Source: an uncultured bacterium (GTDB lineage Bacteria; Planctomycetota; Phycisphaerae; Phycisphaerales; SM1A02). Taken from it: DNA of 34,616 nucleotides. The notes beneath the pieces were generated by a model. It made no database searches. It saw only the letters and a list, made by a program, of their open reading frames with translations, and had not been told where the DNA came from. Position 1 is the first letter of the stretch. Each line of letters begins with the position of its first letter. Below, one piece after another: positions 1 to 34,616 of the stretch. The stretch covers positions 1 to 34,616 of the forward strand of contig CAIKXA010000079.1 of NCBI GenBank assembly GCA_903831295.1. The letters are read 5' to 3'. A program made the translations under genes and the position numbers.

Positions 1-361
1 AATCCAAACGGCAGAAAACGCCTGCCAGCGGTGTGATTGAAAGGGCTCAACGTGAGCGATTTCAATCTGTCGTTTCTTCTTGGTCGTAATGGATGACCCC
101 GAAAAGAATCGCCCCGAAACGGAATGGATTTGTTGTTTGCCGTTCCCCGGCGAGCAACATTTCTTCTTCCACAGATGTAAACGTAAAAAACAGGTGACCT
201 TGATCACGCAATGCAAAAGATTTGGGAGATATTCTGAGAATGTGCCTTTTTGCATTGCAAACGCCACTTTTACAAAAAGTAATTTGTGTGGCGGCAATGG
301 CGTTTTCCATCACACCAACCAATCAACCCAATTGCATTGCTTCCAAGGTTGGTGCCAAATC
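1..361. other. Gene-poor left edge
   Basis: No convincing gene is visible here. Open frames exist on both strands, but their translations show no recognisable domain, signal peptide or repeated pattern. The stretch lies downstream of the minus-strand hutI stop codon. An inverted pair (314-320 with 347-353) has seven-base arms but a 26-base loop and no T-run on either side, so I do not call it a terminator. Confidence 0.4.
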
Positions 362-1609
362 CTAAAGCCGAGAGCTCATCAGCTTGCCCGCCAGCACAAC
401 ATGGCGCGGCGGTGGCCCAGCGAAACCATGCGTTAATGCGCGTTCATCACGCTCCTCTAGAACAATGGCGTCGGCGCGCTTGCCCACTTGCAGGCTTCCA
501 ACTTTTGTTTCAATGCCAAGCGCGCACGCGGCGTTCCAGGTTGCGGCCGTAAGCGCCTCGCTGGTACTTAGGCCGCAGTGTCGCACCGCCAAGTGCATTG
601 CAAATCGCATGTCAATGGTGGGGGCGCTGCCAGGATTGGAGTTGCTTGCAACCGCCACGGCCGCGCCTTGATCAATCATGGATCTGCCGCGCGCGTATGC
701 GCCGCCAAGCGCGTACACGGAGCAAGGCAACAGCACCGCGATTGTTTTTGATTTTGCCAGCGCCGTAATTGAGTTCTCATCGGCCGCTTCCAAATGATCA
801 ACGGTGGTCGCGCCGCATTCAATCGCCATGGCAACGCCACCCATTGAATTGAACTGATCTGTATGCAGGCGCCGTGGCACATTGAATTTTTTAGCTTGCG
901 CAAAAATCTCGCGGCATTGCTGCACGCTCAGCGCGCTGCGTTCACAAAATGCGTCCACCGCCACGCCAGGAAATTGCCGCGCTAAATCCGCGACATGCGC
1001 GGCGAATTGCTCTGGCCACGCCGTGTTGTCCGCGGGAATTGCGTGGCCGCCCAAACAAGTGGCCACAACAAGTTGCGGAGAATTTTTTGCGGCTTCGCCA
1101 ATTGCGTTGAGCATTTTTATTTCACTCTGCCAATCAAGTCCGTAGCCAGTCTTCACTTCAACGCTGCCCACGCCCAAATTTGCTAACGCGCACAAGCGAT
1201 CGCCAAGGTCCTGCGCCAACGCAGTGACTGTGGCTTGCTTGGTTGCGCGCACCGTTGACATGATTCCGCCGCCCGCCGCCAAAATAGATTCATAACTTTC
1301 GCCCGCGCGCACTTGCTCCCATTCACTCCAGCGATTGCCGGCAAAACACAAGTGCGTATGGCAATCAATCAGCGCGGGCATGCACACGCGGCCACCCGCG
1401 TCAATCACTTCACCAACAAGCGAAGCGGGCTGGCCAGGCGCGACAGAAGTGATCACGCCGTCGCGCACGCACACATGGCCATTCTCAATCACGCCAAGAT
1501 CGCTCATTGCGGCGCCGTGGCGCGCGCCAAGTTGCGCATCATTCGTGGCGCCATGCGCGCGCGCATTCATGGTAATCACACGCGCGTTGATGATTGAAAG
1601 CGTTCCCAT
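362..1609 (-). CDS. hutI: Imidazolonepropionase (histidine degradation)
   Basis: Amidohydrolase that hydrolyses 4-imidazolone-5-propanoate to N-formimidoyl-glutamate, the third step of cytoplasmic histidine breakdown. The start at 1609 gives 415 residues, the usual family length; the longer open frame upstream has no family similarity and would run through the divergent phosphatase gene. Visible motifs are the metal-binding HTH in DCHTHLCFAGNR (His84, His86), KTGYGLD near 153, LGGHAIP near 187, a third metal histidine in HTDQF (His249), VDHLE near 270 and SNSNPGS near 322. In known HutI proteins that last motif reads as T-D-x-N-P-G, and the Asp is a metal ligand. Here it is Asn323 (codon AAC at 641-643), a single-base change from GAC. 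Activity is therefore uncertain although the rest of the protein looks intact. No other hut genes are in the window. Its start is 30 nt from the divergent gene. Confidence 0.88.
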   Translation of the reverse strand: MGTLSIINARVITMNARAHGATNDAQLGARHGAAMSDLGVIENGHVCVRDGVITSVAPGQPASLVGEVIDAGGRVCMPALIDCHTHLCFAGNRWSEWEQVRAGESYESILAAGGGIMSTVRATKQATVTALAQDLGDRLCALANLGVGSVEVKTGYGLDWQSEIKMLNAIGEAAKNSPQLVVATCLGGHAIPADNTAWPEQFAAHVADLARQFPGVAVDAFCERSALSVQQCREIFAQAKKFNVPRRLHTDQFNSMGGVAMAIECGATTVDHLEAADENSITALAKSKTIAVLLPCSVYALGGAYARGRSMIDQGAAVAVASNSNPGSAPTIDMRFAMHLAVRHCGLSTSEALTAATWNAACALGIETKVGSLQVGKRADAIVLEERDERALTHGFAGPPPRHVVLAGKLMSSRL

Positions 1610-1639
1610 TGTGGCAAAGGTAGTGCCCGTTGAAGTAAC

Positions 1640-2161
1640 ATGCTCGGCATGAAACTGATCGTTGTGCGCCACGCCAAAGCCAAGGAACAGGACGCCAAAA
1701 GATTTCCCGACGACTCTCAGCGGCCACTGAGCGCCAACGGCCGCCGTGAATTTGTGAAGTTCGCGCGGCGCATTCCGCGTTGGCTGGAGGCGCCGTCGCT
1801 TGTGTTGGCAAGTGGGTGGACGCGGGCTTGGGATACCGCCGACATTCTTCAATCGCAATCCAAATGGCCAGCCGCAACGCGCTGTGAAGCGCTTCAAACG
1901 GGAGGTGGGTTTGCCGCGGTCGAAGTGCTGCTGCAATTGCTGGGCAAAAACCTGAATGAAAAAAGCGTGGCGCTGGTGGGCCACGAGCCAGTGCTCAGCG
2001 AACTTATTTCGCGCCTGATGGGCGCCAGCGAGCGCGCGATTTATTTTGCCAAGGGCGCGGTGGCCGTGATTGAAATCACAAATGAGCAACCATTGCGCGG
2101 CGAATTACAGGCTTTCGTATCGCCAAGCACGGTGTTGAATCGCTTGAAGAAGCGCCGTTGA
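1640..2161 (+). CDS. SixA-like phosphohistidine phosphatase
   Basis: Histidine phosphatase superfamily (phosphoglycerate mutase fold), 173 residues, the size of SixA. The N-terminal RHAKAK supplies the phospho-accepting histidine (usual RHG/RHA motif), an Arg follows in SGWTRAWDTADIL near residue 55-65, and VGHEP near 115 holds the second catalytic histidine. SixA removes phosphate from histidine phosphotransfer proteins such as ArcB or NPr; the real substrate here cannot be read from sequence. The start could be ATG 1640 or ATG 1649; the second places the first beta strand at the very N-terminus, as in relatives. It is divergent from hutI with only 30 nt between starts, so the two promoters must overlap the coding regions or the mRNAs are nearly leaderless. 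A STAS gene follows on the same strand. Confidence 0.8.
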   Translation: MLGMKLIVVRHAKAKEQDAKRFPDDSQRPLSANGRREFVKFARRIPRWLEAPSLVLASGWTRAWDTADILQSQSKWPAATRCEALQTGGGFAAVEVLLQLLGKNLNEKSVALVGHEPVLSELISRLMGASERAIYFAKGAVAVIEITNEQPLRGELQAFVSPSTVLNRLKKRR

Positions 2162-2192
2162 ACTTGGTATCTTCTATGCAAGGAATCACCAC

Positions 2193-2585
2193 GTGAGCAC
2201 AGAACCAATCAATTTGCCAGCGCAGAAAACCACGCCACTTGTCAATTTAAATTGGGATGGAAAGGTCCTCATGATTCGGCCAACTGGTCCCAATATTGGC
2301 CAGCGCGAAAGCCCAATCATCACCGAGGAATTTTCACCGTACTTCAAGCAGTATGGAAAGGCCGTCAAGTTTCTTGTGCTTGATCTCTCCACCGTGAGTT
2401 TCATGGCCAGCATGGGTTTGGGCATGTGCATTGCGTGCCGCAATCAAGCGGCGGCTGTTGGCGCAACGCCTTTGCTCTTTGGTTTGAACAAGGAATTGCA
2501 GGCGCTTATGGCCATGATGAAGATTGAGAAACTTTTTCGCATCATCAAAACGCAAGCCGAGTTGCAACAGATCTGCTCCAAATAA
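2193..2585 (+). CDS. STAS-domain protein (anti-anti-sigma factor type)
   Basis: A 130-residue single STAS domain, the fold of SpoIIAA/RsbV anti-sigma factor antagonists, which bind a serine kinase anti-sigma factor when unphosphorylated. The core segment LVLDLSTVSFMASMGLGM aligns with the usual D-[LF]-S...F-x-D-S-[ST]-G-L-G phosphorylation loop. The serine corresponding to the phosphorylated one is kept, but the preceding Asp is Ala and the next Ser/Thr is Met. Phosphorylation control may therefore be altered or lost. Translation starts at GTG 2193 with AAGGA at 2180-2184, a good spacing. No serine kinase partner is encoded nearby. The phosphatase gene lies 31 nt upstream and the two may be co-transcribed. 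Confidence 0.75.
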   Translation: MSTEPINLPAQKTTPLVNLNWDGKVLMIRPTGPNIGQRESPIITEEFSPYFKQYGKAVKFLVLDLSTVSFMASMGLGMCIACRNQAAAVGATPLLFGLNKELQALMAMMKIEKLFRIIKTQAELQQICSK

Positions 2586-2609
2586 AAAGCTGTTGTGCAA
2601 TCAGCGGTG

Positions 2610-2649
2610 ATTTCGCTTGCGCGCCTATGCGCGGGTGAAATTTTATTTT
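2610..2649 (+). terminator. Probable terminator after the STAS gene
   Basis: Seven-base outer stem (ATTTCGC with GTGAAAT, one G-U pair) and an inner CGC/GCG pair form an interrupted hairpin that is followed on the plus strand by TTTTATTTT. It lies 25 nt after the STAS stop codon and overlaps the end of the convergent gene. Confidence 0.45.
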
Positions 2650-3275
2650 CTAAATTCTAAATCTTTCGGGGATCGCGGTTGATCGCTTTGCAAATCGCTT
2701 GGCGGAACCACGCGCGTGGGCGCGGTGTACGCCACAACATCCGCCTTGCGCACATCTTCATTGCGCAAAAAACGCACGGAGCTAGACACCAGCGCAATGG
2801 TGAACACATTGTCAGTTCGGTGCGCCTTTCGAATCGCCGAAGCAACATCGTGCAGGGGGTCATTTCCCATGTAGTGAATCACAACGCGGCGACTGTCTTT
2901 GCGCGAATCATCCAGTTCGGTCACAACCGTGTCCGGGTCGCCTGTGGATTCAAAAAATGAACTCGGTGGAAACGCCGCCAAAACATCTTCCGTGAGCGCT
3001 TCCTGCATCCATACACCACCTAGGCAAGTTTTCTCATGTGAAATCACAATCACGTCGGCCCACGCGGTCAGATCAATCACGTCGCTCCACATCAGCACGC
3101 GCCCATTGACCGCGTCAAACATGGCAAAGTCGCGCGGCGGATATGGCGTGTCGGCAAGCGTCGTGGAATATTGCATTGGAGCGGCCCAAGGCTTTGCCAA
3201 TTGAAGTGAACCAGTGCAATTTATTTGCAAAGCCAACGTACCCAACAACAACGCACGAACTAAGCACGCAAGCAC
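2643..3275 (-). CDS. Degenerate ChaN-like lipoprotein (haem-binding uptake, Tiki superfamily)
   Basis: Distant match to the ChaN family, outer-membrane lipoproteins associated with haem or iron uptake. The segment around ADVIVISHEKT followed by VWMQEALTEDVLAAF resembles the ChaN opening strand-helix, where G-E-x-H is expected but S-H-E-K is found. The C-terminal part, with VVIHYMGNDPLHDVASAI then VFTIALVSS, resembles the family's closing G-H-x-H-V strand and helix. The middle of the usual domain is missing, so the protein is short. The GTG at 3275 is chosen because it directly precedes a hydrophobic signal segment ending in a cysteine (QINC), a possible lipobox; the open frame extends to 3398. 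It is divergent from the M14 peptidase. The family call is tentative, and the protein may have lost metal or haem binding. Confidence 0.45.
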   Translation of the reverse strand: MLACLVRALLLGTLALQINCTGSLQLAKPWAAPMQYSTTLADTPYPPRDFAMFDAVNGRVLMWSDVIDLTAWADVIVISHEKTCLGGVWMQEALTEDVLAAFPPSSFFESTGDPDTVVTELDDSRKDSRRVVIHYMGNDPLHDVASAIRKAHRTDNVFTIALVSSSVRFLRNEDVRKADVVAYTAPTRVVPPSDLQSDQPRSPKDLEFRK

Positions 3276-3506
3276 GCGATCATGCGCGGCAGATTTGCGC
3301 TGGCGGTTGCCCCCCAAGTCGCGGCTCAAATCACAGTCCAATAAACGAAGATTTGTCTGTGATACGCCGCGCCAAATTTTGCTTAGAAAGTCTCGCACGC
3401 AGGTACTGTGCGTCAGAACTTCACAAAGGTCAATCTGAATTCAGCAATTTGTTCAAATCTCCAATCTTTTTATTGCATTCAACATGTTTGTGTCTAGTCT
3501 GTTCGC

Positions 3507-5318
3507 ATGAACCTTTGCTTTCTTGTGGTTGTCGCTTTGCTTGCGGTTGCGCCGCCGGCAATCAAGCCACAAATTAGTATTTCAGCGCCCACAACAAATG
3601 CCTCAGCCACAAAGGCGGTCACTGTTGCGGATGCCCTTGCCGCCGCGCCCGCGGTCGCGCCAATAGACACGGTTCGTTTTGACGGCGATGTTGTGGTGCG
3701 CGTCTTGATTCGAAGCGCGCAAGATTTATTGTTGGTCAATCAACTCAGCGATGACATGTGGAGCCACCACATTGGCGTTGGCGGCGAAGCGGACTTCCGC
3801 ATGTCGCAAGTTGGTCTGGACACGCTCAAAAAAGTTGGCATTCCATTTCGCGTCATGATTCCAGATTTACAAAATCGAATCGACGCGGAGCAAACACGTT
3901 TGGCTCAACCCATGGAAGGCCTCGCTTGGTTCTCTGATTTTAAAAATCTCACGGCGGTGAACGCGCGACTTGATGAAATGGTGGCGGCGTTTCCAAATCT
4001 CGTCAGCATTGTCAACGCTGGAACTTCCGTTCAAGGCCGCACCGTGCGCGGCATTCGCATTTCGCGCTATCCAGCGGGCACGGCATTGCCAGCCTTTATT
4101 TTCACCGGCACAATGCATGCGCGCGAGTGGGCCAGCACCATGACCACCATGTGGATCGCCGATCAATTGGTTGAAAGCAACACAATCGATCCGCGCATCG
4201 CCGCGGTTTTGGATTCCGCCGAGGTCTACGTGTTTCCCGTGCAAAATCCCGATGGCTATGAATACACGTGGGCCACTGGCGGCAATCGTTTGTGGCGCAA
4301 GAATCGCCGGCTGATCAGCGGCACCACGTACGGCGTTGACTTGAACCGCAACTGGGGCGTGGGTTGGGGCGGTTCTGGTTCCAGCGGCACAACAAGCAGC
4401 GACACATATCGCGGCACTGCTGCATTTAGCGAACCTGAAAGTGTGGGCATGCGCGACTTTGTCATTGCGCACCCCAACTTGGTGGGCCACATTGACTTTC
4501 ACAGTTACGGCCAATTATGGCTGTGGCCGTGGTCGTACACCACGACCGCTTCCCCAGATCAAACCGCGCTTGCGGCGGTTGGCAACCCAATGAAGAACGC
4601 CATTGCCGCTGTGAATAGCAAGAACTATACGGCGGGCCCAAGCGGAAGCACCTACGGATTAACCGCTGGCTGCATTGATGATTGGACCTACGGCAATCAA
4701 GGTCTGATGGCCGGCACCATTGAAGTGCGCGACACGGGCACGTATGGATTTGTAATGCCAACCAGCGAGATCATTCCCAACGCCAAAGAAAATTTCGCCG
4801 CCGCCATGACCATGATGGAGAAATTGTTGGCGTCAAGTCCAATCACAATCACGCTTGCGCCTGGCAGCGTGGTTGCCGACAACACGGCTTCCACAGTCGA
4901 GGTGCAAACTGTTCCAGTGATCAGCACGTTGATCACCAACGGCGTGCGCTTGAAGTGGAGCCTCAATGGTGGCGCAATTCAAAGCGCAGTCATGACAAGC
5001 ATTGGCAGCAACAAATATCGCGCCTCGCTTCCCGCGATCAGTTGCGCTTCACAACTTTCTTGGTTTGTGGAGGCCGAGACCAAATTCATCATCACCCACG
5101 CGCCGCTGAACAAGCCGACGTCGTTCAATCTCACTTCAACAAATCCCTGCTTTAACCCGGCGGATCTAAACTTTGACGGAATTGTGAACAGCGCCGATTT
5201 GGGATTGATGCTGTCAAGTTTCGGCGTGTGCTCCGTGCCAACAAATTGTCCAGCGGATCTAGATCACAACGGCGAGGTGAACTCGGCGGATGTTGGAGCG
5301 TTGCTCACCGAATATTGA
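3507..5318 (+). CDS. Secreted zinc carboxypeptidase (M14) with dockerin-like tail
   Basis: 603 residues. A signal peptide (about 1-16) is followed by a low-complexity Ala/Thr stretch, a propeptide-like region (about 58-130) of the carboxypeptidase activation type, and an M14 catalytic domain (about 140-440). Zinc ligands are visible as HAREW (His204, Glu207) and His332 in DFHSYG. Arg281 in DLNRNW and the catalytic Glu406 in TIEVRDTG are also present, so the enzyme should be active. A beta-rich linker follows (about 445-545). The last 50 residues hold two calcium-loop repeats, DLNFDGIVNSADLG and DLDHNGEVNSADVG, the D-x-N/D-x-D/N-G pattern of type I dockerins that is common at the ends of Phycisphaerae secreted proteins. 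The tail could attach the enzyme to a cell-surface partner. The start follows a weak upstream region without a clear ribosome binding site. Confidence 0.88.
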   Translation: MNLCFLVVVALLAVAPPAIKPQISISAPTTNASATKAVTVADALAAAPAVAPIDTVRFDGDVVVRVLIRSAQDLLLVNQLSDDMWSHHIGVGGEADFRMSQVGLDTLKKVGIPFRVMIPDLQNRIDAEQTRLAQPMEGLAWFSDFKNLTAVNARLDEMVAAFPNLVSIVNAGTSVQGRTVRGIRISRYPAGTALPAFIFTGTMHAREWASTMTTMWIADQLVESNTIDPRIAAVLDSAEVYVFPVQNPDGYEYTWATGGNRLWRKNRRLISGTTYGVDLNRNWGVGWGGSGSSGTTSSDTYRGTAAFSEPESVGMRDFVIAHPNLVGHIDFHSYGQLWLWPWSYTTTASPDQTALAAVGNPMKNAIAAVNSKNYTAGPSGSTYGLTAGCIDDWTYGNQGLMAGTIEVRDTGTYGFVMPTSEIIPNAKENFAAAMTMMEKLLASSPITITLAPGSVVADNTASTVEVQTVPVISTLITNGVRLKWSLNGGAIQSAVMTSIGSNKYRASLPAISCASQLSWFVEAETKFIITHAPLNKPTSFNLTSTNPCFNPADLNFDGIVNSADLGLMLSSFGVCSVPTNCPADLDHNGEVNSADVGALLTEY

Positions 5319-5357
5319 ATCACTCCGAAGTAGGCGCCGCGACCAAGGTTTGGCTAC

Positions 5358-5912
5358 TTAAGCGCGACTTTGATACGAGCCATCTTCGGTAGAAATGCGC
5401 AGCTTCTCACCGATGCCAATAAACGGCGGCACGCGGGTCTTCAAGCCAGTTTCCATTTCGGCTTCCTTCAATTGATTGGTTGCCGTAGCGCCCTTGATGC
5501 CAGGGGCGGTGTCCTTCACCACAAGTTCAACCATGTTTGGCAATTCAATCGCGATCGGATTGCCATCGCACCAATTCACAACCACATTGGTGTTGGGAAG
5601 CATGTACAGCGGCAAATCGCCCACAAATTCCTGGGTCATTTCGGCTTGCTCAAAATTTTCATTGTCCATAAACACAAACTTCGGACCATCTTTGTACAGG
5701 TATTCCATTGGGCGGCGATCAAGTTCCACTTGCTCAACCTCCTCGCCGCTACGAAGGCGCTTGTCAATGATCGAGCCAGCTTTCAGGTCGCGCATCTTCA
5801 CTTGCACAAATGCCCGCAAGTTGCCAGGAGTGACGTGCGCATAGTGCATGATCAGGTACAGACGGCCATCCATTTTAATTGCGATGCCAGGGCGTAATTC
5901 AGTGCTCTTCAT
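5358..5912 (-). CDS. efp: Elongation factor P
   Basis: 184 residues, the normal EF-P length and three-domain order: KOW-like domain I, OB domain II with FMDNENFEQAEM, and the C-terminal signature region around APGIKGATATNQ through VPPFIGIGEKLRI. EF-P binds the ribosome between the P and E sites and relieves stalling at polyproline. The start at 5912 matches family N-termini; the longer open frame adds 48 unrelated residues. The tip loop of domain I reads TPGNLRAF, so the residue aligned with the modified Lys34 of Escherichia coli is Asn31, with Arg33 two positions on. Known lysylation or rhamnosylation at that position is therefore not possible in the usual way. No epmA, epmB or earP gene is present. 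The gene is convergent with the M14 peptidase, with 39 nt between them. Confidence 0.93.
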   Translation of the reverse strand: MKSTELRPGIAIKMDGRLYLIMHYAHVTPGNLRAFVQVKMRDLKAGSIIDKRLRSGEEVEQVELDRRPMEYLYKDGPKFVFMDNENFEQAEMTQEFVGDLPLYMLPNTNVVVNWCDGNPIAIELPNMVELVVKDTAPGIKGATATNQLKEAEMETGLKTRVPPFIGIGEKLRISTEDGSYQSRA

Positions 5913-6054
5913 GGTTGGATCCAGTCTGGCCAGAAATTGGCGAATTGAGTAGAAAAGAAAGGCGAGTTTAGCGACTGATGCCAAGCAGGCGGCCCGATTG
6001 GCGGCAAATTCAAACAAATATGATGATTTGCGGCGTGGTTTAAAAATAAACGCC

Positions 6055-6087
6055 AAAAAAAATACCCCCGGATACTAGATCCGGGGG
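6055..6087 (-). terminator. Strong minus-strand terminator without an assigned gene
   Basis: A perfect nine-base stem, CCCCCGGAT (6065-6073) with ATCCGGGGG (6079-6087), has a five-base loop. Read on the minus strand it is followed by TA and eight T residues (6055-6062). There is no T-run on the plus-strand side, so it acts on minus-strand transcripts. No minus-strand protein gene lies upstream of it. Confidence 0.85.
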
Positions 6088-6172
6088 CGGAGGGAGGGAA
6101 AAGGGCAACTTTAATTGGTCACTTGCGTGACCGAAACACACGAAAGATCTGGCTTTCCAGTGTCTTTCGTCA
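6055..6172 (-). ncRNA. Candidate small RNA ending at the terminator
   Basis: On the minus strand, two further hairpins stand just before the terminator. One pairs ACGAAAGA (6140-6147) with TCTTTCGT (6163-6170) and encloses a CTGG/CCAG stem (6149-6160). The other pairs GGTCAC (6117-6122) with GTGACC (6127-6132) around a four-base loop. Three stems in about 115 nt with a terminal T-run fit a free-standing RNA or the 3' end of a longer one. I see none of the conserved cores of tmRNA, RNase P, SRP or 6S RNA. The 5' end is unknown and could lie as far as about 6340. The alternative is a structured leader on the plus strand for the DUF1573 gene, but the T-run direction argues against that. Confidence 0.5.
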
Positions 6173-6357
6173 GTTTATCTTTGAGATCCGTTTTCCAAAC
6201 CTCTCAGATGTATTCAAACTAACCCAAGTTTTTATAGATGCAAATGAAGATAGTAAAAAATCCAAAAATACTTATTTTTTGTTTCACACGGTCAGAATTT
6301 GCAACATGAAATTGATGCGCCTTTCGCTACGGGATTTCGTATGATTGGTTGAGGAAT

Positions 6358-7443
6358 ATGACCCAACTTTGCAAACAAATTAGTATTTATTGCGGCAATT
6401 TCTTGGTTTTTTGTGCCCTGAATGTTGGCCTGAATCAACAAGCGTTGGCTACCCCAGTGAGCCCGTCAAGCACACAGGGACCAGTTCCATCTAATGGTGT
6501 AATTATAGGACCTCCGCCGATCACAATTGAGCCGCCCGCGTTGGACTTTGGATTCATTGCGCCGGGTGAATCTAAGACAGGCATATTCACCTTAAAGAAC
6601 CCCAACAATTTCCCTTTGACCATTGTCGCGCTGCAACCCACTTGCACTTGCACTTCCACCACGGACCTGTCGGGGCGCGTGATTGCCCCAGGTGAATCAA
6701 TTCAGTTTGACGCCAGTTTGGCGGCGGCCGTGGCCACCGGTCCGCGCAAGTCAACTGTGAAGGTGATTGTGGAGGGGTTTAGCAAGCCCGTGGAAGTTGA
6801 CGTGCGCGCCGAGGTGGTGTTGGAACTTCGCGTGGTTCCGCCGGCGATCAATGTGCTGCCCAATGTTCCAGTCGCTGGGCGGGTTGTTATTGAGAGCGTT
6901 GATAAAAAACCATTTCGAATTCTTTCAGCGGATAACACCGCGCCAGTCTTCATTGGATTTGATCCCGCAAAGGACGCCCCACGAAGCACGTATTTGGTGC
7001 GCTACGACTTCACTCGCATCGCCAGCGACACGCTGCCCGCGTGGTGGTTGATTGAAACAGATCGAATCAATTCTCCGGTATTGGCCGTGAAATTTAGAAA
7101 TGACGCCAGCCACATTGTTCCAGTGGTTCGCATGAAGGAATACAACTTGAATTTGGGTTTGATTCCAACCAATGGCGCCAAGGAGTTCACATTTGATCTT
7201 GTGGATTGGGCCGATCCAGTGACCAGCATCACCAGCATGTCTGATTCATTCACGGCGCAACTTGTGGCGCAAGACAGGCAGGGCAAGGATGTGCAAGTTC
7301 GCGCTCGAGTGACTCCAACAGCGAGCGTGCGTGGTTTGTTTCAATGCAAGTTGCAAATGAACACCGGCGACAAAGTTCAACAGTTGTGGGCCTATGGAAT
7401 GGTGAAAGATTTGGCGCCAATCACCGCGCCACCCGCCAAATGA
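6358..7443 (+). CDS. Secreted DUF1573-domain protein
   Basis: 361 residues with an N-terminal signal segment (about 10-32, ending near QALA). The segment beginning PPALDFGFIAPGESKTGIF and continuing to NPNNFPLTIVALQP and CTCT is the DUF1573 pattern, an Ig-like beta-sandwich repeat in which C-G-C-T is more usual at the end. A second, weaker beta-sandwich appears to follow from about residue 160, and the C-terminal region carries no recognised domain. DUF1573 proteins are exported, often anchored or surface proteins of Bacteroidetes and Planctomycetota; their function is not established. ATG 6358 is used, but GAGGA is only 2 nt before it; TTG at 6349 in the same frame is an alternative. The next gene, fabI, is 144 nt downstream. 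Confidence 0.7.
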   Translation: MTQLCKQISIYCGNFLVFCALNVGLNQQALATPVSPSSTQGPVPSNGVIIGPPPITIEPPALDFGFIAPGESKTGIFTLKNPNNFPLTIVALQPTCTCTSTTDLSGRVIAPGESIQFDASLAAAVATGPRKSTVKVIVEGFSKPVEVDVRAEVVLELRVVPPAINVLPNVPVAGRVVIESVDKKPFRILSADNTAPVFIGFDPAKDAPRSTYLVRYDFTRIASDTLPAWWLIETDRINSPVLAVKFRNDASHIVPVVRMKEYNLNLGLIPTNGAKEFTFDLVDWADPVTSITSMSDSFTAQLVAQDRQGKDVQVRARVTPTASVRGLFQCKLQMNTGDKVQQLWAYGMVKDLAPITAPPAK

Positions 7444-7587
7444 ATTTGCGTGGCTTGGCGCAATCAAGCGCTGAAAGTGAATGCGCCGCAATATTCACGC
7501 GCGTGGCCAAGGCGATTCGGTCACATCTTCATGCGCGCATGTGTACTCTTTCAATCTCTCGATTAATTCAAACGCAAAGGAATCGCA

Positions 7588-8367
7588 ATGGGAATACTTG
7601 AAGGCAAACGCGGACTCATTGTTGGAATCGCAAACGATCGATCAATCGCATCCGGCATCACTGAAAGTGTTTTGGCGCAAGGTGGTGAATGTATTTTCAC
7701 CCACTTGCCGGGCGAAAAGATGGAGCGGCGCATTCGCATGTCCTTGGAAGAATTGGGCGTGAAAAATCCGTGGGTCATGCCCATGGACGCCGGCAGCGAC
7801 GAGCAACTAGATCAGGTGTTCGCCAAAATTCAAAGTGATTTTGGCAAGTTGGATTTTTTGGTGCACTGCATTGCATATGCGGATAAAGATTGGTTGAAAA
7901 TTGGCGCCTTCACCGCCACGCCGCGAAAAGTGTTCACGCAGGCCATGGATTTGTCGGCGTACACGTATCAAGCCATGGCGCATCGAGCGGCGCCACTGAT
8001 GACCGACGGCGGTTCAATGATGGCGTTGAGCTATTATGGCGCGGAAAAAGCCGTGCCCGCCTACAACGTCATGGGCGTTGCCAAAGCCGCGCTTGAAGCC
8101 ACCAATCGATATTTGGCCATGGAACTTGGCGAGAAAAATATTCGCTGCAACGTGATTTCGGCTGGTCCAGTGAAGACCCTCAGCGCCATGGCGGTGGGTG
8201 GTTTCGGTCAAATTCTTGAATGGGTGGAGAAGAAGGCGCCGCTGAAGCGAAACATCACAACTAAAGATGTTGGCGATACCGCGGCGTGGTTGCTTTCCGG
8301 CATGTCAAGCGGCGTGACTGGCCAAACCATTTATGTGGATTGCGGCTACTCAATGATGGGTTTGTAA
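7588..8367 (+). CDS. fabI: Enoyl-[acyl-carrier-protein] reductase (NADH)
   Basis: 259 residues, the normal FabI length. It reduces the enoyl-ACP double bond in the last step of each fatty acid elongation cycle and is the target of triclosan in other bacteria. The N-terminal GKRGLIVGIANDRSIASGI is the divergent dinucleotide loop typical of FabI (G-x5-S-I-A-x-G). The active-site set is complete: Tyr149, Tyr159 and Lys166 in the spaced Y-x6-Y-x6-K arrangement around ALSYYGAEKAVPAYNVMG. The C-terminus (GVTGQTIYVDCGYSMMG) is characteristic. The start is supported by AAAGGA at 7576-7581, six bases before ATG. The gene is convergent with the Tad operon end. Confidence in the function is high. Confidence 0.95.
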   Translation: MGILEGKRGLIVGIANDRSIASGITESVLAQGGECIFTHLPGEKMERRIRMSLEELGVKNPWVMPMDAGSDEQLDQVFAKIQSDFGKLDFLVHCIAYADKDWLKIGAFTATPRKVFTQAMDLSAYTYQAMAHRAAPLMTDGGSMMALSYYGAEKAVPAYNVMGVAKAALEATNRYLAMELGEKNIRCNVISAGPVKTLSAMAVGGFGQILEWVEKKAPLKRNITTKDVGDTAAWLLSGMSSGVTGQTIYVDCGYSMMGL

Positions 8368-8385
8368 TGAGCGCGCCGTGTGGTT

Positions 8386-8421
8386 AAAAAACAATCACAG
8401 ATGGACTGATGCATGTCCATC
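8386..8421 (-). terminator. Terminator at the end of the Tad operon
   Basis: Seven-base stem GATGGAC (8400-8406) with GTCCATC (8415-8421). On the minus strand it is followed eight bases later by six T residues (8386-8391). It lies just past the tadD stop codon, between convergent genes. The gap between stem and T-run makes this less than textbook. Confidence 0.5.
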
Positions 8422-8437
8422 AAGTCGCACACGGGAT

Positions 8438-9043
8438 TTATTTTTTTACCAAGAAGTTTGGTCTTGCCTTTATGGCAATGTCAATATTCCGCTGAACTTC
8501 AGTTGAGGAAAGCACGCGGCTCCAAAGTTCTGTTGCCCCCGCATCGTCTCCACCAAGTGCTTTTGCTAGAGCTAGGTTTGCAACATATTCCGCATCGGCA
8601 GGATCCGTTGTGTAGGCCGCGGTAAAGTCGGATGTGGCGGCTGGAAGATCGGCCGCGAGCAAGTGACACATGCCGCGGTTGTTCATAAGAATGGGTTGGT
8701 TCGGAAATTTCTCAAGCCCGCGATTGAGCCACTTGATCGCTTCCGCATTGCGACCGTCGATCAACAACACTTCAGCGCCCTCGGTGTAGGTGCCTAGATA
8801 GTTTGGAAATTCCTGAAACATTCGATCCAAAATGTATCCAGCCTTGGCGGTTTCACCTTTGGCGGCAAGCACTCGCGCCGTAAGTTGCAGAGTTTCCGCG
8901 GAAGCAGGCTTCATGGCGCCGCCTTCAAACCAATCAGGGGCGGAAACTGCCGGCGTTGATTCACAACTCATTGGAGCAAGCAAAAGCATTGCGGCAGCGA
9001 TTGCCGTTGCGCCGCGTGCAAGCAACATTCGAAACTCGATCAT
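8438..9043 (-). CDS. tadD: TadD-like TPR lipoprotein
   Basis: 201 residues. A signal peptide ends in the lipobox APMSC (Cys near 27), so the protein is probably lipid-anchored. The rest is helical with at least three tetratricopeptide-type repeats, for example AGYILDRMFQEFPNYLGTY, EAIKWLNRGLEKFPNQPIL and ATSDFTAAYTTDPADAEYV. TadD proteins act as pilotins or assembly factors for the Tad outer-membrane secretin. It is the last gene of the operon. Its ATG overlaps the preceding stop codon by 4 nt (ATGA at 9040-9043), and GGAGG lies 7 nt upstream inside the previous gene, so translation is coupled. Context and the repeat pattern together support the name; sequence similarity alone would be weak. 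Confidence 0.72.
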   Translation of the reverse strand: MIEFRMLLARGATAIAAAMLLLAPMSCESTPAVSAPDWFEGGAMKPASAETLQLTARVLAAKGETAKAGYILDRMFQEFPNYLGTYTEGAEVLLIDGRNAEAIKWLNRGLEKFPNQPILMNNRGMCHLLAADLPAATSDFTAAYTTDPADAEYVANLALAKALGGDDAGATELWSRVLSSTEVQRNIDIAIKARPNFLVKK

Positions 9044-9735
9044 TGGTTGCCTCCACTAGAAGGCGTGCCATCACCTGTGTTATTTAAAGTCTTTCCACCA
9101 GATTGTTTCATTGGGGAATTGCGTATGTCAGCTTGAATGAGCAGTGCTTGATAGGTACTGCTTCCAATGCCGCCCGAGTCCTCATCGCCAATCTTCACGT
9201 TCGCCATGTCAATACCCGCCTCCACCAATGCCAAGCGGACTTGCTCAATTCTTGCGGCATACAAAGTGTCGCTGGCAATTCCTTTCGGCACGGAAATGCG
9301 ACCGCCTTCGCTGCGCAATGCCTCGGCCAGAATTGCCACATCGCGTTGACCAAGATTTGACAACTTCGCAGACTCTGGTTTGAAGTGAACTTCGTAGAGA
9401 GATCGTTGACGAATCACGCCCAAGCGAGTTTGGTCGTTGAATGGCTCGCGCACAAATTCTTTGTCCAAGGCATATTGCACTTCGTCTTTTATCACGACAC
9501 TATCCGTGTGTTTCTTGGGTGGAGTGCTACATGCAGCAAGTGAAAGAGTGGCAGCAACTAGCGTTGCCAAAGCAAGTGGCATGGGCAGATTGCGGGCAAC
9601 GCTAGGTATAAAATTGGAATTGATAGGGGCCTGCATCTGGTTGCGAATTTGGCTGCGAATTTGGGTTTGCATCAAGAACGCTTTCATGGTCTCTTTCATC
9701 GGCATCTTTGTGCTCTTGTGGATGAATTTCTTCAT
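9040..9735 (-). CDS. CpaD/OmpA-like Tad pilus lipoprotein
   Basis: About 231 residues from the start used here. A hydrophobic segment ending LSLAACS is a clear lipoprotein signal. The following region, with YEVHFKPESAKLSNLGQRD, a helix, then VPKGIASDTLYAARIEQVR and a strand at ANVKIGDED, has the beta-alpha-beta layout of CpaD/OmpA-like domains (an F-x-x-x-S-x-x-L motif followed by a helix and an R-rich segment). It would sit in the outer membrane or periplasm with the secretin. The tail is rich in Gly, Ser and Asn. The start is uncertain: several Met codons lie between 9780 and the signal, and the n-region is unusually long and rich in Gln, Arg and Lys, including an imprecise Q-I-R repeat. 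The start at 9735 avoids overlap with tadC. Confidence 0.6.
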   Translation of the reverse strand: MKKFIHKSTKMPMKETMKAFLMQTQIRSQIRNQMQAPINSNFIPSVARNLPMPLALATLVAATLSLAACSTPPKKHTDSVVIKDEVQYALDKEFVREPFNDQTRLGVIRQRSLYEVHFKPESAKLSNLGQRDVAILAEALRSEGGRISVPKGIASDTLYAARIEQVRLALVEAGIDMANVKIGDEDSGGIGSSTYQALLIQADIRNSPMKQSGGKTLNNTGDGTPSSGGNQ

Positions 9736-9748
9736 TTTTTTGGGCGAT

Positions 9749-10618
9749 TCAGCCCACGTTTGCCTCTTGAAGTGCTTCAAAGAGCATCAACAACAGCGGT
9801 CCAACAATCAGCAAAAGTGTGGCTGGCATCATCATGGCAGCAAGCGGAAAGAGCATTTTCACCGACGCTTGATGGGCGCGCTCCTCTAGAACTTGAAGTT
9901 CCTCATGGCGCAGGGAATCTGAAAGAACCTGGATCATGTGCGAAAGTCCAGTGCCAAATCGATCGGTTTGTTCAAGCAGTGCGCCCAAGGATCGGAATTC
10001 AGTCACGCCAGTTCGTTCGGTGGTGGCTTCTAGGGTTGTTCTCCATCCAGCGCCAAAGCCCACTTCTAGCTCAACCAACCTCATTTCTTGGGCTAGTGCG
10101 TCGCCACTGCCTCGCAAGGTTTTCGCCACGCCAAGCCACGCGGCAGAAAGTCCCAAGCCGCCTTGGACAGAGATCTGCAGCAAATCAAGCATGATCGGAA
10201 ATTCCGAAACAATATCTATGCGCCTCGTTGCTAGGCGCACTTCAAGCCATGAGTTTGGCAGCCACCAACCAATGGCGCCACCGATACAACCAACAAGAAC
10301 CGTGGGCGTAACGGAAGGCTCTTGGTCAAACGCCATCCAGCCCAATATCACCGCCCCCGATATCGTGAGCAGCACGTGTATGGCAACAAATTTCATTTGC
10401 TGAGTTGGTGACGCAAGGCCGGCGGTGGTGAGTCTGGTGCGCAGAGAAATTGGCAGCAATGAAGTTAGACCAAGCGGTTGCTCATCAAGTATCCAGCTTT
10501 CGGTTCCTGCGCCAGCAGTTGTGTTTGAACTGAATTGCGCGGGGGATCGACTTTTCAAGCCAAGTACCACCACGGCAACAAGGGTTACGAAGCCTGCGAT
10601 AAGCGGAAGCATGATCAT
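9749..10618 (-). CDS. tadC: TadC, inner-membrane platform protein
   Basis: About 289 residues of the type II secretion system F family. Hydrophobic segments occur near the N-terminus (LIAGFVTLVAVVVLGL), around residue 85, around residue 110 and at the C-terminus (LLLIVGPLLLMLFEAL). The conserved cytoplasmic helical domain includes FPIMLDLLQISVQGGLGLS and TGLSHMIQVLSDSLR, which are typical of TadC. Together with TadB it forms the platform on which the TadA ATPase drives pilus assembly. The start at 10618 overlaps the tadB stop as ATGA; an alternative ATG lies at 10630. The order tadA-tadB-tadC is the standard Tad order. Confidence 0.85.
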   Translation of the reverse strand: MIMLPLIAGFVTLVAVVVLGLKSRSPAQFSSNTTAGAGTESWILDEQPLGLTSLLPISLRTRLTTAGLASPTQQMKFVAIHVLLTISGAVILGWMAFDQEPSVTPTVLVGCIGGAIGWWLPNSWLEVRLATRRIDIVSEFPIMLDLLQISVQGGLGLSAAWLGVAKTLRGSGDALAQEMRLVELEVGFGAGWRTTLEATTERTGVTEFRSLGALLEQTDRFGTGLSHMIQVLSDSLRHEELQVLEERAHQASVKMLFPLAAMMMPATLLLIVGPLLLMLFEALQEANVG

Positions 10619-11469
10619 GTTGGCTTCCATTTTTTCTGCAATTCAATGCGGCCAAATCGCTGTATATAGGTGAGCCCAATCACTACTAGAACCACCGCGA
10701 CGCCCAAAATAGTGTTGCCTTCAGTTCGATCAAATAAAAATTCGCTATAGCCTTCCACCATCACGCACATCAAGGCAACCACGATCGGCGGAAGCACCGC
10801 AAGCACAATGGCCGCCGCGCGTGCGTAGGCAACAATTGCCTTGGAACGGCGCAGCACTCTTGTGCGATCAACTAAGGATCGGGCAAGTCGATCGGTGGTG
10901 TCGGCCAAATTACCACCGGCAGATATTTGAATGATCAACGCAAGGCCAAACGCACGCAGCGCGGACAGTGGCGATTGCAGCAACACGCGTCGAATTGCGA
11001 TCGCCAACTCTTCACCCATGGCTTCGCGTTGAATGATTTGTCGAAAGGCCATTTGCGTTTCGCCACGAGTTTCCACGGCAAGAATCTGCAGCATTCCCGA
11101 TAAAGGTATTCCGGCTCTCAATGAGCGGCTTGCGCCACCAACCGCTTCAATTGCGTATTGCTCTTCGAGCACCAGTTGTTTTTTTTGGTTGCGAATGCGC
11201 AGCATCTCGCTCACGCCAAAGCACAGCACGAAAGCGGCGATAGCCAATGTTGGACGTTCGGCAATCACCCAGATAAATCCCGCCAACACTAGACCAATGA
11301 CCAAAGGAAACGGCGAGCGCGTGTTCTTATCTTTGATTTTTTCCGGGGTCTCTACCGTGGCGGGAGCGGGCGCGTTGGCGCGGTTGCTCATTCGCCGCAT
11401 AAAAAATATCCACGCCGTCATAGCAATGGCCGCCGAAAGTATTGGCAGCAGCAGGGTCTGCAAGATCAT
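10615..11469 (-). CDS. tadB: TadB, inner-membrane platform protein
   Basis: 284 residues, type II secretion F family. There is an N-terminal membrane segment (PILSAAIAMTAWIFFM), a pair of hydrophobic segments near 55-90, the family domain (VGGASRSLRAGIPLSGML, then a segment ending in SAGGNLADTTDRLA) and two C-terminal membrane segments. The G-G-N-L motif in the second helical repeat is a hallmark of the family. It pairs with TadC in the inner membrane. Its ATG follows the tadA stop codon by 2 nt and its own stop overlaps the tadC start by 4 nt, so expression is coupled on both sides. Confidence 0.85.
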   Translation of the reverse strand: MILQTLLLPILSAAIAMTAWIFFMRRMSNRANAPAPATVETPEKIKDKNTRSPFPLVIGLVLAGFIWVIAERPTLAIAAFVLCFGVSEMLRIRNQKKQLVLEEQYAIEAVGGASRSLRAGIPLSGMLQILAVETRGETQMAFRQIIQREAMGEELAIAIRRVLLQSPLSALRAFGLALIIQISAGGNLADTTDRLARSLVDRTRVLRRSKAIVAYARAAAIVLAVLPPIVVALMCVMVEGYSEFLFDRTEGNTILGVAVVLVVIGLTYIQRFGRIELQKKWKPT

Positions 11470-11471
11470 TC

Positions 11472-12782
11472 CTATTTGTTCTCCGCTTGGAGCGGTCCAG
11501 CTGCAAATATTGCAGGGCTAAGCATAATTCCGCGAGATTGAAGGCGCTCTAAAAACCGTGGCTGAATTCCGGTGGCCACAAATTGGCCAAGGGCTTTGCC
11601 ATCACGCACGCCTTCAAGTTGAAATTTATGCAGCGTTGAGATTTTAATTCCATTTTCGTCGCTGCCGCACAACTCCACAATTTCGTTCACCACACGCCGG
11701 CCATCAGGTAGGCGCGCCAAATGCACCACAACGTCAATCGCTGATGCGATGTATTCACGAAGCACTCGAATGGGCATTTCAAAGCCACCCATGGAAAGCA
11801 TGGACTCAAGTCTGGTAAGCGTGTCTTTGGCGCTGTTGGCGTGCAAAGTGGTCATGGAGCCTTCATGGCCCGTATTCATTGCCTGCATCATGTCAAAAGT
11901 TTCTGCGCCGCGACATTCACCCACAATGATTCGGTCTGGTCGCATGCGAAGCGCGTTGCGAAGAAGTTCTCTCGTTTCGATGGCGCCAACGCCCTCAACA
12001 TTTGCAGCTCGCGACTCTAAACGAACAATGTGGCCGCCCTCGAGTCGTAGTTCCGCGGCATCTTCAATTGTGATAACGCGTTCAGTGGTGGGAATGGCCA
12101 CCGAAGCGGCATTGAGCATTGTTGTTTTTCCAACACCCGTACCACCCGAGAAGATCACATTCAGTCGGCCCGCCACCATGGCTCGAAGCAAATCCGCGGT
12201 GGCATTGGTGAGCGTTCCTATTTTGACAAGTCCATGTAATCCAAGCGCGATCTTTGGAAAGCGTCGGATGCTCAGTTGGGCGCCATCCACGGCAAGTGGG
12301 GGAATAATCGCATTGATGCGTGAACCATCGGATAGACGCGTGTCCACCATTGGACTGAGTTCGTCAATGCGTCGACCCGTGTTGCGAACCAAGCGTTGAA
12401 TCACATGCATCAAATGTGCCTCGTCGCGAAATTGCGCATCGCATTTTTCTAAACGACCTTGACGCTCAACGAAGACTCGATCTGGACTCACAACAAGAAT
12501 GTCGGTGATCGATTCGTTGCTGAGCAGTGGCTCAAGTGGTCCAAGTCCAAACATGTCATCCAACACGCCTTGCACAAGCCACGCTTGTTCTTGGTTGGAA
12601 ATAGCCGTTCCCTGCTCCAGCATTTTTCCCACGCGCTTGCTGCACTCGGCGACAAGTTGATCGCGGTTCATTTGGTCCGCGGCGGCAAAATCAAACGTGC
12701 TTAGAAGGCGCGTGTGCAGTTCACGTCGCAGTGTGGCAAGAGCCGCGGCGTTCATTGGGCTGACGATCTTCGCGTCACTCAC
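11472..12782 (-). CDS. tadA: TadA/CpaF pilus assembly ATPase
   Basis: 436 residues of the secretion ATPase (GspE/VirB11) superfamily. An N-terminal helical domain with LDDMFGLGPLEPLL and ITDILVV precedes the ATPase domain. The Walker A motif is FSGGTGVGKTTMLNA near residue 213-227, the Asp box is VITIEDAAELRLE, and RPDRIIVGECRGAETFDM with NTGHEGSMTTLHAN forms the Walker B and His box region. The motor powers both extension and retraction in Tad systems. Translation starts at GTG 12782, which overlaps the stop codon of the upstream fusion gene (GTGA), so it is coupled to secretin synthesis. All nucleotide-binding residues look intact. Confidence 0.93.
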   Translation of the reverse strand: MSDAKIVSPMNAAALATLRRELHTRLLSTFDFAAADQMNRDQLVAECSKRVGKMLEQGTAISNQEQAWLVQGVLDDMFGLGPLEPLLSNESITDILVVSPDRVFVERQGRLEKCDAQFRDEAHLMHVIQRLVRNTGRRIDELSPMVDTRLSDGSRINAIIPPLAVDGAQLSIRRFPKIALGLHGLVKIGTLTNATADLLRAMVAGRLNVIFSGGTGVGKTTMLNAASVAIPTTERVITIEDAAELRLEGGHIVRLESRAANVEGVGAIETRELLRNALRMRPDRIIVGECRGAETFDMMQAMNTGHEGSMTTLHANSAKDTLTRLESMLSMGGFEMPIRVLREYIASAIDVVVHLARLPDGRRVVNEIVELCGSDENGIKISTLHKFQLEGVRDGKALGQFVATGIQPRFLERLQSRGIMLSPAIFAAGPLQAENK

Positions 12783-15112
12783 GGGGTCTTGGTCTCGTTG
12801 GGAACCGTGGCTTGAGGCAAAGTTTCCAGCGTGGCGGGAATTTGATTTTCAGTTGGCGTGGTTGCAGATGGCTGCGGCTCCAGTGTGGCGGGAATTTCAT
12901 TCACTATCGGCGCGGTTGCAGATGGCTGCGGCTCCAGCGTGGCGGGAATTTCATTCACAATCGGCGTGGTTGCAGATGATTCGGGCTCAAGCGTGGCGGG
13001 CATTACATTGACAACCGGCGTGGTTGTTGACGGTTCGGGTTGCACTTTTTGTTCAACATCAACGCTTTGAGTTGCTGGATATATATCGGCGGCTGAAACT
13101 CGCGCGTCGTCAGGTCTGCGCAAAGCGCCTGGACCATGCAGTCCCGCCAAGCCAAGAGCTTTCAATCGCTCTAGGGGCTTGCCAGCTTTGGTTGCCCCAG
13201 CGAGAGAACCTTCCATAAACAATTCCCAATCATTCGGAGCTTCATGCAGATCGCCAGGCAGCGGACGTACGCTTCCATTGTCAAGTGGCTCCACCAATTC
13301 AGCAGTGACCATCACCACCAATTCGGTTTGATCCTCTTCATATCGAACGCTTCGAAATAGCACGCCAAGCACAGGAATATCTCCAAGAATTGGAACTTTT
13401 GAAACGCGTCCCTGTTCCTTGGTGCGAAGCAAGCCAGCCATTGCGAAAGATTGACCGCTTCCAAGTTCCACGGTGGTGCTAGATCTTCGCGTAATCACGC
13501 TTGGAACGGTGAATCCGTTTTGTCGCAGCGAACCAATTTCGCTTAACTCACTGACTTCTGGAGCCACTTCTAAACGAATGCGTCCTTGACCAAGCACTTC
13601 GGGGCGGAAGTTCAATCGCACACCAAACTCTTTGTACTCAATAGTCACCGAACTACTTGCGCCAGAGTTTTGCACAACCGGAATTGGAAACGCGCCTCCA
13701 ACTAAAAACGTGGCGCGCTCTCCGCTGATGGCAACCAAGTTGGGTTCCGCAAGCAAACGAACATATCGATTCTCAGAAAGAGCTTGAATATAAAATTCCA
13801 AATCAGAGCCTGGAACGCCTCCAAACAAAGTTACGGCGCTTGTCACTGCGTTCTTATCGAATCCAAAGTTTGGACTGGTCACGCCGCTTGCTTCAGTGGC
13901 GACGTTGCCACCGACGGTGGCTGTTTGTTGCGCGCCAGCGCCCGGCGAAATTGAGACTGGTTGGAATGGGGTTCCGCCAGGAGCCTGATAGCCGCCGAAA
14001 AATGAATTGCCACCAGCCACCGCGCCAAATGCCAACTCGCGTAATGCATATCGGCTTGCCTCGGCAATTCGCACACGCAATTGAACTTGTTGCACGCCTG
14101 CGATGTGAGTCAGATCAACCCACTTTAATCCCGAGGCAGTCATAAAGGCTTGGATTAAGTTTGCCGTGGCAAGGTCCGGCATGGTGCCACGCAGTGCTAC
14201 TGTTCCTTCAATTTCCTCAACCTGAAGATTCACGTTGAAGATGCGACCAATCTTGGACTCCAACATTTTTGTTTGCTTGGAAACAGAGGCGGCATACGTT
14301 GGCGCGGTATCAGTGGATTTTTTCGTGTCCTTCGCCACAGGATCTGCTGCGACTGGCGAGGCTTCATCTGGCCCAATACCCATGAGCGACTTTGTTGTTG
14401 CCGTGGCAAATTGACCCAAGTCTGGATTGGCGTCGTCATCGGATCGCAAAGTAATTCCAATTGTGCCGCGTGCGCTTGCAAGTTCAATTTGCGCAGCTTG
14501 TTCGGGAGTCACGGCTAGCGTTACAGAGAGTTTGCGTTGGCTTGTATTGTTGCGATCACTTGTTTCGTTTGGTTTGCCGCCAACGATTTCATCATTCACC
14601 GCAAGCACACGCATGCGTTCTTGAACTGTGCGTGTGATTTTTTCTCGCTGCGCATTTCCTTTTGCAGGCGCTTCCATAGTGGCAAGAATGTCCACAAGCG
14701 CTCCTGGGTAAAGCACCACGCCTGGAGCAGGATCGCGTAGCGACACAACGATCGCGCGGTAACCAGGTGGAATTTGGCTGGCAATCATGGATCCAGATCC
14801 TTGCACAATAAGATCCTCGGCCGTGATCACCTGTCCTTTTTTCATGGGCATCACCAAAGTGCGACCCACAAGAGATTGCATTGATGTAATCCCTTTTTTG
14901 CCATTGGCCATTGCTTTGGCGGGCACGGCAACAAGATCCTTTGCAACAAACTTGTGCCCTGCGGGGAATTCTTGGGCAGTGGCGATTATTTCACTAGAGC
15001 GTTGAACTTCAGAGCCGCCGCCAGCGACAAAGACAAATTGCACAAATACAGCCAGGAGGGCGGCAACCACCGCCATGACAAGGCCGATCATGATCAAACG
15101 AGTTGTGGACAT
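12779..15112 (-). CDS. CpaB-CpaC fusion: Tad assembly protein joined to the outer-membrane secretin
   Basis: 777 residues carrying two proteins that are normally separate. Residues about 1-250 are CpaB/RcpC: an N-terminal membrane segment (LIMIGLVMAVVAALLAVF), a SAF domain (EFPAGHKFVAKDLVAVP, GRTLVMPMKKGQVITAEDL) and the RcpC domain (IPPGYRAIVVSLRDP, PGALVDILATM, VTPEQAAQIELASARG). A polar linker (about 255-280) follows. Residues about 281-625 are the CpaC/RcpA secretin: a BON-like domain, QVQLRVRIAEASRYALREL, then the core ending in the signature VPILGDIPVLGVLF. The secretin half has no signal peptide of its own, which argues for a real fusion of adjacent cpaB and cpaC. A Pro/Thr-rich repeat tail closes the protein. 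The product would link the inner membrane to the outer-membrane pore unless the N-terminal segment is cleaved. The frame is uninterrupted, so a sequencing artefact is unlikely. Confidence 0.88.
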   Translation of the reverse strand: MSTTRLIMIGLVMAVVAALLAVFVQFVFVAGGGSEVQRSSEIIATAQEFPAGHKFVAKDLVAVPAKAMANGKKGITSMQSLVGRTLVMPMKKGQVITAEDLIVQGSGSMIASQIPPGYRAIVVSLRDPAPGVVLYPGALVDILATMEAPAKGNAQREKITRTVQERMRVLAVNDEIVGGKPNETSDRNNTSQRKLSVTLAVTPEQAAQIELASARGTIGITLRSDDDANPDLGQFATATTKSLMGIGPDEASPVAADPVAKDTKKSTDTAPTYAASVSKQTKMLESKIGRIFNVNLQVEEIEGTVALRGTMPDLATANLIQAFMTASGLKWVDLTHIAGVQQVQLRVRIAEASRYALRELAFGAVAGGNSFFGGYQAPGGTPFQPVSISPGAGAQQTATVGGNVATEASGVTSPNFGFDKNAVTSAVTLFGGVPGSDLEFYIQALSENRYVRLLAEPNLVAISGERATFLVGGAFPIPVVQNSGASSSVTIEYKEFGVRLNFRPEVLGQGRIRLEVAPEVSELSEIGSLRQNGFTVPSVITRRSSTTVELGSGQSFAMAGLLRTKEQGRVSKVPILGDIPVLGVLFRSVRYEEDQTELVVMVTAELVEPLDNGSVRPLPGDLHEAPNDWELFMEGSLAGATKAGKPLERLKALGLAGLHGPGALRRPDDARVSAADIYPATQSVDVEQKVQPEPSTTTPVVNVMPATLEPESSATTPIVNEIPATLEPQPSATAPIVNEIPATLEPQPSATTPTENQIPATLETLPQATVPNETKTP
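12782..13030 (-). repeat. 18-residue (54-bp) tandem repeats in the secretin tail
   Basis: The end of the fusion protein (residues 695-777) is four copies of an 18-residue unit of the form S-A-T-T-P-I-V-N-E-I-P-A-T-L-E-P-Q-P plus a partial fifth. Full units span 12815-13030. The two middle copies are nearly identical in DNA, while the outer ones have drifted. The composition suggests an extended, disordered Pro/Thr-rich arm. Confidence 0.9.
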
Positions 15113-15161
15113 GTTTCCATTTCTGCGATTAAGTGGAGTTTCGTAAGCTCAGTCTTGTTCA

Positions 15162-15177
15162 ATAGTCATGTGACTAT
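15162..15177. promoter_or_regulatory. Inverted repeat upstream of the CpaB-CpaC gene
   Basis: ATAGTCA and TGACTAT are perfect inverted arms separated by TG, in the 146-nt gap between tadE and the fusion gene. This is the only sizeable gap in the Tad assembly operon. A compact perfect dyad 50 nt upstream of a start codon fits a dimeric regulator site. No regulator gene is encoded in the locus. Confidence 0.4.
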
Positions 15178-15258
15178 CGACACAAATCACGCAGAATCTG
15201 AGTGGAAATGAAAAATTTTGCCCCCGAATTTACAAGGAATGATTGCCCAAACTGTGAT

Positions 15259-15675
15259 TTACGGCTCGGGTTCCTTCACCATACTGGCTCGTCCTTTTAG
15301 AACGGCTGGCAGTGGCATCATGCGGCTAAGTCCAAGCAATTGCACATTTGAATAATCGGTCTGAATGAGAACGGTAATAGGGGTGCCAAGTGGTGCCGTA
15401 GATGGATCTTGCGGAGTGAGGGTAAGGGTTGCCCCCACAATTCCAGAATTTAAAAGGGCTGCATTTACCTTATTTTCCACGTCCGCAGATGTGGAACCGG
15501 ACAGTGCCGCAACCCGAGCACCAACGCGCGCGGCATGATCCATTTGGATTGATTTAAGGGCAACCCAGCCATATTCAAACCCTGCAAAAATCACTAAAAT
15601 CACCACTGGAAGGGCTATAATCATCTCGGCACTTTCAGAGCCGCGGCGAGCGTGATTGAATCGGTTCAATTTCAT
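15259..15675 (-). CDS. tadE: TadE-like pseudopilin
   Basis: 138 residues. A short basic N-terminus is followed by RRGSESAEMIIALPVVILV, which is the TadE hydrophobic segment. The sequence G-S-E-S-A-E places Glu five residues after the Gly, as expected for cleavage by the TadV peptidase. The motif is strikingly like the G-A-E-S-T-E of the pilins encoded downstream. The rest is a small periplasmic domain (DHAARVGARVAALSG and a beta-rich tail). The start at 15675 has a very good Shine-Dalgarno (GGAGGT, 5 nt away) and overlaps the stop codon of the peptidase gene by 4 nt. Upstream in-frame Met codons would lie inside the peptidase gene. Confidence 0.82.
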   Translation of the reverse strand: MKLNRFNHARRGSESAEMIIALPVVILVIFAGFEYGWVALKSIQMDHAARVGARVAALSGSTSADVENKVNAALLNSGIVGATLTLTPQDPSTAPLGTPITVLIQTDYSNVQLLGLSRMMPLPAVLKGRASMVKEPEP

Positions 15676-16319
15676 AGAACACCTCCAAATTGTTCCCAAT
15701 ACCACCATGCGCCAATAGTTCCTAGCAAGATGGACGGAGCATATGGAAACCATAACTTAGGGCGCGGCTGAGGTTCTGCTTGGTAGATGATATTTTCATC
15801 TTGATTTAACTTGAGGCCATTCAAAAATCGCAAAAAGCCCATTCTGGTCATCATAATTTGATGAAATATAGCGTTTGGAATTTGGGTAATCCCGCAGCGC
15901 TTCACAACAAGCCCCATTGCCGCGAAAAAACCTACTATCGCCACGCTTAATAACAGTACCGCCGAACATTGAAGCCCAAGCCATGATCCAAATGACATCA
16001 TTAATTTGGCATCGCCAGCGCCGCCACGGGCAAAAGCATATGCAGCTAGAAATACACCTCCAGCCACCCCGACTCCCTTCAATGAATCTACAACTCCAGG
16101 CATTCCAGCAACAATACCGCTGTAAGTAAGGCCTGCCACTAGTAGTGGCAAAGTGAGCCAATTTCGAATGTGCATAGTGCGTAGATCGGTAATGGTTGCC
16201 ACGATTCCGGCAGCGATGAGCAAGAGCCAGACCCATAATGAGGGTCCGTGCTCTGATTGCGCCACATTTCCTAGAAAAGGCACGTCAAAGCATAATAAAT
16301 TTAGAAATATCGAAGACAT
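15672..16319 (-). CDS. tadV: TadV/CpaA-type prepilin peptidase (A24)
   Basis: About 215 residues with several membrane segments. This is the short A24 form without the N-terminal methylase domain. The two aspartyl motifs are present: ITDLRTMHIRN (usual D-x-R-x-x-x-I-P-N, with Arg for Pro here) and GGAGDAKLMM (usual G-x-G-D-x-K-L). It would cleave the Flp and TadE precursors after their Gly. A C-terminal extension with PRPKLWFPYAPSILLG is unusual but still hydrophobic. The start at 16319 follows family N-termini and leaves about 80 nt to the divergent tadG-like gene. The longer frame upstream lies inside that gap and the divergent gene and is not used. Confidence 0.83.
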   Translation of the reverse strand: MSSIFLNLLCFDVPFLGNVAQSEHGPSLWVWLLLIAAGIVATITDLRTMHIRNWLTLPLLVAGLTYSGIVAGMPGVVDSLKGVGVAGGVFLAAYAFARGGAGDAKLMMSFGSWLGLQCSAVLLLSVAIVGFFAAMGLVVKRCGITQIPNAIFHQIMMTRMGFLRFLNGLKLNQDENIIYQAEPQPRPKLWFPYAPSILLGTIGAWWYWEQFGGVL

Positions 16320-16401
16320 TAATATTATGATCCTTGAGAGTATCTCACTGTGGTGAAATATCCTAACTAGTGTAGCAAAATCAACGTGGAACTTGAAATT
16401 T

Positions 16402-17685
16402 ATGCGTAATTCAACTGATCTTAAATGGTCCAATAGACGAGGTGCTTCCACGGCCACTGTGGTCATATTTCTGCCGGTTGTCTTAATGCTGGCGTGGTTT
16501 GGAGTGGAAATTGGATTGGCGGTTCGCTCGGTTACCAGTGCCAAGTTTGCCGCGGATGCCGTTGCTTTAGCCGCCGCGGCTCGATACAGGGACAGTGGCA
16601 ATGATGTCCGAGCCGATGCTCAAGCGGCGGCAGCGGGCAATAGGGGGCCAAATGGTCCGATTGTGGTCACTATTGGAAACGGTCCAGGTGGAGGAGGCGA
16701 TGTTGAATTTGGCCACTGGGACGATGAACTTAAGGTTTTTACCGTTGACTCAGATGGCGGACCCGCTGTTCGAGCGCGCGTGCGATTTGCGCCAGATCAT
16801 CCCAATGGTTCACCTGGCTTGGTGCTTGGAGGATTCTTTGGAACCTCGCCCATGGCATTTGAACGCGTGAGCATTGCTGTCTACAACCCTCCGCGCAATA
16901 CCACTTCACTGCTTTTGAATGCGGAAACATCAAGCGCGATCGCTTTAGATAATGATGCGCGGCTGGTTTCCAAGGGCGGCGTGTCGGTGCGATCAACCAA
17001 TGCGAATGCTTGCCAGATTTTGCCTAATGCATCAATGCAACTTACTGTGTTGCGCCTGTCAGGAACAATAGATCCACAAAGCAAGTTGGCTGTGGACGGC
17101 GTTGTGGAGGAGTCTGAAGTGATTCCTGCCGATCCCATGAATGCAATAGATTTACCGACTTTTGTAGTGCCTATAGAGGAACTTCCAGAAATCGATCATG
17201 ACAATATTGGCGTGACTCATGTTGCTCCAGGCGTGCATGGGTTTCTGCAAGCCAATGGTGGAACTGTGATTCTTGACCCGGGTCTACATCAATTTGTGAA
17301 AGGGATATTTATTCGCGGATCTTGCAATTTGCAACTTGATCATGCAACAATTCAATTTGCAAATTCAGCAGTGTTGAGAGTGGCCCAAAGTAGTGTGATG
17401 GAAGGAACGCCCGCGGACGGAATTGGGGATTGGTCTGGATATTGGTTTATTCAACGGGGCGCAACAGTGCCCTGGGTATTAACTGGCTCAGCGATAGTTA
17501 ATTTTGAGTCGCGTTGCTACGCCCCCGATACGGCGCTTCAGATGGAATCGAATGCCCAAGCACGTTTGGGAACAGCGATTCTTGGGTCTGTAGAGGAGCA
17601 TGATTCAGCTCTTCTAGAATTCACAGATGTAATAGATGAACTCACTACTCAAGCGATGCCCGGACGGGCGCGTTTGGTACGTTAA
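16402..17685 (+). CDS. TadG-like pilus-associated protein
   Basis: 427 residues. The N-terminus, WSNRRGASTATVVIFLPV followed by a membrane segment and a helix rich in Ala (FAADAVALAAAARYRD), is the TadG/TadE_N pattern. The position after Gly reads A-S-T-A-T, so the Glu needed for prepilin peptidase cleavage is absent and the protein probably stays anchored. The large exported region is beta-rich with no von Willebrand A motif that I can find. From about residue 165 it repeats short strands with the look of a right-handed beta-helix (ILPNASMQLTVLRLSG, HGFLQANGGTVILDPG, GSCNLQLDHATIQFAN). It is divergent from the peptidase gene. TTG at 16393 in the same frame is an alternative start. It might act as a surface tip or adhesin; this is inference. 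Confidence 0.65.
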   Translation: MRNSTDLKWSNRRGASTATVVIFLPVVLMLAWFGVEIGLAVRSVTSAKFAADAVALAAAARYRDSGNDVRADAQAAAAGNRGPNGPIVVTIGNGPGGGGDVEFGHWDDELKVFTVDSDGGPAVRARVRFAPDHPNGSPGLVLGGFFGTSPMAFERVSIAVYNPPRNTTSLLLNAETSSAIALDNDARLVSKGGVSVRSTNANACQILPNASMQLTVLRLSGTIDPQSKLAVDGVVEESEVIPADPMNAIDLPTFVVPIEELPEIDHDNIGVTHVAPGVHGFLQANGGTVILDPGLHQFVKGIFIRGSCNLQLDHATIQFANSAVLRVAQSSVMEGTPADGIGDWSGYWFIQRGATVPWVLTGSAIVNFESRCYAPDTALQMESNAQARLGTAILGSVEEHDSALLEFTDVIDELTTQAMPGRARLVR

Positions 17686-17712
17686 TTCCTACATGTGATG
17701 GTGAAATAGTTT

Positions 17713-17745
17713 AAAGCGGTTATGCCGCGCTTTTTATTTCTTTTG
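17713..17745 (+). terminator. Terminator after the tadG-like gene
   Basis: AAAGCGG pairs with CCGC and a downstream CTTT across a small bulge, followed on the plus strand by TTTTTATTTCTTTT. It lies 27 nt after the stop codon and faces the pilin terminators on the other strand. Confidence 0.6.
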
Positions 17746-17752
17746 GCAGTGT

Positions 17753-17788
17753 AAAAACACAAACAGCCCCGCCGAAGCGGGGCTGTTT
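17753..17788 (-). terminator. Terminator of pilin cassette 1
   Basis: A perfect 12-base stem (AAACAGCCCCGC with GCGGGGCTGTTT) is closed on the minus strand by a TTCG tetraloop, with a run of five T residues three bases on. This is a very stable, textbook terminator, repeated in the two other pilin cassettes. Confidence 0.95.
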
Positions 17789-17811
17789 GGAAATTACGAA
17801 TGAATCAAATT

Positions 17812-18000
17812 TTACTGCTGTCCGCCAGTGCTGGTTGTATTGAATTCTGTGATCATCTCGGCATTCTTGCTTTGGATCTTGTCTCGAAGAGACTTAGCTG
17901 AAGCAATCGCACCACCGGCGACCACAAGTACGGAAACGGCCAACTCGGTGCTCTCGGCGCCACGCTCGTCGTTAATGAAGTTTTTAATCCAGTTTGTCAT
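17812..18000 (-). CDS. flp: Flp-type pilin, copy 1
   Basis: 62-residue precursor. A leader MTNWIKNFINDERG is followed by AESTELAVSVLVVAGGAI, the hydrophobic Flp pilin core. Cleavage by TadV after Gly14 would leave a mature N-terminus with Glu at position 5, as in other prepilins. The usual following Tyr is replaced by Leu. The short C-terminal part (SKNAEMITEFNTTSTGGQQ) is polar. It is the structural subunit of the Tad pilus. AAAGGA lies 7 nt before ATG. This copy differs from the other two at Ser37, Ile50 and the last residues, so it may give pili with a different exposed end. Confidence 0.9.
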   Translation of the reverse strand: MTNWIKNFINDERGAESTELAVSVLVVAGGAIASAKSLRDKIQSKNAEMITEFNTTSTGGQQ

Positions 18001-18033
18001 GTGAGTATCCTTTCAAATAAGTCCCTAATATAC

Positions 18034-18058
18034 GCCGTCAAACACCTTGTTTGACGGC
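18034..18058 (-). promoter_or_regulatory. Leader hairpin of pilin cassette 1
   Basis: A perfect ten-base stem, GCCGTCAAAC with GTTTGACGGC, has a five-base loop that reads AAGGT in the minus-strand RNA. It lies 34 nt upstream of the pilin start. Cassette 2 keeps the same loop with a shorter stem at the corresponding place (AAGC-ACCTT-GCTT, near 18462-18479); cassette 3 has no obvious counterpart. Read on the plus strand it is followed by TTTT, so a terminator of antisense transcription is the alternative. Confidence 0.5.
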
Positions 18059-18095
18059 TTTTGACTGACATATATTACGTTTCAAAAATAGGATT

Positions 18096-18132
18096 GCAAA
18101 TGCAAATTAAAAATTTTATTTGTGTCCTATAA
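18096..18132 (-). promoter_or_regulatory. Conserved upstream element of pilin cassette 1
   Basis: On the minus strand the element reads TTATAGGACA, then after a fixed gap TTTGCATTTGC, 37 bp in all. The same two blocks with the same total length lie upstream of cassette 2. It starts about 96 nt before the pilin ATG. With A/T-rich filler between the blocks, it may be the promoter of a special sigma factor or a binding site. Confidence 0.5.
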
Positions 18133-18180
18133 ATTCAATCGCGAAGCTGGACTGTTGGGGTGATTTGGATTTGTCTGGGT

Positions 18181-18216
18181 AAAAACACAAACAGCCCCAC
18201 CGAAGCGGGGCTGTTT
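18181..18216 (-). terminator. Terminator of pilin cassette 2
   Basis: Same hairpin as in cassette 1, with one base changed so that a G-U pair closes the TTCG loop. Five T residues follow on the minus strand. Confidence 0.93.
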
Positions 18217-18239
18217 GGAAATTGCAGAAGAACTAAATC

Positions 18240-18428
18240 TTACGGATTGGCGCCAGTGCCAGTTGTGTTGAACTCTGTGAGCATTTCGGCATTCTTGCTT
18301 TGGATCTTGTCTCGAAGAGCCTTAGCTGAAGCAATCGCACCACCGGCAACTACAAGTACGGAAACGGCCAACTCGGTGCTCTCGGCGCCACGCTCGTCAT
18401 TAATGAAGTTTTTAATCCAGTTTGTCAT
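18240..18428 (-). CDS. flp: Flp-type pilin, copy 2
   Basis: 62 residues with the same leader, cleavage Gly and AESTEL core as copy 1. It differs from copy 3 only at residue 2 (Thr here, Lys there) and from copy 1 at a few C-terminal positions (the end is TTGTGANP). Start ATG 18428 has the same AAAGGATACTCAC spacing as copy 1. The open frame extends 13 codons further upstream without support. The Tad peptidase, platform and ATPase genes are encoded in the neighbouring operon on the same strand. Confidence 0.9.
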   Translation of the reverse strand: MTNWIKNFINDERGAESTELAVSVLVVAGGAIASAKALRDKIQSKNAEMLTEFNTTGTGANP

Positions 18429-18522
18429 GTGAGTATCCTTTCTAAGGTTTTTCCAATTTGCCGCCAAGCACCTTGCTTAACTGTTATTGGTTACCAACAA
18501 CTTATGATTCATAAATTTGAAT

Positions 18523-18559
18523 GCAAATGCAAAATAAAATATTATATAATGTCCTATAA
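18523..18559 (-). promoter_or_regulatory. Conserved upstream element of pilin cassette 2
   Basis: Contains the same TTATAGGACA and TTTGCATTTGC blocks as cassette 1, at the same spacing (37 bp overall) and about the same distance (95 nt) from the start codon, although the rest of the gap has diverged. Cassette 3 keeps only TTAATTTGCATT (18945-18956). Confidence 0.5.
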
Positions 18560-18606
18560 TTATATAGCTGGGGAGGCACTTTAGTTCATTGAATAATTAT
18601 TTTTGT

Positions 18607-18642
18607 AAAAACACAAACAGCCCCACCGAAGCGGGGCTGTTT
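18607..18642 (-). terminator. Terminator of pilin cassette 3
   Basis: Identical stem and loop to cassette 2, followed on the minus strand by a T-run after GTG. Confidence 0.93.
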
Positions 18643-18665
18643 GGAAATTACAGAAGAACTAAATC

Positions 18666-18854
18666 TTACGGATTGGCGCCAGTGCCAGTTGTATTGAACT
18701 CTGTGAGCATTTCGGCATTCTTGCTTTGGATCTTGTCTCGAAGAGCCTTAGCTGAAGCAATCGCACCACCGGCGACTACAAGTACGGAAACGGCCAACTC
18801 GGTGCTCTCGGCGCCGCGCTCGTCATTGATGAAGTTTTTAATCCAGTTTTTCAT
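18666..18854 (-). CDS. flp: Flp-type pilin, copy 3
   Basis: 62 residues, identical to copy 2 except Lys at residue 2. The leader, the cleavage Gly14 and the hydrophobic core are intact, so the protein should be a working pilin. The ribosome binding site has lost one G: the other two copies have AAAGGATAC, this one AAAGATAC. The TTATAGGACA half of the upstream element is also missing. Expression is therefore likely to be lower than that of the other copies or differently controlled. The 267 nt before it, up to the GTPase stop codon, are A/T-rich and hold no gene. Confidence 0.9.
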   Translation of the reverse strand: MKNWIKNFINDERGAESTELAVSVLVVAGGAIASAKALRDKIQSKNAEMLTEFNTTGTGANP

Positions 18855-19121
18855 GTGAGTATCTTTCTGTGAGGTTTTTAATCAAACGCAACTTGACGAT
18901 TTGTCTACTTGCTTATGGAAACAGGTTACGATTTAATTTTTGTTAATGCAAATTAATCTTGGAAAATATCTAAAAGTTCGTGAAATTGATACAAAAAAGC
19001 TATTTTATGGCGCATTTGACATAGTTATCGCACCTTAATTTTTGGTCAATTGGTTATATACCCATTAATGATCTAGTTTTTTACTGCCGTTAAGGGCTTC
19101 GCTTGAAGGCAATTCGGGCAC

Positions 19122-20117
19122 TTACCAAAATTGCCAGGGTCTATCGCTGACAATTTCTGAAGCAGGCACAAGTTTTTCGCGCACGGCCTGGGAAAAATCA
19201 TTCAGACCAGTATTGGTCAGGGCGCTTATGCGCAATTCGAATTTCAATTTTTTGTTGTTTGATTGCAAAATATCGGACATTGATTGAACTCGGATAATGT
19301 TCACATGTTCAATAGCGGGCCACTCTTGATTGGGTGCGGCCAGAGCAACTACAAGATCGGCGTTGAGAATTTCTTGTTGCGCGCGGGCGATTGCAGCTTG
19401 GTCAATCGAGTCGGGTGATGGAGTTGAATGAGTCGCGCCAAAAACTTCTTTTGGAAGATTTTTTTGAGTAAAGCCAGGCGCATCAACCACGCGGCAGGCA
19501 AGACCCGCAAGCACAATGTTGGCGCTTACGAAGTCGCGCGTGGTGCCGGCAATGGGTGACGTGACCGCGGCGGTTCGACCAAGCAACGCATTGAGAAGAG
19601 TGCTTTTGCCGGCGTTTGGGGCGCCAGCAATCACCACTGTGGGGGGATCAATCAATCGGCAAAGTCGCTTGCTTCGGGCAGCGTCGGCGGGCGTGGGCGC
19701 GCCATATTTTTTCCAGCGCTGTGGCTGCGCAAGCAACAGCGCTATGGCGTCCGGACTTGCCGCGCGCGCGAGCGTGTTGAGCATGCGCGATTCAATATCG
19801 CTTGTTGTCTCTATGAAAATGTCCGCTGGAGTGAGTTGATTGGGGGATACAAAAGAAATTCCAGCGTCGCTTATGGCGCGCACCAAACGTTGCCGCAGGC
19901 GTGGACCGCCATGAGGCGTGACAATCAGCGTGTTGTCGCTGGCGCGAAGCACAAGCGCCTCGTCAAGATCGCAAATGCGCCGCAAACTTGCGTTGCCAAT
20001 TTCTGGAAGCGTGATTGAAAGAGTTTTTGCAAGGCGATCTGGTTGCGCTCGCATGTGCAATACGCCCACGGCGCCAGAGGCCGCGGTTGTGAGCCAGCAT
20101 GCGAACTCGCGAATCAA
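19122..20117 (-). CDS. Divergent MnmE/TrmE-like GTPase
   Basis: 331 residues from the TTG at 20117, against about 450 for MnmE. The start is chosen because GAGGA lies 5 nt upstream and the coaX stop codon is 1 nt away; longer frames would run into coaX. An N-terminal region resembles the folate-binding domain (SGAVGVLHMRAQPDRLA, IVTPHGGPRLRQRLV). G1 is GAPNAGKST (165-173), the switch is GTTRD (191-195) and G3 is DAPG (212-215). The G4 motif N-K-x-D is absent; the corresponding place reads IIRVQSMSD, and a weak G5 ISALTNTG follows. The end is PWQFW, without the C-[ILVF]-G-K motif needed for tRNA wobble-uridine modification. Nucleotide specificity and tRNA modification are therefore doubtful. 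It is the last gene of the operon. Confidence 0.72.
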   Translation of the reverse strand: MIREFACWLTTAASGAVGVLHMRAQPDRLAKTLSITLPEIGNASLRRICDLDEALVLRASDNTLIVTPHGGPRLRQRLVRAISDAGISFVSPNQLTPADIFIETTSDIESRMLNTLARAASPDAIALLLAQPQRWKKYGAPTPADAARSKRLCRLIDPPTVVIAGAPNAGKSTLLNALLGRTAAVTSPIAGTTRDFVSANIVLAGLACRVVDAPGFTQKNLPKEVFGATHSTPSPDSIDQAAIARAQQEILNADLVVALAAPNQEWPAIEHVNIIRVQSMSDILQSNNKKLKFELRISALTNTGLNDFSQAVREKLVPASEIVSDRPWQFW

Positions 20118-20118
20118 A

Positions 20119-20925
20119 TTATTCCTCGTGCGCGTCAATCGACGCGTTGGTGTCGTGCGAATCTTCTTCGATGGATTTTTCAGCGGCCACGCGAATGCCA
20201 ATCAGCACAAGATCGGCAACATGTCGGTCCACCAAATCATCGCCGGTAAACAGCACGTCGGCGTCGCCGCCCGTGACCACCACCATTGGAAACGCCTTGT
20301 AATGCTCGGCATAACGCTCCACAAGTCGGTGCATGGCGCCGCGCAATCCTTCGTAAACGCCAAGCAACATGGCGGCCGCGGTGTTGCGCCCGAACGGTTC
20401 CTTGGGGTCTGGCTGAGCGAATGCCACGCGTGGAAGGGCGGCGGTGTTTTCATGCAGTGATTTTAATTGCAGCGACGCGCCTGGAATAATCGCGCCGCCG
20501 TGGAACACGCCTTCGCCATCCACAAAGTCCACGGTCATGGCGGTGCCTGCATCAACCACAATAACTGCTTGCTTCAGCGAGTCGTAGGCAGCCGCGGCCG
20601 CGAGCAAGCGATCTTGCCCAGGATTTGCGCCCGCATCCAAACACACGCCAATTGGAATGGGCAACTCTTTTCCAATGCGCAACACTTCTGTCTTTAAGCG
20701 CATCTCGATTTTTGTTTTCAGCGGATTCGCAAATGTGTCATTCACGCTGGCCAAAACAACAATGGCGTCGCTGTCGGACAATTCCGCCCACACGGCGGCG
20801 ATTCCATCAACTATTTTATTTTCGTTGGTGTTCTCAATATGTTCCGACGCGATCAATTTGCGATCCACAAAGCGCGCGAACGAGGTGCGGGTATTTCCAA
20901 CTGAAATGGCGAGTAGAGCGGACAT
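20119..20925 (-). CDS. coaX: Type III pantothenate kinase
   Basis: 268 residues, the usual size. It phosphorylates pantothenate in the first step of coenzyme A synthesis. Family motifs are NPGQDRLLAAAAAYD (the G-x-D-R region), VVDAGTAMTVDFVD, FHGGAIIPG and VVVTGGDADVL. The N-terminal phosphate-binding motif reads SVGNTRTSF, where almost all relatives have D-[IV]-G-N-T. The Asp, which binds metal and phosphate, is a Ser (residue 8). Either activity is reduced or another residue compensates. The charged C-terminal tail (EEDSHDTNASIDAHEE) is extra. The gene lies 12 nt after dat and 1 nt before the GTPase gene, so all three are probably on one transcript. Confidence 0.85.
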   Translation of the reverse strand: MSALLAISVGNTRTSFARFVDRKLIASEHIENTNENKIVDGIAAVWAELSDSDAIVVLASVNDTFANPLKTKIEMRLKTEVLRIGKELPIPIGVCLDAGANPGQDRLLAAAAAYDSLKQAVIVVDAGTAMTVDFVDGEGVFHGGAIIPGASLQLKSLHENTAALPRVAFAQPDPKEPFGRNTAAAMLLGVYEGLRGAMHRLVERYAEHYKAFPMVVVTGGDADVLFTGDDLVDRHVADLVLIGIRVAAEKSIEEDSHDTNASIDAHEE

Positions 20926-20937
20926 GGGAGTTTGATT

Positions 20938-21798
20938 CTAGGGAGTCTTGACGAGGAGATTTTCCACCGCAAGGCGCATGCAATTGATCACGGCGCAAGC
21001 CATTTTTGCGGGCTTTCCTGCGCCAAACACTTTTCCATTCAGGGACACGCAACTCGCAAGCACGCGGCCGCTACTGGTGACCCAAATTTCATCCGCCGTG
21101 GCGAGTTCTGATTCTTCAATGGGGCGAATGGACACCTCAAAGCCAAGTTGCTTTGCTGCGTCGATGGCCAGAGTGCGCATGGTGCCATGCAGGATGGATG
21201 GATCCGTGTTGATGGGAGCCGTGGCGACTTTATTTCCGCGCACAATAAAAATATTCGAGCTTGAACCTTCGCTCACAAAACCATCGCGAATTAAAATCGC
21301 CTCGTCGGCGTGGTGGGCGCGTCCGTCAAGCATTGGCAAAATGCTTCCCATTAAACTGGTTGACTTGATATCGCATCTATGCCAGCGAAGGTCTGGTTGA
21401 ATTGAAAGCGAAATGGGCGCGGCGGTGGTGAGTGTGTCAAGCGCGCCGTACGCATGGGCCATGGCGAACACGGTTGGTTGAATGTTGTCGGGCGGAAGAT
21501 GCGCGCGCATGGCGGCGGCGCCGCGTGTGATTTGTAGATACACGCACGCGTCGCGCAAATTTTCGGCTTGAAGAAGTTGCTCGCACAGCGCGGGCAATTC
21601 GCGCGCGTTGAATCCCTTGATGTGTGTGAGTTGCAAACTCCGCTCAAGCCGATGCATGTGCGCATTCATGGCCATACCGGTGCGGTCAAAGAAGCGCACC
21701 ACTTCATAGATGCCATCGCCAAACAAAAACCCACGATCAAGCGGGCTAATGTGGGCTTTTTCAAGAGGGAGTATGTGGCCATTCAGCCATACGTTCAT
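20938..21798 (-). CDS. dat: D-amino acid aminotransferase (class IV)
   Basis: 286 residues of the PLP-dependent fold-type IV aminotransferases. Visible motifs are SPLDRGFLFGDGIYEVVRFF at the N-terminus, RCDIKSTSLMGSIL (the PLP-binding Lys) and EGSSSNIFIVRG, which binds the cofactor phosphate. The R-C-D-I-K-S and E-G-S-S-S-N combination matches D-alanine aminotransferase of bacilli best. That enzyme interconverts D-alanine and D-glutamate for cell-wall synthesis. A branched-chain aminotransferase or aminodeoxychorismate lyase is the alternative within the same superfamily, but those usually lack the R-C-D-I-K-S form. It lies in the operon between the BtpA-like gene and coaX. Confidence 0.82.
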   Translation of the reverse strand: MNVWLNGHILPLEKAHISPLDRGFLFGDGIYEVVRFFDRTGMAMNAHMHRLERSLQLTHIKGFNARELPALCEQLLQAENLRDACVYLQITRGAAAMRAHLPPDNIQPTVFAMAHAYGALDTLTTAAPISLSIQPDLRWHRCDIKSTSLMGSILPMLDGRAHHADEAILIRDGFVSEGSSSNIFIVRGNKVATAPINTDPSILHGTMRTLAIDAAKQLGFEVSIRPIEESELATADEIWVTSSGRVLASCVSLNGKVFGAGKPAKMACAVINCMRLAVENLLVKTP

Positions 21799-21855
21799 GC
21801 CGCAATCCTAGCCAAAGTTTGGCTGGAAAATTTTATTGTGTGGCGTGTGCGTATT

Positions 21856-22662
21856 TTATTTTTTACGCGCGGCTTTGATAAAGGCTTTGGCGCGGGCGGG
21901 ATCGATTGGATTTTGCCAACGACCGCCACGCTTCAGGTCGCTGCCAACGATGATGCCATCGGCAATTTCAAGAAGTTCGCTTGCGTTGTCGGCGCGCGCG
22001 CCGGAACCCACCAGCACGGGCACACGCGATGCCTCTTTCACCAAGCCAAGTTGCTCAAAGTCCACGGGTTGGCCAGTGGCTTTGCCAGTGACAATGATCG
22101 AGTCGGCTCCGCAAAAAATCAGCGTGCGGGTTTGCTCGGCGGCGTTCAGGTCGCTGGTGATGGCGTGACTAGCGTGCTTCTTTAGCACATCCGCCGCGAT
22201 CATCACGCGTTGCGCGCCCAACATTTTTCGGTGCCGCAACAGAGGACCCGCGTCGGCTTGGTCAAAGATTCCCTCATCGGCAACGGATGCAAGGGCGAAA
22301 CCTTCCGCGCGAATAAACGCGGCGCCGCACGCGTGCGCCACGCTCATGGCTTCTTGATTTGCGCCGGCCAAAATTTGCAGGCCAATTGGAATTTTCACGG
22401 CGGCGCGCACTGAAAGCACGCACGCGCTCATGGCCGCCACAATTTCGCTGCCCACATGGCGGCGCAAATAAGGCAAATCATGCATGTTTTCAATCATGAT
22501 GGCGTCAAACCCAAGTCGTTCAAGCAACTTGGCCTCAATCACCGCTTGGCGCGCTATTTCCGAAACACGCAATTCACTGCGTGGCGAGCCAGGCAATGCC
22601 GCCAAATGCACCATGCCGATGAGGCAACGCGGAACTCCAAGAAACGCAAAATCTCCACTCAT
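21856..22662 (-). CDS. BtpA/SgcQ-family TIM-barrel protein
   Basis: 268 residues. The sequence matches the BtpA family, named after a cyanobacterial protein needed for photosystem I accumulation but widespread in non-phototrophs, where its function is unknown. Typical segments are LIGMVHLAALPGSP, FDAIMIENMHDLPY, IPIGLQILAGANQEAMSVA, AAFIRAEGF, ADSIIVTGKATGQPVDFEQ and VPVLVGSGARADNA followed by ADGIIVGSDLKRGG, all in a TIM-barrel pattern. A sugar or nucleotide catabolic role is possible from the fold. The start at 22662 has AGGAGA 6 nt upstream and overlaps the channel stop codon as ATGA, so translation is coupled to the channel. The longer frame is inside the channel gene. Confidence 0.8.
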   Translation of the reverse strand: MSGDFAFLGVPRCLIGMVHLAALPGSPRSELRVSEIARQAVIEAKLLERLGFDAIMIENMHDLPYLRRHVGSEIVAAMSACVLSVRAAVKIPIGLQILAGANQEAMSVAHACGAAFIRAEGFALASVADEGIFDQADAGPLLRHRKMLGAQRVMIAADVLKKHASHAITSDLNAAEQTRTLIFCGADSIIVTGKATGQPVDFEQLGLVKEASRVPVLVGSGARADNASELLEIADGIIVGSDLKRGGRWQNPIDPARAKAFIKAARKK

Positions 22663-23873
22663 GATTGATCTCCTAAAAATAAATGTCGCATGGCTTCCCA
22701 CTCCTTCGAGTCGGTGATTTTCAGCAAGTGATAATTAATGACATCCAATGTTTGCGGGTCCACTTCGCTGGAAACGGGAAACACAGAGTACAGCGTTACG
22801 ATTGGCGAAGGAAGCATGATTAGGCTTTGCCATTGTGGCTGATTCATCAGCCAGCGTAGGCGCACGCTTTCACCCAACACTGCGCCAATTTGTCCGCGGT
22901 CTAAAGCGCGCAAGCAATCGTCCATTGAGGCATATGGAGTCATGTCGTATTTCATATTTGCCCCGTCCACGAAGGCCGCGGAATTTAAGACGGCCCCGCA
23001 TTTCAAACGCAACAGATCAGTGGGGGTGTGAATTTCTGAATTGATTCGCGCCACGGTTAAAACGCTGGAAAGCAAACCAGCCAAAAGGCTGGTGAAGGCG
23101 AAGGCGATCAGCATCCAAAGACCGCCAGCGAAACGCCCGCGCTTGGTCTTGGGAACGCGATCGCCGTAGCCAACCGTGCTGATTGTGGCGGAGCTCCACC
23201 AGACACCCTCGCCAATGGTGCTCCAGAAACCACCACCAAATTGACTTGTATTTTTTTTGCGCTCGACCAAGCCCACGATCACTCCAAAAATTACAAGAGT
23301 GAAGAGAACCGCCCCAACAAAACGTGGAATGATTGATTGCCAAATACTTTCAATCAGGTTGAGCAAAGGCAGATGCGTATGTTTGGCAATGGCGATACTG
23401 GTTCCGCTCAGTTCAAACGCGTTTGTGAAATTCATGGTCAATTCAAATTCTGGCGTGGGGTCAACCGCAATTGCGGCAAAATCAATCGTGTTGTTTTCAA
23501 CCGCGTTGATCGCTTGATCCATGTTCTCAAATTCCGTAATTGAGTAGCGCAATCCGCTGGAATTTGCGATGTGCTGAAATAGCGTGACCGCCAAACCGGA
23601 CCATTGCCCACCGCCGGAACGAAACGCAAACGGCGCCATATTGAATACGCCAACACGAAACGGCGCGTGGGTTTCAAGGCTTTGAACGACGGGCATTTTC
23701 AATTTTGGATTTGGATCGGAAGGCGCGATGGAAATTGGCGGTTGTTGCGAAGTGTTGGTGGCCGCGGTGGAGACTGTTGGAGCCGTATGAATGGTGTTGA
23801 TTTGGCCCCAAGCATTAAAGCCACATATGGCGATCAGGCAAGCAATGAGAAAAATAGCGCGCGCACTTGGCAT
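22659..23873 (-). CDS. GluR0-like ligand-gated potassium channel
   Basis: 404 residues with a signal peptide (about 1-23), a Thr/Pro-rich linker, then a periplasmic binding domain of the SBP3 type split by a channel. Half 1 covers about 70-175 (FRVGVFNMAPFAFRSGGGQW, DFAAIAVDPTPEFELTMNFT). Membrane helix M1 is about 183-204, the re-entrant pore holds TVGYGD (233-238) and helix M3 is about 248-275. Half 2 covers about 280-400. This is the layout of Synechocystis GluR0, a prokaryotic ionotropic glutamate receptor. TVGYGD is the potassium filter, so potassium selectivity is expected. The conserved ligand Arg (about the position of Arg485 in GluA2) is Phe143, so the ligand may not be an ordinary alpha-amino acid. 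It is the first gene of the operon and is divergent from the dehydrogenase gene with 30 nt between starts. Confidence 0.85.
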   Translation of the reverse strand: MPSARAIFLIACLIAICGFNAWGQINTIHTAPTVSTAATNTSQQPPISIAPSDPNPKLKMPVVQSLETHAPFRVGVFNMAPFAFRSGGGQWSGLAVTLFQHIANSSGLRYSITEFENMDQAINAVENNTIDFAAIAVDPTPEFELTMNFTNAFELSGTSIAIAKHTHLPLLNLIESIWQSIIPRFVGAVLFTLVIFGVIVGLVERKKNTSQFGGGFWSTIGEGVWWSSATISTVGYGDRVPKTKRGRFAGGLWMLIAFAFTSLLAGLLSSVLTVARINSEIHTPTDLLRLKCGAVLNSAAFVDGANMKYDMTPYASMDDCLRALDRGQIGAVLGESVRLRWLMNQPQWQSLIMLPSPIVTLYSVFPVSSEVDPQTLDVINYHLLKITDSKEWEAMRHLFLGDQS

Positions 23874-23903
23874 GGCGGCTCAGGATACGCTTGCAGTTCA
23901 ATT

Positions 23904-24767
23904 ATGGCGATTGGTGAACTAAAAAATCGTGTGGCGGTGATCACAGGCGCAAGTAGCGGCATTGGCGCGGCGACTGCGCAAGCCATGTCCCGCGCAGGAA
24001 TGCGCGTGGTTCTTGCGGCGCGGCGTACGGATCGACTGGAGGTATTGGCCGCGGATATTCGCGCGCGGGGTGGCGAAGCGGTTGTTGTAGAAACAGATGT
24101 CGCGCAGCCTGGCTCTAGCGAAAAATTACTGGCGCACGCCACACGCGCATTTGGCGTGGTGGATGTGGTGTTTGCCAACGCGGGCTATGGCGCGGAGATG
24201 GCGGTGCACGACATGTCCATGTCGCAGATCCGCGAAATGTTCGAAGTGAATTTTTTCTCCGCCACGGAATTGATCACGCTTGCAGCGCGAGACATGATCG
24301 CGCGGAATCGACGCGGACATTTGTTGATGACATCAAGTTGTTTATCCAAATTCACCATTCCGTATTTAGGCATGTACGCCGCAACCAAAGCAGCGCAAGC
24401 CATGGTGACGCGCTCCATGCGCTTTGAACTTGCGGCACACGGCATTGAAGTTTCAAGCGTGCATCCAGTGAGCACCGCTACGGAATTTTTCCAACAGGCG
24501 TCATTGCGCGGCGGGATAGATCCCCAAGGAAAGATCGTGCCCGACCACGCGCCAAAGATGTTCATTCAAACTCCAGAGCAAGTTGCCAATGCGATTGTGC
24601 GTTGCCTGCGCAAACCCAAGAGCGAAGTGTGGACTAGCCTCATTGTGAGGCTGGCCTCTGGATTGATCAATGCGTTTCCTGGCATGTACGACATATCGCT
24701 GCGCAAGCAGGCAAAGGTCATGTTGCATAGCCAAAAAAAACGCTTAAATAGCCTAGAAAACATATAG
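23904..24767 (+). CDS. Short-chain dehydrogenase/reductase
   Basis: 287 residues of the classical SDR family. The cofactor loop TGASSGIG (near 14-21) is complete, and the Arg pair in AARRTDRL points to NADP. NAG is at the start of FANAGYG, the catalytic Ser is in LMTSSCLSKF, and Y-A-A-T-K (Tyr, Lys) follows about 12 residues later. The substrate cannot be named. The last 60 residues form an extra helical tail (VRLASGLINAFPGMYDIS), often seen in membrane-associated SDRs. ATG 23904 is chosen because the family similarity starts there; the open frame runs 100 codons further upstream but overlaps the divergent channel gene and has no similarity. Confidence 0.85.
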   Translation: MAIGELKNRVAVITGASSGIGAATAQAMSRAGMRVVLAARRTDRLEVLAADIRARGGEAVVVETDVAQPGSSEKLLAHATRAFGVVDVVFANAGYGAEMAVHDMSMSQIREMFEVNFFSATELITLAARDMIARNRRGHLLMTSSCLSKFTIPYLGMYAATKAAQAMVTRSMRFELAAHGIEVSSVHPVSTATEFFQQASLRGGIDPQGKIVPDHAPKMFIQTPEQVANAIVRCLRKPKSEVWTSLIVRLASGLINAFPGMYDISLRKQAKVMLHSQKKRLNSLENI

Positions 24768-24867
24768 ATAAATCCCGGTTTCCCAACAGGGCGATTGGCA
24801 ACTATCTTTCATCGTTGGCATTTGATTTGAACACGTTATTTATTTTTACAACAAAAGGATTTCAGCC

Positions 24868-25887
24868 ATGGCAATTCGAATTGGTATCAACGGTTTCGGT
24901 CGCATTGGTCGCTTGGTGTATCGCGCGGCGGTGCAGCGGGGCGGATTTGAAATTGTTGGCGTGAATGATTTGGTGCCAGCGGACAACTTGGCGTATCTCC
25001 TGCAGTACGACACCAACCACGGCCGCTTTCAACATGAAGTGAAGGCTTCTGGCGAATCTTTTTCAGTGGCCGGCATGACCACGCGCACATTGAGCGAGCG
25101 TGAGCCCGCCAAACTTCCATGGAAGGATCTTGGTTGCACGTATGTGCTGGAGAGCACCGGTCGCTTCACGGATTTCGAGGCCGCCACAGGCCACATTACC
25201 GCTGGCGCCAAGCGCGTTGTGATTTCCGCGCCCACCAAAAGTGAGCAAGAAGTTCCAACGCTTGTCTACAAGGTCAATCATCAGCAATACGATCCCGCGC
25301 GACACACCGTGATCAGCAACGCAAGTTGCACCACCAATTGCTTGGCGCCAATTGTGAAAGTGATCATGGATGAGTTTGGTCTTGAGGAAGGCTTGATGAC
25401 CACTGTTCACGCCGCCACCGCGACGCAACCCACGCAAGATGGTCCATCAAAGAAAGATTGGCGCGGCGGACGCAACGCGTACCAAAATATTATTCCCGCA
25501 AGCACCGGCGCCGCCAAAGCCGTGGCGTTGTGCTTGCCTGGCACCAAAGGCAAACTTACGGGCATGAGTTTCCGCGTGCCTGTTGCCAATGTGAGTTGCG
25601 TGGATTTAACGTTCCGCACGGGGAAATCCACCAGTTTGGACCGCATTCATGCCGCAATGAAAGCCGCTTCCGAAGGTGCCATGAAAGATGTGCTTGGTTA
25701 CACGGAAGAAGAAGTTGTGTCGAGCGATTTCATGAGTGATCCGCGCAGCAGTATTTATGACGCGCGCGCGTGCATTCAATTGAATGACCGCTTCTTCAAG
25801 GTGATTAGTTGGTACGACAACGAATTTGGCTACGCGAATCGTTGCGTGGACATGTTGCAAATGATGGCAGACAAGGACAAGGCTTGA
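24868..25887 (+). CDS. gap: Glyceraldehyde-3-phosphate dehydrogenase
   Basis: 339 residues, full length. It converts glyceraldehyde 3-phosphate to 1,3-bisphosphoglycerate with NAD in glycolysis. [15 protein letters not shown] is the Rossmann loop, [19 protein letters not shown] contains the NAD-ribose Asp, [12 protein letters not shown] holds the catalytic Cys, and [11 protein letters not shown] is the C-terminal signature. All of these are intact. AAGGA lies 9 nt before ATG, and the 100 nt upstream contain two TTGGCA boxes that might be -35 elements. The following hydrolase gene starts inside the stop codon (TGATG). Confidence 0.97.
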
Positions 25888-27029
25888 TGCAACCCGGAGG
25901 CGTCGCGACGAAAGTCGCTTCCGGAATTCGTCGTGTGCGGTTGACCTGGATGTTCCGCACAATGGCGGTGGTGGCTGCGCTTGGAATGCACTGTGGACTC
26001 GTGGCGCAGACAGATCCAGCGCAATCGCCAGTGTCAAAGCCGCTCTACAAGGTTGCACCAACGGCGACCTTTGCATTGAAGGATGAAAAGCGCGCGAAGA
26101 CACTGGAGATGACCGTCGTCTGGCCACAGGCTCCATTGGAGGCGAACGTGAAATCGCCTGCGCATTTTCCGTTGGTCGTCTTCTCCCATGGACTCGGCGG
26201 CTCGGACGAGGCGTTTCCGTTTCTCGCGGACTACTTAGCGGCGCGCGGATACGTCGTGATCCGCCCGACGCACGCCGACAGCGCCAAGTACATGAAGACT
26301 CCGGGGGAATTCATAAGAGATCCTCGTGCGTCGGCCAAGAAGCTGGATCTGCGAGACCGAGTGCAAGATCTGGTGTTCATTCTTGATTCCCTCGCGGACA
26401 TCGAGAAAGGACCGCTGGGCGGAGGTGGAGTTGGCGAAAATATATTGATCGATCGTGCTCGCATCGCGGCGGCGGGGCACTCGGCGGGCGCACTGACCAC
26501 GATGCTGGCGACCGGCACGCAGGCGCGAGCGTTGGACAAGACCGTCGCGTCGTATGCGGCAGGAATCAAGAGCATCGCGGAGCCACGCTTCAAGGCTGGC
26601 GTGGTGATCTCCGGAGCGGGCCTGAAGAACAAGATGCTCTCGGAGGATTCCTGGAATAAGGTTTCAGTTCCGCTGATTTTTTTCGATGGTTCCCTTGACA
26701 CATCCAAGGCGAGCGACGAAACGCCAGAGAGCCGAAAGGACGGCTTCAAACATTCCCGCGGCACCGTGGGCGGCGGTCCGCCGGCATGGCTTGTGTTCAT
26801 TCAGGGCGCAACGCACTCGAGCTACGGCGGCAAGACCAAGGCGCTGGCTCTTGACGCCGGCGCGATGGATCCGACCGATCCTCAACTCGTCTCGGCTATC
26901 ACCAACGAAACCACTTTTGAATTTTTGGAGGCTTCGCTCAATGGCAGTCAGTCCGCCAAGGATTGGCTGGCGAACCCGAAGAATCTGCAGACGCTTGGCC
27001 AAGGCAAGGCCACGATCCAAACGAAGTAG
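25887..27029 (+). CDS. Exported alpha/beta hydrolase (PAF-acetylhydrolase/chlorophyllase type)
   Basis: 380 residues from ATG 25887, which shares one base with the gap stop codon; ATG 25950 gives a cleaner signal peptide (MFRTMAVVAALGMHCGLVAQ). The domain has the oxyanion motif FSHGLGG near 99-105, the nucleophile elbow AGHSAG with Ser199 and a histidine in GATHSSYGG near the C-terminus. It resembles the PAF-AH/dienelactone hydrolase-like exported enzymes of many environmental bacteria; the substrate is unknown. Codon use differs from its neighbours: many GTC, CTC, TCG and CCG codons where nearby genes prefer GTG, TTG and CCA. This suggests a different history (transfer) or strong local bias. 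The gap of 156 nt after it is empty. Confidence 0.8.
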   Translation: MQPGGVATKVASGIRRVRLTWMFRTMAVVAALGMHCGLVAQTDPAQSPVSKPLYKVAPTATFALKDEKRAKTLEMTVVWPQAPLEANVKSPAHFPLVVFSHGLGGSDEAFPFLADYLAARGYVVIRPTHADSAKYMKTPGEFIRDPRASAKKLDLRDRVQDLVFILDSLADIEKGPLGGGGVGENILIDRARIAAAGHSAGALTTMLATGTQARALDKTVASYAAGIKSIAEPRFKAGVVISGAGLKNKMLSEDSWNKVSVPLIFFDGSLDTSKASDETPESRKDGFKHSRGTVGGGPPAWLVFIQGATHSSYGGKTKALALDAGAMDPTDPQLVSAITNETTFEFLEASLNGSQSAKDWLANPKNLQTLGQGKATIQTK

Positions 27030-27185
27030 CGAATTCGCTCAGTTGATTTGACTGGCGCGCCATGTGGCCACGGCATCGATGTGCATCTTTTTCCAATTGA
27101 TGAGTGACGGACTAGCGGAGCGTGTGTCGTATTCAATCACGTCGCGGACGCAAAGCCAAATGATTTATTTTTAACTCACAAAGTG

Positions 27186-27656
27186 TCAATGCATAAGCGC
27201 GTAGACCAATGCCGCCGTTTCAATTTTGGAAAGCGCGCCGCCGCTCCAATTGGCCGCCACCGCGGATTGGTTCACGCCTTCATACATCTTGTCAGCGGTG
27301 CAGTTGAACAAGCATTTGGCTTTGTTCACGCCCTCCCACACTTTGGCGCCATCGATATTGAAAAGCACCTTGGCCTTGTTCACGCCCTCGTAGACATTGT
27401 TGCCCGAGATGTTGAACAAACACTTGGCCTTGTTGGCGCCTTCCCAGGCTTTGTCGCCATCGATGTTCAAAATATATTTTGATTTGTTCACGCCTTCATA
27501 CAGAAAATTGCCGGCCAGATTGCACACCGCGGTGCCGCGATTTGGTCCTTTGTAAAAAATGCGCGTGCCCATGGTTGTTGCTCCAAATAGAGTGGCAAGC
27601 AGCACAATGAATGCGGCCCGCGAAAGAATTGTTGTTGCTCGACGCAAGGTTTGCAT
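27186..27656 (-). CDS. Small exported protein of six 18-residue repeats
   Basis: 156 residues. A signal peptide (about 1-28, AFIVLLATLFGATT) is followed by six tandem 18-residue repeats, residues 35-142, of the form [YW]-E-G-[VA]-N-K-[AS]-K-x-x-x-N-I-x-G-x-x-[VAM]. The two middle pairs alternate Y and W at the first position. Repeats 1 and 6 have drifted (YKGPN; YEGVNQSA). The regular 18-residue period of short hydrophobic and Gly/Asn positions suggests a beta-solenoid or a small beta-propeller-like fold. I do not recognise the family. Cys occurs at equivalent places in repeats 1, 3 and 5. The start at 27656 has GGAGA about 8 nt upstream. The longer frame adds no signal peptide. Confidence 0.7.
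   Translation of the reverse strand: MQTLRRATTILSRAAFIVLLATLFGATTMGTRIFYKGPNRGTAVCNLAGNFLYEGVNKSKYILNIDGDKAWEGANKAKCLFNISGNNVYEGVNKAKVLFNIDGAKVWEGVNKAKCLFNCTADKMYEGVNQSAVAANWSGGALSKIETAALVYALMH
27231..27554 (-). repeat. Six 54-bp coding repeats
   Basis: DNA of the six repeat units in the small exported protein, 54 bp each without any insertion or deletion. Units 2 to 5 are the most alike; the ends have diverged, as usual for repeats that expand and contract from the middle. Confidence 0.9.
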
Positions 27657-27788
27657 GATGTGATTCTCCAGAAGTGTGTTGAGCCGCCAATGGGGCTTCA
27701 CAGAAACAAGTCTACCTTGCGGGCTTGCAGTTTCATGCATGGCCAACATTGCGTGGCAGTTTGTACATAGAACTAAGACGCGATTGCA

Positions 27789-27864
27789 TGAAGAGAACGA
27801 GCGATTCAATTTCGGTCATTCATAGGATTACGTGAAGAGAACTGGCCATTCAATTTCTGTCATT
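27789..27864. repeat. Pair of 32-bp direct repeats in the 27.7-27.9 kb gap
   Basis: TGAAGAGAAC, then a variable hexamer, then ATTCAATTTC, G or T, and GTCATT occurs at 27789-27820 and again at 27833-27864, a 44-bp period (four helical turns). They lie in the 294-nt gap between the small repeat protein and the DUF932-like gene. The same-face spacing suggests binding sites, but they might be leftovers of a duplication. Confidence 0.6.
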
Positions 27865-27879
27865 GATCGCAGGGGCACA

Positions 27880-27912
27880 ACAAAACCAGGCCCCGGAATA
27901 GGGACCTGGTTT
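27880..27912 (-). terminator. Terminator of the DUF932-like gene
   Basis: AAACCAGG (27883-27890) pairs with CCTGGTTT (27905-27912), with CCCC/GGG continuing the stem across a one-base mismatch. On the minus strand it is followed by TTGTTGTG, a weak T-rich stretch. It lies 38 nt after the stop codon. Confidence 0.7.
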
Positions 27913-27950
27913 CGCGGAGAATGTTCTTTGGCTTGGTTGCGACCCGCGTG

Positions 27951-29270
27951 TTAGTTGCGTTGAGCGCTGAAGAACAGCGGCTTGAACTCAACCAATTCCG
28001 GTGCCGTGTCTTCAAGATCAAATTCACGGGAAATGTAATCGGAGCTCCAACCATTCACCCGCAGTGAAGCTGGCGTTGAAACATGGTGCGTGGAAATTTC
28101 CGTGGCAATGTTGATCAAGTCGTAGGCCCGCATGGTGGCTGGAAGCACACGCAAGCGTCGCTCGGTCAGCGCCGACAAATTGGCAAAGCCGTAGCGTGCC
28201 GAACAATCATCAATGAGAGATTGAAAGCGATTGAGCACCGGAGCGGAACTTTCCGTCTTGGGCAACTTCATGATGAATGAGTGCAAGCGTTGCACTTCGG
28301 CCAGCGAGGCCCACGAGCGTTGCGACGCCGCGAAGCGATCGCGTAGAACGCTGAAGCCTTCTTCGTTGTCGAAGGTTGAAAGTGCCCGTTCTAAAACATG
28401 TTGCGGTTCCTTGCCCATTCGCACGGCGCTGGTGAACGCGTTGGTCATACCCACCATTCCGTTGAGGCAGATTAGCCGTAACAAACCCAAATGCAATTTG
28501 GCGTCGCCCAATCCGTCAACGGGCACGGACATGGTGAATTGATTGCGGAACAAATCGGGACCAATTGGCAAATTGGAACCGCCAGAACGCGGCTTGCTGG
28601 AGCACATCAACACGCCCTCGGAATAAAAAGTGCTTTCAACTTGGTATCGCTGCAGCAATTCGTAGGCGCTGTCAAAGTCAATCATGGGACGTGATTGTTG
28701 CGACAAAGAAAGCAACTTTGGCCCGCCGCGTGGCGCCCGCTCAATGGTGAGGCGGAACTTTGGATCGTTCTTCTTCTGCACAATGCGGCTGATGAGTTCG
28801 TTGGGCGTGAAGTACAGGAACATTTTTTCCTGCACATTCAGGAACAGGGCCAAGCTGTGCCAAAATCGGCGGGTGGGCTTGAATGATTCGCCGCCAAGTT
28901 CAATGGTTCCACGGAAGGCGTACTTGTTGTTCTTGTCGCCAACAAGATCTGGTTGCGTTTGCGGCACAAAGTTGAAATCGCTTAGGCCAATGTTGCGTGT
29001 TTCAAATGTTGGAAACATGCCACGCGATTCTTTTGAACGCAATGTCTTGACATCGCCAGGGCTGTTGACAAAGCCGGGGTACGCCAAGTTTGTCACGACT
29101 TCGCCGTGAAGCGTGGACGCTGGTTGAACCACGCTTGAGCGATCCCATGCCGAATGTGCCGGACTTGCCGGAGTGGGCGCAACAGGTTGCGAACGGGTGA
29201 CGGGCTTTGGCGTGGGCTTTGGCGCGGGAGTTGGCGTGGGGGAGAAACTTGGATTGACGAAGTCGAACAT
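27951..29270 (-). CDS. DUF932-like protein
   Basis: 439 residues. The N-terminus is a Pro/Thr-rich arm (SPTPTPAPKPTPKP, about 10-40) with no signal peptide. The remainder resembles DUF932 proteins of plasmids and phages: a strand pair (FTMSVPVDGLGDAKLHLGLL) leading to RLICLNGMVGMTNAFTSA, the place of the family's R-x-x-C-x-N motif, and a C-terminal helix set RAYDLINIATEISTH. The function of the family is unknown; some members are linked to plasmid maintenance or to anti-restriction. Similarity is moderate and the call is tentative. It is followed by its own terminator and lies 245 nt downstream of the helicase gene on the same strand. Confidence 0.45.
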   Translation of the reverse strand: MFDFVNPSFSPTPTPAPKPTPKPVTRSQPVAPTPASPAHSAWDRSSVVQPASTLHGEVVTNLAYPGFVNSPGDVKTLRSKESRGMFPTFETRNIGLSDFNFVPQTQPDLVGDKNNKYAFRGTIELGGESFKPTRRFWHSLALFLNVQEKMFLYFTPNELISRIVQKKNDPKFRLTIERAPRGGPKLLSLSQQSRPMIDFDSAYELLQRYQVESTFYSEGVLMCSSKPRSGGSNLPIGPDLFRNQFTMSVPVDGLGDAKLHLGLLRLICLNGMVGMTNAFTSAVRMGKEPQHVLERALSTFDNEEGFSVLRDRFAASQRSWASLAEVQRLHSFIMKLPKTESSAPVLNRFQSLIDDCSARYGFANLSALTERRLRVLPATMRAYDLINIATEISTHHVSTPASLRVNGWSSDYISREFDLEDTAPELVEFKPLFFSAQRN

Positions 29271-29384
29271 TGGATGCCTTTAGAAAGTTGTGATTGAAAG
29301 AACTGAACTTGAAGTGTGAATGAGAAGATGCAAGAAAGAATCAGACGATTGAAACGCATGTGTCGCAAGCGTCTATAGATAGAA

Positions 29385-29456
29385 CGGATGAATGTTGAAG
29401 CTGTGACAGGGTGAATGAAATGGCTGATGAATGCGTCAATGAATTGATCAATGAAT
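29385..29456. repeat. Cluster of TGAATG/AATGAA elements upstream of the DUF932-like gene
   Basis: Five short related words (GATGAATG, TGAATGAA, GATGAATG, CAATGAAT, CAATGAATG) occur within about 70 nt of the 245-nt gap between the helicase stop codon and the DUF932-like start; a sixth lies at 29318. Such clusters are typical of regulator sites or of slippage-prone DNA. No promoter boxes are clear. Confidence 0.35.
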
Positions 29457-29515
29457 GAGCCATAAAAACGACTTGCGCGGTGAGTTGAGGAGCGTGCTTT
29501 TTCACTGGTATTTGC

Positions 29516-30775
29516 CTACTCTGGAATAACAATGGTGCCACGCGAACGCGTTCTGGAATTGCGTGAAATCCAGGAAATGGATGTGCTTGGAGTCACAGGC
29601 TGGGCAATCCGCAACTCCATTTGTTTGGCGATGGCGTCTATGTTTAGATTGGCCGTGAGACTTTTCCACTTGCCATCTTGAAATGCGAACTTGTAGCGGG
29701 GCTCCGCGATGCGCGTGAACGGAAAGTGGGTGGCGCGACATTGCACAATTCGCTTGACTGGAAATTCCGGAAATGGACGCAGCACTCGTCCGCAAATTTG
29801 TACGGCCGGGCCCTTGGACGATGGCCTGCAGAAGACCGTCTTCATTTGCGGACAATCAAATCCTTCGGCAAGAACAAGCATGGAGCACAACACGTCCAAT
29901 TTGCCAGCCATGTAGTCGGCGATTTGTTGCTCACGATCGCTTTCACCATCCACCACGGCCACACGGGCGCCGCCTTGGGTCAATATGCGGGCGCATTCAT
30001 CGGCCTCTGATTTGAAACGAAAGAACGCCGCGGCCTGGCCCCACTCTTGCGGATCACGCAGCCAGCAATTGGCCACGGATTGCGGCGAATATGTGTCCAA
30101 ACAATAATGATCAAACTTGCTCAGCCAACCTTCGCGAATCAGTTCGCGAATGCTGACATCGCGAATGACTTTCTCAAAGCACAACTTGATGCGGTCTTGG
30201 CGAAATGGCGTGGCGGTTAAACCCAGCACCAACTTGGGACGCATCATGGAATGCAGCGAGGCCATGCTCATGGCGCCGTCGTGATGCGCCTCATCCACAA
30301 TAAGTAGATCAACCTCTGGCGGCGAACGGTCGAACATGGAAATAGTTTGCATGTCAACGTTGAAACCAAACGCAATGTTTTCTTGCGAGGCCTGCGTGAG
30401 CAAATTGCGACGCATAGCGGTCCAACCAACTCGAAGGCCATACGTGCGTTGCAGAATGCTGGCGGTGGCAAGCCCCATGAAAGTCTTGCCTGAACCAGTT
30501 GGACTAAGAACCAACGCCGAACGCTCGCTGGAGCGAACATCGTGGTTGGCAGATTGATCCGCGGTCGCATGGTGCTTGCCCGCAAACGGATCGCGTTGCG
30601 TGGATTGACCCAGCTCTGGACAAATCTCGGAGTTGCGAAGCAGGTACCCAAGCGTCTTACGAATGACCCGCGTTTGATAGACACGCGCCCTGTGCGACGC
30701 GGTTTCCAAATTGGCAATCAGCGTGCCGGGGTCGGAAAAATCCATGCCCGCGATATGTGAGTTGTTTGTTGACAT
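29516..30775 (-). CDS. SF2 DEAH-type helicase
   Basis: 419 residues. A Q-motif-like RVYQTRVIRKTLGYL is followed by Walker A SPTGSGKT (91-98), DEAH (161-164), motif III TATP (187-190) and motif VI QICGRVLRP (327-335). The helicase core is therefore complete, in the arrangement of SSL2/RAD25- and UvsW-like DNA helicases. The C-terminus is short, with no extra nuclease or zinc domain. The substrate is unknown. Similar small helicases occur in phages, plasmids and defence loci. It is divergent from the hypothetical gene, and its start codon lies inside a perfect inverted repeat. Confidence 0.82.
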   Translation of the reverse strand: MSTNNSHIAGMDFSDPGTLIANLETASHRARVYQTRVIRKTLGYLLRNSEICPELGQSTQRDPFAGKHHATADQSANHDVRSSERSALVLSPTGSGKTFMGLATASILQRTYGLRVGWTAMRRNLLTQASQENIAFGFNVDMQTISMFDRSPPEVDLLIVDEAHHDGAMSMASLHSMMRPKLVLGLTATPFRQDRIKLCFEKVIRDVSIRELIREGWLSKFDHYCLDTYSPQSVANCWLRDPQEWGQAAAFFRFKSEADECARILTQGGARVAVVDGESDREQQIADYMAGKLDVLCSMLVLAEGFDCPQMKTVFCRPSSKGPAVQICGRVLRPFPEFPVKRIVQCRATHFPFTRIAEPRYKFAFQDGKWKSLTANLNIDAIAKQMELRIAQPVTPSTSISWISRNSRTRSRGTIVIPE

Positions 30776-30807
30776 TGGTCAACCAATGAACGCCGTACGC
30801 CGGCGTT
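30773..30807. promoter_or_regulatory. Two adjacent inverted repeats at the helicase start
   Basis: CATTGGT-CA-ACCAATG (30773-30788) includes the helicase ATG (read on the minus strand). One base further on, AACGCCG-TACGC-CGGCGTT (30789-30807) forms a second dyad with seven-base arms. Both lie in the 133-nt divergent gap. They could be operators for the WYL regulator encoded nearby, or an RNA hairpin that hides the helicase start codon. Confidence 0.5.
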
Positions 30808-30908
30808 TGTGACACTTGAAATCCGTATTTATAGATGCGGAAATTTGGGTGCCAATGTGGTGGGGTTCTGGCTTGCGCCGCCCGCCGAATCTTTGCCAAC
30901 AAATTGAA

Positions 30909-31607
30909 ATGCGTGCTGTCACAGATGCAATTGTGAATCGTTTGAAGGGCATGAGCAATCAACCCAAAAACCCAAATGTCAATGCAAGTGTCCAGGAGGC
31001 TATGAAGCAACTTTTGAACCAAACCCAGGCGCCGGTTGAGACCCCGGCCGTGGATGCCCGTGACGTGTCTATTCCCGCCCGAATTCTGGTGGCGATGCGT
31101 TTGATTGAGTTGATGAAGGGCTCGCAAAACAACGCCGCGGAATTGATGGGCGAAATGGCGAGCCAGTTTGGCCCGGATGTGCTTCGAATGGCCCAGCGTG
31201 CTCAACGGGCTCAGCGAGCGGTGCCAAAGCGAAACACTCCAGAGCGTGTCACTTATGTGGCCGCCATGGAGGCGGTGCGAAATTATGTCAGCGGCGAGCA
31301 TGGCTTCTTTGATTTCACAAGTGGTGCTCAGGCAGATACTTCCGATGCATATGCCAAGCAATTACATGATGTGTTGCAGAGCGGACTTGTGGCGATGCCA
31401 GAGCCCCAAAGCAAGCCGTTGCCCAAGAAAAAATCCAAGGTCAAGAGTGGTGGGGATGTGGTTGGAAATGGGGTTGTGAATCCAAGTCTTGTGAATCCAA
31501 GTCTTGCAAACACGCCGCACATTCCAAATGCCGCTGGTCCATCCACGCCGTTGCAGGGGGTGAACCCGGTTGAGCAGCCTAAGCCGCCCAAGGAGCACCT
31601 GAATTAA
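30909..31607 (+). CDS. Hypothetical protein with basic, proline-rich tail
   Basis: About 232 residues from ATG 30909, or 218 from ATG 30951; the frame also opens from TTG 30816. I recognise no family. The N-terminal half is helical (VQEAMKQLLNQTQ, IPARILVAMRLIELMKG, AAELMGEMASQFG, LRMAQRAQRAQRAVPKR). The second half has the cluster LPKKKSKVKSGG and a low-complexity Asn/Pro region with the short repeat VNPSLVNPSLAN, encoded by a 15-bp direct repeat at 31476-31505. Nothing suggests export or membrane insertion. The basic helices would suit DNA or RNA binding, but this is a guess. It is divergent from the helicase gene and lies upstream of the sigma factor gene. Confidence 0.5.
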   Translation: MRAVTDAIVNRLKGMSNQPKNPNVNASVQEAMKQLLNQTQAPVETPAVDARDVSIPARILVAMRLIELMKGSQNNAAELMGEMASQFGPDVLRMAQRAQRAQRAVPKRNTPERVTYVAAMEAVRNYVSGEHGFFDFTSGAQADTSDAYAKQLHDVLQSGLVAMPEPQSKPLPKKKSKVKSGGDVVGNGVVNPSLVNPSLANTPHIPNAAGPSTPLQGVNPVEQPKPPKEHLN

Positions 31608-31785
31608 GGTGACAGAAATTGTCACTTTCAAAGGGGCGCCGCCCCTCTATGGGGGGCGATGTGTTTGCGGCGAAGATGTTGGGGCTGAAAGTATGAAAGT
31701 GTCAGAAATTGACACTTTCAAACACGGGGGTCGCTTCTTATAGAGGGGCTGCATTTCCGGCGAAGTTGTTCCGGGTGTCCAAAGT
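31606..31785 (+). repeat. 90-bp tandem duplication with compensating hairpins
   Basis: Two units (31606-31695 and 31696-31785) align without gaps across AGAAATTG, CACTTTCAAA and GGCGAAG-x-TGTT, exactly 90 bp apart. Each contains a hairpin around the loop GAAAT: GTGACA/TGTCAC in unit 1 and GTGTCA/TGACAC in unit 2, which extends to 11 bp as TGAAAGTGTCA with TGACACTTTCA (31694-31720). The A/T exchange in the middle occurs in both arms, so base pairing is preserved. The stretch lies between the hypothetical gene and the sigma factor gene. It could be an RNA element in the sigma factor leader or a pair of operators. Confidence 0.7.
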
Positions 31786-31884
31786 TGTATTTCGGTTTGA
31801 AACTTTTGTAATTGGGGTTGTTCCACCTTGCCGTCAAGTTGGAAGAGGTGTCCGACGCATTTGACCTTTTAAAGAAAGAGATTC

Positions 31885-32769
31885 ATGAAACTGAAGCGTA
31901 ATAAAAAGAAATTGAAGACAAAGAATCCGCTCTCGATCAGTGAGATTTGCCGTGAGGAGTTATATAAGTGGGAACTTGACTGCCAAGCCAAGTTGGCGGT
32001 TGGCCAGCGTTTGGGCTACGAGGAGTTGGCCATCTATATGTACTGGGTGGGCAACTTGTCCCAAGAGACCAAAAGCGGTCTGCCGGCAAACCGTCTTGAT
32101 GGCCACGAAGTTGTCCTGAATAAGGCGATCAGTTGCCTGGCGGCGGCAAGTGAGAATCCAGCGGAAAATGCCAGCTTTGACAGCATTGGTCAGTTGAAGT
32201 GTTACGCCAATTCAGCATTCAGGTCCGCCGCTATGGATGTCGGACGTCGGCAACATATGACTCTGCCGTGCGGTAAGGGCAAGCAGGCGCTGACCCGTGA
32301 TGAAAAAAAGCAGTTTCGCGTGAAGCGGATCATCGACAACCCTGCGACCGGTCCGCACTGTGTGGATGTGTTCATGGATTCACGGAGCGGGTTTGACCGC
32401 CTTGAACATCAGGAATTGCAAGCCAAACTCAAGCAACTTGTGACCGATGTGTTGTCCCAGTGCAAACAGGCGAAATATGTGCAGGTACTTCACTTGGACA
32501 TGCAGGGAATGAAGGGACCGCAAATCGCCGCCGTTCTTGGCACCAGTCATGCCAACGCTCGTCAATTGTTGTGTCGGGCGAAAGCGTATTTCGCCAAGAC
32601 GATTTTAGCCAGGCCCGACGCCCACGAGTTGATGAAGGAACTCATGGGAAGCCACATATATCATCGATGTGAAACCATCACTCTTCATACCAAAGCCACC
32701 AGAGAGCGCGTGGTGGATTTGCTCGACGAGCCTAATGATTCAGAATTTGCTTTGTGCATCGTTGCCTAA
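31885..32769 (+). CDS. Divergent ECF-like sigma factor
   Basis: 294 residues. A very basic N-terminus (MKLKRNKKKLKTKN) precedes a helical region. The segment IGQLKCYANSAFRSAAMDVGRRQ has the shape of sigma region 2, the -10 recognition helix that usually ends D-x-x-R-R. Residues about 190-235 are region 4: YVQVLHLDMQGMKGPQIAAVLG, a turn, then ANARQLLCRAKAYF, a good sigma-4 helix-turn-helix. A C-terminal extension of about 60 residues is unassigned. There is no anti-sigma gene next to it. A purine-rich AAAGAAAGAG precedes ATG 31885. Similarity is distant, so a transcription factor with a sigma-4-like helix-turn-helix is the alternative. Confidence 0.6.
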   Translation: MKLKRNKKKLKTKNPLSISEICREELYKWELDCQAKLAVGQRLGYEELAIYMYWVGNLSQETKSGLPANRLDGHEVVLNKAISCLAAASENPAENASFDSIGQLKCYANSAFRSAAMDVGRRQHMTLPCGKGKQALTRDEKKQFRVKRIIDNPATGPHCVDVFMDSRSGFDRLEHQELQAKLKQLVTDVLSQCKQAKYVQVLHLDMQGMKGPQIAAVLGTSHANARQLLCRAKAYFAKTILARPDAHELMKELMGSHIYHRCETITLHTKATRERVVDLLDEPNDSEFALCIVA

Positions 32770-32793
32770 ACGCAATCAGCTGACATGATTGAC

Positions 32794-32846
32794 GGACGCG
32801 ATCGCCGGACGTGATCGCCGGACGCAATCGCCGGCCGGGATTCTCC
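32794..32846. repeat. 13-bp tandem repeat between convergent genes
   Basis: GGACGCGATCGCC, GGACGTGATCGCC and GGACGCAATCGCC follow each other directly (32794-32832), with a degraded fourth copy of 14 bp (32833-32846). The first copy contains GCGATCGC. The array fills the 93-nt gap between the sigma factor and WYL genes. It may be a site for a repeat-binding protein or a hot spot for slippage. Confidence 0.8.
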
Positions 32847-32862
32847 GGACAAAATCAATTCC

Positions 32863-34026
32863 TCAATGTGATTGCGTCAATGCCTTGGCCGCGGCGTTAA
32901 TTTCGTGGCGCCAACTTTCGGGCTTCATCAACACAACTCGACCGCCATAGGCTAGAACCCTTCGAATGGTTTCAATTTTGCTGGATGTGCTAAAAGACAC
33001 ATGCAGTTCGGTGGTGGCGGGGGTATGTTCTGATCGAGTACTCGAGGCGTGACTTGCTTTACTTTTAATCTTGCGAATGTGCTGGGTTTGTCGCTTGGTC
33101 CAAATTTCACCCAGCCCCATGTTCAGCGCGTAGTACGGCGTGTCTTGTGGCAAGTCGCGATACACCAACTCAACGTCGAATGCCTTGTTGTCATCGGGCA
33201 TGCCGCCAACCGCGTGTTCCATGCGCGCGCGCAGGTCTATGGATTTCGCTTTGATGGCGCGGGGCTCGGAGGAATTTTCATATTCATGTCGCTGGGCCTG
33301 ATGTGGATCAATGTCCAATCGATGCAGGGCGAACGATTTGATTTGCTCTGGATTTTTACTTAAAAGATCTTGGCACATCGCATAGACACCGCCGTGTCGA
33401 ATAAAAATATGCAGGGGCAACAACTCGCGCGTTTCATCGGATGTGGTCGTGCCCTTCACGCTGCGATATTTGACGGAGATCACGCGTTGGTCAATGGCTG
33501 CTTGCAACATCATCAACCATTTTTGTTGCAGTGAATCAGAGGAGTAACTGTATTGTAAATTATCAGCGTCGCCAGCAAACGCGGCGGGCAGTTCAAAGTC
33601 CGCAATGAACAACACCTTGGCCAAACGCTCAATGCGAGATTCCTTGTTCGCGTTGGCGGATTTCGCGCGCGCGCGAAGTTCGTCCACTTGCTTTCCAAGA
33701 AGTTGATCAAGCTTTGCGTGCCACGGTGTACCCGCCAGTGATGCCGCCAACTTTCGCAGAACCACCAGCAAATCGTCGGGGATCAGCGGCGCCAACGCCG
33801 CGCCCGATGGTGGCGCCGTCATTTGGTATCCATGATCGCGCTTGTTGAGAATCTTGGCGCCGCCAGATTTCATGTCCGACAACATTCGCTTCACGGTGCG
33901 CGCGTCGCGATGGATGGCGTGCGTCAAGGCCTTGAGCGAAATCCATTTTCCGCAATCGCCCGCGTCCATCAGTAGTTTTGTGATGATGGAAATAGACTCA
34001 TGTCGCAAAGGTTTTGATTTTGCCAT
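32863..34026 (-). CDS. WYL-domain transcriptional regulator
   Basis: 387 residues from ATG 34026, supported by GAGGT 4 nt upstream; ATG 34041 is the alternative. An N-terminal winged helix (ISIITKLLMDAGDCGKWIS, HAIHRDARTVKRMLSDM) binds DNA. A WYL domain follows: AAIDQRVISVKYRSVKG, RELLPLHIFIRHGGVYAMCQ (the place of W-Y-L, with V-Y-A here) and SFALHRLDI. A C-terminal WCX-like domain follows (VELVYRDLP, IRRVLAYGGRVVLMKPES). WYL proteins sense nucleic acid or nucleotide ligands and often repress DNA-repair or phage-defence operons. Its target here is unknown; the dyads at the helicase start are candidates. Confidence 0.8.
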   Translation of the reverse strand: MAKSKPLRHESISIITKLLMDAGDCGKWISLKALTHAIHRDARTVKRMLSDMKSGGAKILNKRDHGYQMTAPPSGAALAPLIPDDLLVVLRKLAASLAGTPWHAKLDQLLGKQVDELRARAKSANANKESRIERLAKVLFIADFELPAAFAGDADNLQYSYSSDSLQQKWLMMLQAAIDQRVISVKYRSVKGTTTSDETRELLPLHIFIRHGGVYAMCQDLLSKNPEQIKSFALHRLDIDPHQAQRHEYENSSEPRAIKAKSIDLRARMEHAVGGMPDDNKAFDVELVYRDLPQDTPYYALNMGLGEIWTKRQTQHIRKIKSKASHASSTRSEHTPATTELHVSFSTSSKIETIRRVLAYGGRVVLMKPESWRHEINAAAKALTQSH

Positions 34027-34120
34027 GTCGACCTCATGCAAAGAGTTGTGGAGGCGAAAAACAATTCAAGCCAATGCGTGCTAGACCAAGATTAAGCGCT
34101 ATGTAACGGACAGTTTGAAC

Positions 34121-34616
34121 TTAGTCGTAAATACTGTTGGCGTCTTCGACACTCTTGTACTTGAACATTTGCAGGCCAACGGAAGCGCCCGCCATTAAGC
34201 CCTTTTGCGCGCCGACGTACACGATCACGCCGTTGGTGTACTTGGCAACTCCCGTAACGCCAGAATCGCCGCCCACCGCCGTGCCACTGGCGCTGCCCGC
34301 CATTGTGTTGGCTTTGAACTCTTCAAGCACTTTTTTAGTTTCAAATACAATGATCATTTGCAAGCCTTGTCCGCCAACTTGCAGACCAATGTTTGGATTG
34401 TTTAGGGCGGCCCAGCCAATTTGTGTTCCGTCTGGAGCGAACACGGCGCCGCGGCCATACTCGCCACCACCAAACAGAACGCCCCATTTGCCGATGCCTG
34501 GAAACACGGCGTAGCCGGCGCTGGATTTCAGTTGATCATTCAAACCTGGAATGGCGTTGGTGAAATAGTCCTTGCCTTGACGCGCCTCAACAAGGAATGA
34601 AGAGCGATCATCTTTA
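34121..34616 (-). CDS. SYLF/YSC84-domain lipid-binding protein, 5' end cut by the window
   Basis: The open frame continues past the right edge, so about 164 residues are visible and the N-terminus is missing. The segment GYAVFPGIGKWGVLFGGG, then GAVFAPDGTQIGWAALNNPN, GLQVGGQGLQMIIVFETKK and GDSGVTGVAKYTNGVIVYV, is the SYLF (YSC84/DUF500) beta-barrel pattern, a phosphoinositide- or lipid-binding domain. In bacteria these proteins are usually exported. TTG 34543 is an internal codon, not the start. It lies 94 nt from the WYL gene on the same strand. Confidence 0.85.
   Translation of the reverse strand, partial: KDDRSSFLVEARQGKDYFTNAIPGLNDQLKSSAGYAVFPGIGKWGVLFGGGEYGRGAVFAPDGTQIGWAALNNPNIGLQVGGQGLQMIIVFETKKVLEEFKANTMAGSASGTAVGGDSGVTGVAKYTNGVIVYVGAQKGLMAGASVGLQMFKYKSVEDANSIYD

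Follow-up and report, generated by a model that had tools for sequence, protein, structure and literature searches.

A CpaB-CpaC fusion in planctomycete Tad loci lacks the parts through which ring and secretin dock in Pseudomonas

According to PMC12307814, it was an open question until 2025 how Tad machines connect their inner- and outer-membrane parts. In Pseudomonas aeruginosa, these parts are the separate proteins RcpC, which forms a ring of 12 subunits, and RcpA, a secretin of 13 or 14 subunits (PMC10499894). They dock via the C-terminal part of RcpC and the N-domain of RcpA, and the modelled interface pairs an RcpC hairpin with this N-domain (PMC12307814). When the hairpin is truncated on the chromosome, Tad-dependent biofilm formation and aggregation are lost; in copurification, RcpA binding is retained without the hairpin, and the L3 linker is required because the ring needs L3 (PMC12307814).

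The Caulobacter CpaB-CpaI-CpaC system is the same kind of machine with the same need to link inner and outer membranes, and CpaI is modelled as the bridge (PMC13170226). In Myxococcus, KilC, a Tad-like secretin, is reportedly devoid of an N0 domain, and the CpaB homologue KilB is encoded separately in another gene cluster, with no fusion described (PMC8460266). An inner-membrane protein is also aligned on the secretin N-terminal domain in GspC-GspD of type II secretion and in PilP-PilQ of type IVa pili, although these connectors are non-covalent and belong to other protein families (PMC10499894). In the planctomycete locus described here, by contrast, the counterparts of RcpC and RcpA are encoded as a single chain.

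The window, which is the whole stretch of DNA analysed (34,616 nucleotides from an uncultured member of the Planctomycetota), carries a Tad (type IVc) set in one locus, comprising a TadA ATPase, two platform proteins, a prepilin peptidase, a TadE-like pilin and a secretin:

8438..9043, minus strand: TPR protein (TPR families; translation) at the position of the TadD pilotin, whose role it may fill
9040..9780, minus strand: lipoprotein with weak CpaD similarity (lipobox-like SLAAC by eye; PF09476 under the cut-off)
9749..10630, minus strand: TadC-type platform protein (PF00482)
10615..11469, minus strand: TadB-type platform protein (PF00482)
11472..12782, minus strand: CpaF/TadA ATPase (PF00437, 1.3e-63), the start of which overlaps the stop of the fusion gene by 4 bases
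15112..12779, minus strand: cpaB-cpaC fusion gene (protein P0001, 777 amino acids, ATG start, TGA stop)
15259..15753, minus strand: TadE-like minor pilin (PF07811, 4.9e-10)
15672..16601, minus strand: A24 prepilin peptidase (PF01478, 1.9e-14)

A preliminary description of this DNA had reported CpaB and CpaC as one continuous protein encoded at 12779-15112. These coordinates are correct, but no strand was given; the frame lies on the minus strand, and the plus-strand frame over the same interval has many stops. The continuity itself holds, as no stop separates the two halves in any of the 12 genomes that carry the fusion. The parts of the fused protein are as follows:

15023..15106, minus strand: predicted N-terminal membrane helix, a putative CpaB-type anchor, residues 3-30 (AlphaFold2 helix; best 19-residue hydropathy 3.08)
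14810..14992, minus strand: D1, a SAF-like domain, residues 41-101 (sub-cut-off Pfam SAF; AlphaFold2 strands)
14444..14785, minus strand: D2, the RcpC domain, residues 110-223 (PF16976; 9gzr RcpC by sequence and fold)
14291..14440, minus strand: disordered linker, residues 225-274 (pLDDT about 40)
14102..14290, minus strand: helix 275-292 and a BON/N3-like domain to residue 337 (AlphaFold2; alignment to the CpaC of relatives)
13292..14089, minus strand: secretin core, residues 342-607 (PF00263; 8odn RcpA by sequence and fold)
13133..13291, minus strand: conserved C-terminal region at the S-domain position, residues 608-660 (conserved in alignment A2), which by analogy with RcpA may bind a pilotin (PMC10499894)
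12782..13096, minus strand: Pro/Thr-rich tail of low complexity with repeats, residues 673-777 (modelled as disordered by AlphaFold2)

Both halves are recognized independently. Pfam places RcpC (PF16976) at residues 110-223 (9.2e-19; 67.9 bits against a cut-off of 28.8) and Secretin (PF00263) at residues 444-607 (3.6e-43; 147.5 bits against 27.5), and NCBIfam TIGR03177 (pilus_cpaB) spans residues 9-274 (1.4e-36; 126.1 against 71). The SAF match at residues 51-101 falls under the Pfam cut-off (E 0.0074) but exceeds it in the fused relatives L057 and L072, and BON has no Pfam match in P0001. Among PDB sequences, the top match is 8odn RcpA (residues 428-621, 1e-44), and 9gzr RcpC matches residues 75-228 (5.7e-5). 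An AlphaFold2 model of the monomer (mean pLDDT 69, pTM 0.42) contains no domain beyond the anchor, D1, D2, the disordered linker, the helix, BON and the secretin. Its Foldseek matches include 8odn RcpA at rank 3 and 9gzr RcpC at rank 5, and the two best are an Acidithiobacillus caldus secretin. Both bodies of the Pseudomonas apparatus, the RcpC dodecamer and RcpA, are thus represented, in the order anchor-D1-D2 and then secretin.

Searches of 181 genomes from the family of the window yielded 27 with RcpC. Twelve of these have the fused frame (seven in genus g1 and five in genus g41), whereas 15 are unfused, including members of both g1 and g41; in 14 of the latter a separate cpaC adjoins cpaB. 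In the 15th, G273 (locus L059), CpaB lacks the hairpin motif discussed below, and no secretin was detected on the 3.6-kb contig. In samples of the order (301 genomes, 42 with RcpC) and the phylum (392 genomes, 109 with RcpC), no frame longer than 556 amino acids occurred outside g1 and g41 among the matches listed. The architecture, which the preliminary description had suggested mapping across the Planctomycetota, is therefore found in these two genera only, among the matches listed for the family, order and phylum samples. Among 849 plasmid records with a match, none covered 80% of the query at a single location. No description of a CpaB-CpaC fusion was found in published open-access papers, as judged mostly from titles and abstract starts among the matches listed.

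The preliminary description had also called the secretin complete, which proved incorrect: the N-domain (PF13629), the secretin signal peptide and the C-terminal hairpin motif of CpaB are all missing. Its observation that there is no second signal peptide was borne out, given the continuous frame and a linker that, by eye, has no hydrophobic stretch. That fusion and loss of the docking parts coincide, and that the fusion seems to have arisen twice, lay beyond what that description could show. Within the family, unfused pairs such as those of L065, L066, L117 and L115 share the locus order and have clearly homologous halves, but there the two genes are adjacent, and the position of linker 225-274 is occupied by the CpaB tail with the hairpin motif, a stop codon, the CpaC signal peptide and the N-domain. 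The distance from D2 to BON is 52-63 amino acids in fused proteins versus 181-251 in nine unfused pairs. Pfam finds PF13629 in 8/8 unfused CpaC proteins versus 0/3 fused ones.

The hairpin motif, W...V.[RKG], occurs at the C terminus of 17 of 18 unfused CpaB proteins (14 from the family, two from the order, one from the class and one unplaced), and the 18th reads WEVMIMR; the W is invariant in the 18 rows of alignment A4. It is found in none of the 12 fused linkers, which have no W at all. In an AlphaFold2 model of an unfused CpaB, the hairpin consists of strands 278-285 and 288-295 (pLDDT about 55-61). This motif is not a universal feature of CpaB, however, because it is missing from 21 further proteins (20 across the phylum and that of L059/G273 in the same family). 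Nor is loss of an N-terminal domain tied to fusion, since KilC is described as lacking N0 while KilB remains separate.

We consider it likely, with a probability of roughly 0.75, that the fused gene encodes one chain that is both the inner-membrane-anchored ring protein (CpaB/RcpC) and the secretin (CpaC/RcpA), with the covalent linker replacing docking. The simplest origin would be an in-frame deletion between adjacent genes that took the C-terminal hairpin and stop codon of CpaB together with the signal peptide and N-domain of CpaC. Because the hairpin and N-domain belong to the ring-secretin joint in Pseudomonas, a non-covalent connection would have given way to a flexible linker of 52-63 residues. 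The N-terminal helix would stay uncleaved in the inner membrane, D1-D2 would continue to form the periplasmic ring, and the linker would run upward across from this ring to the BON/secretin half, which would be inserted in the outer membrane with the aid of the lipoprotein and TPR protein of the locus. The alignment ring would then be continuous with the secretin at a forced 1:1 ratio, as ring and pore subunit numbers must be equal if they share one covalent chain. The ring itself is in doubt if the fused linkers have no L3-like element. This arrangement also poses a targeting problem, because the secretin would have to arrive at the outer membrane with its N terminus still tied to the inner one.

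On balance, we also favour a stronger proposal, in which the two halves of the docking interface were removed twice independently and the tether leaves every secretin subunit anchored in the inner membrane and spanning the envelope, with equal numbers of ring and pore subunits and the docking checkpoint bypassed. A natural experiment would seemingly have been done twice, whereby the hairpin and N-domain were lost and the genes remained under selection with a linker instead. The docking model thereby gains independent support from evolution, and the role of the N-domain is narrowed, as it seems not to be needed after ring and pore have been joined. Moreover, the 12:13 mismatch of ring and secretin proposed for Pseudomonas becomes directly testable; if the proposal is true, the mismatch is broken here, and the proposed docking-dependent assembly checkpoint is circumvented.

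Cutting of the fused product within the linker would instead separate the CpaB ring from the secretin, and the fusion would serve only to co-produce and co-export them at 1:1. Being variable in sequence and modelled as disordered, the linker may be accessible to proteases, a secretin half exported behind CpaB would need no signal peptide of its own, and the N0-less secretin of Myxococcus reportedly works unfused (PMC8460266). However, cutting would leave both halves without the docking element of their unfused relatives, in both fused groups, and the linkers of g1 and g41 differ and by eye share no cleavage motif. We regard this explanation as unlikely.

The preliminary description had left two topologies side by side, bridging through an uncleaved anchor and a cleaved N-terminal signal. 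The second, by which the fused subunit would reside only in the periplasm and outer membrane, draws on residues compatible with the -3/-1 rule behind the helix in g1 proteins (e.g. VAG|G), but we judge it improbable. The modelled helix is 28 residues long, and the N termini of the 12 fused proteins reach a best hydropathy over 19 residues of 2.63-3.08, which exceeds the values of nine CpaC signal peptides (1.04-2.17) and falls within or above the range of six full-length unfused CpaB proteins (2.18-2.91). Furthermore, P. aeruginosa RcpC retains its N-terminal helix and has been demonstrated experimentally to be membrane-anchored by it (PMC12307814). Bridging from inner to outer membrane through an uncleaved N-terminal anchor is accordingly the topology that hydropathy, the model and the RcpC precedent lead us to favour.

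Still less probable is that a third protein bridges ring and secretin, with the fusion as a side effect. The precedent is CpaI, the modelled CpaB-CpaC bridge of Caulobacter, the fold of which resembles the RcpA N-domain (PMC13170226). In a genome-wide search of 22 genomes, PF13629 scored over the cut-off in 10/10 unfused genomes versus 0/12 fused drafts, although a protein of like structure whose sequence has diverged would escape such a search. P0001 itself has no match and none occurs elsewhere in its genome, which is 84% complete; two sub-cut-off scraps in the fused genome G007 are the only traces noted. Relocation of the N-domain to a separate protein was considered and set aside on the same search, as no such protein was found in the 12 fused genomes.

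That the frame is an assembly artefact, or an accidental fusion in a decaying locus, can be dismissed even though all 12 fused genomes are drafts (64-92% complete; those of known type are metagenome or uncultured-bacterium bins), since they represent two genera, neighbouring genes are intact and dN/dS is below 1 throughout. Specifically, dN/dS is 0.02-0.50 in every segment, including the linker, across six pairs, in which linker identity is 54-88%. The fusion is real, and reflects neither chance nor an assembly error, because it recurs in 12 genomes of two genera with every segment under such constraint.

The fusion most likely arose twice, judging from the phylogenies, because both genera hold unfused members and the AU test rejects a single fused clade. 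With nine Tad genes, unfused G722 is sister to the fused g41 members (100) and unfused G003/G010 to those of g1 (95); G003 and G722 have no RecA or rpoB row, and their genus is the label of the classification tool. One fused clade is rejected with the nine Tad genes (p 6e-4), with cpaBC alone (8e-4) and with the flanks alone (9e-4), all three being quick trees with SH-aLRT support only. Rejection also follows from RecA (p 6.7e-9) and from rpoB plus RecA (2.7e-5), in trees that include 10 of the 12 fused genomes, as G002 and G719 have no usable marker. G003/G010 group with fused g1 at 93 on cpaBC alone, and on the flanks alone G675 and G308 join them in a group that is not resolved further (90), subject to a long-branch warning.

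A single origin was weakly favoured by an initial concatenated tree with 17 rows, where the fused proteins formed one weak clade (54/29) and g1 as one clade was not rejected (p 0.463). It was rejected after the addition of nine more family loci (including G720 and G722), and also by the RecA/rpoB trees. A stop in related genomes had been named beforehand as a possible sign against the fusion; fused genomes have none, whereas near relatives keep two adjacent genes. On the trees, these two-gene relatives appear as the older state and not as a correction of the fused frame.

Several smaller features of the proteins and loci were also recorded. The Pro/Thr-rich tail is shorter in the other fused proteins except those of L073 and L074 (alignment A2). 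An apparently invariant W629 in the same alignment is a chance pairing of columns and was disregarded. Flp-type pilins upstream of the fusion were recognized by reading translations, and the two that were checked have no NCBIfam match. The order A24-TadE-[cpaB-cpaC]-cpaF-tadB-tadC-lipoprotein-TPR is common to fused and unfused loci on sufficiently long contigs, and in several of the unfused loci cpaF is preceded by a gap.

A single open frame of 777 amino acids on the minus strand (15112..12779) encodes both a CpaB and a CpaC part, and thus the uninterrupted frame proposed for this interval in the preliminary description is borne out. The fused protein is organized as follows:

Residues 3-30: hydrophobic N-terminal helix, the predicted anchor (AlphaFold2)
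After this helix: D1, SAF-like domain (AlphaFold2; Pfam below its cut-off)
Residues 110-223: RcpC domain (D2), PF16976 (Pfam)
Residues 231-273: disordered linker between the RcpC and BON-like domains (AlphaFold2)
Residues 275-292: helix (AlphaFold2)
Up to residue 337: BON-like domain (AlphaFold2)
Residues 342-607: secretin region (AlphaFold2), with PF00263 at 444-607
C-terminal: Pro/Thr-rich repeated tail, disordered in the AlphaFold2 model

The profile TIGR03177 (pilus_cpaB) scores above its cut-off over residues 9-274, and each half of the protein has a sequence match of solved structure: 9gzr (RcpC) and 8odn (RcpA). The stop of the fusion and the CpaF start share four bases; the locus is transcribed in the order A24 peptidase, TadE-like, fusion, CpaF, TadB, TadC, lipoprotein and TPR protein. 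The tail (12782-13096) carries an imperfect repeat of ~18 residues (like IPATLEPQPSATTPIVNE), which also occurs at loci L073 and L074; tails of the other fused proteins are shorter. Upstream of the Tad operon, three near-identical tandem genes (17812-18000, 18240-18467 and 18666-18854, minus strand), apparently recent duplications, encode small products that are Flp-pilin-like as judged from their translations.

Within the window's family, RcpC was found in 27 of 181 genomes searched. Twelve are fused, 14 have separate neighbouring genes, and in one (G273) a secretin was not detected on the short contig.

Fused and unfused genomes of two genera, g1 and g41
Fused, g1: G000, G002, G004, G007, G011, G013, G015
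Fused, g41: G229, G263, G282, G719, G724
Unfused, g1: G003, G010
Unfused, g41: G720, G722

Among the matches listed (for the phylum, the stronger ones), no further frame long enough for a fusion was present in samples of the order (301 genomes, 42 with RcpC) or the phylum (392 genomes, 109 with RcpC). A limited search of open-access literature, including passages of PMC6668835, yielded no account of a CpaB-CpaC fusion. One unfused CpaC (G720, L115:5702-7456) carries two tandem BON-like domains, seen as two profile matches. Between cpaC and cpaF, several unfused loci (L061, L063, L067, L068, L075) have a gap of ~1-1.3 kb, about as long as a CpaE/TadZ gene; it is missing from the window and from some unfused loci, and therefore does not track fusion.

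In Pseudomonas aeruginosa, an N-terminal helix anchors RcpC in the membrane, 12 subunits form a periplasmic ring, and RcpC attaches to the secretin RcpA at the latter's N-domain (PMC12307814). In the published model the C-terminal hairpin of RcpC completes the N-domain sheet, and hairpin truncation abolishes function in cells, although copurification depended not on the hairpin but on the L3 linker, which the ring requires (PMC12307814). RcpA itself is shown to assemble from 13 or 14 subunits, with one flexible N-domain and the TadD pilotin (PMC10499894).

Both parts of this modelled joint are absent from the fused proteins. CpaC of unfused relatives opens with a signal-peptide-like segment followed by the N-domain (PF13629), which Pfam recognized in all eight unfused CpaC submitted versus none of three fused proteins; the secretin is therefore not complete, contrary to the preliminary description. 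Genome-wide, PF13629 exceeded its cut-off in 10/10 unfused genomes versus 0/12 fused genomes, the latter being drafts (64-92% complete). In fused G007, two fragments scoring under the cut-off lie in short open frames (34 and 41 amino acids). At the C-terminal end of unfused CpaB (14 genomes of the family, G052 and G235 of the order, G671 of the class and unplaced G675), the strict pattern W-x-x-x-V-x-[RKG] occurs in 17 of 18 proteins and the tryptophan in all 18, whereas neither the motif nor any tryptophan was found in the 12 fused linkers. AlphaFold2 predicts a hairpin at this site in L065 CpaB (278-285/288-295), at low confidence (pLDDT ~55-61). The pattern was not found in 21 other CpaB examined (20 from across the phylum and one of the window's family), and the docking element may therefore be a different one in other lineages. 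Fused proteins have 52-63 residues between the end of D2 and the BON domain, versus 181-251 in nine unfused pairs (CpaB tail plus CpaC N-terminal part, with starts picked by eye). In the window's relatives, fusion would thus have removed both partners of the modelled ring-secretin joint, with a peptide link taking their place. Domain loss is also possible without fusion, since the Myxococcus Tad-like secretin KilC is said to lack the N0 domain, and KilC and the CpaB homologue are encoded separately (PMC8460266).

Two independent fusions most likely produced these proteins (probability about 0.9), as argued by the trees, topology tests and linkers together. Single-gene trees recover fused g1 and fused g41 as two well-supported clades without resolving how these relate, and a first concatenation does not resolve it either. 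Once nine further loci are added, fused g41 has unfused G722 as its sister (100) and fused g1 has unfused G003/G010 (95); forcing all fused proteins into one clade lowers the log-likelihood by 96.75 (AU p 6e-4). A single fused clade is also rejected with cpaBC alone (p 8e-4) and with flanking genes alone (p 9e-4), so the pattern does not call for local gene exchange. G722 remains next to fused g41 in both of these reduced sets (99 and 99), while G003/G010 join fused g1 with cpaBC alone (93) and belong, with the flanks alone, to an unresolved group that also holds G675 and G308 (90). For the 10 fused genomes having a marker, RecA and rpoB+RecA trees place each within its own genus, adjoining unfused G010, G720 and RcpC-less members; a single fused clade has p 6.7e-9 (RecA) and 2.7e-5 (rpoB+RecA). 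The g41 linkers retain a G(L/V/C)D(S/T)A remnant that resembles the end of the N-domain in CpaC; g1 linkers lack it, which fits different break points in the two genera.

The fused protein appears to be in use, because dN/dS is 0.02-0.50 in all segments, linker included (six pairs, some with saturated dS values near 2). An AlphaFold2 monomer built from a 67-row alignment has mean pLDDT 69 and pTM 0.42; by Foldseek the two top matches are an Acidithiobacillus caldus secretin, with RcpA in third place and RcpC in fifth. In hydrophobicity the N-terminal segment matches CpaB anchors and exceeds CpaC signal peptides. In the simplest working model, whose topology we infer from sequence, an alignment ring anchored in the inner membrane would be continuous with the outer-membrane secretin, each chain running from one into the other. 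Tad systems are described as connecting the two membrane complexes in diverse ways, and in Caulobacter CpaI is modelled as the bridge (PMC13170226).

Elsewhere in the phylum, CpaB adjoins a CpaF frame at seven loci (L103, L106, L108, L110, L111, L113, L114), where the profile used detected no nearby secretin. These CpaF frames, measured stop to stop, have ~130-160 residues ahead of the ATPase profile; Myxococcus KilF is described as having an FHA domain ahead of its ATPase (PMC8460266).
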